From: Schizosaccharomyces osmophilus
Taxonomy: Eukaryota; Ascomycota; Schizosaccharomycetes; Schizosaccharomycetales; Schizosaccharomycetaceae
Assembly: GCF_027921745.1 (NCBI RefSeq)
Contig: NC_079238.1
Location: 2,666,001 to 2,730,000 of the forward strand
DNA: 64,000 nt
Reading direction: 5' to 3'
Shown: positions 1-64,000 of the stretch, piece by piece
How the letters are laid out: the number at the start of each line of letters is the position of its first letter
Numbering within the stretch: the stretch's first letter is position 1
Made by a program: the position numbers and the translations under genes
Notes under the pieces: generated by a model
The model's database searches: none
Told to the model about the DNA's origin: nothing
Seen by the model: only the letters and a program-made list of their open reading frames with translations

Positions 1-1543
1 AAACATATCAAGCAAATCTTCCCGGTTAGATCCAGCGTACGCCAAACCTAATCCTAAAATAGCAGTAGCTCGAAGTTTCGTAGATCCTGTTTCAAGATAT
101 TCAGATAAAATAGCTAATGCAGGGTCGGCCTCATTACGAACGGCAACATTAGTTATACCAATTCCCAATAAAGCTCCTGCTTTGACATTTTCCTCCGAAG
201 AGTAAAGATATTTGTCAAGTAAAGAAAGCCCCATATCAACGTTCCATAACTGCAATAATCCGATAGAAGCGGTGGCACTGATCATGCCGGAGTCTTTGTT
301 TTTATAAATCCAAGATGATTTCTCATCGTCAACCAAAACAAGTCGATCATTACTATATCCAGCATTAACAAAAGAATTAACTAAGGTATTAGCTAGATTC
401 TGTTTAGCCGAGTAAACACCAGATGAGCCAAGGCCCGTCCGGGCCACTTCCAAGTGACTTTTAAAAATATCTTCAGGAACTTTAGGATCCATAAGGCTAA
501 GTTCTTTTCCAAGATAATGAAAGTGATCAGACAAATGAATGTTGTTCAAAGCATCATTTAACTCTTCGTCATTCATATCAAAAGGAATTCGTTGTCTTGC
601 TAAAATGTATGCTAACTGCTTTTTTAACAATGGGTCATTTGCTGCCTCGCAATCCTCTCGAATTAACGACATATCATCAAGGCGAATAGCAACATTTAGA
701 GCTTGTGTGAGTTGATTAAATTTTCGATAAATAGCATGAGCTGTTCTAAGCATGGCCACATCTTCAGGAAATGGGAGCAGATTTACACAACTCGTTATGT
801 ATAAGCATACACGAGATGCGTTATCAGCCTCAACGTAAGGGGTAACCTTTTCAATCGCACCTAATTCTTGTAGTAAATCAATGGCATCAGCTTCAGCATT
901 GTGAGTCAAAAAGAAAGGTACAATGAGAAGTGCAAGATCCATAAGGTCATCAGTTGCCAGATCCTTTTCTTGACGCTCAACAAATTCAGCTCCTATTTCA
1001 GCTGCTAGGTGTCGCACATATTCATGACCCCAGACAGAAGGATCACTAGTAACACCATGCAAGCGATATTTTAATGATTCCCGTTTGCTAGGGTCACTAT
1101 ATGACATTCCTAAAACGGAAAGGATATCAGCAAATTGTACTTTCAAAGGCCCCTCGCTCCAAGAGTCGAACGTCTTTGTCAAAGTCGAATAATGGGGTCG
1201 TAAAAACTTAAGGGGCTTAGGAACCGCTGTCATAGAAGATGTAGAGGTTCTAATGATTTCTTTCAATTGTGTAAGAATGGAACTCATTAAGTCTAGATTA
1301 TTTTCTTGAATTCGTTCTACCAGCATATCTAAATCGGTTTTAAGTTGTAAATCTTCTTCCGACTGTAAATAGGTTAGTTTTCTTTCTCAAAAGCTAATAA
1401 TAACTTACCAAATCCACCACATCATTTCTTTCTTTAACAGAACTTGCTTGATCTTTTTCATTAGAAGATGGCGTTTTTACGCTTTCATCTTTTATCATCT
1501 CATCATTACTTTTTGAAGACTTATTGATGTCTTCGGGATTCAT
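1..1543 (-). CDS. rpn1: 26S proteasome regulatory subunit Rpn1 (Mts4), N-terminal part
   Basis: Rpn1 is the large base subunit of the 19S proteasome cap; it docks ubiquitin receptors and shuttle factors. I read a short first exon from an ATG at 1543 down to about 1411 (45 residues, acidic/lysine-rich, starting MNPEDINKSS). An intron of about 48 bp follows, with donor GTAAGT and branch CTAAC, and then an open exon from 1362 to the window edge. The second exon gives about 454 residues of clear Rpn1 sequence, including LKFLRPHYSTLTKTFDSWSE and the start of the proteasome/cyclosome repeats (KAGALLGIGITN, LRATAILGLGLAYAG). About 499 residues are present; the C-terminal half lies left of the window. 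It is transcribed in the same direction as mor2, whose 3' end is 500 bp away. The donor-side exon edge may be off by one or two bases. Confidence 0.93.
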
Positions 1544-2044
1544 CTTTTCTACTTGATTTCTTCACTGACGATGAATAGTAATGTGCAGTCGGCAGGACTG
1601 GCATACCCACAATATTAGGTATATCGAATGCTTGCGAAGATTTCACGCTTACTCACTATTACTATCGTATTATTTTCTGAGTTCATGTAGTGATATTATA
1701 CATCTATTCTCGTTAAGTAAATATTCAATACTATTCCATGTATCGTGTGTAATTTACTTATGCTCTGTTAAAGAATAAAAAGTAAAATGAAACGAAATAG
1801 AACAAACAAAGGCTTTGACAAAACGAATTTAAATACATAAGATTCACGTATTAAGTCTTCTGACTTACCGCCAGCCATAAGACATAAAAATTTAGACAAA
1901 TAAACAAATTGAAAATAAATAAAGGGGTTAAAATATGCATGATGCTTAAAAAACGACTTCCATAATCGACATAGTTTCAATTTCACACAAAAAATAATAG
2001 CGAACATAAATACCATCGATTTTTTTTCTTCTTTGTCTCAGTCT
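1544..2044. other. rpn1 upstream / mor2 3' intergenic region
   Basis: AT-rich spacer between two minus-strand genes. It should hold the mor2 3' UTR and the rpn1 promoter. An 82-codon minus-strand open frame lies here (1768-2016), but it is compositionally poor and resembles no family I know. I see no RNA gene or repeat. Confidence 0.5.
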
Positions 2045-5000
2045 TTAAACAAAAGAATGATTCAAAGAATTATTGCTTTCACCCGCATGAAACATAGTCC
2101 GCAAATGATAATAGTTTTCATGTAATGGTAGCCCATTAGATGGAAATTTTGAATCTGATGTTTCTGGGTCTTCCATATTCCAGTCAGTCAAACCCTTAAA
2201 ATCAGTGGGTTGTCGGAGCTCTTCTAGCGAAGGACGAAAATCTGAGAAATTGTTAATGCGATTTAATGTCGGATAACTTGGGTCACTATCAGAAAAATAA
2301 AGAGGCTTCAATTTTGACATTAGCGATGCTTTATGTGAACGACCTGGAGTACCAGTTGACGAGTCTGTCAATTCATCATTCTCTTCTGATGCAACGTAAT
2401 TTCCAAATACGCTGGATTCATACGGAATCCAACCTTCCCTTTCTCGTTTTAAATTTCCAGAGAGTATGGAGACTATCTGGTCATCGTAGTCATCAGTAGT
2501 ATCGTTGTATACCACTGTGTTATGATCTGACAAATCACTCGACTCAGGTAAATGCTCATCTTTATCATCTGCAAAGAAAGCGTCAAGGCTGTGTAAAGTA
2601 GTTACGAGTTCACCCAAAGAATTCTCTCCAGAAGACCCGCGGCTGTTCGTAGGAATATGTCGAGGATAGTTTGATACCTCTTCAGCATGAAATCGAATTT
2701 CAGGAGTTTTCAAAGAATCACCTGTTTCGGGGCATGTATAAAAGATGGTGTGTACGTTCTTCTTGGTCAATGTTAGTGCATAATCAGCGTTGGGTTCACA
2801 CCAGCCGGTTTCGTCAGGTATTTCACAAAAGTGAGCAAATCTAGCGTCAGTGCTTTTGGTCTTTGGATCAACCATTAGCAGCTTAAACGTCTGCACGTCT
2901 GAAGGCCCTGAAATAGACAATGGCATAGTCAAAAGCTTTAATGCATCCATCACATAATCGGTTGATAACAGTCTGAGTAAAGGAGAAATTAAATTTAATC
3001 CAAGGCCGCTATATGTTTTATCGTCAAAATGCAGCTTTGGTAGTACGTTATCCAAAATCCTCAGTGTAGATTTCCGAATCCATGGCATATTATTTGACAA
3101 AAACATTGAAAGAATGGTTATAATTTCTAAGGCAAAATCTTCAAAAAAGTTAGAGGTTATATATGAGACAGCACATTTTAAAAAGTCATCCGAGCTCCTA
3201 AACTGTCTGTTCATAAACGTTTTTATCAACTCGATTAATTCAATATTCTCATATGAATATGCCAAACTCGTTAATTTCTCACAATAATCATCCAAATTAA
3301 ATGATAGTTTTTCAGGTCTTTCGTACGTTGTCAGCATTGCCGGTAATGAAACTAACAAGCACGTTAAAAGTCTAAAGTCGACATTTCCAACTATATCTTT
3401 ATCTCCGTAAGTCATTAGGAGCATGAATAAGCGCATTGACAACTCAAATGATTTTGTTGATCGAAAACCTCGTAATACTAATAGATGAAGGCCATCAAAC
3501 TGCTCGTACCATGACTTCGGTAAAGAGTCTATTAAGTGTTGAGGGAATTCTGGAAGATGTTCTGTTCTTTTAAGATAGTCATATGTAATTTTCACTGCGT
3601 GTAAAAACTCTTCTTCGTGAACAGTAGTGAGGCATGCCACTGAAGTCCAAAATAATTGAGGATAAAGCATCAGATCAGAAGGCTCCATAGCCCTAACGTA
3701 CGCATTTATAGTGGCAAGTATTTCAACAGAATAAGCGCATAAGTACTTTTCTTGATCGGAAATTGTTCCAACTAATCTGGCTATTAAATTTAATTGAATG
3801 TCAGTATCAAACTTGGGAAGCAGACAACGGAAAACCTGAAATGAATTACAAGCTAGTCGCCTTGAAGGGCATGTTGTAGCCCAGTTCAAGGCTATTTTAC
3901 CCCATATCTGTATCAAATCCGGATAGGTGTTTACTAACACTTCATTGGTTTTGGTAATTAAGTGATCATAGCGAGTAGTCGTGAAGTCTTTCAAACGATC
4001 GATTTTCGTGTTGGCGGAGAATATATTTTCAGAACCCAGCAAGCTAAAATAGTTATCATCAGAATACAACCTCCCTTCCATTGCTTGAACTTTTTCAACA
4101 ATATAGTGAATGATTTGACGGCATTGCTTTTGAACTATTTTAGAATAATGATCCAATTGTATGAAAGCTGCTTGAAGGATTGTAGCTACCTCATTAGCCC
4201 CAATCATAATAGATGGATTAGGGACTATGTCCATTAATAGTAATAAAGCCAATTGGCATGGTGAATAGAATATCGAATCTTTTTCCGAAGGAAAAAGGAT
4301 ATCTAGATCTGCAATGTATGTATGATTTGAATTTTCAATACTGTAGGAAAATATTTCCTGATTTTCGTTGGAAACATTAGTTGAAGATATAAAAGACAAC
4401 AATGTAGCGTACAAGCCCAAAAGCAGTTCGGTTTTTGCAAGGTAAATTGTGATTTGTCGTGTACATTCAACAAACGCAAAAGTTTTTCGATTAAAGCATT
4501 GTTGCATCAAGAAAAATAAAATTACAGTCCAATTTTTCTTATGTCCAGACAAAGCTAAAGACGTCCAAAGTGCTTCAATCTCGTTAGGCAAATCCTTAGT
4601 GTATTTCGTGGTAATTTCGATTAAGCCAATCAATGTGGTGACGGTATAAAATTCAAATGTTTTATTACCGACATCCATTTTGAGCTCCAGGTTTTGTAAC
4701 CAAGGAAGCAAAACGGTAACTAATCCTCGTCGATGAAAATCACCATAGTTAAAATATCTCAAGCATTCGGATGTCAACGCAAAAGAATCCCCGGAAAAAT
4801 CACTAGCAAGTTGAACTGAAAATAAGTACTGAGGTTTTAAATATAGAGCAGGATTACTCGATTCTAAGAAGCTCTTCATTTCCATCATGGCCGTTAACGT
4901 AAAGCTGTTCAGCCGGAATTTTCCTAATAGCTCAAAAGCTTTCAGCCTAACGGATATATTGTTTGCAGAGAGCTTTACTAGACAAAGCGGTAATAACTTT

Positions 5001-8000
5001 GGAATACTTAAATGTCCAACTTCAGTTTGAATGAGCATTTCTGAGAGGGCCAAAAAGAAAAAATCACATATTTGTTGTGGAATTCCTTGTAAAAAACATT
5101 TTTCTATCACTTTTTGAAGTAGTAACTCATAATCGCAGTTTTTTATTAGTAAGGTACACAGGCCCTTTCTAGCAAGGTTAATAATAACTTTGGAAGGAGA
5201 GTGTAAAATGGCCGTATACCAATTCAGTAAAACCTCGACGTCGAAAGAAAATATAGCTTCATCTAGTTCTTGATGAAGCCTAGAAGTGCTCAAAGTTATC
5301 ATAGCTTTAATTGCCAAATATTCAAGGTTCTGTTTAGCTGCTTCAAACGACGCAAGGAGACGATCACGTTCCCTTATATCTTTATGGCTTTCAACTATAT
5401 TAAAACGAATTTCATCTTGATGATTTTTCATGATTTCTTGTGCTGGACCAAAACCGGTCCACTCATCTAAGAGTTTCCAACAAGACACTCGACCAGACAG
5501 TGGCAGAATTTCGAGCCCGTCGTTCAGATTTTGGAATAATATTAGTTTCTCGAGAAGTTGCGCAAAATAGCATTTAATCTTAAATGAACTCACATCAGTT
5601 TGCGTACAAGAAGTTAAAAAGATTTTTAGATCCTTTAAAAACTCAGATATAATTAACAAAGTATCACCTTCCTCTCTAATCGAGTCATGTATCAAAAGGT
5701 GAGAAGTTAGAGCAAAGATATGAGCTATTTCAGACCTCAGTAGGTTATCAGATTTATTGCGTCGTCCGAAGTTTGAGAAGTTTAGATTCCGAAGCAAAAA
5801 CTCCGGTTTCTCCTCCTTTAAAAATGAAATATAAGGCTTTAAAGATTTGACTAGTTGGGGAAATGCATTTATGTTAATACAACCAGTAGCAAACACTACA
5901 GCCTCGCGAATAGGGGAAAATTCGACGAAAATTAATGGGAGTATCATGCTAAAAAGGCTTTCAGCAGAAGTAATCTTCATAGTCTCCTGTAAGCTTCGTA
6001 AATGAGTACCGGACTGAACTGCTGTTAAAGCTCGTCGTAAGTTTGTTTGCGATAAGTCCAGATTAGAGGTATAAGTAATAGTGCAACAAGCAACAATTAA
6101 ATACAACTTCCACTGGACAAGGAGATACTCAGGAAATTCGTTATTTTTCACAGCAATTTTTAAATTAAAATTGGTGTCTGAGGTGTCAATTTTCGAAAGC
6201 AATGTTGATGTTATGCTAGGTAATTTGGTACACACGGTGTTCCTTAATAACGCCATCGTAGTCGGGAACCGTTCAAAGCAAAGTTTTATAAATTTTGGAA
6301 AAACGTTATACCAAATTGATATATCAACCCCACTATTTGAAGTTGCAAGCTTGAGCAACATATCTTTTGTACCGTCGTTTATGAATTTTCGTAAACGTGA
6401 ACGTTCAGCAGCAGTTGGAAGATGACTCTCTACGCTTAGAATAGAAGCGTCACAATCTTTCAATACATCGACGATAGTAGGCTCAGAACAGACTTCTCCA
6501 TCCGTATAGTTATCAGAAGATAACACTAGGTATTCCGTGTTTAATTTTTTCACATCGTTGAGCAAAGCTACTGCAAATTGGCGAATATCAACGGAGGGAG
6601 AAGAAAGATGCAAAACAGCAAGTGATTGAATTTCTTCAATAATCATCCAGCTTTGAGTTTCATCATAATCCTGCTTCCCCATGCTTGTGCTCTCACTGTC
6701 TGAAGCATGACTAGATTTGGTACTTAAATAAGAACTTCGTTTTTCAATTACAGCCTCCTGTTGTTGAATCCAAATTTGTATAACTTCGTGATAAGTACAA
6801 AGTAAGTGCTCTGATCCTTGAACAAGCTTTCTAGATAAACATGAAATTATTGGCTTAGTCTTATTGAGCTTTGATGCAAAATAGAGAAGAGCATTATGAC
6901 ACGAGAGTTGAATGACTTTGTTAGGACAATTTAAGCACTTGATGTATGCATCGATTATTTTTGGTTCAATTTTACCAACTAAACAAGGAAAAATTTTTAA
7001 GGAATTGCTATATAAGCCCAAGTAACCAGCAGAATTTCGTGAGTTATAATAGCGATTGATGTCGTTCGAGAGTTGCAGCGTTAGAAAAAGAGCACTGTTT
7101 GATATATTTTTTATAAACGTTTCCCAGCAAGAACCTGCTGCATTACTCCATAGATCAATAAATTGAAACTCGATAAAATTAAACAATTCTTTAGGGGAGT
7201 TTTTTTGCTTGATATCCTGCAATACATAATACGAGGAACGTATTACGATCATCATTTTCTCACAACCCATGTTCTCATCAAAGACATCCATTAATAGGGG
7301 CTCCAAAATTTCATTTATTATATAGTTCGGATAATGAGGAGCAAGAACTCTTAGGATTTGCGAGAACCCTTCAACTTCATCGACTGTAGCAAATGGGGTA
7401 ACATTAAAAGTCTTTCCTTGTAAAAATATAGGCTTTAAAATGTAGGTGATGGCTTTTAATGTTTCATCCGTAATTTCTTGAAGACGATTAAAACAGACCC
7501 AAAAAACCTTGGCCACGGATTTTAAACCTGTATTTCGAAGTCGTCTATCTTTTATACGAACAAAAGAAGCCTCCAACGTTGGCAACCAGTTTTCTAAAAA
7601 AAACTCTTTCGGGGAAAGGCATAATAACGAACAAAGGAAAGGAAACCATACTTGCCAATATTTGGATTTGGTACATGACTTAAATGCAATGGGATAAAGG
7701 GTGTGTATGGTGCGTACCCAGGCAGGGATATTTACTTCAAAGGTGGCATGTATAATAAGTGGAGAAAGAAGATTTTCAAACAGAAAAGCATGCTCAATCC
7801 GCACTGCTTGATTTGATTTGATGAAAAAAGATGCTAAAGATTCCAGGAATGCGACACATTCCTCCAAGTGTGCTATCGGGTATAAGCGTATGTGAAGATG
7901 TCTCATAGCACGGAGAATATATATAAGATAAGCTTCCCTAACTTCGGTATCCATGTTTGATTTTTCTAGATTTTCGATTTCTTCTATAAATCGATCGGAT

Positions 8001-8626
8001 ACCATGACAAAATTGAAGCGAGAAAGACTTCCCAATAAGTAAGCAAAGCTCTCCCAATTTGCGAGCCTCAAAGAAGAAGAATTGGTCGGAAGATTTTTTG
8101 GATTCAACAACTGATGGAAAATGCATTCTAGTAACGAAGAAACTGTGGTTTCTTCAAGGGTATTATTGGGGAGACTTTCTGTTATTTCGGACAAGGAGCG
8201 GCAAAGGATATAAACAGAGACAAAGTTCTTCCTTTCTGCTACGAGATGTGGAACATTTTTGGAGTTAGTAACACTGACGCGGACTTTTCTCCAATAAAGA
8301 AGCGATTCAATCACGGCCACGGGTTTTTTTATAGCAAGGCCAATTAAAGCTTGAATGCATCTGTCGAATTCTTCATCTTTTCCTTTCCGTAGAAGACGAA
8401 TTGCATCTTGTTCGTTCACTATAAATGAAACTTGACTCGGTTGTGTTTGTTGATTGAATTGATGACGAGAAAGGTAAAATATTTTTTGCTCTGATATCCT
8501 AACGAACTGTGTAAATAGTATATGCAGAGCATAATCAACCGCTGAGTGTTGTTGTTCTTCTTGTGAGGAAGTATTAATTTCCTCCCCATATAAAGGTTCT
8601 TCTTGAGCAGTTTCATTCAAGTTCAT
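2045..8626 (-). CDS. mor2: Furry/Mor2 cell-polarity scaffold protein
   Basis: This 2193-residue single-exon gene encodes the fission yeast Furry (Fry/Tao3/PAG1) family scaffold. In this family the protein binds and supports the NDR kinase Orb6, acting in polarised growth, actin organisation and cell separation at tips and septum. The length fits the family, which is giant and built of HEAT/armadillo-like helical repeats. The MOR2-PAG1 N-terminal region follows a short polar leader. The C-terminal ~250 residues are acidic, serine-rich and probably disordered. The start is the first ATG and is followed by an uninterrupted frame. Identity rests on overall family resemblance, length, and position between rpn1 and the L27 gene, as I recall for S. 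pombe mor2. No breaks are visible. Confidence 0.9.
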   Translation of the reverse strand: MNLNETAQEEPLYGEEINTSSQEEQQHSAVDYALHILFTQFVRISEQKIFYLSRHQFNQQTQPSQVSFIVNEQDAIRLLRKGKDEEFDRCIQALIGLAIKKPVAVIESLLYWRKVRVSVTNSKNVPHLVAERKNFVSVYILCRSLSEITESLPNNTLEETTVSSLLECIFHQLLNPKNLPTNSSSLRLANWESFAYLLGSLSRFNFVMVSDRFIEEIENLEKSNMDTEVREAYLIYILRAMRHLHIRLYPIAHLEECVAFLESLASFFIKSNQAVRIEHAFLFENLLSPLIIHATFEVNIPAWVRTIHTLYPIAFKSCTKSKYWQVWFPFLCSLLCLSPKEFFLENWLPTLEASFVRIKDRRLRNTGLKSVAKVFWVCFNRLQEITDETLKAITYILKPIFLQGKTFNVTPFATVDEVEGFSQILRVLAPHYPNYIINEILEPLLMDVFDENMGCEKMMIVIRSSYYVLQDIKQKNSPKELFNFIEFQFIDLWSNAAGSCWETFIKNISNSALFLTLQLSNDINRYYNSRNSAGYLGLYSNSLKIFPCLVGKIEPKIIDAYIKCLNCPNKVIQLSCHNALLYFASKLNKTKPIISCLSRKLVQGSEHLLCTYHEVIQIWIQQQEAVIEKRSSYLSTKSSHASDSESTSMGKQDYDETQSWMIIEEIQSLAVLHLSSPSVDIRQFAVALLNDVKKLNTEYLVLSSDNYTDGEVCSEPTIVDVLKDCDASILSVESHLPTAAERSRLRKFINDGTKDMLLKLATSNSGVDISIWYNVFPKFIKLCFERFPTTMALLRNTVCTKLPSITSTLLSKIDTSDTNFNLKIAVKNNEFPEYLLVQWKLYLIVACCTITYTSNLDLSQTNLRRALTAVQSGTHLRSLQETMKITSAESLFSMILPLIFVEFSPIREAVVFATGCININAFPQLVKSLKPYISFLKEEKPEFLLRNLNFSNFGRRNKSDNLLRSEIAHIFALTSHLLIHDSIREEGDTLLIISEFLKDLKIFLTSCTQTDVSSFKIKCYFAQLLEKLILFQNLNDGLEILPLSGRVSCWKLLDEWTGFGPAQEIMKNHQDEIRFNIVESHKDIRERDRLLASFEAAKQNLEYLAIKAMITLSTSRLHQELDEAIFSFDVEVLLNWYTAILHSPSKVIINLARKGLCTLLIKNCDYELLLQKVIEKCFLQGIPQQICDFFFLALSEMLIQTEVGHLSIPKLLPLCLVKLSANNISVRLKAFELLGKFRLNSFTLTAMMEMKSFLESSNPALYLKPQYLFSVQLASDFSGDSFALTSECLRYFNYGDFHRRGLVTVLLPWLQNLELKMDVGNKTFEFYTVTTLIGLIEITTKYTKDLPNEIEALWTSLALSGHKKNWTVILFFLMQQCFNRKTFAFVECTRQITIYLAKTELLLGLYATLLSFISSTNVSNENQEIFSYSIENSNHTYIADLDILFPSEKDSIFYSPCQLALLLLMDIVPNPSIMIGANEVATILQAAFIQLDHYSKIVQKQCRQIIHYIVEKVQAMEGRLYSDDNYFSLLGSENIFSANTKIDRLKDFTTTRYDHLITKTNEVLVNTYPDLIQIWGKIALNWATTCPSRRLACNSFQVFRCLLPKFDTDIQLNLIARLVGTISDQEKYLCAYSVEILATINAYVRAMEPSDLMLYPQLFWTSVACLTTVHEEEFLHAVKITYDYLKRTEHLPEFPQHLIDSLPKSWYEQFDGLHLLVLRGFRSTKSFELSMRLFMLLMTYGDKDIVGNVDFRLLTCLLVSLPAMLTTYERPEKLSFNLDDYCEKLTSLAYSYENIELIELIKTFMNRQFRSSDDFLKCAVSYITSNFFEDFALEIITILSMFLSNNMPWIRKSTLRILDNVLPKLHFDDKTYSGLGLNLISPLLRLLSTDYVMDALKLLTMPLSISGPSDVQTFKLLMVDPKTKSTDARFAHFCEIPDETGWCEPNADYALTLTKKNVHTIFYTCPETGDSLKTPEIRFHAEEVSNYPRHIPTNSRGSSGENSLGELVTTLHSLDAFFADDKDEHLPESSDLSDHNTVVYNDTTDDYDDQIVSILSGNLKREREGWIPYESSVFGNYVASEENDELTDSSTGTPGRSHKASLMSKLKPLYFSDSDPSYPTLNRINNFSDFRPSLEELRQPTDFKGLTDWNMEDPETSDSKFPSNGLPLHENYYHLRTMFHAGESNNSLNHSFV

Positions 8627-9517
8627 TCAGCTTATCATTATATATTCTAGGTCTGCCAAGTATATAGCAATTCTAGATCTCAATGCTCAAAAACAGTGTT
8701 GGAATATCCCGCCAATATAAGGAAAAATAATTAAGGTCGGAATCAAAGTGCCTTTCTAGAAAAAAGATTCAATTGTTACACGTTGTTGCATAAGACCCAG
8801 GAATTTAAGTAGAATGTAGCCAAATACCCTGATTTAAATAACCAAACGTTGATGAGTATGTAAACTGTTAACAGAATTTGATTGAAGATGTAGGTGATTA
8901 CCAAAAAGCAGCGTAGAGAGTTGTAGATTTTTTTTAAATCGTTTAAGGAGTTAAGTCAAGTTCATTATAAAGCACGCTACCAAAAATCGGTTAAAAATAA
9001 GAATCGCTTGCTAGCAATGGAGGTTTGATTCTATGTCCGTCAAAGCATGTTTATTACAAAAATACTCGTAGTAGACATGTTGATTTGCTACATTAGCTAC
9101 AGAATGATTACAAACTTGAATCGTACGTTGCAAAATAATGCGTTCAATTTTTAAACGATAAAGGGTGTTTTGTCGAAAACCTCTCTAAACGGTGCCGTTC
9201 ATTAGTAGATGCGATACCATACAACTGACTAGTTATTCAGAGTATGCAATATACAACTTGGTTAATCCACATACAAGTGCGAAAACGAATTTGTCAAAAT
9301 AGCCTGTAGGAAACCAGTTAGCCTAATGAAGGGAAAGAAAGGAGTGTTGAGATTATGTATGCAGAATTGATACAAAAAATGGGTATTTATAGAATATCCA
9401 GAAAAAAACTAAAAATAGAATAAAAAAATTATGAGAAAAGGATTCGGAAACTTATAAAGAGGAGAAGGTCGTACATTGAGCAGACACCAAACCTACTAAC
9501 AATAAAATGAAAAAGAT
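8627..9517. other. mor2 upstream region
   Basis: About 890 bp between the mor2 start and the end of the L27 gene, both on the minus strand. AT-rich and non-coding as far as I can read. It should contain the mor2 promoter and the L27 3' UTR. No tRNA, 5S or recognisable repeat was seen. Confidence 0.5.
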
Positions 9518-9991
9518 TTAAGAAGAAGCAGCGGCCGAGGAGACTTCTGGTACAATAAACTTGTTAACTCTTCGAATAGTTGGTTCTTCCTCTGGTCTAG
9601 GCAAGCTGGTTTGTCGATCAAAAACGATACCAACATACTTCCTGGTGCGGCGAAGGGAGATTTGCTTTTGAAAAAATTTAACGTACCCGGAAACGGTTGC
9701 AAAAATAGTAAAATCACGTCCAAGTTTGGCATTGTCTCCAGGATGGAACTTTGTACCTCTTTGTCGTATCAAAATTTCACCAGCATTCACGTATTGGTTC
9801 TCTGAACGCTTAACACCAAGACGACGGCCAGCTGAATCACCTGAATTCTTTGCAGAACCTCCTCCATGCTTGGCTGATGTTCGAATAGGAGGAAACGTTA
9901 AGGAAAAAGGCATTAGTCTCAAGGGACTTGGACTTTGCCTGCGAAGCAAAGCTGAGGATAACTCATTCATAAACGTCGATTTTCCAATCAT
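9518..9991 (-). CDS. mrp7: Mitochondrial large ribosomal subunit protein bL27m
   Basis: The 157-residue protein belongs to the bL27 family, whose N-terminus reaches the peptidyl-transferase centre of the ribosome. The diagnostic stretch [20 protein letters not shown] is at about residues 39-58, followed by LGVKR and the [11 protein letters not shown] segment typical of L27. The first ~35 residues are rich in Ser, Arg and Leu and poor in acids, as in a mitochondrial presequence ([20 protein letters not shown]). The C-terminal ~60 residues extend beyond bacterial L27, as in fungal mitochondrial homologues (budding yeast Mrp7/MrpL2). The ATG at 9991 is the first in frame. The gene is divergent from lid2. 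The symbol follows the budding yeast name; the fission yeast symbol was not verified. Confidence 0.88.
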
Positions 9992-11247
9992 GGTAAATAA
10001 TGCTTCTTTTCAATCCGGAAGAAACTGGGATTGTGGAGCGGTAAGAACCGGTGTTGTTTCTTTGTCAAATGTCAGATATTTATTCTTTGAAGAAAAAGTC
10101 AAAGCACAAAAAAGGCAAACAACGTCTCAATAGTTATTAATTATTTGAAAGACGGTAAACTTACTCGACAATCGGTTCTGTTTAAAGGCACTTTTACGAA
10201 TGGATTCTGGGACTGTGTATGCACTAACTATCACTCTAGCTCATTATGAAAGGTTAACGATATTTTCAAACGGTCAGTCTCTTGGGCTTTCGCTGCACTA
10301 CACGCAAATTCTCCCTGCTTAAATGTACTACAGAAAACGAGAACAAGCATTCAATCCCGATGAAATCCATGCGCGGTTAAAATCAGTTTCTTTGCTAGCT
10401 AATTTGTATTTCAGCGGTATATAATTTGTTGTTCTTCATTCCTAAGAACGAGGATAGTGAGCTTAAATTATGAATTAAGGAGTTGGACAGCGCTTGTGTA
10501 AAACGAACCAACGAAGCTTACTGTACTCCACTTTCTCTTGGCACATACACTTTCGACTCAAACTGCGTTCAATCATTGATTGAAAAAGCCATGCCATGTC
10601 GATTAGGAAGAAAACCTTACGTTGACGAGCAAAGAGTTTTTTGTCGTTCCCATAATAATGGTCTGGCTTCATCGCCGTTGGTACCTTCATCTGAAGCATG
10701 AAACCTATATGCACTGCAGTGATTATTACTACCATACGCGTATACATCTTAACTTTCTCTAAGATGAAACGATACCAAATTGCAAAAGTAACTTCTTTTT
10801 AGCTATGGAATGAGTTTATGAGCAAAATTATGATACGTGTTTAGTCCATTGAAACGTGCTTCTTGCGTTTCATAAATTACATGGTTTCAGCAGCATTCAT
10901 GATATTTTTTTTAGAGTTCGCGATAAAAGTGTACAGAATTTAGCTGAAACTAAGCTGCTCTCGAAACGACCTTTAAAGTTGGTACCTAAATTCTTCCTCG
11001 TAACCCAAGTTATTGCTACCACCTAAGCAGAACTCCAACAAACGCTTTTCCAAAAAGATACAGTAATGTTCGCGTTTGATTGTATTTATATATTTCTTAG
11101 ATTTATTTTCTTACATCTAAAAGGATTTTAGTGTATAAAGTTTTTGTTAGATTCTTTCGTGTTTTATCAAATTTCCCCAGCAGAAATTGCTTGGAGTTGT
11201 TCTACCTTTTCCTAACATGCCCGATTCTGTGGCACTTATTTAATTCT
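9992..11247. other. Divergent promoter region between mrp7 and lid2
   Basis: About 1.25 kb with no gene I can support. It should contain both promoters and probably a long lid2 leader. Plus-strand frames near 10483-10701 and 9726-10133 look like chance or antisense frames. A frame open upstream of lid2 has no ATG before 11248. Confidence 0.5.
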
Positions 11248-14200
11248 ATGAGATCCGGAAGACAGAAGCGGTTCAAAAAACTTAACGATAATGTTCCTTT
11301 AACGGATTTACAGCTTGATTGTAATCATGATGATTCTAATTACCGCGCGTCAAATAGACCGTTTGAATTACCTACCGTTCCGACTTTACGACCATCGGAC
11401 ACTGAATTTTCCGATTTCTATTCGTTTTTGCAAAAGAATCAACAAGTATTTTCAGAATGCCCGGCTGCCAAGGTAGTTCCTGCCGCTGGCTGGAATCTAC
11501 CCATTGCTCTAGATCTTGAAACTTTTAAATTCAAAGGTCAGAAACAAAAATTGCATACGGATTCTTTTCGCTACGATCAAAATTATGATTATTTTAATAA
11601 GCTGAAAGAATTTCACGAAGAACGAGGTTTATACTTCAATAAACCTCCAATGCTCCAAAACCAACCATTAGATTTCCTCCAATTAAGAAATACCGTTTCT
11701 CACTTCACCAGTTTGGAATCAACCTTGAGCAATTCTTTGCTGTCAAAAATTACAGAGACCTTGAATCTGCCAGATTCCAAGGATGTCAGACAAATTCTTG
11801 CTCGAACTTACGAACGTTATATCAAACCGTATGAACGAACACAATCACATACTTCTTCTGCCAACCCTAGCTTGGTTTCTCGATCCACAAGAATTTCTCG
11901 TAGTTCCGTTGCTCATACCTCTACTGATGCACCCCCAATGTCCGAACATGATACTTCTCGATCAAATGGATCGCAGACAGTTGGTAAACGCACTTTTCTT
12001 GAGCGCGGCGAACAATGCGAATTTTGTGCTTCGGATTCAAATCCAGAAACTATTTTGCTTTGTGATGGTTGTGAATGTGCCTATCATATATCCTGTCTCG
12101 ACCCTCCATTGAATGCTGTCCCCAAAGAGGATTGGTACTGTGATACATGCAAGCACGGCATTCATTCGTATGATCCAAGAAAAGGGCAGCATTGGACTGT
12201 GGCTACCTTCAGAGACCATTCCAACAAATATATGGAAGCACTATTGAGTAAAAAAGCCATGCCCGTCGATCCCACCGAAAACGATTTGGAAAACTTGTAC
12301 TGGTCGATGATGGATGAATACTCTTTGCTTTCAGAGCAACATCAAGTTGAAAGATTTACTACTTCGTCCATCAGCTCCTTACCATCTAAAGAGTTACAAC
12401 CTTCAAATCAATCTTCCTTTGACGGTTGGAACCTTCGTAATATTCCTCATCATAAATCCTCTCCTTTTAATTTTACAATTTCCGATATGCATTCTTTAGC
12501 CAATCCGCAAATGTCTATAGGCATGGCATACTCTACTTACGAATGGCAACAGTCCCCTATCGGTACTTCCCAAGTGTATCACAATAGATATGGCAGCACC
12601 GTCACATGGTATATTTTGCCTCCAGATCAAACAGAGAAATTTGAAAAGTTTGTTCATGATCTGGATAATAGCTACGAAGATAGTTTTTTTCTTGACCCCT
12701 CTTTCCAGTTACCTTTTCCTATGTCACCAGCACTTCTTTTGTCTAATGGAATTCAAGTCATGGCTGTAGATTTACGGCCCAACGAATTTTTAGTTGTGTC
12801 TCCCAAGAGTTACCATTTTGGATTTCACCTTGGATTTGGATGCTTAGAAACAGCTCATTTTGCCACGATCGAATGGATTAAAGATGATATATTGAAAAGT
12901 AGTTTGGGTCGCATGAAAGATTTACATATCTATTCCCCTATTTCGTATGATGCTATTATAATTTCCATGGCTTTGTCGCGGTTACCCGAATTTACAAATG
13001 ACTGGTTTATTGAGAAGCTTCAAGGCGTCATAAGCTTTGAAGTACAGCAAAGAGAGCTGTTATCAAAATCACAACCAAAGGTTACAATAAGACAGTTGCA
13101 AGACCATCCTATTCCGCAGGTCGTTTGTTCAAAATGTCAATCTATGACATTTACGTCGTACGTTAAAACACACGTTTCGAGTGAGATTTATTGCCTTGAA
13201 CATTATATGAGAGATTCCGAGATCTCTTCTCAACCTTCAACTGTTTACTATCGATGGGGAACATCCGAGTTGTCAAGACTTTTAGATCGGTTTTCTGCGT
13301 TTGTCAGAGCGCCTGTTGAGTGGTCCGAAAAATTAAAAACCATTTTATTAGCAACTCCCAAACCTCATATAAAATCTCTCGAAGCCCTGTTAGCTGATGC
13401 CGAATACGCAATGCTAAATACTAAGGATACTTCAGCCTTGCGGAGTTTCATCCGTAAAGCTAATGCCTGGATTAATTCGATCAATCATTATTTAAGCATC
13501 TCTCCGATAAAGAAAAGGAAAGAAAAAAAGCTATCATTTATGAAGATTCATGATCAACGAGTAAATTCTACTGGTATGCGTGACTTAGAAAATCTGTTTC
13601 AAGTATTACAAAAATCAAAGGATATGGCTTTTACTTGTGAAGAAATTGAAGCTATGAAAAAAAAGGTATCAGATTTACTTCAATTCAGGGTTCGATTAAC
13701 CGAAGTTTTTTCTGGTTCATTAGACAGAAGGATGTGCCAGAACTTATTGAATGAGGCAGAATCTTTAGGATTTATGTTCCCTGAATTAACGATCATTCAG
13801 AAATATTTGACACAATATGATTGGCTTGACATGTTCTACGCTATTGAAACTGAAAAGACATCAGACGCTGATTTAGAAAAACTCATATCCTTTGGTTTAG
13901 CTGCCGGTGTTCCTGAGGACAATGATCATATGATTTTTGTTAGAGCTATGAAAGGGAGAGCGGAAATTTGGGAAAACCAGGTTCGTGATGTACTATCTAA
14001 AAGTAATGTATCTTACGATCGTTTGAGTCTTCTCAAAGATGAAGCTTTGACGCTCTGTGTTGATAAAGTTTTGTACACCAGGGTTGTTGAAATTTTGCAA
14101 AATGCCGAAGAGGTAAAAAGCAAAATTAGCACATTATGCGAACGCTCTCAAGATAAAGCTTTTAAGTTGAGACCTGCAATGGACGAGGTGAAAGACGCTT

Positions 14201-15696
14201 TGGCTCAAGCTGAAAAACTTCCGATGTTATCTGATAGCATTGTAGCTTTACAGAAAATGTATGATTCGGTTCTCGAATGGATTCGTAGAGGTAAAAGACT
14301 TTTCGGAAAAGCTAATGCTCCTTTGGAAATTTTGGGACAGCATTTGGAGTACGTTGAGAAGAGAAACGCCGCTTCTTTGTCTTTACTAGATAGACCGGGC
14401 CCTCCGATGGAGCCTTCTTCTCGCGAAGCGAGTCCTGATTCTGAAGGAAAACTTGTATACAAAGTGAAAAGACCACGTATTTTTTGTTTTTGTCGTTTAC
14501 CTGAAAACGGGGTTATGATAGAATGCGAAATATGTCATGAATGGTATCATGCAAAGTGTTTGAAAATGTCTAAAAAAAAGCTTCGGCAAGATGAGAAATT
14601 TACATGCCCTGTTTGCGATTATAGAGTTGAAATACCTCGCTTATCGAATAGACCACGTCTTGAGGATTTGCAGTCCTTGCTTAGGGATGTTGTACTTTTG
14701 CCTTTTAAACCAAAAGAAACTGATATTTTGGAAAATGTTGTTGACCTAGGAACACGGTTTCGACAAGAACTCCAAGCATTTGCCCATAATCCATTTAGCC
14801 TAACGATGGCTGAAGTATTGTTAGCGAGGTTCTATCTTCGGAAAATGGAAGGAGCAGAAATTTTACTAGCTGATGAAACCAACTTGTTTAGACAAAAGTT
14901 GCACGAGTGTGTTCCTATCGCTCCAACTCCGCCGCCCGTAATTGGGGAATCGAAGTCCACCCGTAAGCCGAGACCTACAAAGCGTCAGCGTCAGATAATG
15001 AAGCAAGTCGCCGAAGGTGTACTTCCGGAATCGGCAATCGCACCTTCTAGCGCTCAAAATGATAAGAAAGCGCCTATGAACAATAACGGAACAGCAATGA
15101 ATAAAACAGACAGTCCCCAGAGTGACACAAAAATAAGCCATGAAAATGGACAGTCAAGTACGGCGTTGTTGAAACAATTTAGGTTAACTCCAACAGCTGA
15201 ATTGAATGGTACATCAAACTTATGTGCTTATTGTCAAAAACCAGCGAACGATGGAAGCTTTACTATGTGTTCAAGGTGCAATAAAGATTATCATTATGGA
15301 TGTATGGGAGAAATGCCAAATAACTCTGGATACAAGACTTTCACATGTCAGGATTGTAAACACAATTCAGAAGAAACTCCGATGTTTCACAGTAAATTGC
15401 GAAATGGGATTCATGCTAAAGATACAGATGTTATGGAAAAGGATGATAACATTGGTAGGTCAAGCTTACCAAATTCGCCATCGGCAACAGTCTCTAAATA
15501 TTCACGTGTAATGAAAACCCCGGGAGGCATGCAGGACATGCTAATATCTCGAAAATTATCCTGCGGTGAACATGTTTTTTTTGGTACAGACGTTTTTACA
15601 TCTTTAGGAGATATGGTTACGGAAACTCCAGATGTTACTCTTGATGAATTTGTTGAAAAAAATGATGGCTTAACGGAAAGTTATTTAAATATGTAA
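11248..15696 (+). CDS. lid2: Lid2-type KDM5-family protein (JmjN-ARID-PHD-JmjC-C5HC2-PHD-PHD)
   Basis: This 1482-residue protein has the KDM5/Lid architecture. In order: JmjN (PTLRPSDTEFSDFYSFL), an ARID-like region (YFNKLKEFHEERG ... YERYIKPYE), PHD1 near 12010-12160 (CEFC...LLCDGCECAYHISCL), JmjC near 12500-12900, a C5HC2 zinc finger near 13115-13210, a PLU-1-like helical region, PHD2 near 14480-14630 and PHD3 near 15220-15360. The family demethylates H3K4me3 and works in chromatin complexes; fission yeast Lid2 links H3K4 and H3K9 methylation. The JmjC core reads WQQSPIG where active KDM5 enzymes have the iron-binding H-x-E (WHIED), so catalytic competence is doubtful. The later histidine region (SYHFGFHLGFG) is kept. 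I chose the ATG at 11248 because the open frame extends upstream without another ATG. Confidence 0.92.
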   Translation: MRSGRQKRFKKLNDNVPLTDLQLDCNHDDSNYRASNRPFELPTVPTLRPSDTEFSDFYSFLQKNQQVFSECPAAKVVPAAGWNLPIALDLETFKFKGQKQKLHTDSFRYDQNYDYFNKLKEFHEERGLYFNKPPMLQNQPLDFLQLRNTVSHFTSLESTLSNSLLSKITETLNLPDSKDVRQILARTYERYIKPYERTQSHTSSANPSLVSRSTRISRSSVAHTSTDAPPMSEHDTSRSNGSQTVGKRTFLERGEQCEFCASDSNPETILLCDGCECAYHISCLDPPLNAVPKEDWYCDTCKHGIHSYDPRKGQHWTVATFRDHSNKYMEALLSKKAMPVDPTENDLENLYWSMMDEYSLLSEQHQVERFTTSSISSLPSKELQPSNQSSFDGWNLRNIPHHKSSPFNFTISDMHSLANPQMSIGMAYSTYEWQQSPIGTSQVYHNRYGSTVTWYILPPDQTEKFEKFVHDLDNSYEDSFFLDPSFQLPFPMSPALLLSNGIQVMAVDLRPNEFLVVSPKSYHFGFHLGFGCLETAHFATIEWIKDDILKSSLGRMKDLHIYSPISYDAIIISMALSRLPEFTNDWFIEKLQGVISFEVQQRELLSKSQPKVTIRQLQDHPIPQVVCSKCQSMTFTSYVKTHVSSEIYCLEHYMRDSEISSQPSTVYYRWGTSELSRLLDRFSAFVRAPVEWSEKLKTILLATPKPHIKSLEALLADAEYAMLNTKDTSALRSFIRKANAWINSINHYLSISPIKKRKEKKLSFMKIHDQRVNSTGMRDLENLFQVLQKSKDMAFTCEEIEAMKKKVSDLLQFRVRLTEVFSGSLDRRMCQNLLNEAESLGFMFPELTIIQKYLTQYDWLDMFYAIETEKTSDADLEKLISFGLAAGVPEDNDHMIFVRAMKGRAEIWENQVRDVLSKSNVSYDRLSLLKDEALTLCVDKVLYTRVVEILQNAEEVKSKISTLCERSQDKAFKLRPAMDEVKDALAQAEKLPMLSDSIVALQKMYDSVLEWIRRGKRLFGKANAPLEILGQHLEYVEKRNAASLSLLDRPGPPMEPSSREASPDSEGKLVYKVKRPRIFCFCRLPENGVMIECEICHEWYHAKCLKMSKKKLRQDEKFTCPVCDYRVEIPRLSNRPRLEDLQSLLRDVVLLPFKPKETDILENVVDLGTRFRQELQAFAHNPFSLTMAEVLLARFYLRKMEGAEILLADETNLFRQKLHECVPIAPTPPPVIGESKSTRKPRPTKRQRQIMKQVAEGVLPESAIAPSSAQNDKKAPMNNNGTAMNKTDSPQSDTKISHENGQSSTALLKQFRLTPTAELNGTSNLCAYCQKPANDGSFTMCSRCNKDYHYGCMGEMPNNSGYKTFTCQDCKHNSEETPMFHSKLRNGIHAKDTDVMEKDDNIGRSSLPNSPSATVSKYSRVMKTPGGMQDMLISRKLSCGEHVFFGTDVFTSLGDMVTETPDVTLDEFVEKNDGLTESYLNM

Positions 15697-15838
15697 AATT
15701 AGCACTCTTTAATTAATGTCGTTTAGTTTGTATAATATATATTCTTTTTTTATTCGAACTCATCTAGTCCCTATACAAAAATCTGATTGTATGTAGTGAA
15801 CTGCAGTCTTAAATACTTCTCAAGAATTGAAGCATCTA

Positions 15839-18162
15839 TTAATTTTGTAAAAACCTGTTCTGTAAGTTTTGTAAAATTAGTGACGCCGGTGAAGCTTGAG
15901 GCTCTTCGCGAATTGAAAATAATGTAACGGCTGTACCTGACCAAGGAGACAGTGCAACCGGAGCATTATTGGAGCATTGTCTTAAAGTGATCCTCCACAA
16001 ATTTAAGAAAATCCAATCTTGAATGTTGGCATTATATTCAACATAGCAGGGTTCGACTTCAAGACTTTGAAGGTTTAGCGGATCCATCAACACAGACTTT
16101 CCATTTTCTGATAATATTAGGTCTCTTAACAGGGGTATCTTAAACTCAGAGAACCATGCATGATACTAATCATTAATATACGGAAAACAACAATACACTT
16201 ACCCAGTTTAAATCTGAATCCGTGAATTCAGGATGGATAGAATGATAGCTTTGTAAAGATTCGTTAAAGTCTTCGTTCGTTGAATGGAGCAACGGTTCAA
16301 AGCGATTCGCGTTTTCTTTCAAAGACTTGATCAATAGATAATTTTCTATTATAAAAGGGTGAGTATAGGCACGAATTTGAGATAATAAAATAAGTAGTCA
16401 TTCTTACCATCTAAATTCCTTGATATTGTAGTAAGCAGCCCTGAAAGTAGCCGTTTGGATAAAATTGCATTGGACTTCTTCGTGAGAAAAACATCAGGTT
16501 CAAAGTAGTGGCTGATGAGAGTTATGAGATGCTCCAAAGTCATCAGAGGTAAATTAGAAGAATTCAACAAGATGTTAGAAACTACAAGGCATGCCAGGTG
16601 TTGGGAATGGTGACCATCATTTATGTGTGTGATTAAAGTCTGTATTTTTGCGTCAGTATCTACTGCAAATCATGCTGAAAAGAATCATACCAATAAAATA
16701 TAATTTGTGACGTTAAGCTCATAAATAGGTAATTTTTGAGAAGTGGGAGGAAGCATGGAAGAAGCGTTGCATTTAGCAAAGGACTCAACTAGTTCTTTTT
16801 TACTTAAGATTTGCTGCAAACAATATCCAGCAACTTGAGCTATAAACCCGATGTTTGCGTCTTCATTAGAGTCATAATTGATAAAGATGTATAAAAGAGA
16901 CGATATAAGCTCAGTGAGGAAAGGAAGCTTTTCAAGTTCATTAGCAAATCGAAAATGATTAGTGAGAAGTAAGAAAAAGAAGATTAATGCCTCCTCCAAG
17001 TTTTGGTTGGAATTTTGAAAAAATGAAATCATACTCAAAGAATTCTTCAGTGGAAGCGATATGGTTTTGAAAAGGGACGTGGCTAATAAATGAAGATCTT
17101 CTGGACGATGGAGTTTTCTCAAGATATCCAACACGGTATTCGTAGAGACAGTTTTTGGTTTTGGAATGGAGATGAGTTGCAGCAAGAGTAAAGCTGAATA
17201 TCGTCTAAGTACATCCGATGATTGACTTAGCATATTGGGTAACCAGGAGGAAGAATTGATGAAAGCAGTGTTGATGAGAGAGCAAACCAATCTGATATTT
17301 GTGTTTCGATTGCTTAAAGCTAAGAGATGCTCTAAAACACTTGCATTCACTCGACCCTGAGACTGATAAAGAGGCTCGGATATAAGGACCATGAGAAAAC
17401 GAAGCAGGGTTAACTGATGACTTTGATGGTCATAAGAAGGAGGATGTTCTAATTTTTGGAAGACAAGACCTGAAGACCATATCTTCTCTCCGTCAGAGCT
17501 CATTATGGAAAGACTCAAGCCAGGCAAGAAACAAATTTGAAGAACTGAGTTTAAGAGTGCAGAAAGAAGACAGACTTCGGTGGGTAAATCGAAACCTGGA
17601 TAAAAACTTGATATATCCAGTTCTAATTGCATTTTCTCAAAAGCATCTTTTGGAGAAGAGAACAGGTACTCACGAATCCACGAGTGGGATTTCTTCGACT
17701 CGTACAAATAAGGAATCAATCTTGTCAAGATTCTAACACTGTTCAAAATGAGTGGCTTCTTTGATTCAATATAGTTTCTTTTCTTTGCATTCTTTTGATA
17801 ATAGATAATGTTCCAGAGACAGATTTGGACCAACAACGCGAGTTGCGAGAATTCTTCACCTTGGCAAAATTGAAGGATCTCTTTTGGGAATATAAGAGAA
17901 AATACATCGTTATCATTGATCAAAGAATTGAAAATCTAGAGACAACTGGTGAGCAAACGAATTCCCTTTTTTCAAGAACTTACAACCTGGTAATCTTCTG
18001 GTTTTGCTGGTTCCTTAAGCAATGCCAACAGGGAGTTTCTGAAAGATAGTCTACATGAAAGTGTTAGATTCTATAGAAGAAATGAACTTATGCTTTCTAA
18101 GATGAACATAGACTAGTATCATGCCGTTTCTCTTTTACATACTTAGATTCCGCTACTCCCAT
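15839..18162 (-). CDS. HID1-domain (Ftp105/HID1-family) protein, six exons
   Basis: HID1 proteins are peripheral Golgi/vesicle proteins; fission yeast has several, including Ftp105. I read six exons, all with in-phase junctions: 18162-18143, 18050-17984, 17935-16691, 16639-16408, 16345-16203 and 16165-15839. Together they give 677 residues. Donors are GTATGT, GTAAGT, GTATGA, GTAAGA and GTAAGT. The first exon is only 20 nt and starts MGVAESK, a myristoylation-type N-terminus like that of human HID1 (MGSTDSKLNF). The next exon continues LSFRNSLLALLKEPAKPEDY. Other family features are VRILTRLIPYLYE, the GEKIWSSG segment, and a C-terminus DWIFLNLWRITLRQ...PPVALSP-like ending in VTLFSI. I recall a HID1 paralogue at this position in S. 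pombe (SPBP19A11.07c). It converges on lid2 and diverges from oxa102. Confidence 0.88.
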
Positions 18163-19087
18163 AGTAAATAAACGAAGGCAAGATCACAAGACACCACCTT
18201 GGGAATAAAAACGATTCAAATGATAAAGCAAATGGGTATAATAACAAACAAATTGCTTAGTGTTGTTTCGGTTGGAATTTTCGTGGATGACGAAAATAGA
18301 AACGAACCACGGTATTATGTTTGAAATCTGCTACTGAAATCGCTAAGACATAAGGTTATTCAATTTCATTTTTCAGCATTGTCGAATGCATTTCTACAAA
18401 AGATAATTCCATCTAATGTTCTTGTTGTAAATGAAAATAATTCTTTTGAGTACTGTCTGGTATTCAAAACATATTTTCACACGGAATCTTTCTTGTTGCA
18501 TCTGAATACTCGAAAGATGGTACTTTTAGGACGATTCAGAGACGATATAAGAGATTTTCTTCCTACTGTGTCTTTTGCTTTTATAAATTGTCTTTTTTCA
18601 TCGATTGCTTTACCTCAAACATTCAAAAATTACCATGTTCAAATCGGATAGCAGAAAGGTAATGTATGAGCAGTGAAAAAAAAAAAAGAAGCAAAAAAGA
18701 AACAGCGTCTTTAACTTGTGTTCTATTTCTTTCCTCATACATTATTTTTCCAATTGTTTTTTTATTTTTATTTTTTTTGGTCATTTGTTTGTTTATTTAC
18801 AATTGAACCGAGCACATAATATTAACTAGTAATCACACACAATTTGGGTTTAAGTTATCTGGTCCCGCCAAATTTTCTGCCAACCACATACCGCATATCC
18901 GTGCCAAGAGACTGATTCGTTCGTCTAAAAGTTGGACTTAATTTTTTCTGCGCTGGAAATTTTTCAGAAAAGCATTTGTGTAAGAGTGTCTTTTGTAAAA
19001 CGGATCCTCTGAACGCGTTCACATTCTCCAAACGTACCATAGTTCTGTCGTAGAATAGACGACTGCCAACGTGAAATTACATCCAAT
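18163..19087. other. Divergent promoter region, HID1-family gene / oxa102
   Basis: About 925 bp, AT-rich, with A- and T-runs near 18670-18790. The stretch around 18785-18800 reads TTTGTTTGTTTATTTAC, which on the minus strand is a tandem forkhead-type motif (GTAAATAAACAAAC). A 90-codon plus-strand frame (18379-18651) lacks an ATG and has no family resemblance. No gene is supported. Confidence 0.5.
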
Positions 19088-20281
19088 ATGTTGACCGTTC
19101 AGAATAAGCTATGTGCTCGATCGGTTGTGGGGTTGATGTCTGTTCAGTCTCCCTCCATTGTAGCACTGAACGGTAGTCAAAAACGGCATTTTCGACTTTT
19201 GCAAAAGGAAAAGCATTTGGATCACCAGAAAACGAGTGCGGCTCCATGCAAGCCTGTGTCTCAGGACCTTGGTAAGGTTTCGCTTTTGACATCTTTCAGG
19301 AATGGAGCGAAATGCATGGTTGACCGTAGTAACACTGCTACAAATGGTATGCTCATGGCCTCTTCCATGCTGTGGCCTCACAATCTTTTACAAAGCTTCG
19401 TTCAATCCATTCACGTTTGGTCAGGTATGCCTTGGTGGGCTTCCATCGCTGCGACGGCTGTTGGAATGCGTATCACCATGCTTCCACTAATGATTAAGAT
19501 GATACGAACTTCTTCCAAACTAGCAGTTATCAACCCTCAAGTCTCTCAACACATGGTTGCTTTGCAAAGGGCCAAAGCAGAAAAGAACAATACTGGCATG
19601 TCGGAAGCAACCACTAAAATCCAAGATCTGTATCGTTCCAACAATGTCAATCCATTGAGCCTTCTTACCGCTCCCGTGGTGCAAGGTGTGGTCTTTATAA
19701 GTTTCTTCTATGCTTTAAAATGTATGGCCGGTGTCCCTGTCGATGGTCTTACAGAAGGTGGATTTCTCTGGGTGCAAAATTTAACAAAGGCCGATCCTTA
19801 TGCCGTTTTCCCAATTTTGAATGGACTTTTGATGCTTTTCAATATTGAAGCTGGTAGCGAAACTGGCACCAATAAAGCAGCAATGGCACCAGGAATGAAA
19901 CGCTTTTTCAGATTGTTGTGTGCCGCTAGTCCTGTCTTTACCATGAGTTTCCCAATGGCCATTTTCATGTATTGGGTTCCCAGTAATATTTTCAGTGTTT
20001 TCCAAGGTCTTTTGTTGAAGAACCAATCTTTGCGAAACAAATTGGATCTTCCTGAGGTTCCCGCAGTAAACCAAACTGCCGCTTCACCTCAAAACGAATC
20101 TTTCCTTCGATCTTTCACCGGTATCATGGACGGAGTTCGTGAGCAAAAGAAGTATCCCGAAGCATCTGATATCCTGAAGCCTTTCCATAAAGTAAACGAT
20201 CAAGAGTCAACTTCTACACTAAATCACTCTAATGAAAAATCGGGTCCCAAATCCTCCTCTGAAACTTCTACCAAGCTTTGA
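19088..20281 (+). CDS. oxa102: Mitochondrial inner-membrane insertase Oxa1/YidC family
   Basis: The 397-residue protein belongs to the Oxa1/Alb3/YidC family, which inserts mitochondrially made and conservatively sorted proteins into the inner membrane. Residues 1-90 are a basic, serine-rich presequence. The insertase core follows. A first membrane segment includes MPWWASIAATAVGMRITMLPL, followed by the conserved RTSSKLAVINPQ stretch of the matrix loop. Later segments include APVVQGVVFISFFYALKCMAG, the LTKADPYAVFPILNGLLML region, and PMAIFMYWVPSNIFSVFQGLLL. A polar C-terminal tail of about 80 residues would face the matrix ribosome, though it is less basic than in budding yeast Oxa1. I recall S. 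pombe oxa102 at this syntenic position; oxa101 is the alternative. Confidence 0.88.
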   Translation: MLTVQNKLCARSVVGLMSVQSPSIVALNGSQKRHFRLLQKEKHLDHQKTSAAPCKPVSQDLGKVSLLTSFRNGAKCMVDRSNTATNGMLMASSMLWPHNLLQSFVQSIHVWSGMPWWASIAATAVGMRITMLPLMIKMIRTSSKLAVINPQVSQHMVALQRAKAEKNNTGMSEATTKIQDLYRSNNVNPLSLLTAPVVQGVVFISFFYALKCMAGVPVDGLTEGGFLWVQNLTKADPYAVFPILNGLLMLFNIEAGSETGTNKAAMAPGMKRFFRLLCAASPVFTMSFPMAIFMYWVPSNIFSVFQGLLLKNQSLRNKLDLPEVPAVNQTAASPQNESFLRSFTGIMDGVREQKKYPEASDILKPFHKVNDQESTSTLNHSNEKSGPKSSSETSTKL

Positions 20282-21361
20282 TTGAGAAGGTTTATCTGCT
20301 CGTGACTTTGCATCAATATCGCTATACCATTTTTATATGCCTTTAAATATCTTTCAATACCCCCAAACAGGATGGAATTTTATTTCTCATACTGTACCCA
20401 TGAAAAATGATCTTGCCAAAGTAAGAATACTGGTTCTGGAAAGTTTATCTTTGACAGACATGCCGTTTTCTTCGCAAAATACTTTTTATTCCTTTCTTTT
20501 TTTTCATTTGCTATGCTTACTCATTTGAATTATACTTTCTGTAATTTTTTGTCAATTTATGAAGGGCGATCGCCGAATATACAATTTTATTTTGAATGTA
20601 TTATCCACAATAGAAAACGCAAAACTTCATCAACACTTTCCCGTGCGGAAAAATATAGAAAAGAAGGTAAATGAAGGACTGATGAATCCTAAAATCCATA
20701 ATTTCCCAGCTCAATGAAAAGCCCAATTCATAACAGAAAATTCGTTTTCACCATTGAAGCCAAAGTTATAAGCATTCTAACAGAGAAAGCTTTGGCCTAG
20801 CACTGTGTTGCTCTCGAAAAGATTCCAATTTGATCGCCGCATTTACGCGTTTGTTGATCTACAACATAACAGAAAACTTGAGGTTTATGAAATAGAATAC
20901 TCGAATTATCTGCACCAGCCTATACGCTTCAAAAGGAGACCAATGAATCAACCACACCGCGCTGTGATTCAACCGTTCCGTTCAAAATAACGAATCATTT
21001 TCTCCAATTTCTAGATGTCTGCGTTCGTTTCTTGATAGAGACTTGCTCATGATTCCTATAATCCTTTCTACCAAGTGATATACTCCATAGGTTTTTTTGT
21101 TTACCTTATTTGTTTACTTCGTATACAGAAACAAAATTTATTTCTATTAAAGGAATCAAGCAAGAAGGAGCATAACTCACAATAGTTTTTTAAAGCAAAA
21201 GGCATAGAGTTCATACAGTAAAATATACAACGTGGTACACCTCCTAATCCTCTATAAGACATTCACTACACTGCGCTTTTTGTTGGATTGTTGCTATAAG
21301 CCATTATTCTGATTTTCCCTTTTCCAATATCAGTTATTTTGCAGAATAATTTGTGTTTGTC
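20282..21361. other. oxa102 3' / ppb1 promoter intergenic region
   Basis: About 1.08 kb without a supported gene. Two forkhead-core sites (TTTGTTTAC on the plus strand) lie close together at 21096-21104 and 21109-21117, about 250 bp before ppb1. The 61-codon frame at 20805-20990 shows no family features. Confidence 0.5.
21095..21117 (-). promoter_or_regulatory. Pair of forkhead-type sites upstream of ppb1
   Basis: Two copies of GTAAACAAA (read on the minus strand) end to end within 23 bp, about 245 bp upstream of the calcineurin start. The core GTAAACA is recognised by fission yeast forkhead factors (Sep1, Fkh2, Mei4). The regulatory role is inference. Confidence 0.4.
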
Positions 21362-23158
21362 ATGATGTCTGGAGATTCAAGCAATTCGGAAGATCCAATT
21401 TTACGAGCAATTCGTCAAAAGAACAAAGCGCCAATTCACGATTTTACAATATTTGTCCAAGAAGATGGCAGCAGTGTAAGCACACAGGACCGAATTGTAA
21501 AACGTATGTGTTAATTGCAACATAAATCTATCTGTCTCTGAGCTTAAATTTACCATTGCTAACAATTGCAGATGTTCAAGCTCCTGCTGCATATTTACCT
21601 ACGGACTCAGAGTTCTTTGACACCAATGAGCCAGGAAAACCTGATTTACATTTTCTTCGTAACCATTTTATTCGTGAAGGAAGATTGTCAGAAGAACAAT
21701 GCTTATATATCATAAAGCATGCAACTGAGATCCTCAGGTCAGAAGAGAACTTAATTGAAGTTGATGCACCTATAACTGGTATGTATAGCTTATTTGAAAT
21801 ACTTTGAGCGATCTCTCATATTGAGTAACCTCAAATTTTGTCTATTTCAACTTTGGAGTGTCAACTAACAATGGGTAGTATGCGGTGATATCCATGGTCA
21901 ATACTATGACCTTATGAAGCTCTTTGAAGTCGGTGGAAATCCAGATAATACGCAATATCTTTTCTTGGGTGATTATGTTGATCGTGGCTATTACTCTATT
22001 GAGTGTCTTTTATACCTTTACTCCTTAAAAATTTGGTACCCCGATACCTTTTGGCTACTTCGGGGTAACCATGAGTGTGCTCATTTAACTGATTATTTCA
22101 CTTTTAAGCTCGAATGTACCCACAAGTATAACGTCAAAGTATACCAGGCATGCTTGGAGTCTTTTAATGCACTCCCTCTCGCCGCTATAATGAATAAACA
22201 ATTTCTTTGTGTTCATGGAGGTCTTTCTCCCGAGCTGCATACCCTTAATGATATTCGCATGATTAATCGTTTTTGTGAGCCTCCCACTCATGGCTTAATG
22301 TGCGATTTGCTATGGTCAGATCCTCTTGAAGAATTCGGCTCAGAGACTTCTAGCAAGCATTATTTACACAACAACGTTCGTGGTTGCTCTTACTTTTACA
22401 GTTACCCTGCAGTGTGTTCGTTTCTTGAAAACAATAATCTGCTATCGGTGATTCGAGCACACGAAGCCCAAGACGTAGGATACCGTATGTACCGAAAAAC
22501 AAAATCTACTGGGTTTCCTTCTCTAATGACAATTTTTTCTGCTCCCAATTATTTGGACGTGTACAATAACAAAGCAGCCGTCCTGAAGTATGAAAATAAT
22601 ATAATGAATATCCGACAATTTAATTGTTCGCCTCATCCTTATTGGCTTCCTAATTTTATGAATGTGTTTACTTGGAGTTTACCCTTTGTTGGGGAAAAAG
22701 TCACCGAGATGCTGATATCAATGTTAAACATTTGTTCAAAAGAAGAGCTATATGATAACCCTTCAGAAGAGGACGAACTCACATTACTTTCGAATCACGA
22801 TGCTGGAAAATCAGACACAGAGCTCGACCTTGAAGCCCGAAGACAAATCATCAGAAGCAAAATTATGGCAATTGGAAGAATTTCTCGAGTCTTTAGTGTT
22901 CTTCGTGAAGAACGTGAAAGTGTTTCTGAACTAAAAAATAAGTCTGAAAACAAACGATTACCTGCTGGTACTTTGATGCTTGGTGCCGAAGGTATTAAGA
23001 ATGCTATTAATTCTTTTGATGATGCTCGTAAATTAGATCTTGAAAATGAACGTCTACCTCCTTCCAATAGTCGCCGTCATTCCATGGAAATAAAATCTTT
23101 GGAAGATGTCATAAATTCATCTGAAAATGAGGATTATATCAGGAATGAAAAATCATGA
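21362..23158 (+). CDS. ppb1: Calcineurin (PP2B) catalytic subunit
   Basis: Ca2+/calmodulin-activated Ser/Thr phosphatase acting in ion homeostasis, mating, septation and Prz1 signalling. Three exons: 21362-21503, 21572-21778 and 21879-23158. Donors are GTATGT, with branch points GCTAAC and ACTAAC; junctions are in phase and give 542 residues. The N-terminus reads [19 protein letters not shown], matching the family. The metallophosphatase motifs are complete: GDIHGQ is created at the second junction, then GDYVDRG, LRGNHE, and later HGG and SAPNYLD. The segment [19 protein letters not shown] is the calcineurin B-binding helix region. The tail from about residue 390 has [27 protein letters not shown], the calmodulin-binding region. 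No defect is seen. Confidence 0.95.
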
Positions 23159-23414
23159 AATTTTGTTAGGATCCCCCACAGTTTATTTCATATTAATTAT
23201 GTCTTAGAGGCCAATTAAAAAACGATACTTATTTTTAATGAAAATAAACGATAGAAGTTACTTAATATTAAGCTTCCACAACAATAGTGCAAGGTGGTTT
23301 ATTATAGTAAGCTCAGTGCCAACTAAAGTGTATTGAAATGTTACCAGTTATATAAAATGTGATATTTTCTATTTTCTTCATTGTAATTTTGTAACAACAT
23401 ACAGAAATAAAGGG

Positions 23415-24560
23415 CTAAACAGAGGAAAAGCTGGCAAATACCAAGTCGTACCCAGGGAAATCGTAAACTATGAATTCTTCGCGTTTATACGATTTAAAAT
23501 GCTTTAATTTTTCATATAGCTGCTTTTCATGAGCGGATCCTTTAGCCTGAAAAAGGGTGAGACTGAAATTACCTGCTCCAAAAGTATTGACAGCCTTTTC
23601 AATAGTTTCAATAGTAGAGCGACCAAATTGGGTTTTAGATACGTTTGTTTCAAAAGAAGCATAAGAACAATGATCTTGAGGAGTTACATGAATTGTAGCG
23701 TAGCGGTCCTTATAAATCATATTTGAAGAGAAGCCAATGGGTTCAAACTGAAAACCGTCAAGCACGGCTTTTCCATCCTTAGTGCTACACAATTCTTTAA
23801 CTCCAGATAATTCAGCCACATACGCTCCAAGGATATGACCTGTGGAAAGGACAGGTTGATCATTGTTTTGTGGCTTCATATAATTTTCACCCTTTGATTG
23901 ATGAACAACGTCTAAGGAAGGTGCGTAGAATTGCAAAGAGCGTTCAGGCGACATATTTGTCATGAGTACCTCTAAAGTTTCGTCTTCCGGATCCAGAGAG
24001 CTCTCAAACAAATCGGACTCATCAGCGACGTCAGAAAATAAATACCAATGGTTTTTGTTCGTGGGACCAACAACATAAGAAGAACCCTCAGGAAAGAAAA
24101 GTTGCAAGTAACGAACTTCATCTTCCCAGCTATTATGAGGAGCAAGCTGGCGTTCAGGATATAAAAAGTTTTTCCGCGAATAAAATGTACGAAGAGGACG
24201 AGTAAATCCAATACTTGAAGCAATTTCCAATAAGCGCGGTAAACTAGCCAGTAGTGTTGTAGTTCCGCAAGTCTTTAAAATGATTTTATGAGGAAAAACA
24301 AACATAGAAGATTCAGACAATAAGTATGCATCAACCTCATTGCTAGAAGCCACGCTAAGCACTTTGCATTGTGCACGGCTAAGCATATCATCCCATAAGT
24401 CACGACTTACAGTTTTCAACCCAAATTTTGTATTTCCACTCTCAGAGTCAGAAATGAACGGAGCTGAAAACCAAAGCTCAAGCAATTTTTCAGGTCCTTC
24501 AAAGGAGAAGGAATTGAATTCCTGAGCATTTTCTTGATCTACAACAAGAATTGGCGACAT
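23415..24560 (-). CDS. spe2: S-adenosylmethionine decarboxylase proenzyme
   Basis: This 381-residue pyruvoyl enzyme makes decarboxylated S-adenosylmethionine, the aminopropyl donor for spermidine and spermine synthesis in the cytoplasm. The proenzyme self-cleaves at a Glu-Ser bond. The conserved site is present as [20 protein letters not shown], with the second-motif cysteine in KTCGTTTLL. The C-terminal domain has [16 protein letters not shown], typical of the family. The start is the first ATG. The gene is immediately 3' to ppb1 (convergent), and its upstream region lies beyond the end of cut14. A HomolE-like box lies about 255 bp upstream. Confidence 0.95.
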
Positions 24561-24987
24561 TTTAAAGACTAATATTCAAAAACAGAAAAGTTTTCTGAAC
24601 CAAATGTTCCAATGATTTTCACTCGGTCGACACTCGACACGTACTAGCTAGTTACTTGCTGCAAGGTTATTGGGATCCTTGCCAACTCGAAAGCATGCAA
24701 AAGCGCAAGTCTTTTAATAAACAAAGGCTTTCAATGGGTAACGCTCACTCCAACAAGAACGAAGTTGAAAAGGGTAGGATTTTGTGAGTAACACTAACAA
24801 TAACTCAAGGGTAACCCTACCCTAACTTTCATATACCATCTTCCAAAATCTTCAAATTTCAATTTGATGAGAATTAGCAGCCGAGATTTTATTAACTAAA
24901 TATACAAAAAGTGAAAATTATGTTACCTCAGAAAGAATTTATAAAACGCCCATTAAAACAAAAATAAAATAAGATACCGGATGTTCC
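24561..24987. other. cut14 3' / spe2 promoter intergenic region
   Basis: About 430 bp, AT-rich. It contains the HomolE-like box listed separately. Otherwise nothing recognised. Confidence 0.5.
24815..24826 (-). promoter_or_regulatory. HomolE-like element upstream of spe2
   Basis: The plus strand reads ACCCTACCCTAA, matching the fission yeast HomolE consensus ACCCTACCCT, usually found with HomolD in ribosomal protein promoters. It stands about 255 bp upstream of spe2. No HomolD (CAGTCACA) was noticed beside it, so its role here is uncertain. Confidence 0.4.
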
Positions 24988-27900
24988 TTACCTCGTTTGT
25001 ACAACTGAATTCCCATCCATAAATCGTACATGAAATAATCGATTAGCATTGGTAAACATTCCTTCTTTTAAGCTCACGACAATAAACTGTGATCTGTTTT
25101 GGTTAGCTTTCAGATAATTATGACTAGTTTTTAAAGTTTCCTACCCTTTAAACTTGGTTTTTATTAAGCGTCCAATATTTTGGGTATGACTCAAGTCTAG
25201 TGCGGCGTCTATTTCGTCGAGAATATACATAGGAGCTGGTTTATATTTCAACAAAGACCTAAACAATATTAGATTAGCTCCGGCTTAAAGCAGGATAAAA
25301 AATCCAAACAAAAACTTACATAATGAGTGCCAAAGCGACTAAAGATCGCTGTCCACCACTAAGTTCGGCCAAACTATCTTTCCATATTGAGCCGATTCGT
25401 ACTCGAATTTCTAATCCACTAGTAAATTCCTTTCCTTCTGGTGGTTGAAGTTCAGCACTATTTCCGGGCAAAAGTTCGTCGAATATTTCGCCAAAGGCTG
25501 CATTGACTTCAATCCAGGTTTTTTCCAAGGCTTGCTTTTTAAATTTATCAATACTGTAGACAGTTTCTTGGATTTTGCGCTTGTCCCGATGTATAGTTCT
25601 TATCATAGCTTTCAGTTTTGCTTCTCTTTTCTCAACACCATCAATCATATCCATTACTTTTGGATTAATCGTCTTCCTCATACTAGCAAACTTGGGTTTT
25701 AAAGCAGCCAATTGTTCTTTACACTGTCGTAAATTTTGAGCACGAAAATCAAACATAGTAGCCTCTTGACCGAAAGTTTGTTTACGATCTTGAATCCAAG
25801 GATGTTCCTTGTCTAATTGTCGCAATGCTACCTCCGCAACATTCTTTTCACGTTCCAACCGGTCATGCTCATGTTTGAACTTTTGACCGACCAGTTGTAG
25901 ATCATTGACAGAAGAATCTACGGCTTTCAGTTTGGTCTTAAACTTATTCAATTCGTTATTAATCCCAGAATATCGTTGAGTTTCCTGCTCAAGCTTTTCA
26001 ACCAATGACTTACGAAGTCTTTGTTGGTCATTCAAGGTTACTTCTAATTCGCTCAGTTCATCTTTTAAGTGCGAAATGCTACTTTCAAAAGATGATACAT
26101 TATCGGTAAAGCGCAGTATCTCAGAGTTAAAGCTTTCTCGATCTAACTTTGCTCCATTTAGTTCATTTTCTACCTCCTCAACATCTTTGGTACTGGAAAG
26201 CAACTTTTCTTTTAACTTATTGAGCTCACTGTGAAGCTCAGTCATTTTTGAGCCTTTGTTATTTTTCCACTCAAACATGTCTCTCTCGATTTTATTTATT
26301 GAGGTTTCTTTCTCTCGTATACGCTCGTCAAGATTTGGCATTTTCTGGCGCAAAGAGGAAAGCTCCTCTTTACAATCACGATGTTCTATAAGAAGACGAC
26401 ATAAGGGATCATTTACCTTTTGTTCCTCCATCAACGATAGCTCGTGTCGCTTCAGCTGAAGTTCTTGCTCAAGCCGATGGAATTGAGCATTTCCAGCAGC
26501 GACATTCGTTAGTTCATGCTTTACAGTTGAATATTCACTTTCTATTTCTTTCAACTTTTCAGAAACTTCACGAAGTTTTTGTAATTGCAAGAGAGGTCCG
26601 GCGGTTTTGTTTACTGATCCACCAGTCAATATACCAGAAGGGTCATAAACGTCTCCATCAGTAGTCACACTTTTTAAACGAACGTTGGGATGAAATGTCA
26701 CTTTCTTAGCAACATCTGGATCATCACAAATAAGACTAGCACCGAACACGTATTGCATGGCTGGTAACAGCTCTTCTTCGTAACCAATGAACTCTAAAGC
26801 TAAAGAAGCTCGATTGTTTGAAATATTCTTAGCAGCACCGACGCGTTCAGCAGAAGCAACAAAGCTAGAAATCTTGTTTAGAGGAATCATGGTTACACGT
26901 TTCTTAAGATTTCCGTTCTGCAAAAGTTGTGCACCTACTCTTTCATTCTCGACGACAACATTATATAAGCGACCACCGGCGGTAATCTCCAAAGCCGTTT
27001 GCTTATCGTAATTTTCCTTGTTGAGATTGAAAAGCTGTGCAACCAATCCTTTAACTTTTGAACGGTCAAATTTTGGAATAGGATCCGTGTACCTAAAATC
27101 CAAGTAAGCCAAGCGACTGTGAAGGGTATCCACCTCATCGGAAAGTTGTTCTCTCTCTTTACGTAGCTGGTCTAGATTTTGTCGCAAAATCTTTTCTTTG
27201 GTGGAATCGTGAGCCCCTCTTTCTAAACGAGATTCTATTTTGGTTACATCTTGCTGCAACTGAGCAACTTGTTTTTCAATTTGCTGTTGTCGTTTATTTG
27301 CCTCTGGTCTTCTCGGTTCTAATTCAGATATCCTTTTCGAGAGGTTTTTAAGCTTCATACGCTCAATCTCCTTTTCGGCATTCAGCTGGTTCAATTCATC
27401 TCTAGCCTCATGTAGCTTTTTAGAGTACCCAATTTCGTGACCTTCGCTAGAAGAAAGACCGGTACTTAGAGAAGAGATTAGTTCTTCTTGGGATTTGACA
27501 GCGGCCAAAGTTTGCTGATAATCCCGGTTTTTTTGCTCATATTGTAAACGTGATTTCTGAAAATTATTTTCTTTAATGTCGCGCAGAGAGTCAGCTTTCG
27601 TTCGCTTTTCTTTTAGATTTTTGAGATTTTTTATCTCTTCTTGCATAGAAGATTGCTTAATCTCTATAGAAGTGCTAAGGCGTGTAATTTTCTCAGTTGT
27701 TGTCTGTAACTGGCTATCTAAGGAAGCATATTCAGAGGAAGCACTCATCTGAGAAGAGCAAAGTTTCTCTAAGTCCTTTACTTGCTTCTCTAAAAACTTA
27801 ATTTCCTCTTTAGATTTTGAGATGGACGATTCAGTTTCCGCGATGCCGCTTTGTTTCTGGTAAACTTGTTTCTCGAGATGCTCTAGCTTGAGCGACAAAT

Positions 27901-28621
27901 TATGGTAATCGAATGCAACGCATAGCTGACTTAATCTTTCTATGTCATTATATACCTGTTGATATTCCAAGAATGTTTTCTTCTCTGATCGTAATTTAGC
28001 AAGTCGCGGTTCAATTTCTTCGCGCAGAAGAGTGTTGATTTCTTCAACTTTAGCCTCTTTTCTCTGCATTGTACGAAATGCTTTTTCTTTTCGCTCTTCA
28101 AACATCCTTGTTCCAGAAGCCTCCTCAATCATAGACAAAATTTCAGTGGATTTCATGTTTAAAACTTTTGTGATCCGTCCTTGCATAATTAAAAAATTTG
28201 GATTATTGATATTTAATTGAACAGACTGAAACAAGTTTTGTACATTCTGCTGTAGAGCACGATGACCATTGATTAAATATTTGCTGGTACCACCCATAAT
28301 AACTTGTCTGGTAACACTGACTTGAGGATGATCCTCAAAGCCGATAGGGCAAGCAGACGCCTCCCGATTGTTAAAAACAATTGTTACGCTTGCTTTTGTT
28401 ATACCAGCTTGGCCTCGTTTATAAATAAGATCCTGCAAATTCTGAGCACGAACAGTGCTCATATTTGTTAAACCAAGAACAAAGCAAATGGCATCTAAAA
28501 TGTTGCTTTTCCCTGATCCATTAAGTCCTGTGATGGCATTAAACTGATCATCCCAATTGCTAATTACGGTTCGCACCGCATATGACTTAAATCCATCGAT
28601 AATAAGCTCTTCGATTTTCAT
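24988..28621 (-). CDS. cut14: Condensin SMC2 subunit Cut14
   Basis: Core ATPase of condensin, which compacts mitotic chromosomes with Cut3/SMC4. Three exons: 28621-25320, 25258-25145 and 25093-24988, with in-phase junctions, totalling 1173 residues. Walker A is at residues 32-39 (GLNGSGKS). Two long coiled coils flank a hinge containing [12 protein letters not shown]. The ABC signature LSGGQRS is near the end of exon 1. The Walker B motif [13 protein letters not shown] is encoded by exon 2, and the D-loop and switch region by exons 2-3, ending in [11 protein letters not shown]. The donor of intron 1 (ATTAT-GTAAGT) restores the Met of [15 protein letters not shown]. The first intron falls between signature and Walker B, so the long exon alone would miss the catalytic C-terminus. 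The gene diverges from the RING gene. Confidence 0.95.
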
Positions 28622-28990
28622 TTCTGTGATAGTTTATTTACTTGTAATAGAGTTCTTTCATTTAAGTTGGGACCATCCCCAAAAAGAACGATTGCAATTT
28701 CTTGTTTACGTTTCGCGTCTGTCTGGAGGTAGTGAATTTGCTAGTAATCCATGAACCAAAACAAGAGTACCGAGTGGGGGTATCCCACTCATGTCGTCCC
28801 AGTGAACCTGGCGTACTTCTCTATACGGAGAACAGCGTTTCTATGTAATCTGATTACAAAGTAAAGATTTATAAATTTCTAAGGTTATATAATTCGTTAC
28901 ACAAGAGGAATTATTTTTTGGATCATTGCTACGAAAAGAATCCACTACAGACAAGAAAGAAACACTTGCCCTTCATAAAAATATACACAA
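28622..28990. other. Divergent promoter, cut14 / RING gene
   Basis: About 370 bp between two divergent starts, holding both promoters. No further feature was recognised. Confidence 0.5.
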
Positions 28991-30679
28991 ATGGGGCAAT
29001 CTGGATCCTTACCGAGTCAGAATAACGGTAGAGAAGCATTAAGAGGAAGAAGTCAAGAATTTGAAAGAAATAATGAAACTGGAGGGGTGGATAATTCACG
29101 ACCCCGAAACTTGTGGGATCGATTGTCTTCAGTAAGTCATCTGCTGGGTTGGAGCCGAGAAAAGCGTCGTCCTAGTCTACGAGATGAACGAAGAAATAAT
29201 GCATCGATTGTAGAAAATACTCATCAACAGAATCCGACGTGGATCAATTCAGCGAACGATCGCCGCGAAAGGCGTCCATCAATACGATCTCTAAGTCCTA
29301 GAGCTGACCCAGGTTCAACGCGAACGAGGGAAAATTTAGAGCATAATATAGAGGATGGCGATGCTTCCCGATTATCGGCTTTTCAAATAGCTCAACGAGA
29401 GTTTGAACGTGCGGAGAGGCAATTTCGCTCAAGTATAGCGGCTTTACATGGATTTAGTCTGGATCAGGGCAACCAAAGTACAAGAGGAGAAAATATTTCT
29501 TCTTCGAATGCTGCTGAAATAAACAACTCGACAGACGGTCATGATACGAGCCATGCACTTCATCATGAAGAATTAAGCGAACGATCTAATGCTCATGTCG
29601 ATGATATTAATATGGAAAATTATACTAGAAGTGTTATGAATTATCTCAATATGCATGAAAACCAACAAGAACGAGTACCGGTCCAAAATGACGGTCAATT
29701 GGCCATGCTGTCGAGGTTCATATTCTCAGTTGCATCCGGTTGGGTAACAGTCTTAATGAACTCTTCCACTGTTCATAGAGAAAACCCAATGCAGACGCCG
29801 TTAACTTCAGAGGAAAGGCCGAATTCTGGAAACGAGTCGTTTGAAGAATTTCTTACCCTGCTGCGTTCCGGTCAGTTGATGGAAGCGATGCACCCCGAGA
29901 ACAATACACATCACGAAGAAATAGATGAAGACGTGTCTTCGATCAACTTGTTTCGAACGTTTCGATTTGATTCGCTTCACAGGAACCACGAGGGTCAAGT
30001 AGTTATCCCAATCATCATAGTTGGAATCCGTAGTTTACGACCGAACACAAATGAGGAGGATGATGGTCAAAATCAAGAACCTCAAAACCTAATGCATCCC
30101 TCAGATTTCCTTTCTTCTATGGCGAATGACTCTCAAAATATGTCATCTCTATCGGATCAGTCGAATGATTCTGAAAATATAAGAAATGAACAAGAATGTG
30201 CGCCGACGGATTTACCGACTGCTTCCAATCAACAGGGGGCACCTATTTCATCTTTGGATGATTACGACGGCCACAGCCATGTATCGGCAGAGCATGCGCA
30301 ACCTAGAAGCTGGGCGATTTATGTCCGGGAGGCTTTTCTTCCCGAAAACCATCCGGTTTTGCGTGCACCATCGTTGTTTACGGATTCACCTACGTATGAG
30401 GATATGTTGCTTTTGAATTCGATCATTGGAAGTGTAAAGCCTCCAGTTGCGGTGCAAAAAGACCTTGACCGAGCAGGAGGGATTTTTCCCATGATGGAGC
30501 CGGACGACAGATGTTTGGTTTGTTTATCGGATTATGAGCAAGGAGACGAATGTCGTCGCTTGTTGAGCTGCGACCACTTCTTTCATCGAGAGTGTATTGA
30601 CAAATGGCTACTTTCGAGTCAGAACTCTTGCCCGTTGTGCCGAGCCAAGGGTGTTGCATCGGAAGCGGTCGCCTTTTGA
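28991..30679 (+). CDS. RING-H2 ubiquitin-protein ligase E3
   Basis: The 562-residue protein ends in a RING-H2 domain (about residues 510-555). The zinc ligands are visible: CLVC, C in the middle, HFFHREC, and CPLC, with the linker DKWLLSSQNS. RING-H2 proteins recruit an E2 and pass ubiquitin to substrates. The rest is largely low-complexity, rich in Arg, Asn, Glu and Ser, with one short hydrophobic stretch near residue 240 (MLSRFIFSVASGWVTVLM). The N-terminus MGQSGSLPS fits an N-myristoylation signal, suggesting membrane attachment. Substrate unknown. I recall an uncharacterised RING E3 at this position in S. pombe (SPBP4H10.07). Confidence 0.88.
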   Translation: MGQSGSLPSQNNGREALRGRSQEFERNNETGGVDNSRPRNLWDRLSSVSHLLGWSREKRRPSLRDERRNNASIVENTHQQNPTWINSANDRRERRPSIRSLSPRADPGSTRTRENLEHNIEDGDASRLSAFQIAQREFERAERQFRSSIAALHGFSLDQGNQSTRGENISSSNAAEINNSTDGHDTSHALHHEELSERSNAHVDDINMENYTRSVMNYLNMHENQQERVPVQNDGQLAMLSRFIFSVASGWVTVLMNSSTVHRENPMQTPLTSEERPNSGNESFEEFLTLLRSGQLMEAMHPENNTHHEEIDEDVSSINLFRTFRFDSLHRNHEGQVVIPIIIVGIRSLRPNTNEEDDGQNQEPQNLMHPSDFLSSMANDSQNMSSLSDQSNDSENIRNEQECAPTDLPTASNQQGAPISSLDDYDGHSHVSAEHAQPRSWAIYVREAFLPENHPVLRAPSLFTDSPTYEDMLLLNSIIGSVKPPVAVQKDLDRAGGIFPMMEPDDRCLVCLSDYEQGDECRRLLSCDHFFHRECIDKWLLSSQNSCPLCRAKGVASEAVAF

Positions 30680-31187
30680 TTGTTATGAAAGAATTTGCAT
30701 AGAGAACATTTGATATATAGAAACGGTACAAGTAGAAGAGATGTTGACGATGCCTGTATAATATAATAATGATGACTTGTTGAAAAGCATAAAAGAAAAG
30801 AAAGAAAAAAAAATGAGAATTCTTTAGGTTGCCGATTTTTCTTTACTATAATATTAATCTTAATGAAAAAGAAAATATTGAATGGCAGCTATATGCAAAT
30901 ATGCTTAACTAGAAAAGCTACAAAGAGACGACTCTTGGTATGTAATGAAAATTTGTTTTCTATTATATGATTTCATGGGAACAATTGGTAAGAAAGAAGG
31001 ATAGAAAAGGATTGTAAAAAAGATAAAAAACAAATAAAAATAAAAAGCATTGTAGCATTGTATACGTATTCTAAGACAATATCACGATGGGGAAGGGGAA
31101 TGCAGGATGGGAGAAGGAAATAGGAACGAACGCGAGGAAAGGTTTGCTATCCCCCTCTCTCTCTTTTCGTTTCAGAATTGGTTCGCA
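30680..31187. other. RING gene 3' / qcr10 promoter region
   Basis: About 510 bp. A/T-rich, with a CT-rich stretch (CCCCCTCTCTCTC) just before qcr10. No gene seen. Confidence 0.5.
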
Positions 31188-31639
31188 ATGGTCCCATTTG
31201 TAAGAGAAATGAAAAAGAAATGAAAAGCTAACAGAAAAATAGTTTTTCAATAAGCCTTTGTACCGGGTTCAACCCCATGTGTCCTTTATAACTCCGGAAA
31301 GAACAGCAAAGACGTATGTTGAAATGAGGAAAGGAGGAAAGGAAGAATAAAAAACTAACAAGATTAGGATTCCAGCAATTTCTCGCTGGACCCTTGCTGC
31401 TGGTGCTGCAGGTAAGAACAAGTGATAGAAAACTTGAACGAAAGGTGGAAGAAACGAGTGTATTAACGAATGGAATAGTATTTTTATTTGCCATGCAAGT
31501 TCCCAAGGTGAAGTCTACGATTTTGCAGGTAAGAAAGCAGGAAAGGATGGACTGAGAGCTGACATGTGCAAATTAGCCGATTGCTTTCCTTGGAGACCAC
31601 TTCAAGGACAAGACTCCTGAAGAAGACAAGTGGTTGTAA
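31188..31639 (+). CDS. qcr10: Ubiquinol-cytochrome c reductase subunit 10 (complex III), five exons
   Basis: Small single-span subunit of mitochondrial complex III. I read five exons: 31188-31199, 31243-31313, 31368-31411, 31479-31528 and 31577-31639. All junctions are in phase and give 79 residues, the length I recall for S. pombe Qcr10. The first exon is 12 nt (MVPF). Family features in order are YRVQPHVSFITPER, a membrane helix TLAAGAAVFLFAM, PKVKSTILQ, PIAFLGDHFKDKTPEEDKWL. The end resembles the acidic tail of budding yeast Qcr10 (LGPTLEDHTPPEDK). Donors are GTAAGA/GTATGT and branch points GCTAAC and ACTAAC. No exon is long enough to show as a substantial open frame, so simple ORF calling would miss it. 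It lies between the RING gene and rsv1, as in S. pombe. Confidence 0.93.
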
Positions 31640-31829
31640 GCTACCATGGAAGCATGGAACTATCTTGGCCTATTATTTAAAGGCAATGAGATTTTTTTCC
31701 TATAAGTGTAGGAGTGGCCAATGTGTAGAGTAGCGCAAAGTAAACTTGGAAACAGTAAAGGGTCGATTCGCTAGGAGCGGGCGTTGAAACATTTCGAATC
31801 AACTTTTAAACATCAAACAAGGTGAAACT

Positions 31830-31900
31830 GGTCTCTGGTCTCTGGTCTCTGGTCTCAGGTCTGTGTTCTCTGTTCTCTGTTCTCTGTTCTCTGGTCTGTG
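31830..31900. repeat. 7-bp tandem repeat array (TCTCTGG / TTCTCTG)
   Basis: Around ten imperfect 7-bp units, first TCTCTGG-type and then TTCTCTG-type after a short interruption. It is followed at 31925-31952 by two adjacent copies of a 13-14 bp unit containing TAGCGAGCAGAC. Non-coding, in the rsv1 upstream region. Confidence 0.8.
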
Positions 31901-32158
31901 TATCCAGTGTGAATCCATGGAACCGTTAGCGAGCAGACGGTAGCGAGCAGACCATAGATGAGCTTGTTCTATCCTAATTTAATAGAAGAATCGTATCGAC
32001 TATGATTCACACAAGTGACCATCAAACATCAAGCATCAAACAGATTAAACGCAAGGCGAAAAAAGAAAAGATCAACAAGAAAAAACAGTGCAAGACCTTT
32101 GTGATGGCATTCGACATTTCGTTTTCTCACCTCTTTTTCCCAGCTGGCCCAGCAAACC

Positions 32159-32187
32159 CATAACAATGGAACTTTTCCATTGTTATG
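32159..32187. repeat. Perfect 13-bp inverted repeat with 3-nt loop
   Basis: CATAACAATGGAA and its exact reverse complement are separated by CTT, with a run of T from about 32190. Each arm holds AACAATGG/CCATTGTT, an HMG-box-type recognition sequence. It could act as DNA (paired HMG sites) or as an RNA hairpin in a long leader. Confidence 0.7.
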
Positions 32188-33191
32188 CTTTTTCCTTTTT
32201 TTTTTTTTTCCTTTTCCTATGAAAGGCCTACGTCTATGCCTCTGCCTCTAAATACTGAACCTTTCGTTTGTTGTTTGTGTACCTTTCTATTCATCGTTTC
32301 ATTGGATACTTTCGGTAACAGCGTTCAATCTTACCCGATGGAGGAGGCTTTGTTATAGGTAGGACTACGAACCTTATTGAAATTTGACTTCGGGACCTCT
32401 TGTAGTAGGTGGAAAATGCTAATCTCTCCACAATCCATGGCGCGAATCAGCTCGTTATTCTCCACCTTTTTCGACGTCAGATAGCATACAAAGTTTCATC
32501 ACAATTATCCGGCAACACCAATCAAGCGAATTGTGATGGTCTCCAATTGCCAATCCTGTTTCAGACAGGTTCAACAAGATGCGGCATTTGTGTCCATATC
32601 GAACCTACCCCGCATGAGGCAGAAAGCATCTTTTTTGTATACATTCATGGGAAAGCTTGTTCCATCATCTATATATGAATGCGTTGGCTCCGGTTTCCAC
32701 CCAAATCGACTTTCTCCCCTCCTCCTCCTTCCCCTTTCATCTTTCCTTCATCGTCTACTTGTGTGTGTCTTTGATTCTTCTTTGGGTATAAATTTTGCTC
32801 GTTTCCTCTAGTGCTTTAGTGCTCTAGTGATTTCCTCTTCCGAACATTTTGGGTTGAACAGAAACAACGAAAGAAAGTGTTATAAAAAAGGAATTCAAGG
32901 AACAAAAAGGAAAAGAACCCTTTTTGTTTCCATTCATTCTTCCCTATTGACACTCGGGAATCTCGGATCCTTGTACTTTATAGGTCGCTACATTTTCTGT
33001 GTTTGTGTGTCTCTATTTTCGGTTTGTCGTTTTGCTTGGCTTTGCCGTATCTTGATTCGGTTTTGCTTGGCTTACCCATGAAAGAGTGATTTACAAGCCT
33101 TGACTCTGCGTTCGAAACAACGTTAATCGTATTTCCAAAGTCTTGTGCTTCTTTTTTTTTTGTGCTTTTCTGTCTCTTGTTTTGCTGCTTT

Positions 33192-33214
33192 TGTGTGTGT
33201 GTGTGTGTGTGTGT
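33192..33214. repeat. (GT)n microsatellite
   Basis: About eleven GT units on the plus strand in the rsv1 leader region. Confidence 0.85.
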
Positions 33215-33492
33215 CTTTTCCATATCACGCCCTTTCTTGCTGCTATCGGAAACATTCATCCAAGCAATTTGTTGTTCTTTTTCCTTGCATCTTTTCTGCT
33301 CCCTTTTTTCGACAAATAGTCCGAATCGATTGACCGGTATTGTCTCACCAAAATTAAAATTTTGTTTCCGATTTAACCTGTATGCAACAACAACGTTTGA
33401 AAAGCTTTTCCTCCAGTTATTGAATGCTTTGCTGAATTTTGAGTTTTCTATAAAAGAACATGAAAACATTTACGACCTGACCTTTATTTCTC

Positions 33493-33502
33493 GTTTGTTT
33501 AC
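33493..33502 (-). promoter_or_regulatory. Forkhead/FLEX-like site upstream of rsv1
   Basis: The minus strand reads GTAAACAAAC, 10 of the core positions of the Mei4 FLEX consensus, about 210 bp upstream of the rsv1 ATG. Role inferred only. Confidence 0.35.
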
Positions 33503-33708
33503 ACTCTCTTGTTCACGTTCCTCTCCTCTAATTTTAATCTTACAAATTAACTCATTCGATTCCCTCTCGTTACCAAGCTCGAATCTAGTCATTCTATTCC
33601 CCCCTTCTTTTGTTTCAAAAAGCTTTTTTGTCTTCATTCTTTCTGCTCCCCTCTTCAACTCCTCCTCTCACTTCTTCCAGAATATATATTATTTTTTGTT
33701 TCCTCAAA

Positions 33709-34962
33709 ATGAAAACGTATGAATGCCCCTATTGCAAACGCATTTTCCATCGTCAAGAGCACCAAGCTCGTCATATCCGAAGTCACACGGGTGAAAAGCC
33801 CTTTGCTTGTTCCTATTTTGATTGCCGGAAACGGTTCACTCGTCGCGATGAACTTATCCGCCATGTTCGGACTCACCTAAGAAAGGCCCTCGTCAATCCC
33901 GACGCGCTATCCATTACTGTCGAGGATGCTCCATCTCTTCCATCCACCAACGAAGAATCTTCTTCCAATACCAATACCCATCCACAGCCCCCAGTAGACT
34001 CGGATTCCATAAAGTCTTCCGATACCGTTCAGGCTGCTGTTGTTGCTTTATCGATAGCATATGCAAAGCCAACCACCGTCTCGTTAACTTCGCAAGATGT
34101 TCAAATTCAATCTCTTGCCGCTACCCGACCTCGCAGGAAATCTGCTTCGAGTGTCGCTCTGCTTCACAACAAAAACGGTGGCTCTTTTCGTCGTTTTTCC
34201 GTTTCCGACATTCTAAACAAGGGTACCACAGCAGGCTTTACCGTCACATCTCCTAGTTCTTCTTCTCCTTCTTCAGGCTCATCCGGCCCTTCGGCAAGTC
34301 CACAAAAGCTTCCTATCAAAGAAGAATCTCATGCTAGTGATTATCCCTTCCTCTCTCGTCAAAATCGAAGAAGAATTTCCGTCCCTTCCAAGCTCCCTCC
34401 TTTTCTCTCCTCTTCTTTTAACGCTCCATCCAATTCATACTTCCCATCTACCCAATCAGCTCCTTCCAGCTCTACCTTTCATAACCCTTACAATTCTATG
34501 CCCATGGCTTCCTTTCAACGGCCCCATCCACAACCGTCATCCTACGGCCCCCCATCGATGACTCCCATTTCGCCTCCATATGCGCAAGTAGATCACACGG
34601 CTCCGAATCAAAGCTCCTTGACTCCGTATCACGCACAGCCCATATTCGTGGCTCCTTCCCGTGAGATTTCCTTGCATGCACCACCTAATCAGACTGGCAA
34701 TCTTCCTCGTTACTCTGTTTCTCAGAACCTCTATATGGGCCCTTCTGGTGAGAGCACCCACCCTCCTTCTACAAGACCATCCGGCATGCAACAGCGTCCC
34801 TTTTTATTGCCCAACTTTAGCGGAGCTTCTCAGCCCAGGCATCCATTGCCTGACCAGCTTCCTTCGTTAAGATCTCTGCCGACCCTAGAACCTCCTTCAA
34901 ATTCAAGCAACACGATGCCCTTTCCCTCTTGTTCTTTGCAAACGCTATTTCAAAATGATTAA
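33709..34962 (+). CDS. rsv1: C2H2 zinc-finger transcription factor Rsv1
   Basis: 417 residues. Two classical C2H2 zinc fingers fill residues 1-60: [21 protein letters not shown], then [23 protein letters not shown]. They belong to the Mig1/CreA/Scr1 type, which binds GC-rich sites and represses glucose-repressed genes. In S. pombe Rsv1 is needed for survival in stationary phase. The rest is Ser/Pro-rich and probably disordered; [10 protein letters not shown] and RRFSVSD look like PKA-type sites. The frame is open for 33 more codons upstream, but the protein logically begins at MKTYECPYC (33709), just before the fingers. A 2-kb upstream region separates it from qcr10. A T-rich terminator-like zone follows. 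Confidence 0.9.
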
Positions 34963-35863
34963 GCAAACAGCTCTGTCAAGTTTGTCAGGCTTGGCAATTG
35001 AAAAAAAAAAAAAAAAAATTAATTCTTATAATTGATCATTTTATATTTTTTCTTTATTTTTAAACCTTATTCCAAACAAGAAAAGGTCAAAAAGCTTCAT
35101 TTACTGTTTGTTATTTTATAACCCAAAATTAACTTCCAAATTGTTTATGTCCTTTCATATTGTTACCTTTCTGACGTTATGCTCTTCAATCACGAAGGCA
35201 CTTTGGCAGTATGGAACTTCGCTTCATCCATGCTTCAATCCATTTTTTATTAACTTTCCGATAATATTTATTGAGCGATCAAGTTGGTTTCTTTTATCAT
35301 ACTCGATCTACCAGATTTTGATTTTTGATTACTCTTATTAATCTATTTTGCGTTTCTTCCTTTTTTTTCTCTTTCTTATGTTCTTCTACTGTCTTCGAGT
35401 TATTTCATCTCTATAACTTAAGTTTTAATTCTCTTTTTTCTCTTTGATCGTTTTCACGTTCAAGTGTCTTTTGCATTCTTTTTCTGCATCTGAGTTTCAA
35501 CTCTTGTTTACGTTGCGTTTGTGCGTAGACTTTTGAATTTCGAGAAACTCATTTACGCTCTTTATTAATTTCTCGCGGCATTGATATCTAATTTGCTATA
35601 AATACTTGGCGTTATTGTCGCTTTTGTTCGTTCTTTCTTTACTTTGGTCATTAAATCCCCCTCTCACTTCTTTCATCTTAAATATAATTTTTTACGGTTT
35701 TTCACGGATTGAAGTATAAACGTAAAAATAGTAAGTATTTTGCTTTTTTGGTCAATACTTGCTGGTTATAATCCATAATAGTATTTCCTTTCCTTCTGAT
35801 AATAAGTTTCCTTTTCTCTTTCACGAGTTTTCAGTTCCATCTTCTGATGAAAACTTTTCTCTT
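34963..35863. other. rsv1 3' / rhomboid gene 5' region
   Basis: About 900 bp. An A-run lies at about 35001-35018, followed by T-rich sequence. No gene supported. Confidence 0.5.
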
Positions 35864-37036
35864 ATGAATCTTTTTATGAAATCTTTTGCCATTCGACAAT
35901 GCCCCAAAAAAAGTATTTTTTCTTCCTGTTTAGTATCCCCTCTGAACGTCTTTTTCACTGATCAAAAATATCGGAGGTTTTCAGCTCTTGAACGTCCATC
36001 TTCTCTTTTGTGCAAGCCCTTGCTTACGAAAGACGTAGCTGGTCCATTAAAGCAAAAATGTTGCCGACTGGTTGGTTCCGAAAGAAAGCAAAGCTTTTTG
36101 GTTACCGGTTTACCATCATTTGTGAACAAAATGTCAGCACTTCGGCACTTTTCTTCGTCACGCAAAAGTTGTCTACCAAAGTCTGAGACAAAGTTTTTGT
36201 CACCCCCTCCAAGTGAGCATCGATCAGGTTCGCAGATTGCAACAGCTATAGCAACTCTTATTTGCTTAACTAATGGTCTTGTATTTTGGCAATGGGATCT
36301 TGCAAAAGACGATGTTAGGTCCTTGCACGATTTTGAAAAGTTCAATTGGATGCTAAAAAATACACAATGCTCTTTGCAAAATCTGTACGATGGACGTTGG
36401 TGGACGCTAGTTACTAGTCTCTTTTCGCACCGAGAGTTAACTCACCTTCTTGTCAATTGCTTTGCCATTTATTCCTTTATGACCGTAATAGTTCACCGAT
36501 TTGGTATTCTACGATCACTCTCTGTATATTTATTGTCAGGCGTTATGGGAAATTTCGTTGTTTTAGAAAGGTTATTAAGGAAAGATGAGGTAGCCACTTC
36601 GAAAGGTCCTTTGCATGTTTGGGACGTTCTTTTCCGAAAGGAAAGCCTTTCCGAAACGCAAAATTGGCTAACATATATGAAAAGCAAATTTACATTGTCA
36701 TCATATGTAACAAAAAAAAATGTACAGACATTGCCTCCAAGCTGGAGAACGGGTGCACTTGGAGCTTCCGGCTCCGTTTATGGTATTATGGCACTGTTTG
36801 CCTGTACTTACCCGTTTACTCAATTTCTGTTATTTTTTGTTATTCCTGCTCAAGCATCAACGATCCTACCTCTGGATTTCTTTGTTGAATCACTCCTTCT
36901 CACTCAGAATTACGACGAGACAACGGGCATAGCTTTCGATGCCCACGTTACTGGAATGATTTTGGGTACACTCTCATCCTTTTTACTAATTCCAAAAGTA
37001 TGGCGAGCCAGATTTATGTACAGAAATGGCCTGTGA
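35864..37036 (+). CDS. Mitochondrial rhomboid serine protease (Pcp1/PARL type)
   Basis: Intramembrane protease of the mitochondrial inner membrane; the family cleaves dynamin-like and cytochrome c peroxidase-type precursors. From the ATG at 35864 the protein has 390 residues. The N-terminus is basic and serine-rich with few acids, as in a targeting sequence. The rhomboid core shows the His/Asn-containing segment HRELTHLLVNCFAIYSF, the catalytic serine in GALGASGSVYGIMALFA, and the catalytic histidine in FDAHVTGMILG. The loop between the second and fourth spans is lengthened by about 45 residues. The frame is open farther upstream, but 35864 is the first ATG followed by a plausible presequence; an ATG 12 bp later is an alternative. 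I recall a rhomboid here in S. pombe (SPBP4H10.10). Confidence 0.88.
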   Translation: MNLFMKSFAIRQCPKKSIFSSCLVSPLNVFFTDQKYRRFSALERPSSLLCKPLLTKDVAGPLKQKCCRLVGSERKQSFLVTGLPSFVNKMSALRHFSSSRKSCLPKSETKFLSPPPSEHRSGSQIATAIATLICLTNGLVFWQWDLAKDDVRSLHDFEKFNWMLKNTQCSLQNLYDGRWWTLVTSLFSHRELTHLLVNCFAIYSFMTVIVHRFGILRSLSVYLLSGVMGNFVVLERLLRKDEVATSKGPLHVWDVLFRKESLSETQNWLTYMKSKFTLSSYVTKKNVQTLPPSWRTGALGASGSVYGIMALFACTYPFTQFLLFFVIPAQASTILPLDFFVESLLLTQNYDETTGIAFDAHVTGMILGTLSSFLLIPKVWRARFMYRNGL

Positions 37037-37563
37037 AAGTATATTCTCACTTACGAAACAGTATTACTTTATAGTGAAATCAACTTCACCGATCTATCAA
37101 CTTTAAGAGAAAAATTGCCGTACAACCATCTACCATAGAAACGTAATTTATTGACGACTAGACTTTGGTTTATTCATAAAATGGTACAATTCCTTGAGGT
37201 GCGAAATACTGTCAATGCTTTCGTTATCCAAACGCACAAGGAAGAACCTGACTGTACTACAAATAATTCCGTATTCCTATGACTTAGCATCCATAGTATT
37301 TTACCACATTAGTTTACCACAATTTACACATATATAGACATCTGGAGAGTATCGTATTAAATATCATTAAAATCTGTAGTAAAATTCGTTACGAAATAAG
37401 AATACAGCCATTAAGGCTTCATACAATCGCCAGCTAGAGATATTATAGCACAAGAATGAAGGCAAAGGAACAAAAAGGAAAAATTGATATGATCCAAAGT
37501 TCAACTAGCTTGCATTTTTGTAAGTCAACTTTAGGGTCGTCACAGCGATTCATATATACCATT
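37037..37563. other. Convergent 3' region, rhomboid / lcf2
   Basis: About 530 bp between two convergent 3' ends. AT-rich; nothing else recognised. Confidence 0.5.
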
Positions 37564-39624
37564 TTAACTGTATGCTTCCAGAATTTTATTTTGATAATGT
37601 CGCTGAATCGTTTGTCTCTTCACTTTTCGAGAAGCAGTTAAGAAATCATTCTCGGGGCTCCATTCAAAGTCACTAAGAATAACAGCCTGCGGAAGTTCTA
37701 TTGAAGCGAATTTTTGACCTTTCCCAATTGATGTAAGATTAGTCAATATAATATCATAGACTTCTTTATTCTGACATAATTGACTAAAAGTAGCCTCTGG
37801 ATCGCCATTAAAAGAACTTCCTTTTTGCTTCCGTAGGTAAGCCCGAAGGGCTTTTTCATCAGGATAAACAATAACCACCGGCTTGGCATGATTCACATCA
37901 GCGTATGCGCATACTGAAGACACAAGTGGACTTGTGTGATATTGTGTTTCAATCTTTTCTAGAGCGATATATTCACCGTTCAAAGACTTCACTATATTCT
38001 TTTTACGATCAATTAGTCGAAGAGTATTACTTTTAGCCAGCTCTCCAACATCACCCGTTTTGAACCATCCATCCACAGTAAAAGAGGAGGCGTTATCGTC
38101 TGGGCGATTGAGATACCCGTTGCAGACTGCTGGTCCCCGAATCCAGACTTCACCTCTTGAAGGGGTGCCATTCGAGTAGTAATCCAATTCTGGGATATCT
38201 ACAAGTTTAAATTCGATAGAAGGGATTGGAAATCCTACCGAACTTGCGTACAGATGCCATTGTTCAGGGGATAAAACAAAGCTTCCGGCACAAGTTTCTG
38301 TGAGGCCATACCCAGGAAGAACAGGGCAAATCGTAGTACTTAAGAAGGCCTGGGTACTAGCAGCAAGGGCGGCACCACCGGCAATACAATAACGAAGGCG
38401 TCCACCAGTTGCTGCCTTTACTTTGTTGAAGACAATCGCATCTAATGTAGCCGTACCAGGAAGATTATATTTAAGTAGATATTGCTTCAAAGCAAGGGAA
38501 CCAGAGAAGATTTTTTGACGATGAACGGGCATAGAAGAAACCTTTGTAAGAATACCTTTTTTGATCAATTCATATACGGCGGGCACGCCAATAATGACGG
38601 TAGGACGAAACTCCGGCATATCACCTCTACAATTAATAACACTTGCGTCTGTAAGCGTTCTTGGAGAAGCGTATCCTAAAACACCACCCCAGTAAAAGCA
38701 GCACATTTCAAAAATGAACTCAAATATATGGGCCAAAGGAAGGTAAGCCAATACGTAGTCTTTGGCATTAATATGTTGAGCCAAAATTCGATTAATGCCA
38801 CCCAAGGCAGCAATAATGTTTCGATGTAAAAGGATAACACCTTTTGGCTTGCCAGTAGAGCCAGATGTATACATATAGCAGCAAACGTCATCGGCTTTGG
38901 GGGGAACAATGGGTTGAGGTTCATCCTGGCCGAGCTTTAGCAATTGGTGAAAGGTTAAAAGTTGAACATTGGGATTAGCAGCATGCACGAGTTCAGCTTG
39001 CTTTTCGGAGGGTTCGGAACTGCAAATGATAACCTTGAGTAGAGGGCATTGTTTTAAAGGATTTACTAATTTGGGAAGCAGAGTAGGGTCGGTGAAGATG
39101 GCTGAAGTAGAGCACTCTTGCGCGGAAGTTATGATACCATCCTCACCTAAAGTTTCATAGGCAGTAACGATGGGAATAGACTGACTAAGAGATCCTTGAG
39201 CAGTCATCAGCCATTTTTCACTAGTACCAGCGAAGAATAGAAGGCTACTATCGGTGGTAACGCCGGAAAGTTTCAAACCCGATCCGAGGGCCATTGAGAT
39301 GTCATAAACCTCGATATAGTTGATATACTCGTAGGGACCTAATTCATAAAGATTCCATGTTTTTTTCTCTTTGACTTCGGCTCCACTGACCTTACGAACA
39401 ATTTCACGTTCTTCGACGTGTTCTTTGATGAGTTTTCGGGTGCCCATGGCTTCCTTTTTCCCGTGGCATTTGACAGCACCACAAAACAGGTCGTATACAG
39501 TCTTTATGCCATCTTCAGGCGTTGTAAGGAGCTTGTTGGCAGAGTGAATGGATCGATAAGTGGACGACTCGCCAGGTTGTTTAGGTGCGTCTGTTTCTAT
39601 GCAATAATAGTCCTTGATTTCCAT
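37564..39624 (-). CDS. lcf2: Long-chain fatty acid-CoA ligase
   Basis: Activates long-chain fatty acids to acyl-CoA through an acyl-adenylate, for lipid synthesis and fatty acid uptake. From the ATG at 39624 (MEIKDYYCIETD) the enzyme has 686 residues, close to the S. pombe length I recall. The AMP-binding motif YTSGSTGKPKGV is clear. Also present are the adenylate site LPGYGLTETCAGS, the motif DGWFKTGDVGEL, and the fatty-acyl-CoA synthetase signature region LIDRKKNIVKSLNGEYIALEKIE. The frame is open for seven more codons without a better start. Fission yeast has two such genes, lcf1 and lcf2; I choose lcf2 from synteny. Confidence 0.92.
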   Translation of the reverse strand: MEIKDYYCIETDAPKQPGESSTYRSIHSANKLLTTPEDGIKTVYDLFCGAVKCHGKKEAMGTRKLIKEHVEEREIVRKVSGAEVKEKKTWNLYELGPYEYINYIEVYDISMALGSGLKLSGVTTDSSLLFFAGTSEKWLMTAQGSLSQSIPIVTAYETLGEDGIITSAQECSTSAIFTDPTLLPKLVNPLKQCPLLKVIICSSEPSEKQAELVHAANPNVQLLTFHQLLKLGQDEPQPIVPPKADDVCCYMYTSGSTGKPKGVILLHRNIIAALGGINRILAQHINAKDYVLAYLPLAHIFEFIFEMCCFYWGGVLGYASPRTLTDASVINCRGDMPEFRPTVIIGVPAVYELIKKGILTKVSSMPVHRQKIFSGSLALKQYLLKYNLPGTATLDAIVFNKVKAATGGRLRYCIAGGAALAASTQAFLSTTICPVLPGYGLTETCAGSFVLSPEQWHLYASSVGFPIPSIEFKLVDIPELDYYSNGTPSRGEVWIRGPAVCNGYLNRPDDNASSFTVDGWFKTGDVGELAKSNTLRLIDRKKNIVKSLNGEYIALEKIETQYHTSPLVSSVCAYADVNHAKPVVIVYPDEKALRAYLRKQKGSSFNGDPEATFSQLCQNKEVYDIILTNLTSIGKGQKFASIELPQAVILSDFEWSPENDFLTASRKVKRQTIQRHYQNKILEAYS

Positions 39625-40578
39625 GATAATGAGAGTAATAAGCAATTGTGAAAAGAGACGAGTAAGAAGAGAGAGAGGACGAAAACGTTTTAACGAGTTC
39701 GGGGAAAGTAAGAGAAAAAAGGTGAAAAACAGTAAATCCTACAAGAATCCAAAAGTAAAAGAAAAGAAGTAAAAAGTCTTAAAGCACAAAAAAGGTTGGA
39801 ATTACCTTTTCCTTTTCCAATTCAGAATACACGCAAGTGGAAGGAAGCACGAAATCACAAAGGAGAAACCGTTAAAAGTCTTTCAAAGACAATTTCCAAT
39901 TAATAAAGGGTTTGGAGGAGCGTTGCTCTTAAAATAATAATAATAATTTAGAAGATGGGATCCAAGGCCTTATAAAGAGGTGTTTCGTTATGCTGGGGCA
40001 GAAATCATAAGGAAAATGGCATGAGACGATGAATCCTCTCACGGCTGGTTTATCAAAATTAAGTAGCAAACCACTGATCGTGAGAACCGAAATCAATTCG
40101 GTAAAAGATTGGCTTTCGCTAATTTAAATATTTATTATAGCGAAACTCAAGCATATGTAAATAAACAAGGAAACTGGAAATCACAAAATCTCATTTTCTT
40201 GCTGTAAGAGAATTTCAAAAGGTTTTAAAAAAAAGCAAAGGATATTTAGAATATGAGCAAACTAATAGATCCTAAAAGAAATTGTCTGTTGAAAAAAAAA
40301 AAAAGCTTGAAATCGTAATGATATGGCAAGATGGACCATAGCGTGTTTGCTAAAGGAAGGAATTGGGAAACGAATGTGCTATGGGATTTAACTGTTGTTC
40401 TTCTATCTTTTGATTCTCTATTGACTTTTGATTCTTTTTTTAAAGAATCCAATTTTGATAGGCTTCTTAAAATCATCAATTTTGCATGCTCCTCGATTTC
40501 ACAAGGAATTCCAATTGTTAAGAGAAATTGCAGTTTGCTTTGACCCTAAGACAGTGCTTTTGCTACTCTAGTAAGAAA
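39625..40578. other. Divergent promoter region, lcf2 / UPF0303 gene
   Basis: About 950 bp. A/G-rich near lcf2, with an ATAATAATAATAATT stretch near 39935. No gene supported. Confidence 0.5.
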
Positions 40579-41378
40579 ATGTTCGCTACGTTATTCTTAT
40601 ACAAGCCATCGATAAAAGGACATTGCTGGTTACCCATCCTTCTCCTTCACCCAAAGCAAAGTACAACACCTCATCATGGCTTCCGTAGATTATGTTACTG
40701 TAAGCATTTTAAAACATATTTCATAAATTGAGTTATTTGCTTTCTTTCGTTGCAGACACTGTGTTAACTGTTGTTTCAAAGATTTTAGAGAATAGCGTCG
40801 CATTAGAAAACCAATTTCTTCAAAACCCTTCGTTCGACGTTTTGCTGTGTCAACAATGCGTTAAAGAGCAAGAACGTGCCCTTCGTTTCCCCTCTATCTC
40901 ATACTCTGACTGCTACAATTTGGGTGAAATCATTCGAAAACTATACAGCCAAGCCAAGTACACGGCTCCTATAGTGATCGATATAGTCATCAACGGCCAC
41001 CAAGTCTTTCATGCCGCCTTCGACGGCAGTAGCCCTGATAACGATGCTTTTATAAAACGAAAGTACGCTACAGTCAATCGCTTTCATATGTCCAGCTTCC
41101 GCATGGGCTTGAATATGTCCAAAGACAAAACGACTATGTCTCAAAAATACAATGTTCCTGACGAGGAATATGGCGCTTTTGGTGGTGGTTTCCCGATAAC
41201 TCTTACGTCCGGTGTCCAAATTGGTGTTATTTGTGTATCGGTATGAAGTTGCTAGTAGAAAAACTACTGAATCTGTTCTAATTATTAATTTTAGGGTCTT
41301 CGTCAGGTTCAAGATCACTGCATTATTGTACGTGCTATTGTTCAACTGCTTCAAAACGGACCTGCTGCTTCCAAGTAA
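40579..41378 (+). CDS. UPF0303 / DUF336 (GlcG-HbpS-like) protein
   Basis: Small protein of the UPF0303 group in the GlcG/HbpS fold superfamily, some members of which bind haem. Exact function unknown. The core exon is 40756-41240, with LRFPSISYSDCYNLGEIIR, APIVIDIVINGHQVFHAAFDGSSPDNDAFIKRK, ATVNRFHMSSFRMG and AFGGGFPI. A GTATGA donor leads to the last exon 41295-41378 (SGLRQVQDHCIIVRA ... to stop). The start is uncertain. The neat ATG at 40675 (MASVDYVT) is out of phase with the acceptor at 40755. The ATG at 40579 is in phase and gives exon 1 as 40579-40699 and a 229-residue product with an unusual N-terminus. Core assignment is firm; the first 40 residues are not. Confidence 0.72.
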
Positions 41379-41726
41379 ATACAGCATCCTTATGCGTCCT
41401 CTACATTACATTTTTATGATTCATAATCTCCATACCAATTCCTTGAGATATCACCAAGGTTAGGTTATCTTTGTTTATATACTCCTTCATTGGCGAGAAC
41501 ATAGACAAAGTCTTTCATTCTTTCCATTTTTCCTTTAGTAATATTCTTCGCTATGATTATACTTGCTGTAATAGATCACCAGTAAGACAATATTCCTCGG
41601 ACCATAGTCCCAACGAAGCTCTTCCCACTCCAAACATATAGAACCCTAACCTAGATCGACAAACAGTCACAAGTGTTTAGGAACCAAAAGTATGATGCCT
41701 GCAAAGTTTGCAAAGACAACAACAAA
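41379..41726. other. rps23 promoter region
   Basis: About 350 bp between the UPF0303 gene and rps23, with HomolE- and HomolD-type boxes near the rps23 start (listed separately). Confidence 0.6.
41643..41671 (+). promoter_or_regulatory. HomolE-like and HomolD boxes of rps23
   Basis: ACCCTAACC (41643-41651, HomolE-like) is followed by CAGTCACA (41664-41671, a perfect HomolD box), about 56 bp before the ATG. HomolD replaces TATA in fission yeast ribosomal protein promoters, with HomolE as upstream activator. This spacing and order are typical. Confidence 0.8.
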
Positions 41727-42158
41727 ATGGGAAAACCCGCTGGTTTGAACGCCGCTCGTAAGCTCCGTACCCACCGTCGTGAAGAGCGTTGGGCTGATGC
41801 CCACTACAAGAAGCGCTTGTTAGGTACTGCCTTCAAGTCTTCTCCTTTCGGTGGTTCCTCTCACGCCAAGGGCATTGTCGTTGAAAAGATTGGTGTTGAA
41901 GCTAAGCAACCCAACTCTGCCATTCGTAAGTGCGTTCGTGTTCAATTGATCAAGAACGGTAAGAAGGTTACCGCTTTCGTCCCCAACGACGGTTGTCTCA
42001 ACTTTGTTGACGAGAACGACGAAGTCTTGCTTTCTGGTTTTGGTCGTAAGGGTAAGGCCAAGGGTGATATTCCCGGTGTTCGTTTCAAGGTCGTCAAGGT
42101 CGCTGGTGTTGGTCTTGCTGCTCTCTTCCACGAAAAGAAGGAGAAGCCTAGAGCTTAA
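41727..42158 (+). CDS. rps23: 40S ribosomal protein S23 (uS12)
   Basis: 143-residue decoding-centre protein of the small subunit, essentially invariant in eukaryotes: [40 protein letters not shown] with the conserved PNSA loop, and the end [15 protein letters not shown]. Codon use is strongly biased (GGT, AAG, GTC, CGT) compared with its neighbours, as expected for a highly expressed gene. The start is MGKPAG, as in all homologues; the frame is open upstream but lies in the leader. S. pombe has two copies; this one is syntenic with rps2302 by my recollection. Confidence 0.97.
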
Positions 42159-42685
42159 AAAATATATTTAATGCATGTGGTGATTTCCCCTTTTGTATGA
42201 AGGAACTTCAATGAACATTTGTATTTCTGTTTTGTAAAATTTGTATTTGGATCTGGATATGTGTATGTACAATTTGTAGTTGTAGCAAGTAGAGAACACA
42301 AAAGATGGAAGCGTGTTATAGGAATGAAGGAGGGCGCATTGAAAAGCAATACATAAATCAATTTGTAACTATCTAAAATTGTCATCAATGAACTTCTTAA
42401 AACAATGACATTAGGACAAAGAGCATGACAATCATTAACCAACAAATACCGGAATTTTTTGAATACAAATGCGAAACAAAGAAAGCAGACAGCTGTCTGC
42501 TTTATGCAAAGACAAAGATCACCATCCAAGCGAGAAGAGATGGTGATGAAAATCATCGAAGAGAAAAAAAAGGAAAATGGAAAGTTGAATCTAATAGCGG
42601 CGATAGAAAGGAACAAGTTTTAAAGTTTATAGGAAATACAACAACAAAGAAAGATAAAGAAGCAATAGAAGAAGAAAGTCATGCG
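42159..42685. other. Convergent 3' region after rps23
   Basis: About 530 bp. A 153-codon minus-strand frame (42155-42616) has no family resemblance. No gene supported. Confidence 0.45.
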
Positions 42686-43639
42686 CTAGCACTTACCTCG
42701 TAAAGGAAGTAATTTTCGTTTCCATATTTGCCAAGCGTCTAAACGCTTGGCATGAACATCGCGAATCTCCTCCATACTGCTCCAGCCCGATTCCATCATC
42801 CGTTTTTCGACGGTATCGTATGCAGAATCTAATTGAAGGATATCTTCTAGCAAAGCATCTAAACATTTCGATCGCTCAGCAACGTCCATCTGTTTCACAT
42901 CTACAGATGATAGATCCGTCTTGAGACTGGGGGAAGGAGTCTGGTTTCGGGAATTGCTGACAGAAGGGTGATGAAGATGAGTTGTGGAAACAGATAGAGG
43001 AGTTATATCAGGCGAATCAAGTGAGGAATATATTCCTGTAGTGCTAGAAGTGCGTAAAGGAGAGACACGATTTAAACGCCCTAAACGAGAGGAAGGAAGA
43101 AAGCGACGCAAAATGCCAACTCCTCGTTTGCCGCCAGAATTACATCTGGAGGTTTCACAAACTTCGTTGAGCTTATGAAAGGGCCATTTCAATTTACTGG
43201 TATGTTCTTCCAGTAAATGTGATTCCTTGTCGTTATCGAGGATAGCACAGTTTCCTCCAAAATCCGACAAGACGTGGTTTTCTGAAGAGGGTGTGTTGTT
43301 GGCGCTGGTGGGATTACTCATTGAGTGTTGCAGCCTAGTTTCATTGGAAAGGGAAGAAGGACTGGGCACATGAGCGCTATTACTGGAAGGAGCGGACTCA
43401 ACCGAGTCTAGGCCAGAGTTTTCCAAATCATTGGGACTGACTTCGTTGTTGACGGAGGAATGGATGGATCCAAGATCCTGTAAAGACAAGGGGGATAAAT
43501 TGGGGGTAAAACTGAGAGGACCATTGCTGGTATCGTTGGATTTGGATTCGAGGTATAAATCGAATTCCGTTAATGATTCATAAGGATCATGGTTTGAAAA
43601 CTGATTCTCATATAATGTACGACCTTTTTCTTGACCCAT
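42686..43639 (-). CDS. Serine/asparagine-rich protein of unknown function
   Basis: 317 residues from the ATG at 43639 (MGQEKGRTLYENQF). I do not recognise a family. The first two thirds are Ser/Asn/Pro-rich and probably disordered, with possible phosphorylation sites such as NSRNQTPSPS and LSPLSLQD. A basic stretch (GGKRGVGILRRFLPSSRLGRLNRV) is followed by a helical, more conserved-looking C-terminal ~60 residues (ALLEDILQLDSAYDTVEKRM ... AKRLDAWQIWKRKLLPL). The frame stops soon after a sequence that also looks like a GTAAGT splice donor, so a downstream exon is possible; I could not find a convincing one. The N-terminal MGQEKG could be myristoylated. Confidence 0.7.
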   Translation of the reverse strand: MGQEKGRTLYENQFSNHDPYESLTEFDLYLESKSNDTSNGPLSFTPNLSPLSLQDLGSIHSSVNNEVSPNDLENSGLDSVESAPSSNSAHVPSPSSLSNETRLQHSMSNPTSANNTPSSENHVLSDFGGNCAILDNDKESHLLEEHTSKLKWPFHKLNEVCETSRCNSGGKRGVGILRRFLPSSRLGRLNRVSPLRTSSTTGIYSSLDSPDITPLSVSTTHLHHPSVSNSRNQTPSPSLKTDLSSVDVKQMDVAERSKCLDALLEDILQLDSAYDTVEKRMMESGWSSMEEIRDVHAKRLDAWQIWKRKLLPLRGKC

Positions 43640-43705
43640 GGAAGACGAAAGCAAAACAAGCGACCACTCAAATTAAGCCTTGTAGTGTCCAACTAGAAGG
43701 AAAGA

Positions 43706-43756
43706 AAAAAGAAAAAAGAAAAAAAAAAAAAAAAGAAGAAGAAGAAGAAGAAAAGA
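43706..43756. repeat. A-run and (GAA)n microsatellite
   Basis: Simple sequence: A-rich run followed by about six GAA/AGA triplets, upstream of the unknown minus-strand gene. Confidence 0.8.
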
Positions 43757-44911
43757 GAACAAGTCTATAGAAAGCCACACAATGATCGCTACTCAACGCG
43801 TCAATTGCAAGGAAGGACAACAAGTGAAAAGAAGGAGAAATTGAAAACAACAAGAAACACTTTTTTTAATACCCAGAATAATAACCAATACTTTATCAAT
43901 ATTGGTCAATTTACAAACGTAACCAAGCAAGCAAACAGAGGTACTTTCCAGCTGTTAAAAAAGTCCAATATAAGTACAAAATTCTTCACAATGTTCAATT
44001 GACGCGCCTGAGGCTTTCTGTTCAGTTATATTTATGTTATTTATCAAGTTCAGTCCTAGAAACTTGTTATTGGTAGGTGCTGGAATGTCTTAAATTTTCA
44101 GTAGCCTAAATGACCGGTTACTAGTGAAGCTTAAAGTACCTTAGTGCGGTTCGCTATACGGAGAGGAAGCAAGTCGGGCATACATTATCGGAAGACAGTT
44201 CATTAGCAATAGGAATGGATGGAAAAGTCGATTCACATGAGGCTGGAAACTGCTAAACGGCTCCGTCAACAATAGCGGAAAAGGAAGGAACGGACGGCTA
44301 CGGCAAGAATTGCCTTGAGAGCGGTCGCTCCCTCCTTTCTCCACATCATCGGTGAATTTCTAATGGATGATGGTTGAGCATTTGAGCTTTCGTTCTTTTG
44401 ATTCATCCAACACCTAACCAAAAAAACAATTGTTGCAAGGAACGAGGAACATCATTGTCTCGAAGATTTGTCTTTCTTTGAAACACACACACACCAAAAA
44501 AAAAAAAAAAAAAAAAAACCAAAAGACCAGCGATGGACGAATTCTTGGCTGCTCATTTTATTTACTAACGAATCCCTCGAGACTCAACCAAAGTAGTAAC
44601 TAATGCGATATCATCTGTAACGAGCGTTACCACTCTATCGGGTATAGAATGCTTCTCTCCCCCTCACGGAGCCAAACAAACTGCTGTTATTTTTAGATTG
44701 TGGCTTCAAAGAGCTTCCCTTTGAATGGAATTTTCGATCATTTCTCGTAAAAAGGGAAACAGAATTAAATTCTAAGCATTCATTTTAGTGAAAAACATTG
44801 TTCTACAACCTTTTTGAACGTGGCCTCTTCCAAAGAAAAGAACTGGTTTTGCTACCCATTATGTTCTCCATTGCTACGCCCCTCCTTCCTTCAACGAAAA
44901 TTAAGGTTTTG

Positions 44912-44974
44912 CTTATCTCGACTCTTTCTTATCTGTAGCCAATTCATCGAGCGTTGGCTTATCTAGAGCTTATC
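44912..44974 (-). promoter_or_regulatory. Cluster of four GATA-factor sites upstream of the permease
   Basis: CTTATC (GATAAG on the other strand) occurs at 44912-44917, 44928-44933, 44958-44963 and 44969-44974. GATAAG is the recognition sequence of fungal nitrogen-regulatory GATA factors (Gaf1 in fission yeast). The cluster lies 660-730 bp upstream of a uracil/allantoin-type permease, a common nitrogen-regulated class. Regulation is inference. Confidence 0.55.
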
Positions 44975-45637
44975 GCCAAATTATGTCGTCATTTAATGAT
45001 TGATATATAAACAGAGGCGCACAACGTACAAAAAGGCGATGAAATCGGAACCGATACCTCGGTTCCTACTACGTTCTGTACTTAATTGTTTATGGCACTG
45101 AAGAATAAAAAAGTTGGTTCCATGGTACATTGGATAGATTAGTTATCGCGCCCAACAGTCGAACCAGAGTTTATCAAATCGTCTCTTAATCTCTCTGTCC
45201 ATCTGGTACTTAAAGTGATAGACACCTCCTTTTCTTCCTCCATTGTGCCGTCGATTGCTGGATTTTCTTTGTTATATAACGTAGACAAAACTCTACAAGT
45301 CTTTGGTTCTCCATCAGGTTGCCTTGTGTAATAAACTGTGTTTTCTATTCTGGCACATACATCCTTTAAGGATTCATAACCATCCTTTTACAATCAAACA
45401 ACCAGCTCTTTCATCATCTTTTAGATCCTTATTTATTTTGTTTAATTTAGTTTAGTTTAGTTTTTCTTTTTTCAGTTTTTATTCACGTCCATTTTGTTTT
45501 GTAACGTTCTTTTGCCCTCGTTTCATTGATTGCTGAGACTTTGTCTTTGTCTTTTTCTTTTTCTTTTTCTTTGTTGTTTTGTTTTGTTTTCCTCATTGTC
45601 TTTGTTTATTTGACGTTTCCTTTGCTACGTATAAATT

Positions 45638-47344
45638 ATGAATTGGTCCTATGAGAATAGTAAACTCAAGGTCTTTGTCCATCGCTGGATCCTTCTCAAT
45701 GCAGACTCCGGAATGACCATGTCGGAACAATTCCTTAATAACGAGGATCTCTACCCTGTTCCCAAGCGGTTTCGGCTTTGGGGTGCATGGAACTATGTTG
45801 CATTTTGGTTGGCTGATGCGATCAACATTAATACTTGGATGATTGCAGGTACATCAGTTACCAGCGGCCTTGCTTGGTGGGAAGCTTGGATCACTGTATG
45901 GGTCGGTTACACCATCTCTGCTTTGATCTTAGCTGCCGTTGGTCGTGCCGGTTCTGTTTACCACATTTCTTTTCCCGTTTTGTCTCGTAGTTCCTTTGGC
46001 ATTTGGGGCTCTTTTTGGCCCATCCTCAACCGTGCCGTTATGGCATGTATCTGGTACGGTGTTCAGGCTTGGATTGGAGGTGAATGCGTAACCCTCATGA
46101 TTCGTTCCATCTGGCCTTCTTTTTCTCACATTCCCAATAGAATGGAAAAAAGTGGAACTGATACATATCAATGGGTCGGTTTTTTTATTTTCTGGCTCAT
46201 CTCTAATATCGCAATTTGGTTTCCCGTTCACCAACTCCGTCATTTGTTTACCTCGAAATCTTTGGTGGCTCCACCTGCGGCCATCGCATTTCTCATATGG
46301 GCTCTGGTAAAGGCCCATGGAGCAGGTGATGCTATCCACTCGCCTACGACTTTAAAAAGTTGGGACCATGGTTGGGCTGTTGTTAGCGGTATTGTCAGTT
46401 GTCTTAATAATTTTGCAACCTTAATCGTCAATAATCCAGACTTCACTCGCTTTGCTACGACCCCAAATGCTCCTTTGTGGCCTCAAATTATTACCATCCC
46501 TGTAGGGTTTGGCATTACCACATTAATTGGCGTTTTAGTCGGCTCGGCTTCGAAATCCATTTACGGGAAAAATATATGGAATCCTCTGGATCTGTTATCC
46601 AACTTTTTAGATCATTCCAATGCCCACGGTGTTCGAGCCGGCGTCTTTTTCATTGCTACAGGTCTCGGTCTTGCTCAGTTAGGTACCAATATCGCCGCCA
46701 ATACTGTCTCTGCTGGAAACGATCTTTCCGCTTTGTTTCCCGCCGTAATCAATTCTCGTAGAGGAGCTTATATAGCTTCTATTGTCGGTATTGCCATGTG
46801 TCCCTGGAATTTACTTTCAACTTCTAATAGCTTTTCCAACTCCTTGAGTGCTTATGCCGTCTTTCTTTCGTCTTTTGCTGGTGTCATGCTTGCTGATTAT
46901 TATGTTATTCGCAAAGGCTATCTCAGGGTTTCTAGTCTATACAGTACTGATAATAAGGGCCCTTACTGGTTTTTCCATGGCATATCCCTTCGTGGCTTCA
47001 TCTCTTATATATGTGGTTTGGTGATAAACGTTACCGGCTTGGCCGGAAATATAGGAGACAAGGTGCCGCAGGCCGCTTTAACCATGAGTAAGCTGGCGTA
47101 TATAATTGGAATCCTCGTTTCTTTCATAATCCATATTATCATTTGCACTATTTTCCCTGTTACTGATTGCGGCACGAAATGCATGGATGAACATCCTGAA
47201 GAGACGGAGCACTACTTGCTTCAATTAGAGGCTCCTGGAGATTTGGAAGAAACAGAAGGCGTTCCTATGTCAACTCCTGAGACCGAAAAATCCGATTCAA
47301 AGCTCAAAGATGACCATGTCCAAATTGCAAACTTAAAAGTCTAA
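45638..47344 (+). CDS. NCS1-family permease (uracil/uridine/allantoin type)
   Basis: 568-residue, about 12-span plasma membrane transporter of the nucleobase:cation symporter-1 family (budding yeast Fur4/Dal4/Fui1 group). Family marks are LYNEDL-like [35 protein letters not shown]-like [14 protein letters not shown], the [18 protein letters not shown] loop, and NNPDFTRFA. The tail is acidic. The substrate (uracil, uridine, allantoin or other) cannot be decided from sequence. The first ATG fits the family because the segment [13 protein letters not shown] aligns with the cytosolic N-terminus of Fur4-type proteins. It is followed by a tRNA-Ser on the other strand. It lies outside the S. pombe-like gene order I recall for the left block. 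Confidence 0.9.
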
Positions 47345-47518
47345 ACATATGCCAACATGTGGGTTGTATATTATTTTGGGGTTAAATTTACAGGTTTATA
47401 CATAGAGTACCTTTTAGTCATGAGTTACTGAATCAATTTTTTCGATAGTAAAAAAATTAATTCAATTAAACCTGTTTATCTTTTTACGATGGAAAAAGAA
47501 AAATGAAAAAGAAAAAAT

Positions 47519-47600
47519 CGACACCAGCAGGATTTGAACCTGCGCGCGGAGACCGCAATAGATTTCTAATCTATCCCTTTAACCACTCAGGCATAGTGTC
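47519..47600 (-). tRNA. tRNA-Ser (AGA)
   Basis: 82 nt on the minus strand. The acceptor stem GACACTA pairs with TGGTGTC, with discriminator G. A-box (TGCCTGAGTGGTT), long class II variable arm, and B-box (GGTTCAAATCC) are all visible. The anticodon stem ATAGA/TCTAT encloses TTAGAAA, giving anticodon AGA. No intron. It lies 175 bp beyond the permease stop codon. Confidence 0.95.
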
Positions 47601-47754
47601 TTCTGTTGATAAAAGACAAAAGTATCGTACTTTAAACGGTTTTCCTTTAAATTTAAAATCGCCGAAAGTGGTTTTTCATCTGGTTTGATGGAAAACCAGC
47701 AAAAAAGCAAATTGATGCCCTGTAGTACAGATTTGAATTCTACACATGGTTAGT

Positions 47755-47874
47755 GTCTACGGCCACACCTAGGCGAAAACACCAGTTCCCGTCCGATCAC
47801 TGCAGTTAAGCGTCTGAGGGTCTCGTTAGTACTATGGTTGGAGACAACATGGGAATCCGGGATGCTGTAGGCTT
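47755..47874 (+). rRNA. 5S ribosomal RNA, copy 1
   Basis: About 119-120 nt beginning GTCTACGGCCACACCTAGGC and ending with GATGCTGTAGGCTT plus a short T-run (Pol III stop). It nearly matches the fission yeast 5S sequence I know. The internal control region AGCGTCTGAGGGTCTCG is present. Fission yeasts carry 5S genes dispersed outside the rDNA. It lies 340 bp from the 3' end of a wtf-like gene. Confidence 0.96.
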
Positions 47875-48214
47875 TTCACTTTTGGTTTCCTTTTTGACTT
47901 GTTTTTCTGTTGCTCTTTTAAAAATTGAAGCACATGGCTTTAATCGTGATCGACATAGACGTTTGACTTAGTGATACTAGTGATTGCAGGAAGCAATGGT
48001 CATCCATGATTCAATAATTAATTATATTCCTTATTAGTTAGAAAATAAAAGATTCTATAAGGATCAATAATTAAAAAGTGCTTGACGAATAAATATAAGA
48101 ATCAAAATGCAAAGATGAAACATAAACATAAACATAAACATAAGCAAAAGCATGCTGGAGAAAAAACAACAAGAACGGACATCATAATAAACAACGTTTT
48201 ACTTTATGTATAAA
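47875..48214. other. Spacer between 5S copy 1 and wtf-like gene
   Basis: About 340 bp, AT-rich, with a short CATAAA hexamer array at 48118-48143. No gene seen. Confidence 0.5.
48118..48143. repeat. (CATAAA)n hexamer array
   Basis: About four tandem CATAAA units in the spacer 3' of the wtf-like gene. Confidence 0.75.
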
Positions 48215-49054
48215 TCAATTCCCACCGCTTTCAACATCCCTAGACTGACCCGGTTCCTGGCGTAACCCTGGAGATTGCTCAGTATGTTCAGAGGTATGTT
48301 CAGAGGACGGTTGTTTAAAAGTATCATCACTACGATCGTTGAACTGGTTTTCAGGCTCTGGTGGCAAGCTGTTTAATGGGATACTATTATCATCCGTCAA
48401 GTCTTTCTATCCGATGACATCCTGAAGCCTAGAGCACTAATAATCACAGAAAAAATCCCAGAAACAACTAGAGGAATCAATATAACGATTGAATCCACCA
48501 ACACTAAAAGTACCCCATTAGTAAACTTATCAAATTAAAATCCCACCATTCCACTTACGTGAAAAAACAAATAAGAACATATAGAAAGTCATGACGACAA
48601 GAACAGCTGCCACAGTAGCTTGAAACCATGTCCATACAGATTCTTTCATCGGTTCCTTTATAAAGGGGACAAGGTATTTGTATGAAAACCAAAAGTTCAA
48701 TACGATTGAACCAATAAAGCACCAACCAAGCCGAAGAGCTTCATTCTCTTGTCTTCGTTGTGCTTCAGGAATTCTCGCAATTTCTGCCGGCCAGAAAATC
48801 AACCACAATAATGCCGTCAAGACATTTCGTAAAAGAATAAAGAATCCGCTTCCTCCTGTCATGTTGGTAGACGCTTCTTGATGTCTGTTTTCTGAGTACC
48901 GAGGTGCATGACCTTTTTCCAAGTCGTCTAGATGAGAATTCAAGATTTCATTGTACCGTGGCAGTTCACCGTCAAACGTTGCAAGAGTGCCCAAGCGAGG
49001 AACGTCAGCTGAATCAGCATCATTTAGCTTTTTGTATTTGTTTTTTTCAATCAT
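48215..49054 (-). other. wtf-like multi-pass membrane protein gene, integrity unresolved
   Basis: A minus-strand gene region starting at the ATG at 49054. The leading exon runs to about 48558 and encodes a polar head followed by at least three membrane segments. The head has KNKYKKLNDAD, resembling the MKNKY start of wtf proteins, and a DLEKG motif flanked by degenerate PY-type sequences (LPRYNE, APRYSEN). Membrane segments include FFILLRNVLTALLWLIFWPA and the region around FIGSIVLNFWFSYKYLVPFI. A canonical donor and branch/acceptor pair follows, leading to another hydrophobic exon, and a polar Ser/Glu/Pro-rich stretch lies at the 3' end. I cannot fit the parts into one continuous model. The copy may be slightly decayed (about one break) or carry an intron I failed to see. 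The family is wtf or a wtf-associated membrane family. Confidence 0.5.
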
Positions 49055-49990
49055 TTTCTGAAATTCCTTCAAAACCTACTCAAATAGGCAGTAAACACCC
49101 AAATTCATGTCAGAACTTTCAGAACAGTAGCACGCATCTGATCCGACTAACAAGCTTAATAAAATCTACTTTATAACAACTCCGAACTACATGAATCGAG
49201 TCCACAATGGCAATGACTAGAGTTTTGCAGAGGTGAAGCTGTCATTCACCCTCTCTGACACACATACAGATAGCTAGTAAGCGTACGCTATTTTATATAT
49301 ATTTACAATGAATGAACTGTCCGAAATCGCTTTTGTTTGTTTCTATCGTGTAATCAAAATAAATTAAATAAAAAGAAAGATGTACATGTCAGTACAAATG
49401 TTGTTCGTGATATTTTAAGCGTTGCATTTACAGCCTTCCGATGGATTTACGAATGCTGAAAGTAAGGCTACGAAAATCTAGAGTGTTCAATCCTTTTCCC
49501 TGGAATTCATTAAGCCACGGTCACTGAACCTTCCAATACAAAGATATGCATTTCCAATCCTGTGCATGTATCATTCAAAGCAAACAGCATGGTTGTTTTG
49601 CCAAATGTTCCTTTGTTTACTTTTTGTAATAAATAACGACTCTTTTGGATTATACTATTACGAAAGTCATAATGAAAAACCAACGTTGAATAATCGTAAC
49701 GAGGACTGTGACCAGTCAGTGACATAATGTCGCTGCTTTTATGAATTGAGACATGCGAAAAGCCATTACCAAGATTTTTTCAAACTCGCATCTTTGGTTT
49801 TAAGGGAACACTCGTGTTGCAAAACAAATTTTGCTTTTAAGCAAGGTCCAATTCCTTTTTTTGACAGATTTTTGACAGATCCTCGAAAAGTAGAACCAGT
49901 TCCTACGGACTTTTCTCGGCGATTCAAAAGTTGATTTCGTTTAGAGTGTAAATATCGGCGCTATTTTGGGCTCTACTTGCCATTGTAAAT
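49055..49990. other. Divergent region between the two wtf-type genes
   Basis: About 935 bp. It holds a minus-strand 71-codon frame with its own ATG (49510-49725, listed separately) and a forkhead core (TTTGTTTAC, 49613-49621). No RNA gene seen. Confidence 0.45.
49510..49725 (-). CDS. Possible small protein, unrecognised
   Basis: 71-codon frame with a genuine ATG (MSLTGHSPRYDYSTLVFHYD). The composition is balanced rather than low-complexity. The end EMHIFVLEGSVTVA is faintly cupin-like. I do not recognise a family, and no splice extension is evident. It lies between two divergent wtf-type genes and could be a small gene, a fragment, or chance. Confidence 0.25.
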   Translation of the reverse strand: MSLTGHSPRYDYSTLVFHYDFRNSIIQKSRYLLQKVNKGTFGKTTMLFALNDTCTGLEMHIFVLEGSVTVA

Positions 49991-51107
49991 ATGAAAAACA
50001 AATATACTCCTATTTCGGATTCTGATGACTCTTCCAAAACGCTCAATGATGAAAAGGTAGATAGTCAGTCGTCTCCTTCTGATGGTACGCCTCCTCCGTA
50101 TTCAGGTAAGATTAGTTGAAATGGAAAGGAAAGGTTTATTCTTTGTGTTCTTGTTTGAACGGTTCATGATGGAAGAATCATGCTTGTTTATTTATTTGAT
50201 GGGTTTGAAACTAATAACCTTGTCGATAAGTGTCAACAAACAGGGCGAATACCTCTATCCTTTTCACAAACAACGAAAGAACAGTTACTAATACATCCAT
50301 TAGCTTCAACCAAATTTATTGATCTCGAAATGGCTCCTGAAACAGAAGAAAGTTCTAAGAAGAAAAGATATCTGACGCCTCGTGAATTAGCAATTGTTTT
50401 TGCTATTTTTATTGTATATAATGTATGCTTGATTATTGCGAGGGTCATTCTTCTTGTTTATGAAATATGGTTTAATCAGCTTGCCGTTTGGGTACTTTTT
50501 GGCGTTTGGTGCGCTCTATTTCTGTCATTGACAATTGGTAAGAAACTAATTTCAGGATTTTTAATGACTCACTAACTATTAGTAATAACTCAAATGCCTA
50601 AAGAATGGTTCACGCAAGCTGGAAGAGCAACCAAAAACGTATTGTCAGCTATGTGTATCTCAGTATTATGTGTGTGTTTTCTCGATGTCCTCGGTTTCAC
50701 TGCGTATTATGCTGCAAAGAAGTTCACAGGATTTGAAAAGATAAACAACAATTTTTTCTATGCTGTTTGTTTTGTTAACTTTGTCTTGTTTCTTTATTTG
50801 ACGAGTATGTCATACACCCGCGAAATATTCTAACTCTTCTAGTGAATGCAAATGCGCGTGAACGACTTAGATTAGTAGTCGTCGATATGGGAAACGGCAT
50901 AGGAAGCGGCATAAATGGCTTAGGAAACGGAATAGGAAGCGGCATAGGAAATGCTGTGGATCATATGTTCGGTATGTACACTTTGCAAATGCTTCCTTTC
51001 GTAACATCGTACTAACCTATTTAGAAGGGACAAATCGAAGAGATGAAGCACCTCGTAACGAAGAAATTGAACTTCAACCTCTTGCTGAGCAAAGGGCTGA
51101 AGTTTGA
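49991..51107 (+). CDS. wtf-family gene (candidate poison-antidote meiotic driver), five exons
   Basis: I read five exons: 49991-50105, 50244-50537, 50583-50804, 50843-50971 and 51025-51107. Junctions are all in phase (each phase 1), donors GTAAG/GTATGT, branches ACTAAC or TCTAAC, and the product is 280 residues. Exon 1 starts MKNKYTPISDSDDSS and ends with a PPPYS motif, a PY motif of the kind bound by Rsp5-type ubiquitin ligases and typical of wtf antidotes. Exons 2-3 encode about four membrane spans. Exon 4 has glycine-rich repeats (GNGIGSG). The tail is polar and acidic. wtf genes kill spores that do not inherit them: a short poison isoform and a longer antidote come from alternative starts around intron 1. 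This copy looks whole and shows the matching layout. Activity is inference. Confidence 0.85.
50232..50242 (+). promoter_or_regulatory. Near-FLEX (Mei4) site in wtf intron 1
   Basis: GTCAACAAACA differs at one position from the Mei4 FLEX core GTAAACAAACA and still fits the general forkhead core RYMAAYA. It sits at the 3' end of intron 1, overlapping the acceptor. In S. pombe wtf genes a FLEX site in intron 1 drives the meiotic poison transcript. An in-frame ATG follows at 50330 in exon 2; another in-frame ATG lies upstream at 50180 inside the intron. Confidence 0.5.
50891..50956 (+). repeat. Two 33-bp repeats in wtf exon 4
   Basis: Two tandem 33-bp units, each beginning GGAAACGG and encoding GNGIGSGI-type glycine-rich sequence. 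The units are near-identical over their first 24 bp and differ at the end. S. pombe wtf genes have variable repeats in a late exon that affect poison/antidote matching. Confidence 0.8.
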
Positions 51108-51815
51108 GTTCTACCGAAGCCGCTTTCGTTCTTTACATTCGCTCCTTCTTTGGAAACATTGATGTCAATTGCAGTCTACCAAGTTCCTGTATTCGCTTCC
51201 ACAAAAGCTTAGATCAGATGAACCAGCAGACTTTGATTGCTTTTCTCATTTCTCTTTCATGAATCTTCTTATTCGTTTCACGGCATCGTTCATTTTCTGC
51301 ATGAATAGACACCCTTTTTAATGATTATTTAATTATTCTGAGGAAAATACCATCGTAATTAACTAGTTTTTTCCTCAACACTGTGTCGTGTCTTTCATTA
51401 ATTGTAAGAACGAAACTGATTACCGCCAGAGGTAAAATTCGTTCACAGCATAGAAAGTATAAATCTTCAGATTGGAAGAATCGATTGATGTAGTTTAAAA
51501 CATTGAATTACCGTTTACTTTGGGAGTCAAGTCGACGGACCATGAAAAATTTCAAGTAGAACCCAATTTATATTAAGTAACATTTTCAACCCATAAACTC
51601 ATACACTCAATTGATGCTCCTGCGACCATTATGTGAATCAATAAAAAAGAGAAAACAGTGTGTTTTCAAATATTATTCTTATGATTCGAAAGCATTCACC
51701 ATTTAGCCATGAAAATTACCAGATAGAACTGAGTTGAATTGGATCTTGTAGTTCATCAAAGCAAATAAAAGACTGGATCATTATTGTATAAATATCTTTA
51801 CAGACAATAACAAAC
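51108..51815. other. Spacer between wtf gene and 5S copy 2
   Basis: About 710 bp, AT-rich, no gene seen. It ends with TGTATAAATATC near 51786, about 30 bp before the 5S start, a plausible upstream TATA-type element. Confidence 0.5.
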
Positions 51816-51935
51816 GTCTACGGCCACACCTAGGCGAAAACACCAGTTCCCGTCCGATCACTGCAGTTAAGCGTCTGAGGGTCTCGTTAGTACTATGGTT
51901 GGAGACAACATGGGAATCCGGGATGCTGTAGGCTT
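51816..51935 (+). rRNA. 5S ribosomal RNA, copy 2
   Basis: Identical to copy 1 over its length by eye, same strand, with a T-run terminator. A TATA-like element lies about 30 bp upstream, a known feature of fission yeast 5S promoters. It lies between the 3' ends of the wtf gene and the 269-residue membrane gene. Confidence 0.96.
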
Positions 51936-52306
51936 TTTATTTCTTTTAAACTTCTTTTTTGCCTTGTTGAATGTTGGTTTATGGTTGGAAATGCTTTTCT
52001 CAATTCCTTTCTTGTGAGACGTTCCTCGACAAGTAACAGGAAGCAAAAAAAAGGGACCTAAAATGAATGAAATGGATTTAAAGTCGTCTGAAGAAAAAAA
52101 AAAAATCAACTATAATATTTTCATAGAGTAGCTGCGGTCATCAATTCAAATTAATACAAGGTTGTTTCTTTGTTTCAAGCCTTTCCAACTGAATTTGAAA
52201 TACCCAAAAAAAGGAAAATGGTTCATTAAAGCAATTCATAACCGATTGTGATCAGCTTTAGCCGAAGAGTCCAAAAAACCAGAAAAAAGAAGATAAATGA
52301 ACGGAA
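51936..52306. other. Spacer between 5S copy 2 and membrane gene
   Basis: About 370 bp. T- and A-runs; nothing recognised. Confidence 0.5.
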
Positions 52307-53116
52307 CTAAGTTTGCGTAGTAGGATAGATATCCGTCGGTGGAGGAGCCAGTGCATTGTCTCTTTGCTGATAGCTGGGAAGCGTAGGCGCTCTCGTGTGA
52401 TCTGTTGAGCTAACAAAATCTAAACCAAGACAGGCTAAAAGAGTGGAATACAATACATAGCCCACACCGCACATTATGGTACCTACACAGTACATCAAGG
52501 TACCTACGACCATACCAATGATTTTTCCAATAGCACTGAAAAGGAATGGAAGGACACAACCCATCAAGATGACCACATAAAGCAATCCTCTAACAGTTCC
52601 GAGAATAAATGAATGAAGGCCTAATATTTTTGTCAGTAAACAATCAAATGTATCGATTAATTGGATATGGTTGAACTCACAAAAAAAAGCAGCTACAAAT
52701 ATTATGAATATCGCAACATGAATTATTAGAGGAGCCAAGGGCCAATTGCCCCAATCTTTAAAGCCATCGACTAGAATAGTATATGTTCGGAAGTAGCAAG
52801 ATATTGCACAGACACACACCAAAGAGGGAATAATTGTAGATAACAATCGTTGCGACTTCTCTTTAAGGAATACATTATCGGGAAATTCCCCATTTAGGAA
52901 TTGTAAAGCTTCACGTTTCCTTTCTTCGAAAAAGGAAGGAAAATCGCTTAATTGATTCATAAATATGTCTTTCTTCTCTTTGGCTTTCAAAGAACCTGAA
53001 TTGGGTGATTTATTTGTGTCCTGTTGTGTGTACAAAGGAAGTCCCTTCTCGAGATCATCATCATAAACATTGGCATGGTATGCAAGAGGATTGCTTGATA
53101 TATTAATCTTTGACAT
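52307..53116 (-). CDS. DLEKG-motif multi-pass membrane protein (wtf-associated / UPF0494-like)
   Basis: 269 residues in a single exon, from the ATG at 53116. The polar head carries DDDLEKGLPLYTQQD, recalling the DLEKGPLPEY motif of wtf proteins. About four or five membrane segments follow: STIIPSLVCVCAISCYF, LAPLIIHVAIFIIFVAAFF, then LLYVVILMGCVLPFLFSAIG and a glycine-spaced stretch (GMVVGTLMYCVGTIMCGVGY). The tail has LPSYQQRD and APPPTDIYP, PY-like. I do not recognise it with certainty. It may belong to the fission yeast UPF0494 membrane family, members of which have been described beside wtf genes (wag), or be a divergent intronless wtf. It looks whole. A palindromic FLEX site about 280 bp upstream suggests meiotic expression. 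Confidence 0.65.
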   Translation of the reverse strand: MSKINISSNPLAYHANVYDDDLEKGLPLYTQQDTNKSPNSGSLKAKEKKDIFMNQLSDFPSFFEERKREALQFLNGEFPDNVFLKEKSQRLLSTIIPSLVCVCAISCYFRTYTILVDGFKDWGNWPLAPLIIHVAIFIIFVAAFFCEFNHIQLIDTFDCLLTKILGLHSFILGTVRGLLYVVILMGCVLPFLFSAIGKIIGMVVGTLMYCVGTIMCGVGYVLYSTLLACLGLDFVSSTDHTRAPTLPSYQQRDNALAPPPTDIYPTTQT

Positions 53117-54388
53117 TATTGTAAAATTTGAGCGAGTCTACCGCTTCAAGTGCAATAGACTAGAGCAACTGTGAATTTCTCCTGCTCGCAAGCTTCCCAA
53201 ATCACGATAAAACCAAATATCGAATGAAAACACACCCAAATAGAATTCAATTCTATTATATCATTCCAGCAAGTTAAAAGAAACCCAAAATGAATCGAAT
53301 TGGCAAAGAAATGAAGAAAGAGGAAGTTTGCTCCTGTCAAGAAATTTCGCATCGCTTACGGTGTTGGGTTACAATGACAAGTGACGCTTGCGATTTCTGG
53401 TTTGTTTACAAAAATGTAAACAAACCAGGTTTTCAGCAATTATAGCATTCATTGAATTTCAAAATGGATGAAAGTCTTTGGATAATTCTTAATTGTAAAT
53501 CATTTTACATTCTTCAACTACTGAAATTACGTTATCACAAAAGTGCTTAGGCAGATAAAGAGCATTAGCTAAAGTTGTTAATTTACAGATTTTATGATTT
53601 TTTTTTTTTTTTTCTTCTTAGACGAGAAACTTGTAAATGGTGACGAATTGCTAATTGGGGAGTAATACAGGAAAGCAAGTAGATTCTACTTTTTCATCAA
53701 AAAAAAACAAAAGATACAATAAAAAAGCTCAATTTGGATGATACTAAAGGAGAAAAACTGCCTCAAAACGCGATTCTTTCGCTTTCCTTGCGCAGCTCTT
53801 TGATCATAGTTAAGTCACAAATAGCCAAGTAACACAAGTCTTTTGTTTACACTTAATGTAACAGAAAACGATGATTATTTTACGAGGTTATTATAACAAT
53901 GGTTATTGTATTGTAATTGTTCCGCAATAATAGAAAATTTCAGCAGTAGTAGGGCAAATTATATTATAGTCTCTACATGTCTATTCATTGTCTTGTTGGG
54001 AAAAACGAACATAGGGCTTTTAGTCGTCGTTAAAAAATACTCTGCATGAAATAAAAACATTTATCTGTCTTCGATTCATTCTGACATGACTTATAAAACC
54101 CATTTACTGATATAGCTTCTCTGAAACAACTAGACAATTCTTCGCCTTTATTTACTGACCTACTAGAAAGAACTATTCGGGCTCTTTGCTTCCCTTTTTG
54201 GCTTATGTGAATATAAATTTTGACGCTCGGCATTGAGTTATGATAAATTTCCCAAGCCAGCTTTATGGATTCCTATTCTCTAACTATTCATCGACATTTA
54301 CCCTCATATACAAATCATGTTTTCCTTCATCATGTATCAACTATTTTATATAGTATATATAGATATAAAAACCGAGCATTATCAACAA
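53117..54388. other. Region between membrane gene and tRNA-Leu
   Basis: About 1.27 kb. It holds the 32-bp FLEX palindrome (53397-53428), an A/T-rich stretch with a long T-run near 53595, another forkhead core (TTTGTTTACACTT near 53840) and TATA-like sequence before the tRNA. The frame 53146-53352 (minus) lacks family resemblance. Confidence 0.5.
53397..53428. promoter_or_regulatory. Perfect palindrome of two FLEX (Mei4) sites
   Basis: A 14-bp arm CTGGTTTGTTTACA, a 4-nt AAAA spacer, and the exact inverse arm. Each strand therefore shows GTAAACAAAC, the core of the FLEX element bound by the meiotic forkhead factor Mei4. It lies 281-312 bp upstream of the 269-residue membrane gene, and no other gene starts nearby. 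Confidence 0.7.
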
Positions 54389-54488
54389 GCGGCGATGCCC
54401 GAGTGGTCTAAGGGGGCAGATTTAAGTGGCATTTAAGCCGTGAACCCTGCTGTTGTAAAACGCGTGAGTTCGAACCTCACTCGCCGCA
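54389..54488 (+). tRNA. tRNA-Leu with intron (anticodon probably TAA)
   Basis: 100 nt. Acceptor stem GCGGCGA pairs with TCGCCGC, discriminator A. A-box TGCCCGAGTGGTC and B-box GAGTTCGAACC are clear, with a class II variable arm. The sequence GATTTAAG at the anticodon, followed by about 18 extra bases, matches the intron position of budding yeast tRNA-Leu(CAA). By that alignment the anticodon is TAA. Upstream sequence is TATA-rich (TATAGTATATATAG). Confidence 0.88.
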
Positions 54489-54921
54489 TTATTTCTTTCC
54501 TTTTTGTATTTTATTGATTCATTCAATGAAAAAAAGATCGTTTCTAAATTGGATTCAGTATTGTTGATTTTCAAGTATTTATAGCCGATATGGCAGTTCA
54601 AACTTCTAAACTAAAGGGTCAAAGCATAGGTAACTATAGTATGTTTTCTTTAAGTAGTCTAGGCAATCCGTAAAGAATTGGTACTGAAGGATTCCATAGA
54701 CTCCTAACTTGATATTGTATGAGACTTCCAATTTCATCCGCAATCGATTTTGGCACCTTCAAGTTCAATGAATTCACATACCAATACTATTCTACTGCTA
54801 TTCTTGAGATTTTTTCTTCTTCGACTTTCGTTTCGTAAGGTAGATAACGAGATCGAATGCACTGTTTTACACCTAAAACATTGTCAGACATTCACATCAA
54901 ATACCAATAAAAAACTCCAAT
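54489..54921. other. tRNA-Leu / tim50 intergenic region
   Basis: About 430 bp containing the tim50 promoter. No other gene supported. Confidence 0.5.
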
Positions 54922-56262
54922 ATGCTAAAAAGGTCCTTAGTATCAAAAAGTTTGCGGTTTGCAAATGTTAGGACTTTTTCTCCATTTGTAAACAAACGAT
55001 TTGCTTCTGAGCCTGGATTCTCACCAGAGAAGCAATCAAAGTCCAGCCCGGAAGAGAACAAAGGAAAAGAAGGAAAAAGTTCATTAGCGAAAGAATTACT
55101 TGAATTGAATGGGGTAAATGAGGATCCCTATGCCGGTAGTAGTGACAAGGGTCCCGAATATGTAAGCTCAACTATGCAGCGCCGTGAAAAACAGGCTCGC
55201 TATGCGTTTTGGGGCTTTATGGGTGTGCTCGGCGGTGGCATACTTTATTATGGCCGCAAGTATGCCGAGGATGAAAAGGACATGGAAAAGAAATTCCCCG
55301 CTTCTGGCTACTCACCCGTAGATTGGTGGACTCGTGTGAAAGCACGCTCTAAGAACTTCTTTGCCTACTACCAAGAACCAGCCTTTGAAAAGCTTCTTCC
55401 TGACCCTCTCCCTGAACCCTATAATCGTCCCTACACACTTGTCTTAGACTTGGACGATTTGTTGATTCACGCTGGTTGGACTCGTGAACACGGTTGGCGT
55501 ACCGCTAAGCGTCCTGGCCTTGATTATTTCTTGGGCTATTTGTCCATGTATTATGAAATTGTCATCTTCACCAACCAATATTTGGCAACGGCCAAGCCCA
55601 TTATCGACAAGTTGGATCCTTATCATGTTAGCGTCAGCGCTGTCTTGACTCGCGAACACAGCAAGTATGAAGATGGAAAATTAATCAAGGATCTTTCTTA
55701 CCTGAACCGACCTCTTTCGAAGGTCATCATGGTCGACACAAACCCTGATGCTTATTCAAAGCAACCTGACAATGCGGTTTCCATGATTCCTTGGAAAGGT
55801 AACCCCAAAGATCGCGAATTAGTTGGCTTGATTCCTTTGCTGGAATTTATTGCGATTATGGATATTCAAGATGTCCGTCCTGTCTTGAAAAGCTATCAAG
55901 GCAAAAACATTCCTCTTGAATATGCTCGCCGTGAAGAACGACTTCGCAGCCAACTCATTGCCGATTGGCTTGAAAAGAAAAAGCATGCGAAGTCTTCCTT
56001 GTTTGGAGGTCGTCCGGTTTCTGAGCAGCCACCCAAACTTTTGATTGACATTCAACGTGAACGCCAAAAAGCTGCCTATGGCGAATTCAAGAAATATATT
56101 GATGAACATGGACCAAAAATGCTCGAAGAAGAAAAGGCTAGAGAAGCTGAACAGAAATACAGCATGTTTGATATGATCTTCAATGGTGATAAAATCCAGC
56201 AACAACAATTAGAGCAACTTCAGCAAGCGCAATCTGGTTCCGCTACTGGATCATCCAATTGA
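54922..56262 (+). CDS. tim50: TIM23 translocase subunit Tim50
   Basis: Inner-membrane receptor of the TIM23 complex that takes presequence proteins from TOM and keeps the channel closed. 446 residues. Basic presequence (MLKRSLVSKSLRFANVRTF), a polar linker, and one membrane span near residues 92-112 (ARYAFWGFMGVLGGGILYYG). Then comes the NIF/FCP1-type domain with LVLDLDDLLIHAGWT, a degenerate form of the DxDxT phosphatase motif as in Tim50, followed by RPGLDYFLGYLSMYYEIVIFTN and KVIMVDTNPD. The tail has a Gln-rich stretch. The start is the first ATG with a good presequence. As recalled, in S. pombe it sits near sec31 and mde3. Confidence 0.94.
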   Translation: MLKRSLVSKSLRFANVRTFSPFVNKRFASEPGFSPEKQSKSSPEENKGKEGKSSLAKELLELNGVNEDPYAGSSDKGPEYVSSTMQRREKQARYAFWGFMGVLGGGILYYGRKYAEDEKDMEKKFPASGYSPVDWWTRVKARSKNFFAYYQEPAFEKLLPDPLPEPYNRPYTLVLDLDDLLIHAGWTREHGWRTAKRPGLDYFLGYLSMYYEIVIFTNQYLATAKPIIDKLDPYHVSVSAVLTREHSKYEDGKLIKDLSYLNRPLSKVIMVDTNPDAYSKQPDNAVSMIPWKGNPKDRELVGLIPLLEFIAIMDIQDVRPVLKSYQGKNIPLEYARREERLRSQLIADWLEKKKHAKSSLFGGRPVSEQPPKLLIDIQRERQKAAYGEFKKYIDEHGPKMLEEEKAREAEQKYSMFDMIFNGDKIQQQQLEQLQQAQSGSATGSSN

Positions 56263-56956
56263 AGTGTTTATCGCTTCTAAATTTTTTCTCTGTAATATGG
56301 ATTTGATTCTATATTATTCAAACCTTTTAGGAGTCTTCTGTTTAATATCTCCTTTTAATGCTTTTCTGAATGAAAACTTATAAAATAATTTTGGAATATG
56401 GTAATAAGGTCCTGCCCAATAAACCGTCTTAACATTCACTACCATGCGTTTCACACTGTACAAACGCTTTGATAATAAAGACTATCTTTCTTCTGCCTTC
56501 TATGAGGGATTCTATTTTTCCTCTATTTTCTTGGTTAATTTTGGTACTACCTCTTTTGTAAAATGTAATGTGCTTTCTATTCTCCGTATTCCTATATATC
56601 TTTTCTATATACTAAATGCCCCAAAAGGCCAATAGAATATGTGTTAGCATTATTCTTCATTTGTATTTCACACTCCTTATGGCCTTGTCTGCCGTGGGAT
56701 TCATGTTTACATTCATTGTTTACCGTTACCTATTATATTACGCTTTCGGCGGTAAAGGTAACACCTAATAATTTGTTACCTGTATTGTCGTCTCTAGTGC
56801 TACGCATCGTGAATTACAAGCCGAACATACTCAGAACCAACCACCTTGAAGGATTTCATAAGAATAAGAATATAAAGACGGGTATTTAGCTCTAATTTAC
56901 ATTATAATCTCTCAAGAAGACTGTAAACGAAAAGTTTTCATAAGTTGGAGTGAGTT
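56263..56956. other. tim50 3' / sec31 promoter region
   Basis: About 690 bp, containing the possible 50-codon gene at 56616-56768. Otherwise nothing recognised. Confidence 0.45.
56616..56768 (+). CDS. Possible 50-residue single-span membrane protein
   Basis: An ATG-started frame of 50 codons, MPQKANRICVSIILHLYFTL and onward, with one or two hydrophobic segments (MALSAVGFMFTFIVYRYLLYY) and a polar end FGGKGNT. It has the form of small ER or mitochondrial membrane subunits. I do not recognise it. It lies between tim50 and sec31, 190 bp before the sec31 ATG. Hydrophobicity alone in AT-rich DNA can arise by chance. Confidence 0.4.
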   Translation: MPQKANRICVSIILHLYFTLLMALSAVGFMFTFIVYRYLLYYAFGGKGNT

Positions 56957-59900
56957 ATGAGATTAAAAGATATCAATAAGAGCGCAACATTAGCGTGGTC
57001 CCCACAGGGAGTAAATAATAATCAGCCTTTACTTGCCGTAGGTGGTTATATAGGCACTGAAAGTACCAGAGAAAGTGACAATCTTTTGGAGATTTGGGAT
57101 ACTTCAGCTGAATCCAACCAACCAATTGGCTCTACGAACACTAATACCAAATTTTATGATCTTGACTGGGAAAGATCTTTAGATAAACAACACGGTGTCA
57201 TTGCTGGTACTATAGAGGAAGGTGGTGTTGGATTTTACGACGCCTCGGCCATTTTGAGTTCTGATGAAAGCAGCGCTTCCATAGCAACCTATAAAACTGA
57301 AAACCATTCCATTCTAGGACCTTTAGATTTCAATCCAGTACAAACCAATCTTTTAGCATCTGGTGATAACAATGGTGATGTTTGGGTTTGGGACTTAAAA
57401 AACCCTTTGAAGCCCTTTTCCTTACCTAAGCAGAACCGTTCTTCTGAAGTCCATGTAGTTGCCTGGAATAGCAAGGTGTCCCATATTCTTGCTTCGGGTA
57501 ATTCGTCAGAATATACCACCGTATGGGATCTTAAAGCAAAACGACAAATTTTGAATCTCTCATATATGGGTGCTACTGGTACGAATGCTACTGGCGGAGT
57601 TAATAGCATTGCCTGGCATCCTGAAAATGCTACTCGTCTTGTCACTGCTATTGATGATAACCGAAATCCTATCATATTGACTTGGGATTTACGTTATCCT
57701 ACAGCACCTCAGAACGTTCTTACGGGCCATCAAAAAGCTGCCCTTTCATTATCTTGGTGCCCTCATGATCCAAGATTTTTACTCAGTAGTGGTAAAGATG
57801 GTCGTGCTATCGTTTGGGATGTTGATACCGGTGAATCTTTAGGAAACTTCCCTCGTTCCGGAAACTGGTATACTAAAGGCACTTGGTGTCCTTCTAATTC
57901 TAACCGGGTAGCAACTTCCTCCTTAGATGGGAAGGTCTCTATTTTCTCTATTCAAAGCACAAATACTGACAAAACTCATGAGGCTTCTTTGCAAGGTGTT
58001 ACTTCTATCGATGACAACGAGTTTTTCAATAATCTTCCTTCAATCGCTGGCTCTCAGGAACCTGCCTTTACTTTGCCTATCGCTCCCAAGTGGTATAAAG
58101 TTCCCTGTGGCGTTCGCTTTGGATTTCCCAATAAAGTCATTCGTTTTAGTCCTGATTCAAAAAACGTTACCATAGAGCCTCTTGAAGTTGAAGAAAATGA
58201 AGAGTCTATAGATAAATTTTCTTCCACAGCTAAGTTTCAAACGGAGGATGACATAGTCTCTTTTTGTGAATCTGGTGCAAAATCTGCAAAAACAGACGAA
58301 GAAGCCAATAATTGGAAGCTTCTTAAAGCTGTTAGTCAGCGTGTATCTAGAAGTGAATTTGTTAAGCTTTTAGGTCGTGAGAATATTAAGGAAATGCATA
58401 AAGAAGACAGCACCACCGAATTAGACAAGAATACGAAAGCTTCTATCAATCTTAATGACACATCTAAGAACCAAAATAATGAGATTTATGATGATGATAC
58501 CTCGTTTTATGGTAAATTATCAGACAATTTACAGAATACTACAATCTCTGATAAGGAGGTTGAATTTTCGAATGACCCCTTCAAAATATTCAACTCGGAG
58601 GACTCTGAGCTTGAAACAAATATCACAAAAATGCTGCTTACAGGTGATATATTATCTGCTATTAAGACCTGTATTGATGACAAGAAAATATCTGAAGCTC
58701 TCTTCCTAGCTACTTTTGGCGATGAAGAATGCCGCAAGTGTGTTAGAGCAGCATTTTACGAGATGCAGGAACATAAACCATCATATATGCGTCTTTCAGC
58801 TTGTATTGCTGGTAATGATTTAGAAAATGCTGTGCAAAATGCAGATCTTAGTCAGTGGAAGGATATTTTTGTTTTCATCTGCACATATGCCACTAATGAA
58901 GCATTTTCTCCTTTATGTGGTATACTTGGCAAACGTTTGGAAGACCTTGATGACTTCAGCTCTAACCGTGCTGCAGAATTTTGCTATATTGCTAGTAAAT
59001 CATTACAAAGTTATGCAAATCTATGGCTTAAGGAACTTGCCAATGGTGGCGTTAGTGAGGATTCTAAGTCTTCTTATGTTGGATATGTTGATCAACTCAC
59101 CAAACTTATGGATAAAGTTAACGCATTTCGCTCAATCGTTGCATATGAAGACGATGAATTGTCTGCGACTGGAGACTGGAAGTTAAGTGGTCTTTACGAA
59201 GTTTACCTTGAATATTCTAGGATTTTGCTTTCGGCTAATCATTATGAACAAGCTAGAAGTTATTTGAATCTCGTTCCTGCTTCATTTCCTGGCGCAAAAC
59301 AAGAAGTTGAAAGGTTATCAATTCTTCTTACACCTGCCCCAATTCCTGAAATTAATAGGTCTACTTATGGTCCTTCTCGAAGTGTGCCGCATCCTGCTTC
59401 TTCAATTATTCCTCAGCCAATTCAATTGGCAACTAATTCCAGTAACCCTTACGCTTCTGCATACTCGAGCAACATTTCACAGGCTGCTGCTGGGCCTCCC
59501 ATGACCTCTACTATTCCGCCACCTGCGGTATCGAACAATGTTGCAGCGGGCTGGAATGATGCTCCAATTGTTAATCAGCCACCATTGAGACGTGCAGCTC
59601 CCTCATTGCCTGCCGTAAGATCGCCGTTCCCTAACGCTGGAGCACCTTTGCCTCCTAATATGTCACGCACTAGTAGTACTAGTACGCTACCACCACCACC
59701 TTCTGTAGGCGCGGCCGCAGCCGCTCCCCCTCCACCAAAGATTGGTGAAACGTACCAACCGCCAGCACAAACCGTAAGCCAGCCTCCGGTGAATCAAAGC
59801 CAAAAACCGGCTAATCCTTACACACCAATAGGGGTTCAGTCTCCCACAAGGACCTTATCAGGTCTTTCTTCTCCCGCAGAGACAAAAGGTACCAGTCCTT

Positions 59901-60610
59901 ATGTGCCTTTGGGTGGTACTGCTCGACCTCCTTTAATTTCTCCTCCCGTCCCACAAACGGCTCCGTTTAGTACCGCTGTACCTCCTCCGAAAGCTTCGGC
60001 AAATCGAGTTGTCCCTGTTCCCCCTACACCTAGCCAGCGTATCTCCTCGTATGAACCGGTAAATACCGGTTTCACCCAGTCACCACCTACGGCGATGCCT
60101 CCAGTAAGTGCCCAGGTACCTCCTCCAGTGTCTGGTTCCGCGGGTGGTACTGTACCTCCACCTCCCATCTCCTCGAGATCGATTATCTCTCCTCCGCCGC
60201 AAAATCTTTCTTCAAAGAGACAATCGATCTCTGGGCCTTCAGTTGCTACTGCTGGAATGACTACATACCCTCAGGGAGATCGCTCTCATATTCCACCTAA
60301 TTTAAAACCAATTTATGAGATGCTTAATGCCGAATTCTTGCGTGTTTCCCAGAGTGTTCCTCCACAAATGTCGCGTGTGTTACACGATATGGAGAAGCGA
60401 CTCAACATGTTGTATGACCGACTTAACGCAAATGCTCTTTCTAAATCATTGACTGATGAACTCTACGCGCTTGCTGTCGCATTGACGAACCGTGATTATC
60501 AAACTGCATCTAATATTCAAGTCACTCTGGTCACCACCCTTCAAGACCAATGTGAACACTGGATTGTCGGAATTACCAGACTTATTACGATAAGTAAGTC
60601 TACAGCCTAA
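56957..60610 (+). CDS. sec31: COPII outer-coat subunit Sec31
   Basis: Forms the outer cage of COPII vesicles with Sec13, budding from the ER. 1217 residues, no introns. The N-terminus has a WD40 propeller of about seven repeats (residues 1-340): examples are LLEIWDTSAES, NGDVWVWDLKNP, EYTTVWDLKAKR, DGRAIVWDVDTGES. An alpha-solenoid follows (about 370-780). A long Pro-rich region (about 800-1100) contains many PPP tracts and would bind Sec23. A C-terminal helical domain (HIPPNLKPIYEMLNAEFLRV ...) matches the SRA1/Sec31 fold. Length and order match the family. Confidence 0.96.
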   Translation: MRLKDINKSATLAWSPQGVNNNQPLLAVGGYIGTESTRESDNLLEIWDTSAESNQPIGSTNTNTKFYDLDWERSLDKQHGVIAGTIEEGGVGFYDASAILSSDESSASIATYKTENHSILGPLDFNPVQTNLLASGDNNGDVWVWDLKNPLKPFSLPKQNRSSEVHVVAWNSKVSHILASGNSSEYTTVWDLKAKRQILNLSYMGATGTNATGGVNSIAWHPENATRLVTAIDDNRNPIILTWDLRYPTAPQNVLTGHQKAALSLSWCPHDPRFLLSSGKDGRAIVWDVDTGESLGNFPRSGNWYTKGTWCPSNSNRVATSSLDGKVSIFSIQSTNTDKTHEASLQGVTSIDDNEFFNNLPSIAGSQEPAFTLPIAPKWYKVPCGVRFGFPNKVIRFSPDSKNVTIEPLEVEENEESIDKFSSTAKFQTEDDIVSFCESGAKSAKTDEEANNWKLLKAVSQRVSRSEFVKLLGRENIKEMHKEDSTTELDKNTKASINLNDTSKNQNNEIYDDDTSFYGKLSDNLQNTTISDKEVEFSNDPFKIFNSEDSELETNITKMLLTGDILSAIKTCIDDKKISEALFLATFGDEECRKCVRAAFYEMQEHKPSYMRLSACIAGNDLENAVQNADLSQWKDIFVFICTYATNEAFSPLCGILGKRLEDLDDFSSNRAAEFCYIASKSLQSYANLWLKELANGGVSEDSKSSYVGYVDQLTKLMDKVNAFRSIVAYEDDELSATGDWKLSGLYEVYLEYSRILLSANHYEQARSYLNLVPASFPGAKQEVERLSILLTPAPIPEINRSTYGPSRSVPHPASSIIPQPIQLATNSSNPYASAYSSNISQAAAGPPMTSTIPPPAVSNNVAAGWNDAPIVNQPPLRRAAPSLPAVRSPFPNAGAPLPPNMSRTSSTSTLPPPPSVGAAAAAPPPPKIGETYQPPAQTVSQPPVNQSQKPANPYTPIGVQSPTRTLSGLSSPAETKGTSPYVPLGGTARPPLISPPVPQTAPFSTAVPPPKASANRVVPVPPTPSQRISSYEPVNTGFTQSPPTAMPPVSAQVPPPVSGSAGGTVPPPPISSRSIISPPPQNLSSKRQSISGPSVATAGMTTYPQGDRSHIPPNLKPIYEMLNAEFLRVSQSVPPQMSRVLHDMEKRLNMLYDRLNANALSKSLTDELYALAVALTNRDYQTASNIQVTLVTTLQDQCEHWIVGITRLITISKSTA

Positions 60611-60991
60611 GAGTGCTACTGCATTCTTGAAATTCGTGTATTAAATCCTTTTTAATTACATAATACAAGGCCCGTTTTTGTGAAATTTTATAGTGATGAT
60701 ATTACTTGTGGATAAGTTAGCACTGTTTACATGTTAATATTAGAATAAAAAATTCATTGTTTAAGTAAGCAACTGATGCTGGTGTCATATAGAATGTAAT
60801 GGAGCTATTTTAATTCGACAAGATTTAGTGAAATCTCTAGTAAAAGGAAATTCTGATAAGGAGTCAACTAAATCGTGGAGAGATATCCGGCTAATAAATG
60901 TATGCAGCACTAAACACCATTTACAACTAAACAATTCTGTTCTCGTCATCAAATGGTTTGCAGATCTTGCTCATACTCAGATATTACTTGC
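60611..60991. other. Convergent 3' region, sec31 / mde3
   Basis: About 380 bp, AT-rich. Nothing recognised. Confidence 0.5.
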
Positions 60992-62929
60992 TTAACCTTT
61001 AGAAAATCCTTCAGAAGTAGAGCGATAAATTTTGACTGGTAATGAAGGATCGTAAACCATGAGGTTTGAATAAGTTTGGCAACTAATTGATCTTGATGTT
61101 TGAAAATCTGGTGCACCGTGATTTCGACGAACCGGTCTAGGGATCAAGCTATGATTAATCCCGATAATTTTAAGACCCTGACTCGCAGCATTTTTAGGGG
61201 CATCGACAACCGTGTCAAAGTCAGAGGGAAGTTTAAAGCTGCTGTCAGGTGTCAAGTTTAATGACAGCGGAGCTTTATAAAACTTATTGTCATGGTAAAG
61301 AGTGGCCCTGGGCGAGTTCATTTCTTCGCTAGCTTTGTTTTCATCTCTTTTAGGCACACGATTTACAATTTGCTGGGATTTAGCAGAAAGAGTTTCAATT
61401 GGAATTCGAGGTGTTACCTGCAAGTTAGATTGAGATGCTTTTTGAGGCTTGAAATGAGAAGACTGTTGTTCATAAGATGGCAATAAGCAATTTTCAACAA
61501 GTTCACAAGAAATGGTTTCAGGCTGTTTTACTTTAGATGGGCTTTCATCCGAATTCATCGTTTCACTCATTAAAGGATTAGACATTTGGTTATCTTTCTC
61601 ATCACTATCAAGTTTAATTGGTTTTCGAGGGAGATGAGGTGGAGAAGCTTCAGGTAATGCATTCTTAACTGCATTTGTTAAAGTATACAAGTTCTTTTTG
61701 AACCAGCTGACTCTTTTTTCTTGCCTTTTTTCAGCGTTAGGTTTTACAGCTATATCATCCTTGGAATTCCCAGGTTTATTGGCTTTTCCTGATACTAGCT
61801 TTGCTTCTTGACCATTTGGAAGCTCAGGGGATTTGGGGAAGTATCTTTCTTTGCATGATATGGCAGAGGGTCGGATAAATGGATCCCATGCTAAGAGTTG
61901 TGTAATCATTTCAGTATACTTGTCATCACAGGTAGCTGGAAGTAATTTCCTTATAGGATAGGGTCTTGTGGAAGAAAAGGAGAATCCAAGTTTGACGGCC
62001 AAATCTTTAGCAGAGGGCCAGTAGTGCAGTTTGTCTTTGACATCCAAGAGAGGATTTCCAAGTATTTCACAAATTCTATTTAACTGATCTGTCTCATTTC
62101 TTCCAGGGAATAGAGGCTTTAAGGTAAAAACTTCAAAAGTGATACAACCGAAAGCATACATATCAACTGCTTTACCATAATCTTTTGCTCTAAGCAAAAG
62201 CTCTGGCGCACGATACCAACGAGTTGATACATACTCAGTAAGTGGATCATTTGAAGTAGAAGATCGGGCTAATCCAAAGTCTGCAATTTTGACACTATAC
62301 CTAGAAAATACTGGTCGGTCTGTGAGCTTCTTGACCAAAATGTTTTCAGGCTTCACGTCTCTGTGCATAAACCCATGAGTATGTATATGTTCAATTCCTC
62401 GAATGATCTGATTTAGAATATGACAAGCCGTATACTTGGTAAATGGCTTTCCTTGTCTTCGCTTCAAAATTTGATATAGGTTGGCTTCCATACATTCCAT
62501 TACTAAATAAATGTTTTTGTTGGGGTCCATAAAAGTTTCCAACAAGTCGATCAAACCTGGATGTTTCGATATTTGTTGAAGTACCTATAGTCATTAGTAA
62601 CAATTTTTTTTTTTTTTTTTTTTGAAATGCTATAAATAATTTAAAAAATTTGAACAATCTTACCAATGACTCTCGAAGCTTCAGTAGCTCTTGCTTTGGT
62701 TTTGGTTTACTGCTAGTCTTTAACTTCTTGACAGCCACCTAGAAGATGTTAGTTAAATCAATTGACCCTTTTTTTGCCATACTGCTTGCTCATGGCCTTG
62801 CTTTCCTTTGCGCTTTGCCAAATACACAGTACCAAAGCTGCCATCTCCTAGCTTATGCTTCACATAATACCGATCTTCAAAACGGAATTCCTTCAAATCT
62901 AAGGCTGCAAAAGGAATCTCTTTGGTCAT
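60992..62929 (-). CDS. mde3: Mde3-type meiotic protein kinase (Ime2/MAK/RCK family), three exons
   Basis: Three exons: 62929-62783, 62738-62664 and 62584-60992, all in phase, giving 604 residues. The start MTKEIPFAALDLKEFRFEDR leads into the glycine loop GDGSFGTVYLAKR. The catalytic lysine is in VAVKKLK at the head of exon 2. The last exon carries HRDVKPEN, DFGLARS and the activation segment TEYVSTRWYRAPE, a T-x-Y type loop of the RCK/MAK/Ime2 group. The C-terminal half is Pro/Ser/Lys-rich. In S. pombe, Mde3 and Pit1 are Ime2-like kinases acting in meiosis and spore formation; mde means Mei4-dependent expression. The promoter here has a perfect FLEX site. Intron 2 contains a T/A-run of about 22. 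Pit1 is the alternative assignment. Confidence 0.9.
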
Positions 62930-63335
62930 ATCCTAGTTTGAAAGAAAAGGAAGCTGGTTTGCTATGGTTAAGAGTCCTTTTCCTATATGTTTATTTTGTT
63001 TGTTTACATTTTCGCAACTTCCTACTAACGAATCCAACGATTTCATTTGTTAGGGTTATAAAAAAGAAAAACATAGAAGTAATATTAAAAGCTTTAAATT
63101 ACTTTTGTATTTGTCAATTCATCAGAAGAAACATTTAAGTCTAACACTCAGAATAAGCGGTCTTTGTACTATATTTTTTAACTATAACTCTTTTTAGAAT
63201 TGCCTTTTAAGTTCTAATAAGTCTTCTATGTATACCGTATATGAAAGAAAGAATCTATTACTGCTAATAAAACTTCGCTACATAACTCTTCCTTTACCAC
63301 AACCCGAGCAAGGAAAATTGGGATAAAACGACAAT
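62930..63335. other. Divergent promoter region, mde3 / sah1
   Basis: About 405 bp with the FLEX site of mde3 (62995-63007). Overlapping plus-strand frames are not supported as genes. Confidence 0.55.
62995..63007 (-). promoter_or_regulatory. FLEX element (Mei4 site) of mde3
   Basis: The minus strand reads GTAAACAAACAAA, the full FLEX consensus as I know it, 66 bp upstream of the mde3 ATG. Consistent with the Mei4 dependence that gave the S. pombe gene its name. Confidence 0.75.
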
Positions 63336-64000
63336 ATGAGTCTTCAAAATTATAAGGTTGCTGATATTTCTCTCGCTGCCTTTGGCCGCAAGGAACTTGA
63401 AATTGCTGAAAATGAGATGCCTGGTTTGATGGCTATTCGCGAAAAGGACGCTCAATCCCAGCCTTTGAAGGGAGCGAGAATTGCTGGATGTCTTCACATG
63501 ACTATCCAAACTGCCGTCCTTATTGAGACTTTGGTTGCTTTGGGCGCTGAAGTTACCTGGTCTTCTTGTAACATTTATTCTACTCAAGATCACGCCGCTG
63601 CTGCCATTGCTGCTACTGGTGTCCCCGTCTTTGCTTGGAAAGGTGAAACTGAAGAGGAATACATTTGGTGTATTGAACAACAATTAAAGTCTTTCCCCAG
63701 TGGACAACCTTTGAACATGATTTTGGATGATGGTGGTGACTTGACTGCTCTTGTTCATGAGCGTCATCCTGAACTTCTTGTTAATATTCGCGGTATTTCT
63801 GAGGAAACTACTACTGGTGTTCACCACTTGTACCAGATGTTCCACGAGAACAAACTTAAGGTTCCTGCCATCAATGTCAACGACTCCGTCACTAAGTCTA
63901 AGTTTGATAACCTCTTTGGTTGCAAGGAATCTTTAGTTGATGGTATTAAGCGTGCCACTGATGTAATGATTGCCGGAAAGGTTGGTGTTGTTGCCGGATT
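63336..64000 (+). CDS. sah1: S-adenosylhomocysteinase, N-terminal part
   Basis: Hydrolyses S-adenosylhomocysteine to adenosine and homocysteine, removing the product inhibitor of methyltransferases. The first 221 codons are present before the window ends. Marks are [40 protein letters not shown], the [14 protein letters not shown] motif of the substrate site, [41 protein letters not shown] and the start of the NAD-binding GKVGVVAG. Codon use is biased towards highly expressed forms. The gene continues beyond 64000. Confidence 0.96.

What the first reader, a model, noticed from the sequence alone, without database searches (positions are those of the whole stretch)
49991..51107. Apparently whole wtf-type gene with the poison-antidote layout
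The sequence shows five exons with in-phase junctions, an MKNKY start, a PPPYS motif ending exon 1, membrane-spanning middle exons and a glycine repeat exon. Established: wtf genes of Schizosaccharomyces are selfish meiotic drivers that encode a poison and an antidote from alternative transcripts. Inference: this copy may be an active driver in a non-pombe species. Each junction being phase 1 means exons could be gained or lost without breaking frame, which may help such genes diversify.
Basis: partly seen in the sequence, partly recalled or inferred. Interest (0 to 1): 0.85.

Follow-up and report, generated by a model that had tools for sequence, protein, structure and literature searches.

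The report
Ordinary wtf spore-killer gene, fission yeast
The sequence holds a whole-looking five-exon gene of the known wtf family of fission-yeast spore-killer genes, which make a poison and its antidote from one gene; it fits the published non-pombe pattern closely and is most likely an ordinary, already catalogued kind of gene.

Summary
Five exons (49991-50105, 50304-50537, 50583-50804, 50843-50971, 51025-51107, +) splice into a 260-aa frame through four canonical phase-1 introns. A rule-based splice search returned only this model in the window and none in 30 shuffles. It matches published non-pombe wtf genes: five exons, poison ATG at base 27 of exon 2 (as stated for S. octosporus wtf25), a single PPxY ending exon 1, four hydrophobic segments, an exon-4 repeat with a 21-bp period that is the window's best match to the printed wtf25 repeat, an imperfect FLEX site in intron 1, and a 5S, divergent wag-like gene, wtf, 5S layout. 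Against: no Pfam WTF hit, no match to the S. pombe wtf4 repeat, and no wtf protein on hand to align, so membership rests on anatomy, repeat DNA and layout. Earlier work lists 81 intact wtf genes in three non-pombe species and shows drive in S. octosporus, so this is an ordinary member of a known family, probably catalogued. Whether this copy drives is untested. Side-observation: the divergent neighbour and the gene beyond the second 5S also carry Leu-Pro-x-Tyr motifs.

The parts
49991..50105 (+). exon 1: antidote-only N-terminal tail (MKNKY..., single PPxY motif PPPY at aa 34-37, 4 Lys); phase 1 end
   Evidence: [quoted passage not shown]
50106..50303 (+). intron 1 (198 bp), expected to hold the poison promoter; GTAAG donor, CTAAT branch, AG
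   Evidence: promoter role inferred from the family
50232..50242 (+). FLEX-like (Mei4-type) site GTCAACAAACA, 10 of 11 to GTAAACAAACA
   Evidence: consensus from PMC9562144
50304..50537 (+). exon 2, hydrophobic segment 1 and most of segment 2; phase 1 end
50330..50332 (+). predicted poison start ATG, in frame, 27th base of exon 2, first ATG after the FLEX-like site, context GAAATGG; product 213 aa
   Evidence: same position stated for S. octosporus wtf25
50583..50804 (+). exon 3, hydrophobic segments 3 and 4; phase 1 end
50843..50971 (+). exon 4 with glycine/isoleucine repeat (50890-50951; periods 12, 21 and 33 bp); phase 1 end
   Evidence: best window match to the printed wtf25 exon 4 repeat
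51025..51107 (+). exon 5, charged C-terminal tail and stop TGA
47755..47873 (+). upstream 5S rRNA gene
   Evidence: Rfam RF00001, 103.8 bits
48559..49054 (-). exon 1 of the divergent gene in the wag position; MIEKNKY start, LPRY motif; ends at phase 1 before a 55-bp intron
   Evidence: layout of wag genes in PMC9562144
48215..48503 (-). second exon of the wag-like gene; its frame ends at a stop and a coding-like hydrophilic frame follows in another phase, so this copy is probably broken or has an unseen junction
51816..51934 (+). downstream 5S rRNA gene; with about 30 bp of 3' flank it matches the upstream one at 93.5% over 153 aligned positions

Best explanation
This is a structurally intact wtf gene of a non-pombe Schizosaccharomyces, probably S. 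octosporus or S. osmophilus (S. cryophilus and S. lindneri not excluded), laid out to code for both a poison and an antidote. The long transcript, from upstream of exon 1, should encode a 260-aa antidote whose exon-1 tail carries one PPxY motif; this should recruit Rsp5/NEDD4-type ubiquitin ligases and send the protein to the endosome and vacuole. A short meiotic transcript from within intron 1, favoured by the FLEX-like site, should start at the ATG at base 27 of exon 2 and give a 213-aa poison without that tail. Both share the four hydrophobic segments and the exon-4 repeat, should co-assemble and be removed together in spores that inherit the gene, while spores without it keep the poison. 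Shown here: gene structure, motifs, locus layout. Inferred from the family: transcripts, toxicity, rescue, drive. The confidence given is for family membership and the dual-coding layout; for active drive by this copy I would say about 0.3-0.4.
For: Only splice model of its kind in the window and none in 30 shuffles. 4 of 4 introns phase 1, as are 5 of 5 boundaries of wtf4. Poison ATG at exon-2 base 27 as in wtf25. wtf25 exon 1 works out at 109 bp, also phase 1, from printed coordinates. Single PPxY in the tail. Exon 4 is the window's best local match to the printed wtf25 repeat, score 27 against 21 for the next place outside it, and it shows the family's 21-bp period (2.7 copies, 76% matches). 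FLEX-like site. 5S on both sides and a divergent gene in the wag position. Codon usage.
Against: No Pfam WTF match for the whole protein or its two halves at E<=10. No wtf protein was on hand for direct comparison. The printed S. pombe wtf4 repeat does not pick exon 4: score 13 there, other places in the window reach 20. The FLEX site has one mismatch; 14 sites with at most one mismatch occur in the window against 2.3 expected, so at that density one in intron 1 (+ strand) has a chance of about 0.02 by my arithmetic. The exon-4 repeat is imperfect: periods of 12 bp (5.4 copies, 69% matches) and 33 bp (20 of 21) fit as well as 21 bp, and a search for [ILVM][GN][NS]xxxG found one copy. No transcript or cross data.
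Confidence: 0.93

Rival explanations
1. A sub-reading of the best explanation: it is a wtf gene that now acts only as an antidote or is silent. The long transcript is made, but the poison transcript is too weak or the poison not toxic, so it does not drive but may protect against closely related copies.
For: FLEX site is one base off the consensus. 17 of 48 intact S. octosporus wtf genes had no detected short transcript, and 0 of 31 intact S. osmophilus genes has a confident FLEX hit. S. osmophilus wtf19 poison was not toxic in S. cerevisiae. Of 7 S. octosporus genes deleted, chosen preferentially for poison expression, 3 drove clearly and 2 perhaps weakly.
Against: The poison ATG is intact, in frame, and the first ATG after the FLEX-like site. 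14 S. octosporus genes without a confident FLEX hit still make the short transcript.
Confidence: 0.5
2. It is a membrane-protein gene of another fission-yeast multicopy family (such as wag or DUF999-type genes) that only resembles wtf by five exons and a PY motif.
For: No Pfam WTF hit. Both neighbouring genes also encode proteins with hydrophobic segments and Leu-Pro-x-Tyr motifs, so a PY motif alone is not specific.
Against: The exact position of the internal ATG, exon phases, exon-4 repeat DNA, intron-1 motif and 5S flanks agree together. No full-length similarity to either neighbour: 110 of 1000 and 206 of 1000 shuffles score as high.
Confidence: 0.03
3. Chance splice model on noncoding DNA.
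For: None beyond the lack of a protein-family hit and one antisense frame scoring higher in exon 5.
Against: 0 of 30 shuffles gave any such model; the codon score of the spliced frame is in the range of the window's long ORFs.
Confidence: 0.01

Closest known systems
S. octosporus wtf25 (SOCG_04480), proven poison-antidote meiotic driver (PMC9562144, PMC11892871)
   Same: Five exons, poison ATG at exon-2 base 27, phase-1 end of exon 1 (worked out), a PY motif, similar exon-4 repeat DNA, flanking 5S rDNA genes.
   Different: Exon 1 is 115 bp here against 109 bp worked out for wtf25. wtf25 with both 5S genes fits in a 2.5-kb fragment, while here the stretch with both 5S genes is 4.2 kb and holds a wag-like gene, so this is not wtf25 itself. 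Drive untested here.
wag-associated wtf genes of S. octosporus and S. osmophilus (5S-wag-wtf units, PMC9562144)
   Same: Divergent gene between the upstream 5S and the wtf; 5S genes in tandem with the wtf.
   Different: That the neighbour is a wag gene rests on position and orientation only.
S. pombe wtf drivers (wtf4, cw9)
   Same: Antidote-specific exon-1 tail with PY motifs, poison start near exon 2, FLEX in intron 1 of verified drivers, all wtf4 boundaries phase 1.
   Different: Mostly flanked by Tf LTRs; wtf4 has 6 exons and its poison reads 21 bp of intron 1; cw9 has two PY motifs in the antidote-specific region. No Pfam or repeat similarity found here.

Membership tests
wtf gene family | Sequence homology to Wtf proteins | tested here: inconclusive
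   No Pfam WTF hit at E<=10; that the library holds a WTF model is recalled. Non-pombe members were found by PSI-BLAST, and the closest S. pombe-S. octosporus pair shares 16% identity. Exon-4 DNA is the best match in the window to the printed wtf25 repeat, but not to the wtf4 repeat.
wtf gene family | Five-exon structure with matching phases | tested here: met
   5 exons, 4 of 4 introns phase 1; wtf4 5 of 5 phase 1 from printed coordinates.
[quoted passage not shown]
   ATG at 50330 = base 27 of exon 2; wtf25 same.
wtf gene family | FLEX (Mei4) motif in intron 1 | tested here: inconclusive
   GTCAACAAACA, 10 of 11; the published matrix was not available. Not universal: confident hits in 20 of 48, 0 of 31 and 1 of 2 intact genes of S. 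octosporus, S. osmophilus and S. cryophilus.
wtf gene family | PY motif (L/P-P-x-Y) in the antidote tail, single in non-pombe species | tested here: met
   PPPY at aa 34-37, the only one in the protein; PMC10721834 passages.
wtf gene family | Four to eight predicted transmembrane segments | tested here: met
   4 by Kyte-Doolittle, 19-aa window, cut-off 1.6; the published range rests on TMHMM, which was not run.
wtf gene family | 7-aa (21-bp) repeat in exon 4, reported for genes of S. octosporus and S. osmophilus | tested here: met
   Tandem Repeats Finder: 50892-50951, period 21, 2.7 copies, 76% matches; also period 12 and offset 33. Strict IGNxxxG-type pattern matched once. Best window match to the printed wtf25 repeat.
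wtf gene family (non-pombe) | Association with dispersed 5S rDNA and often a divergent wag gene | tested here: met
   5S at 47755-47873 and 51816-51934, both +; divergent gene 49054-48215 between the first 5S and the wtf. Identity of that gene as wag rests on position and orientation only.
wtf meiotic driver | Two transcript isoforms in meiosis | not testable with these tools
   No RNA data.
wtf meiotic driver | Biased transmission in heterozygous crosses | not testable with these tools
   Needs crosses.

The most novel reading that the evidence does not exclude
The divergent wag-like gene is not a passive neighbour but a diverged, PY-tagged relative or partner of the wtf gene: it begins with a wtf-like tail (KNKY...), carries a Leu-Pro-Arg-Tyr motif and hydrophobic segments, and could act as a trafficking partner, or be a remnant suppressor, that travels with the driver between 5S genes.
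Probability: 0.08. Interest if true: 0.55.

Novelty: already known. Interest (0 to 1): 0.25.

Why it matters
If it drives, it adds one more copy to a family whose drive mechanism is reported to have lasted over 100 million years (PMC9562144 abstract). The locus is a tidy example of how such genes sit between 5S genes. The more open point is the wag-like neighbour: one search of the held library for wag genes with wtf returned a single paper, which calls the family uncharacterised.

Tried and rejected
Pfam, NCBIfam and PDB gave no meaningful relative of the wtf protein; the weak hits (such as ABC_export, XK-related, DUF6594, ABCB6) are below cut-off or at E 0.3 and worse in PDB, and most lie on the hydrophobic part. 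Scans of viral contigs and of bacterial/archaeal genomes found no relative: 8 and 45 stretches matched a pattern, none was confirmed by tblastn. No second wtf copy in the window by tblastn (other hits have E 1.2 or worse). Homology between the N-terminal tails of wtf, the wag-like gene and the 52307-53116 gene was tested: wtf-wag 61, wtf-52307 gene 2794 and wag-52307 gene 131 of 5000 shuffles reach the observed score, so the first and third are suggestive at best before correction for three comparisons, and the second is nothing. Full-length, the same three pairs gave 110, 206 and 45 of 1000. Structure prediction was not tried, because the spliced protein is not readable in one frame of the window and no alignment was available. 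The species could not be settled: the exon-4 repeat and the 5S/wag context favour S. octosporus or S. osmophilus, but a legend in PMC11892871 implies repeats also in the S. cryophilus gene of its panel, and no reference sequence was at hand.

Full report
OBSERVATION. Reading 49991-51107 on the + strand gives five exons (115, 234, 222, 129, 83 bp) that splice into a 260-aa open frame. Introns are 198, 45, 38 and 53 bp, with donors GTAAG, GTAAG, GTATG, GTATG, branch sites CTAAT, CTAAC, CTAAC, CTAAC and AG acceptors; all four interrupt codons at phase 1. A mechanical search for such genes (ATG, four introns with these sites, stop, >=200 aa, span up to about 2.5 kb) found one model on the two strands of the 64-kb window, exactly this one, and none in 30 dinucleotide shuffles, with or without the phase condition. 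The rules were chosen with this gene in view, so the search shows rarity, not an unbiased discovery. The codon score in frame is in the range of the window's long ORFs: 0.19 bits per codon against 0.129-0.288 in the 15 ORFs that trained it; in exon 5 an antisense frame scores higher.

PROTEIN. Residues 1-38 (exon 1) are a charged tail that ends in PPPYS; residues 34-37 are the only L/P-P-x-Y motif. Four hydrophobic segments lie at 72-90, 100-118, 136-154 and 173-191. Exon 4 holds a Gly/Ile repeat at 50890-50951 that can be read with a 21-bp period (2.7 copies, 76% matches), a 12-bp period (5.4 copies, 69%) or a 33-bp offset (20 of 21 bases). Exon 5 is a charged tail. The ATG at 50330 is in frame, is the first ATG after the FLEX-like site at 50232-50242, and would give a 213-aa product without the PPxY.

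COMPARISON WITH THE FAMILY. PMC9562144 (sections 5-13, 28, 32, 38 and part 1 of 58 read; passages) reports 48 + 35, 31 + 11 and 2 + 3 predicted genes and pseudogenes in S. octosporus, S. osmophilus and S. cryophilus. Their structure is like that of five-exon S. pombe wtf genes; [quoted passage not shown] 72 of 83, 33 of 42 and 2 of 5 are associated with 5S genes; often a divergent wag gene lies between the upstream 5S and the wtf; and a 7-aa repeat occurs in exon 4 of genes from S. octosporus and S. osmophilus. PMC10085805 (passages only) reports 41 of 42 S. osmophilus wtf genes shared between two strains and one lost or gained, probably by recombination between flanking 5S genes. PMC11892871 (section 23 read; passages) states that the wtf25 poison begins at the 27th base of exon 2; here it is also base 27. 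From its printed coordinates (repeat at 505-534 of the poison and 640-669 of the antidote) wtf25 exon 1 is 109 bp, phase 1. The printed wtf4 exon boundaries (136 for exon 1; 283, 541, 733, 796 in the poison frame) all leave remainder 1, so all-phase-1 looks like a family trait. The printed wtf25 repeat finds exon 4 as its best place in the window (27, next 21 outside it), while the S. pombe wtf4 repeat does not (13 there, 20 elsewhere). PMC10721834 (passages) states that antidotes of the intact genes of the three species carry a single conserved PY motif, and shows for S. pombe cw9 that PY-dependent ubiquitination routes the antidote to the endosome. PMC13160552 was seen as outline and abstract only.

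LOCUS. Two 5S genes on the + strand at 47755-47873 and 51816-51934 match at 93.5% over 153 aligned positions, including about 30 bp of 3' flank. Between the first 5S and the wtf lies a divergent gene, exon 49054-48559 and a second exon from 48503 after a 55-bp phase-1 intron, in the wag position. The frame of its second exon ends at a stop after SSDRKT, and a coding-like hydrophilic frame (0.169 bits per codon) follows in another phase: either this copy is broken, as some published wag genes are, or a junction was missed. By recall, the genes on the left of the window are collinear with an S. pombe chromosome II region (calcineurin, spe2-like, cut14, rsv1-like, rhomboid, lcf2-like, rps23); this was not tested.

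MECHANISM. Shown: gene structure, motifs and locus. Inferred: long transcript = antidote; short intron-1 transcript = poison; ubiquitin-dependent sorting of the antidote with the poison bound to it; death of spores lacking the gene. Whether this copy drives is open: 31 of 48 intact S. octosporus genes make a detectable short transcript, and of 7 genes deleted, picked preferentially for poison expression, 3 drove and 2 may drive weakly. I put the chance that this copy is an active driver in its own species at about 0.3-0.4.

AGAINST. No Pfam WTF hit; no direct protein comparison possible; no match to the S. pombe repeat; FLEX off by one base, with a chance of about 0.02 of such a site in intron 1 given 14 sites of at most one mismatch in the window. 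That the Pfam library holds a WTF model is recalled, not shown by a call.

VERDICT. A genuine-looking, structurally intact wtf gene, an ordinary member of a known family and probably one already listed, though the lists themselves could not be opened. Interest is low for the gene itself, a little higher for the wag-like neighbour.

Noticed in passing
window 48215-49054 (-): Divergent wag-like gene begins MIEKNKY (wtf begins MKNKY) and carries LPRY and DDLEKG; the tail match to wtf is reached by 61 of 5000 shuffles. Its 3' end looks frame-broken.
   Followed up: partly
window 52307-53116 (-): 269-aa protein with hydrophobic segments just beyond the second 5S, weak DUF999 match (E 0.03, 14.8 bits against a cut-off of 25), with LPLY and LPSY motifs and a DDLEKG stretch shared with the wag-like gene (131 of 5000 shuffles as good).
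   Followed up: partly
window 53397-53428: Inverted pair of FLEX-like sites (GTAAACAAACC on both strands) about 0.3 kb upstream of the 52307-53116 gene, which might mean meiotic control.
   Followed up: no
window 62997-63007 (-): The only exact FLEX site in the window lies about 0.5 kb upstream of a protein-kinase ORF (60992-62530, -; the ORF may lack its first exon), by recall like meiotic mde3.
   Followed up: no
window 54389-54488 (+): Likely intron-containing tRNA gene: 41.2 bits against a gathering score of 29 in a permissive Rfam scan, not listed by ARAGORN in bacterial mode or by the default Rfam scan.
   Followed up: partly
window 1-64000: FLEX sites with at most one mismatch are about six times more common than in shuffles (14 against a mean of 2.28).
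   Followed up: no
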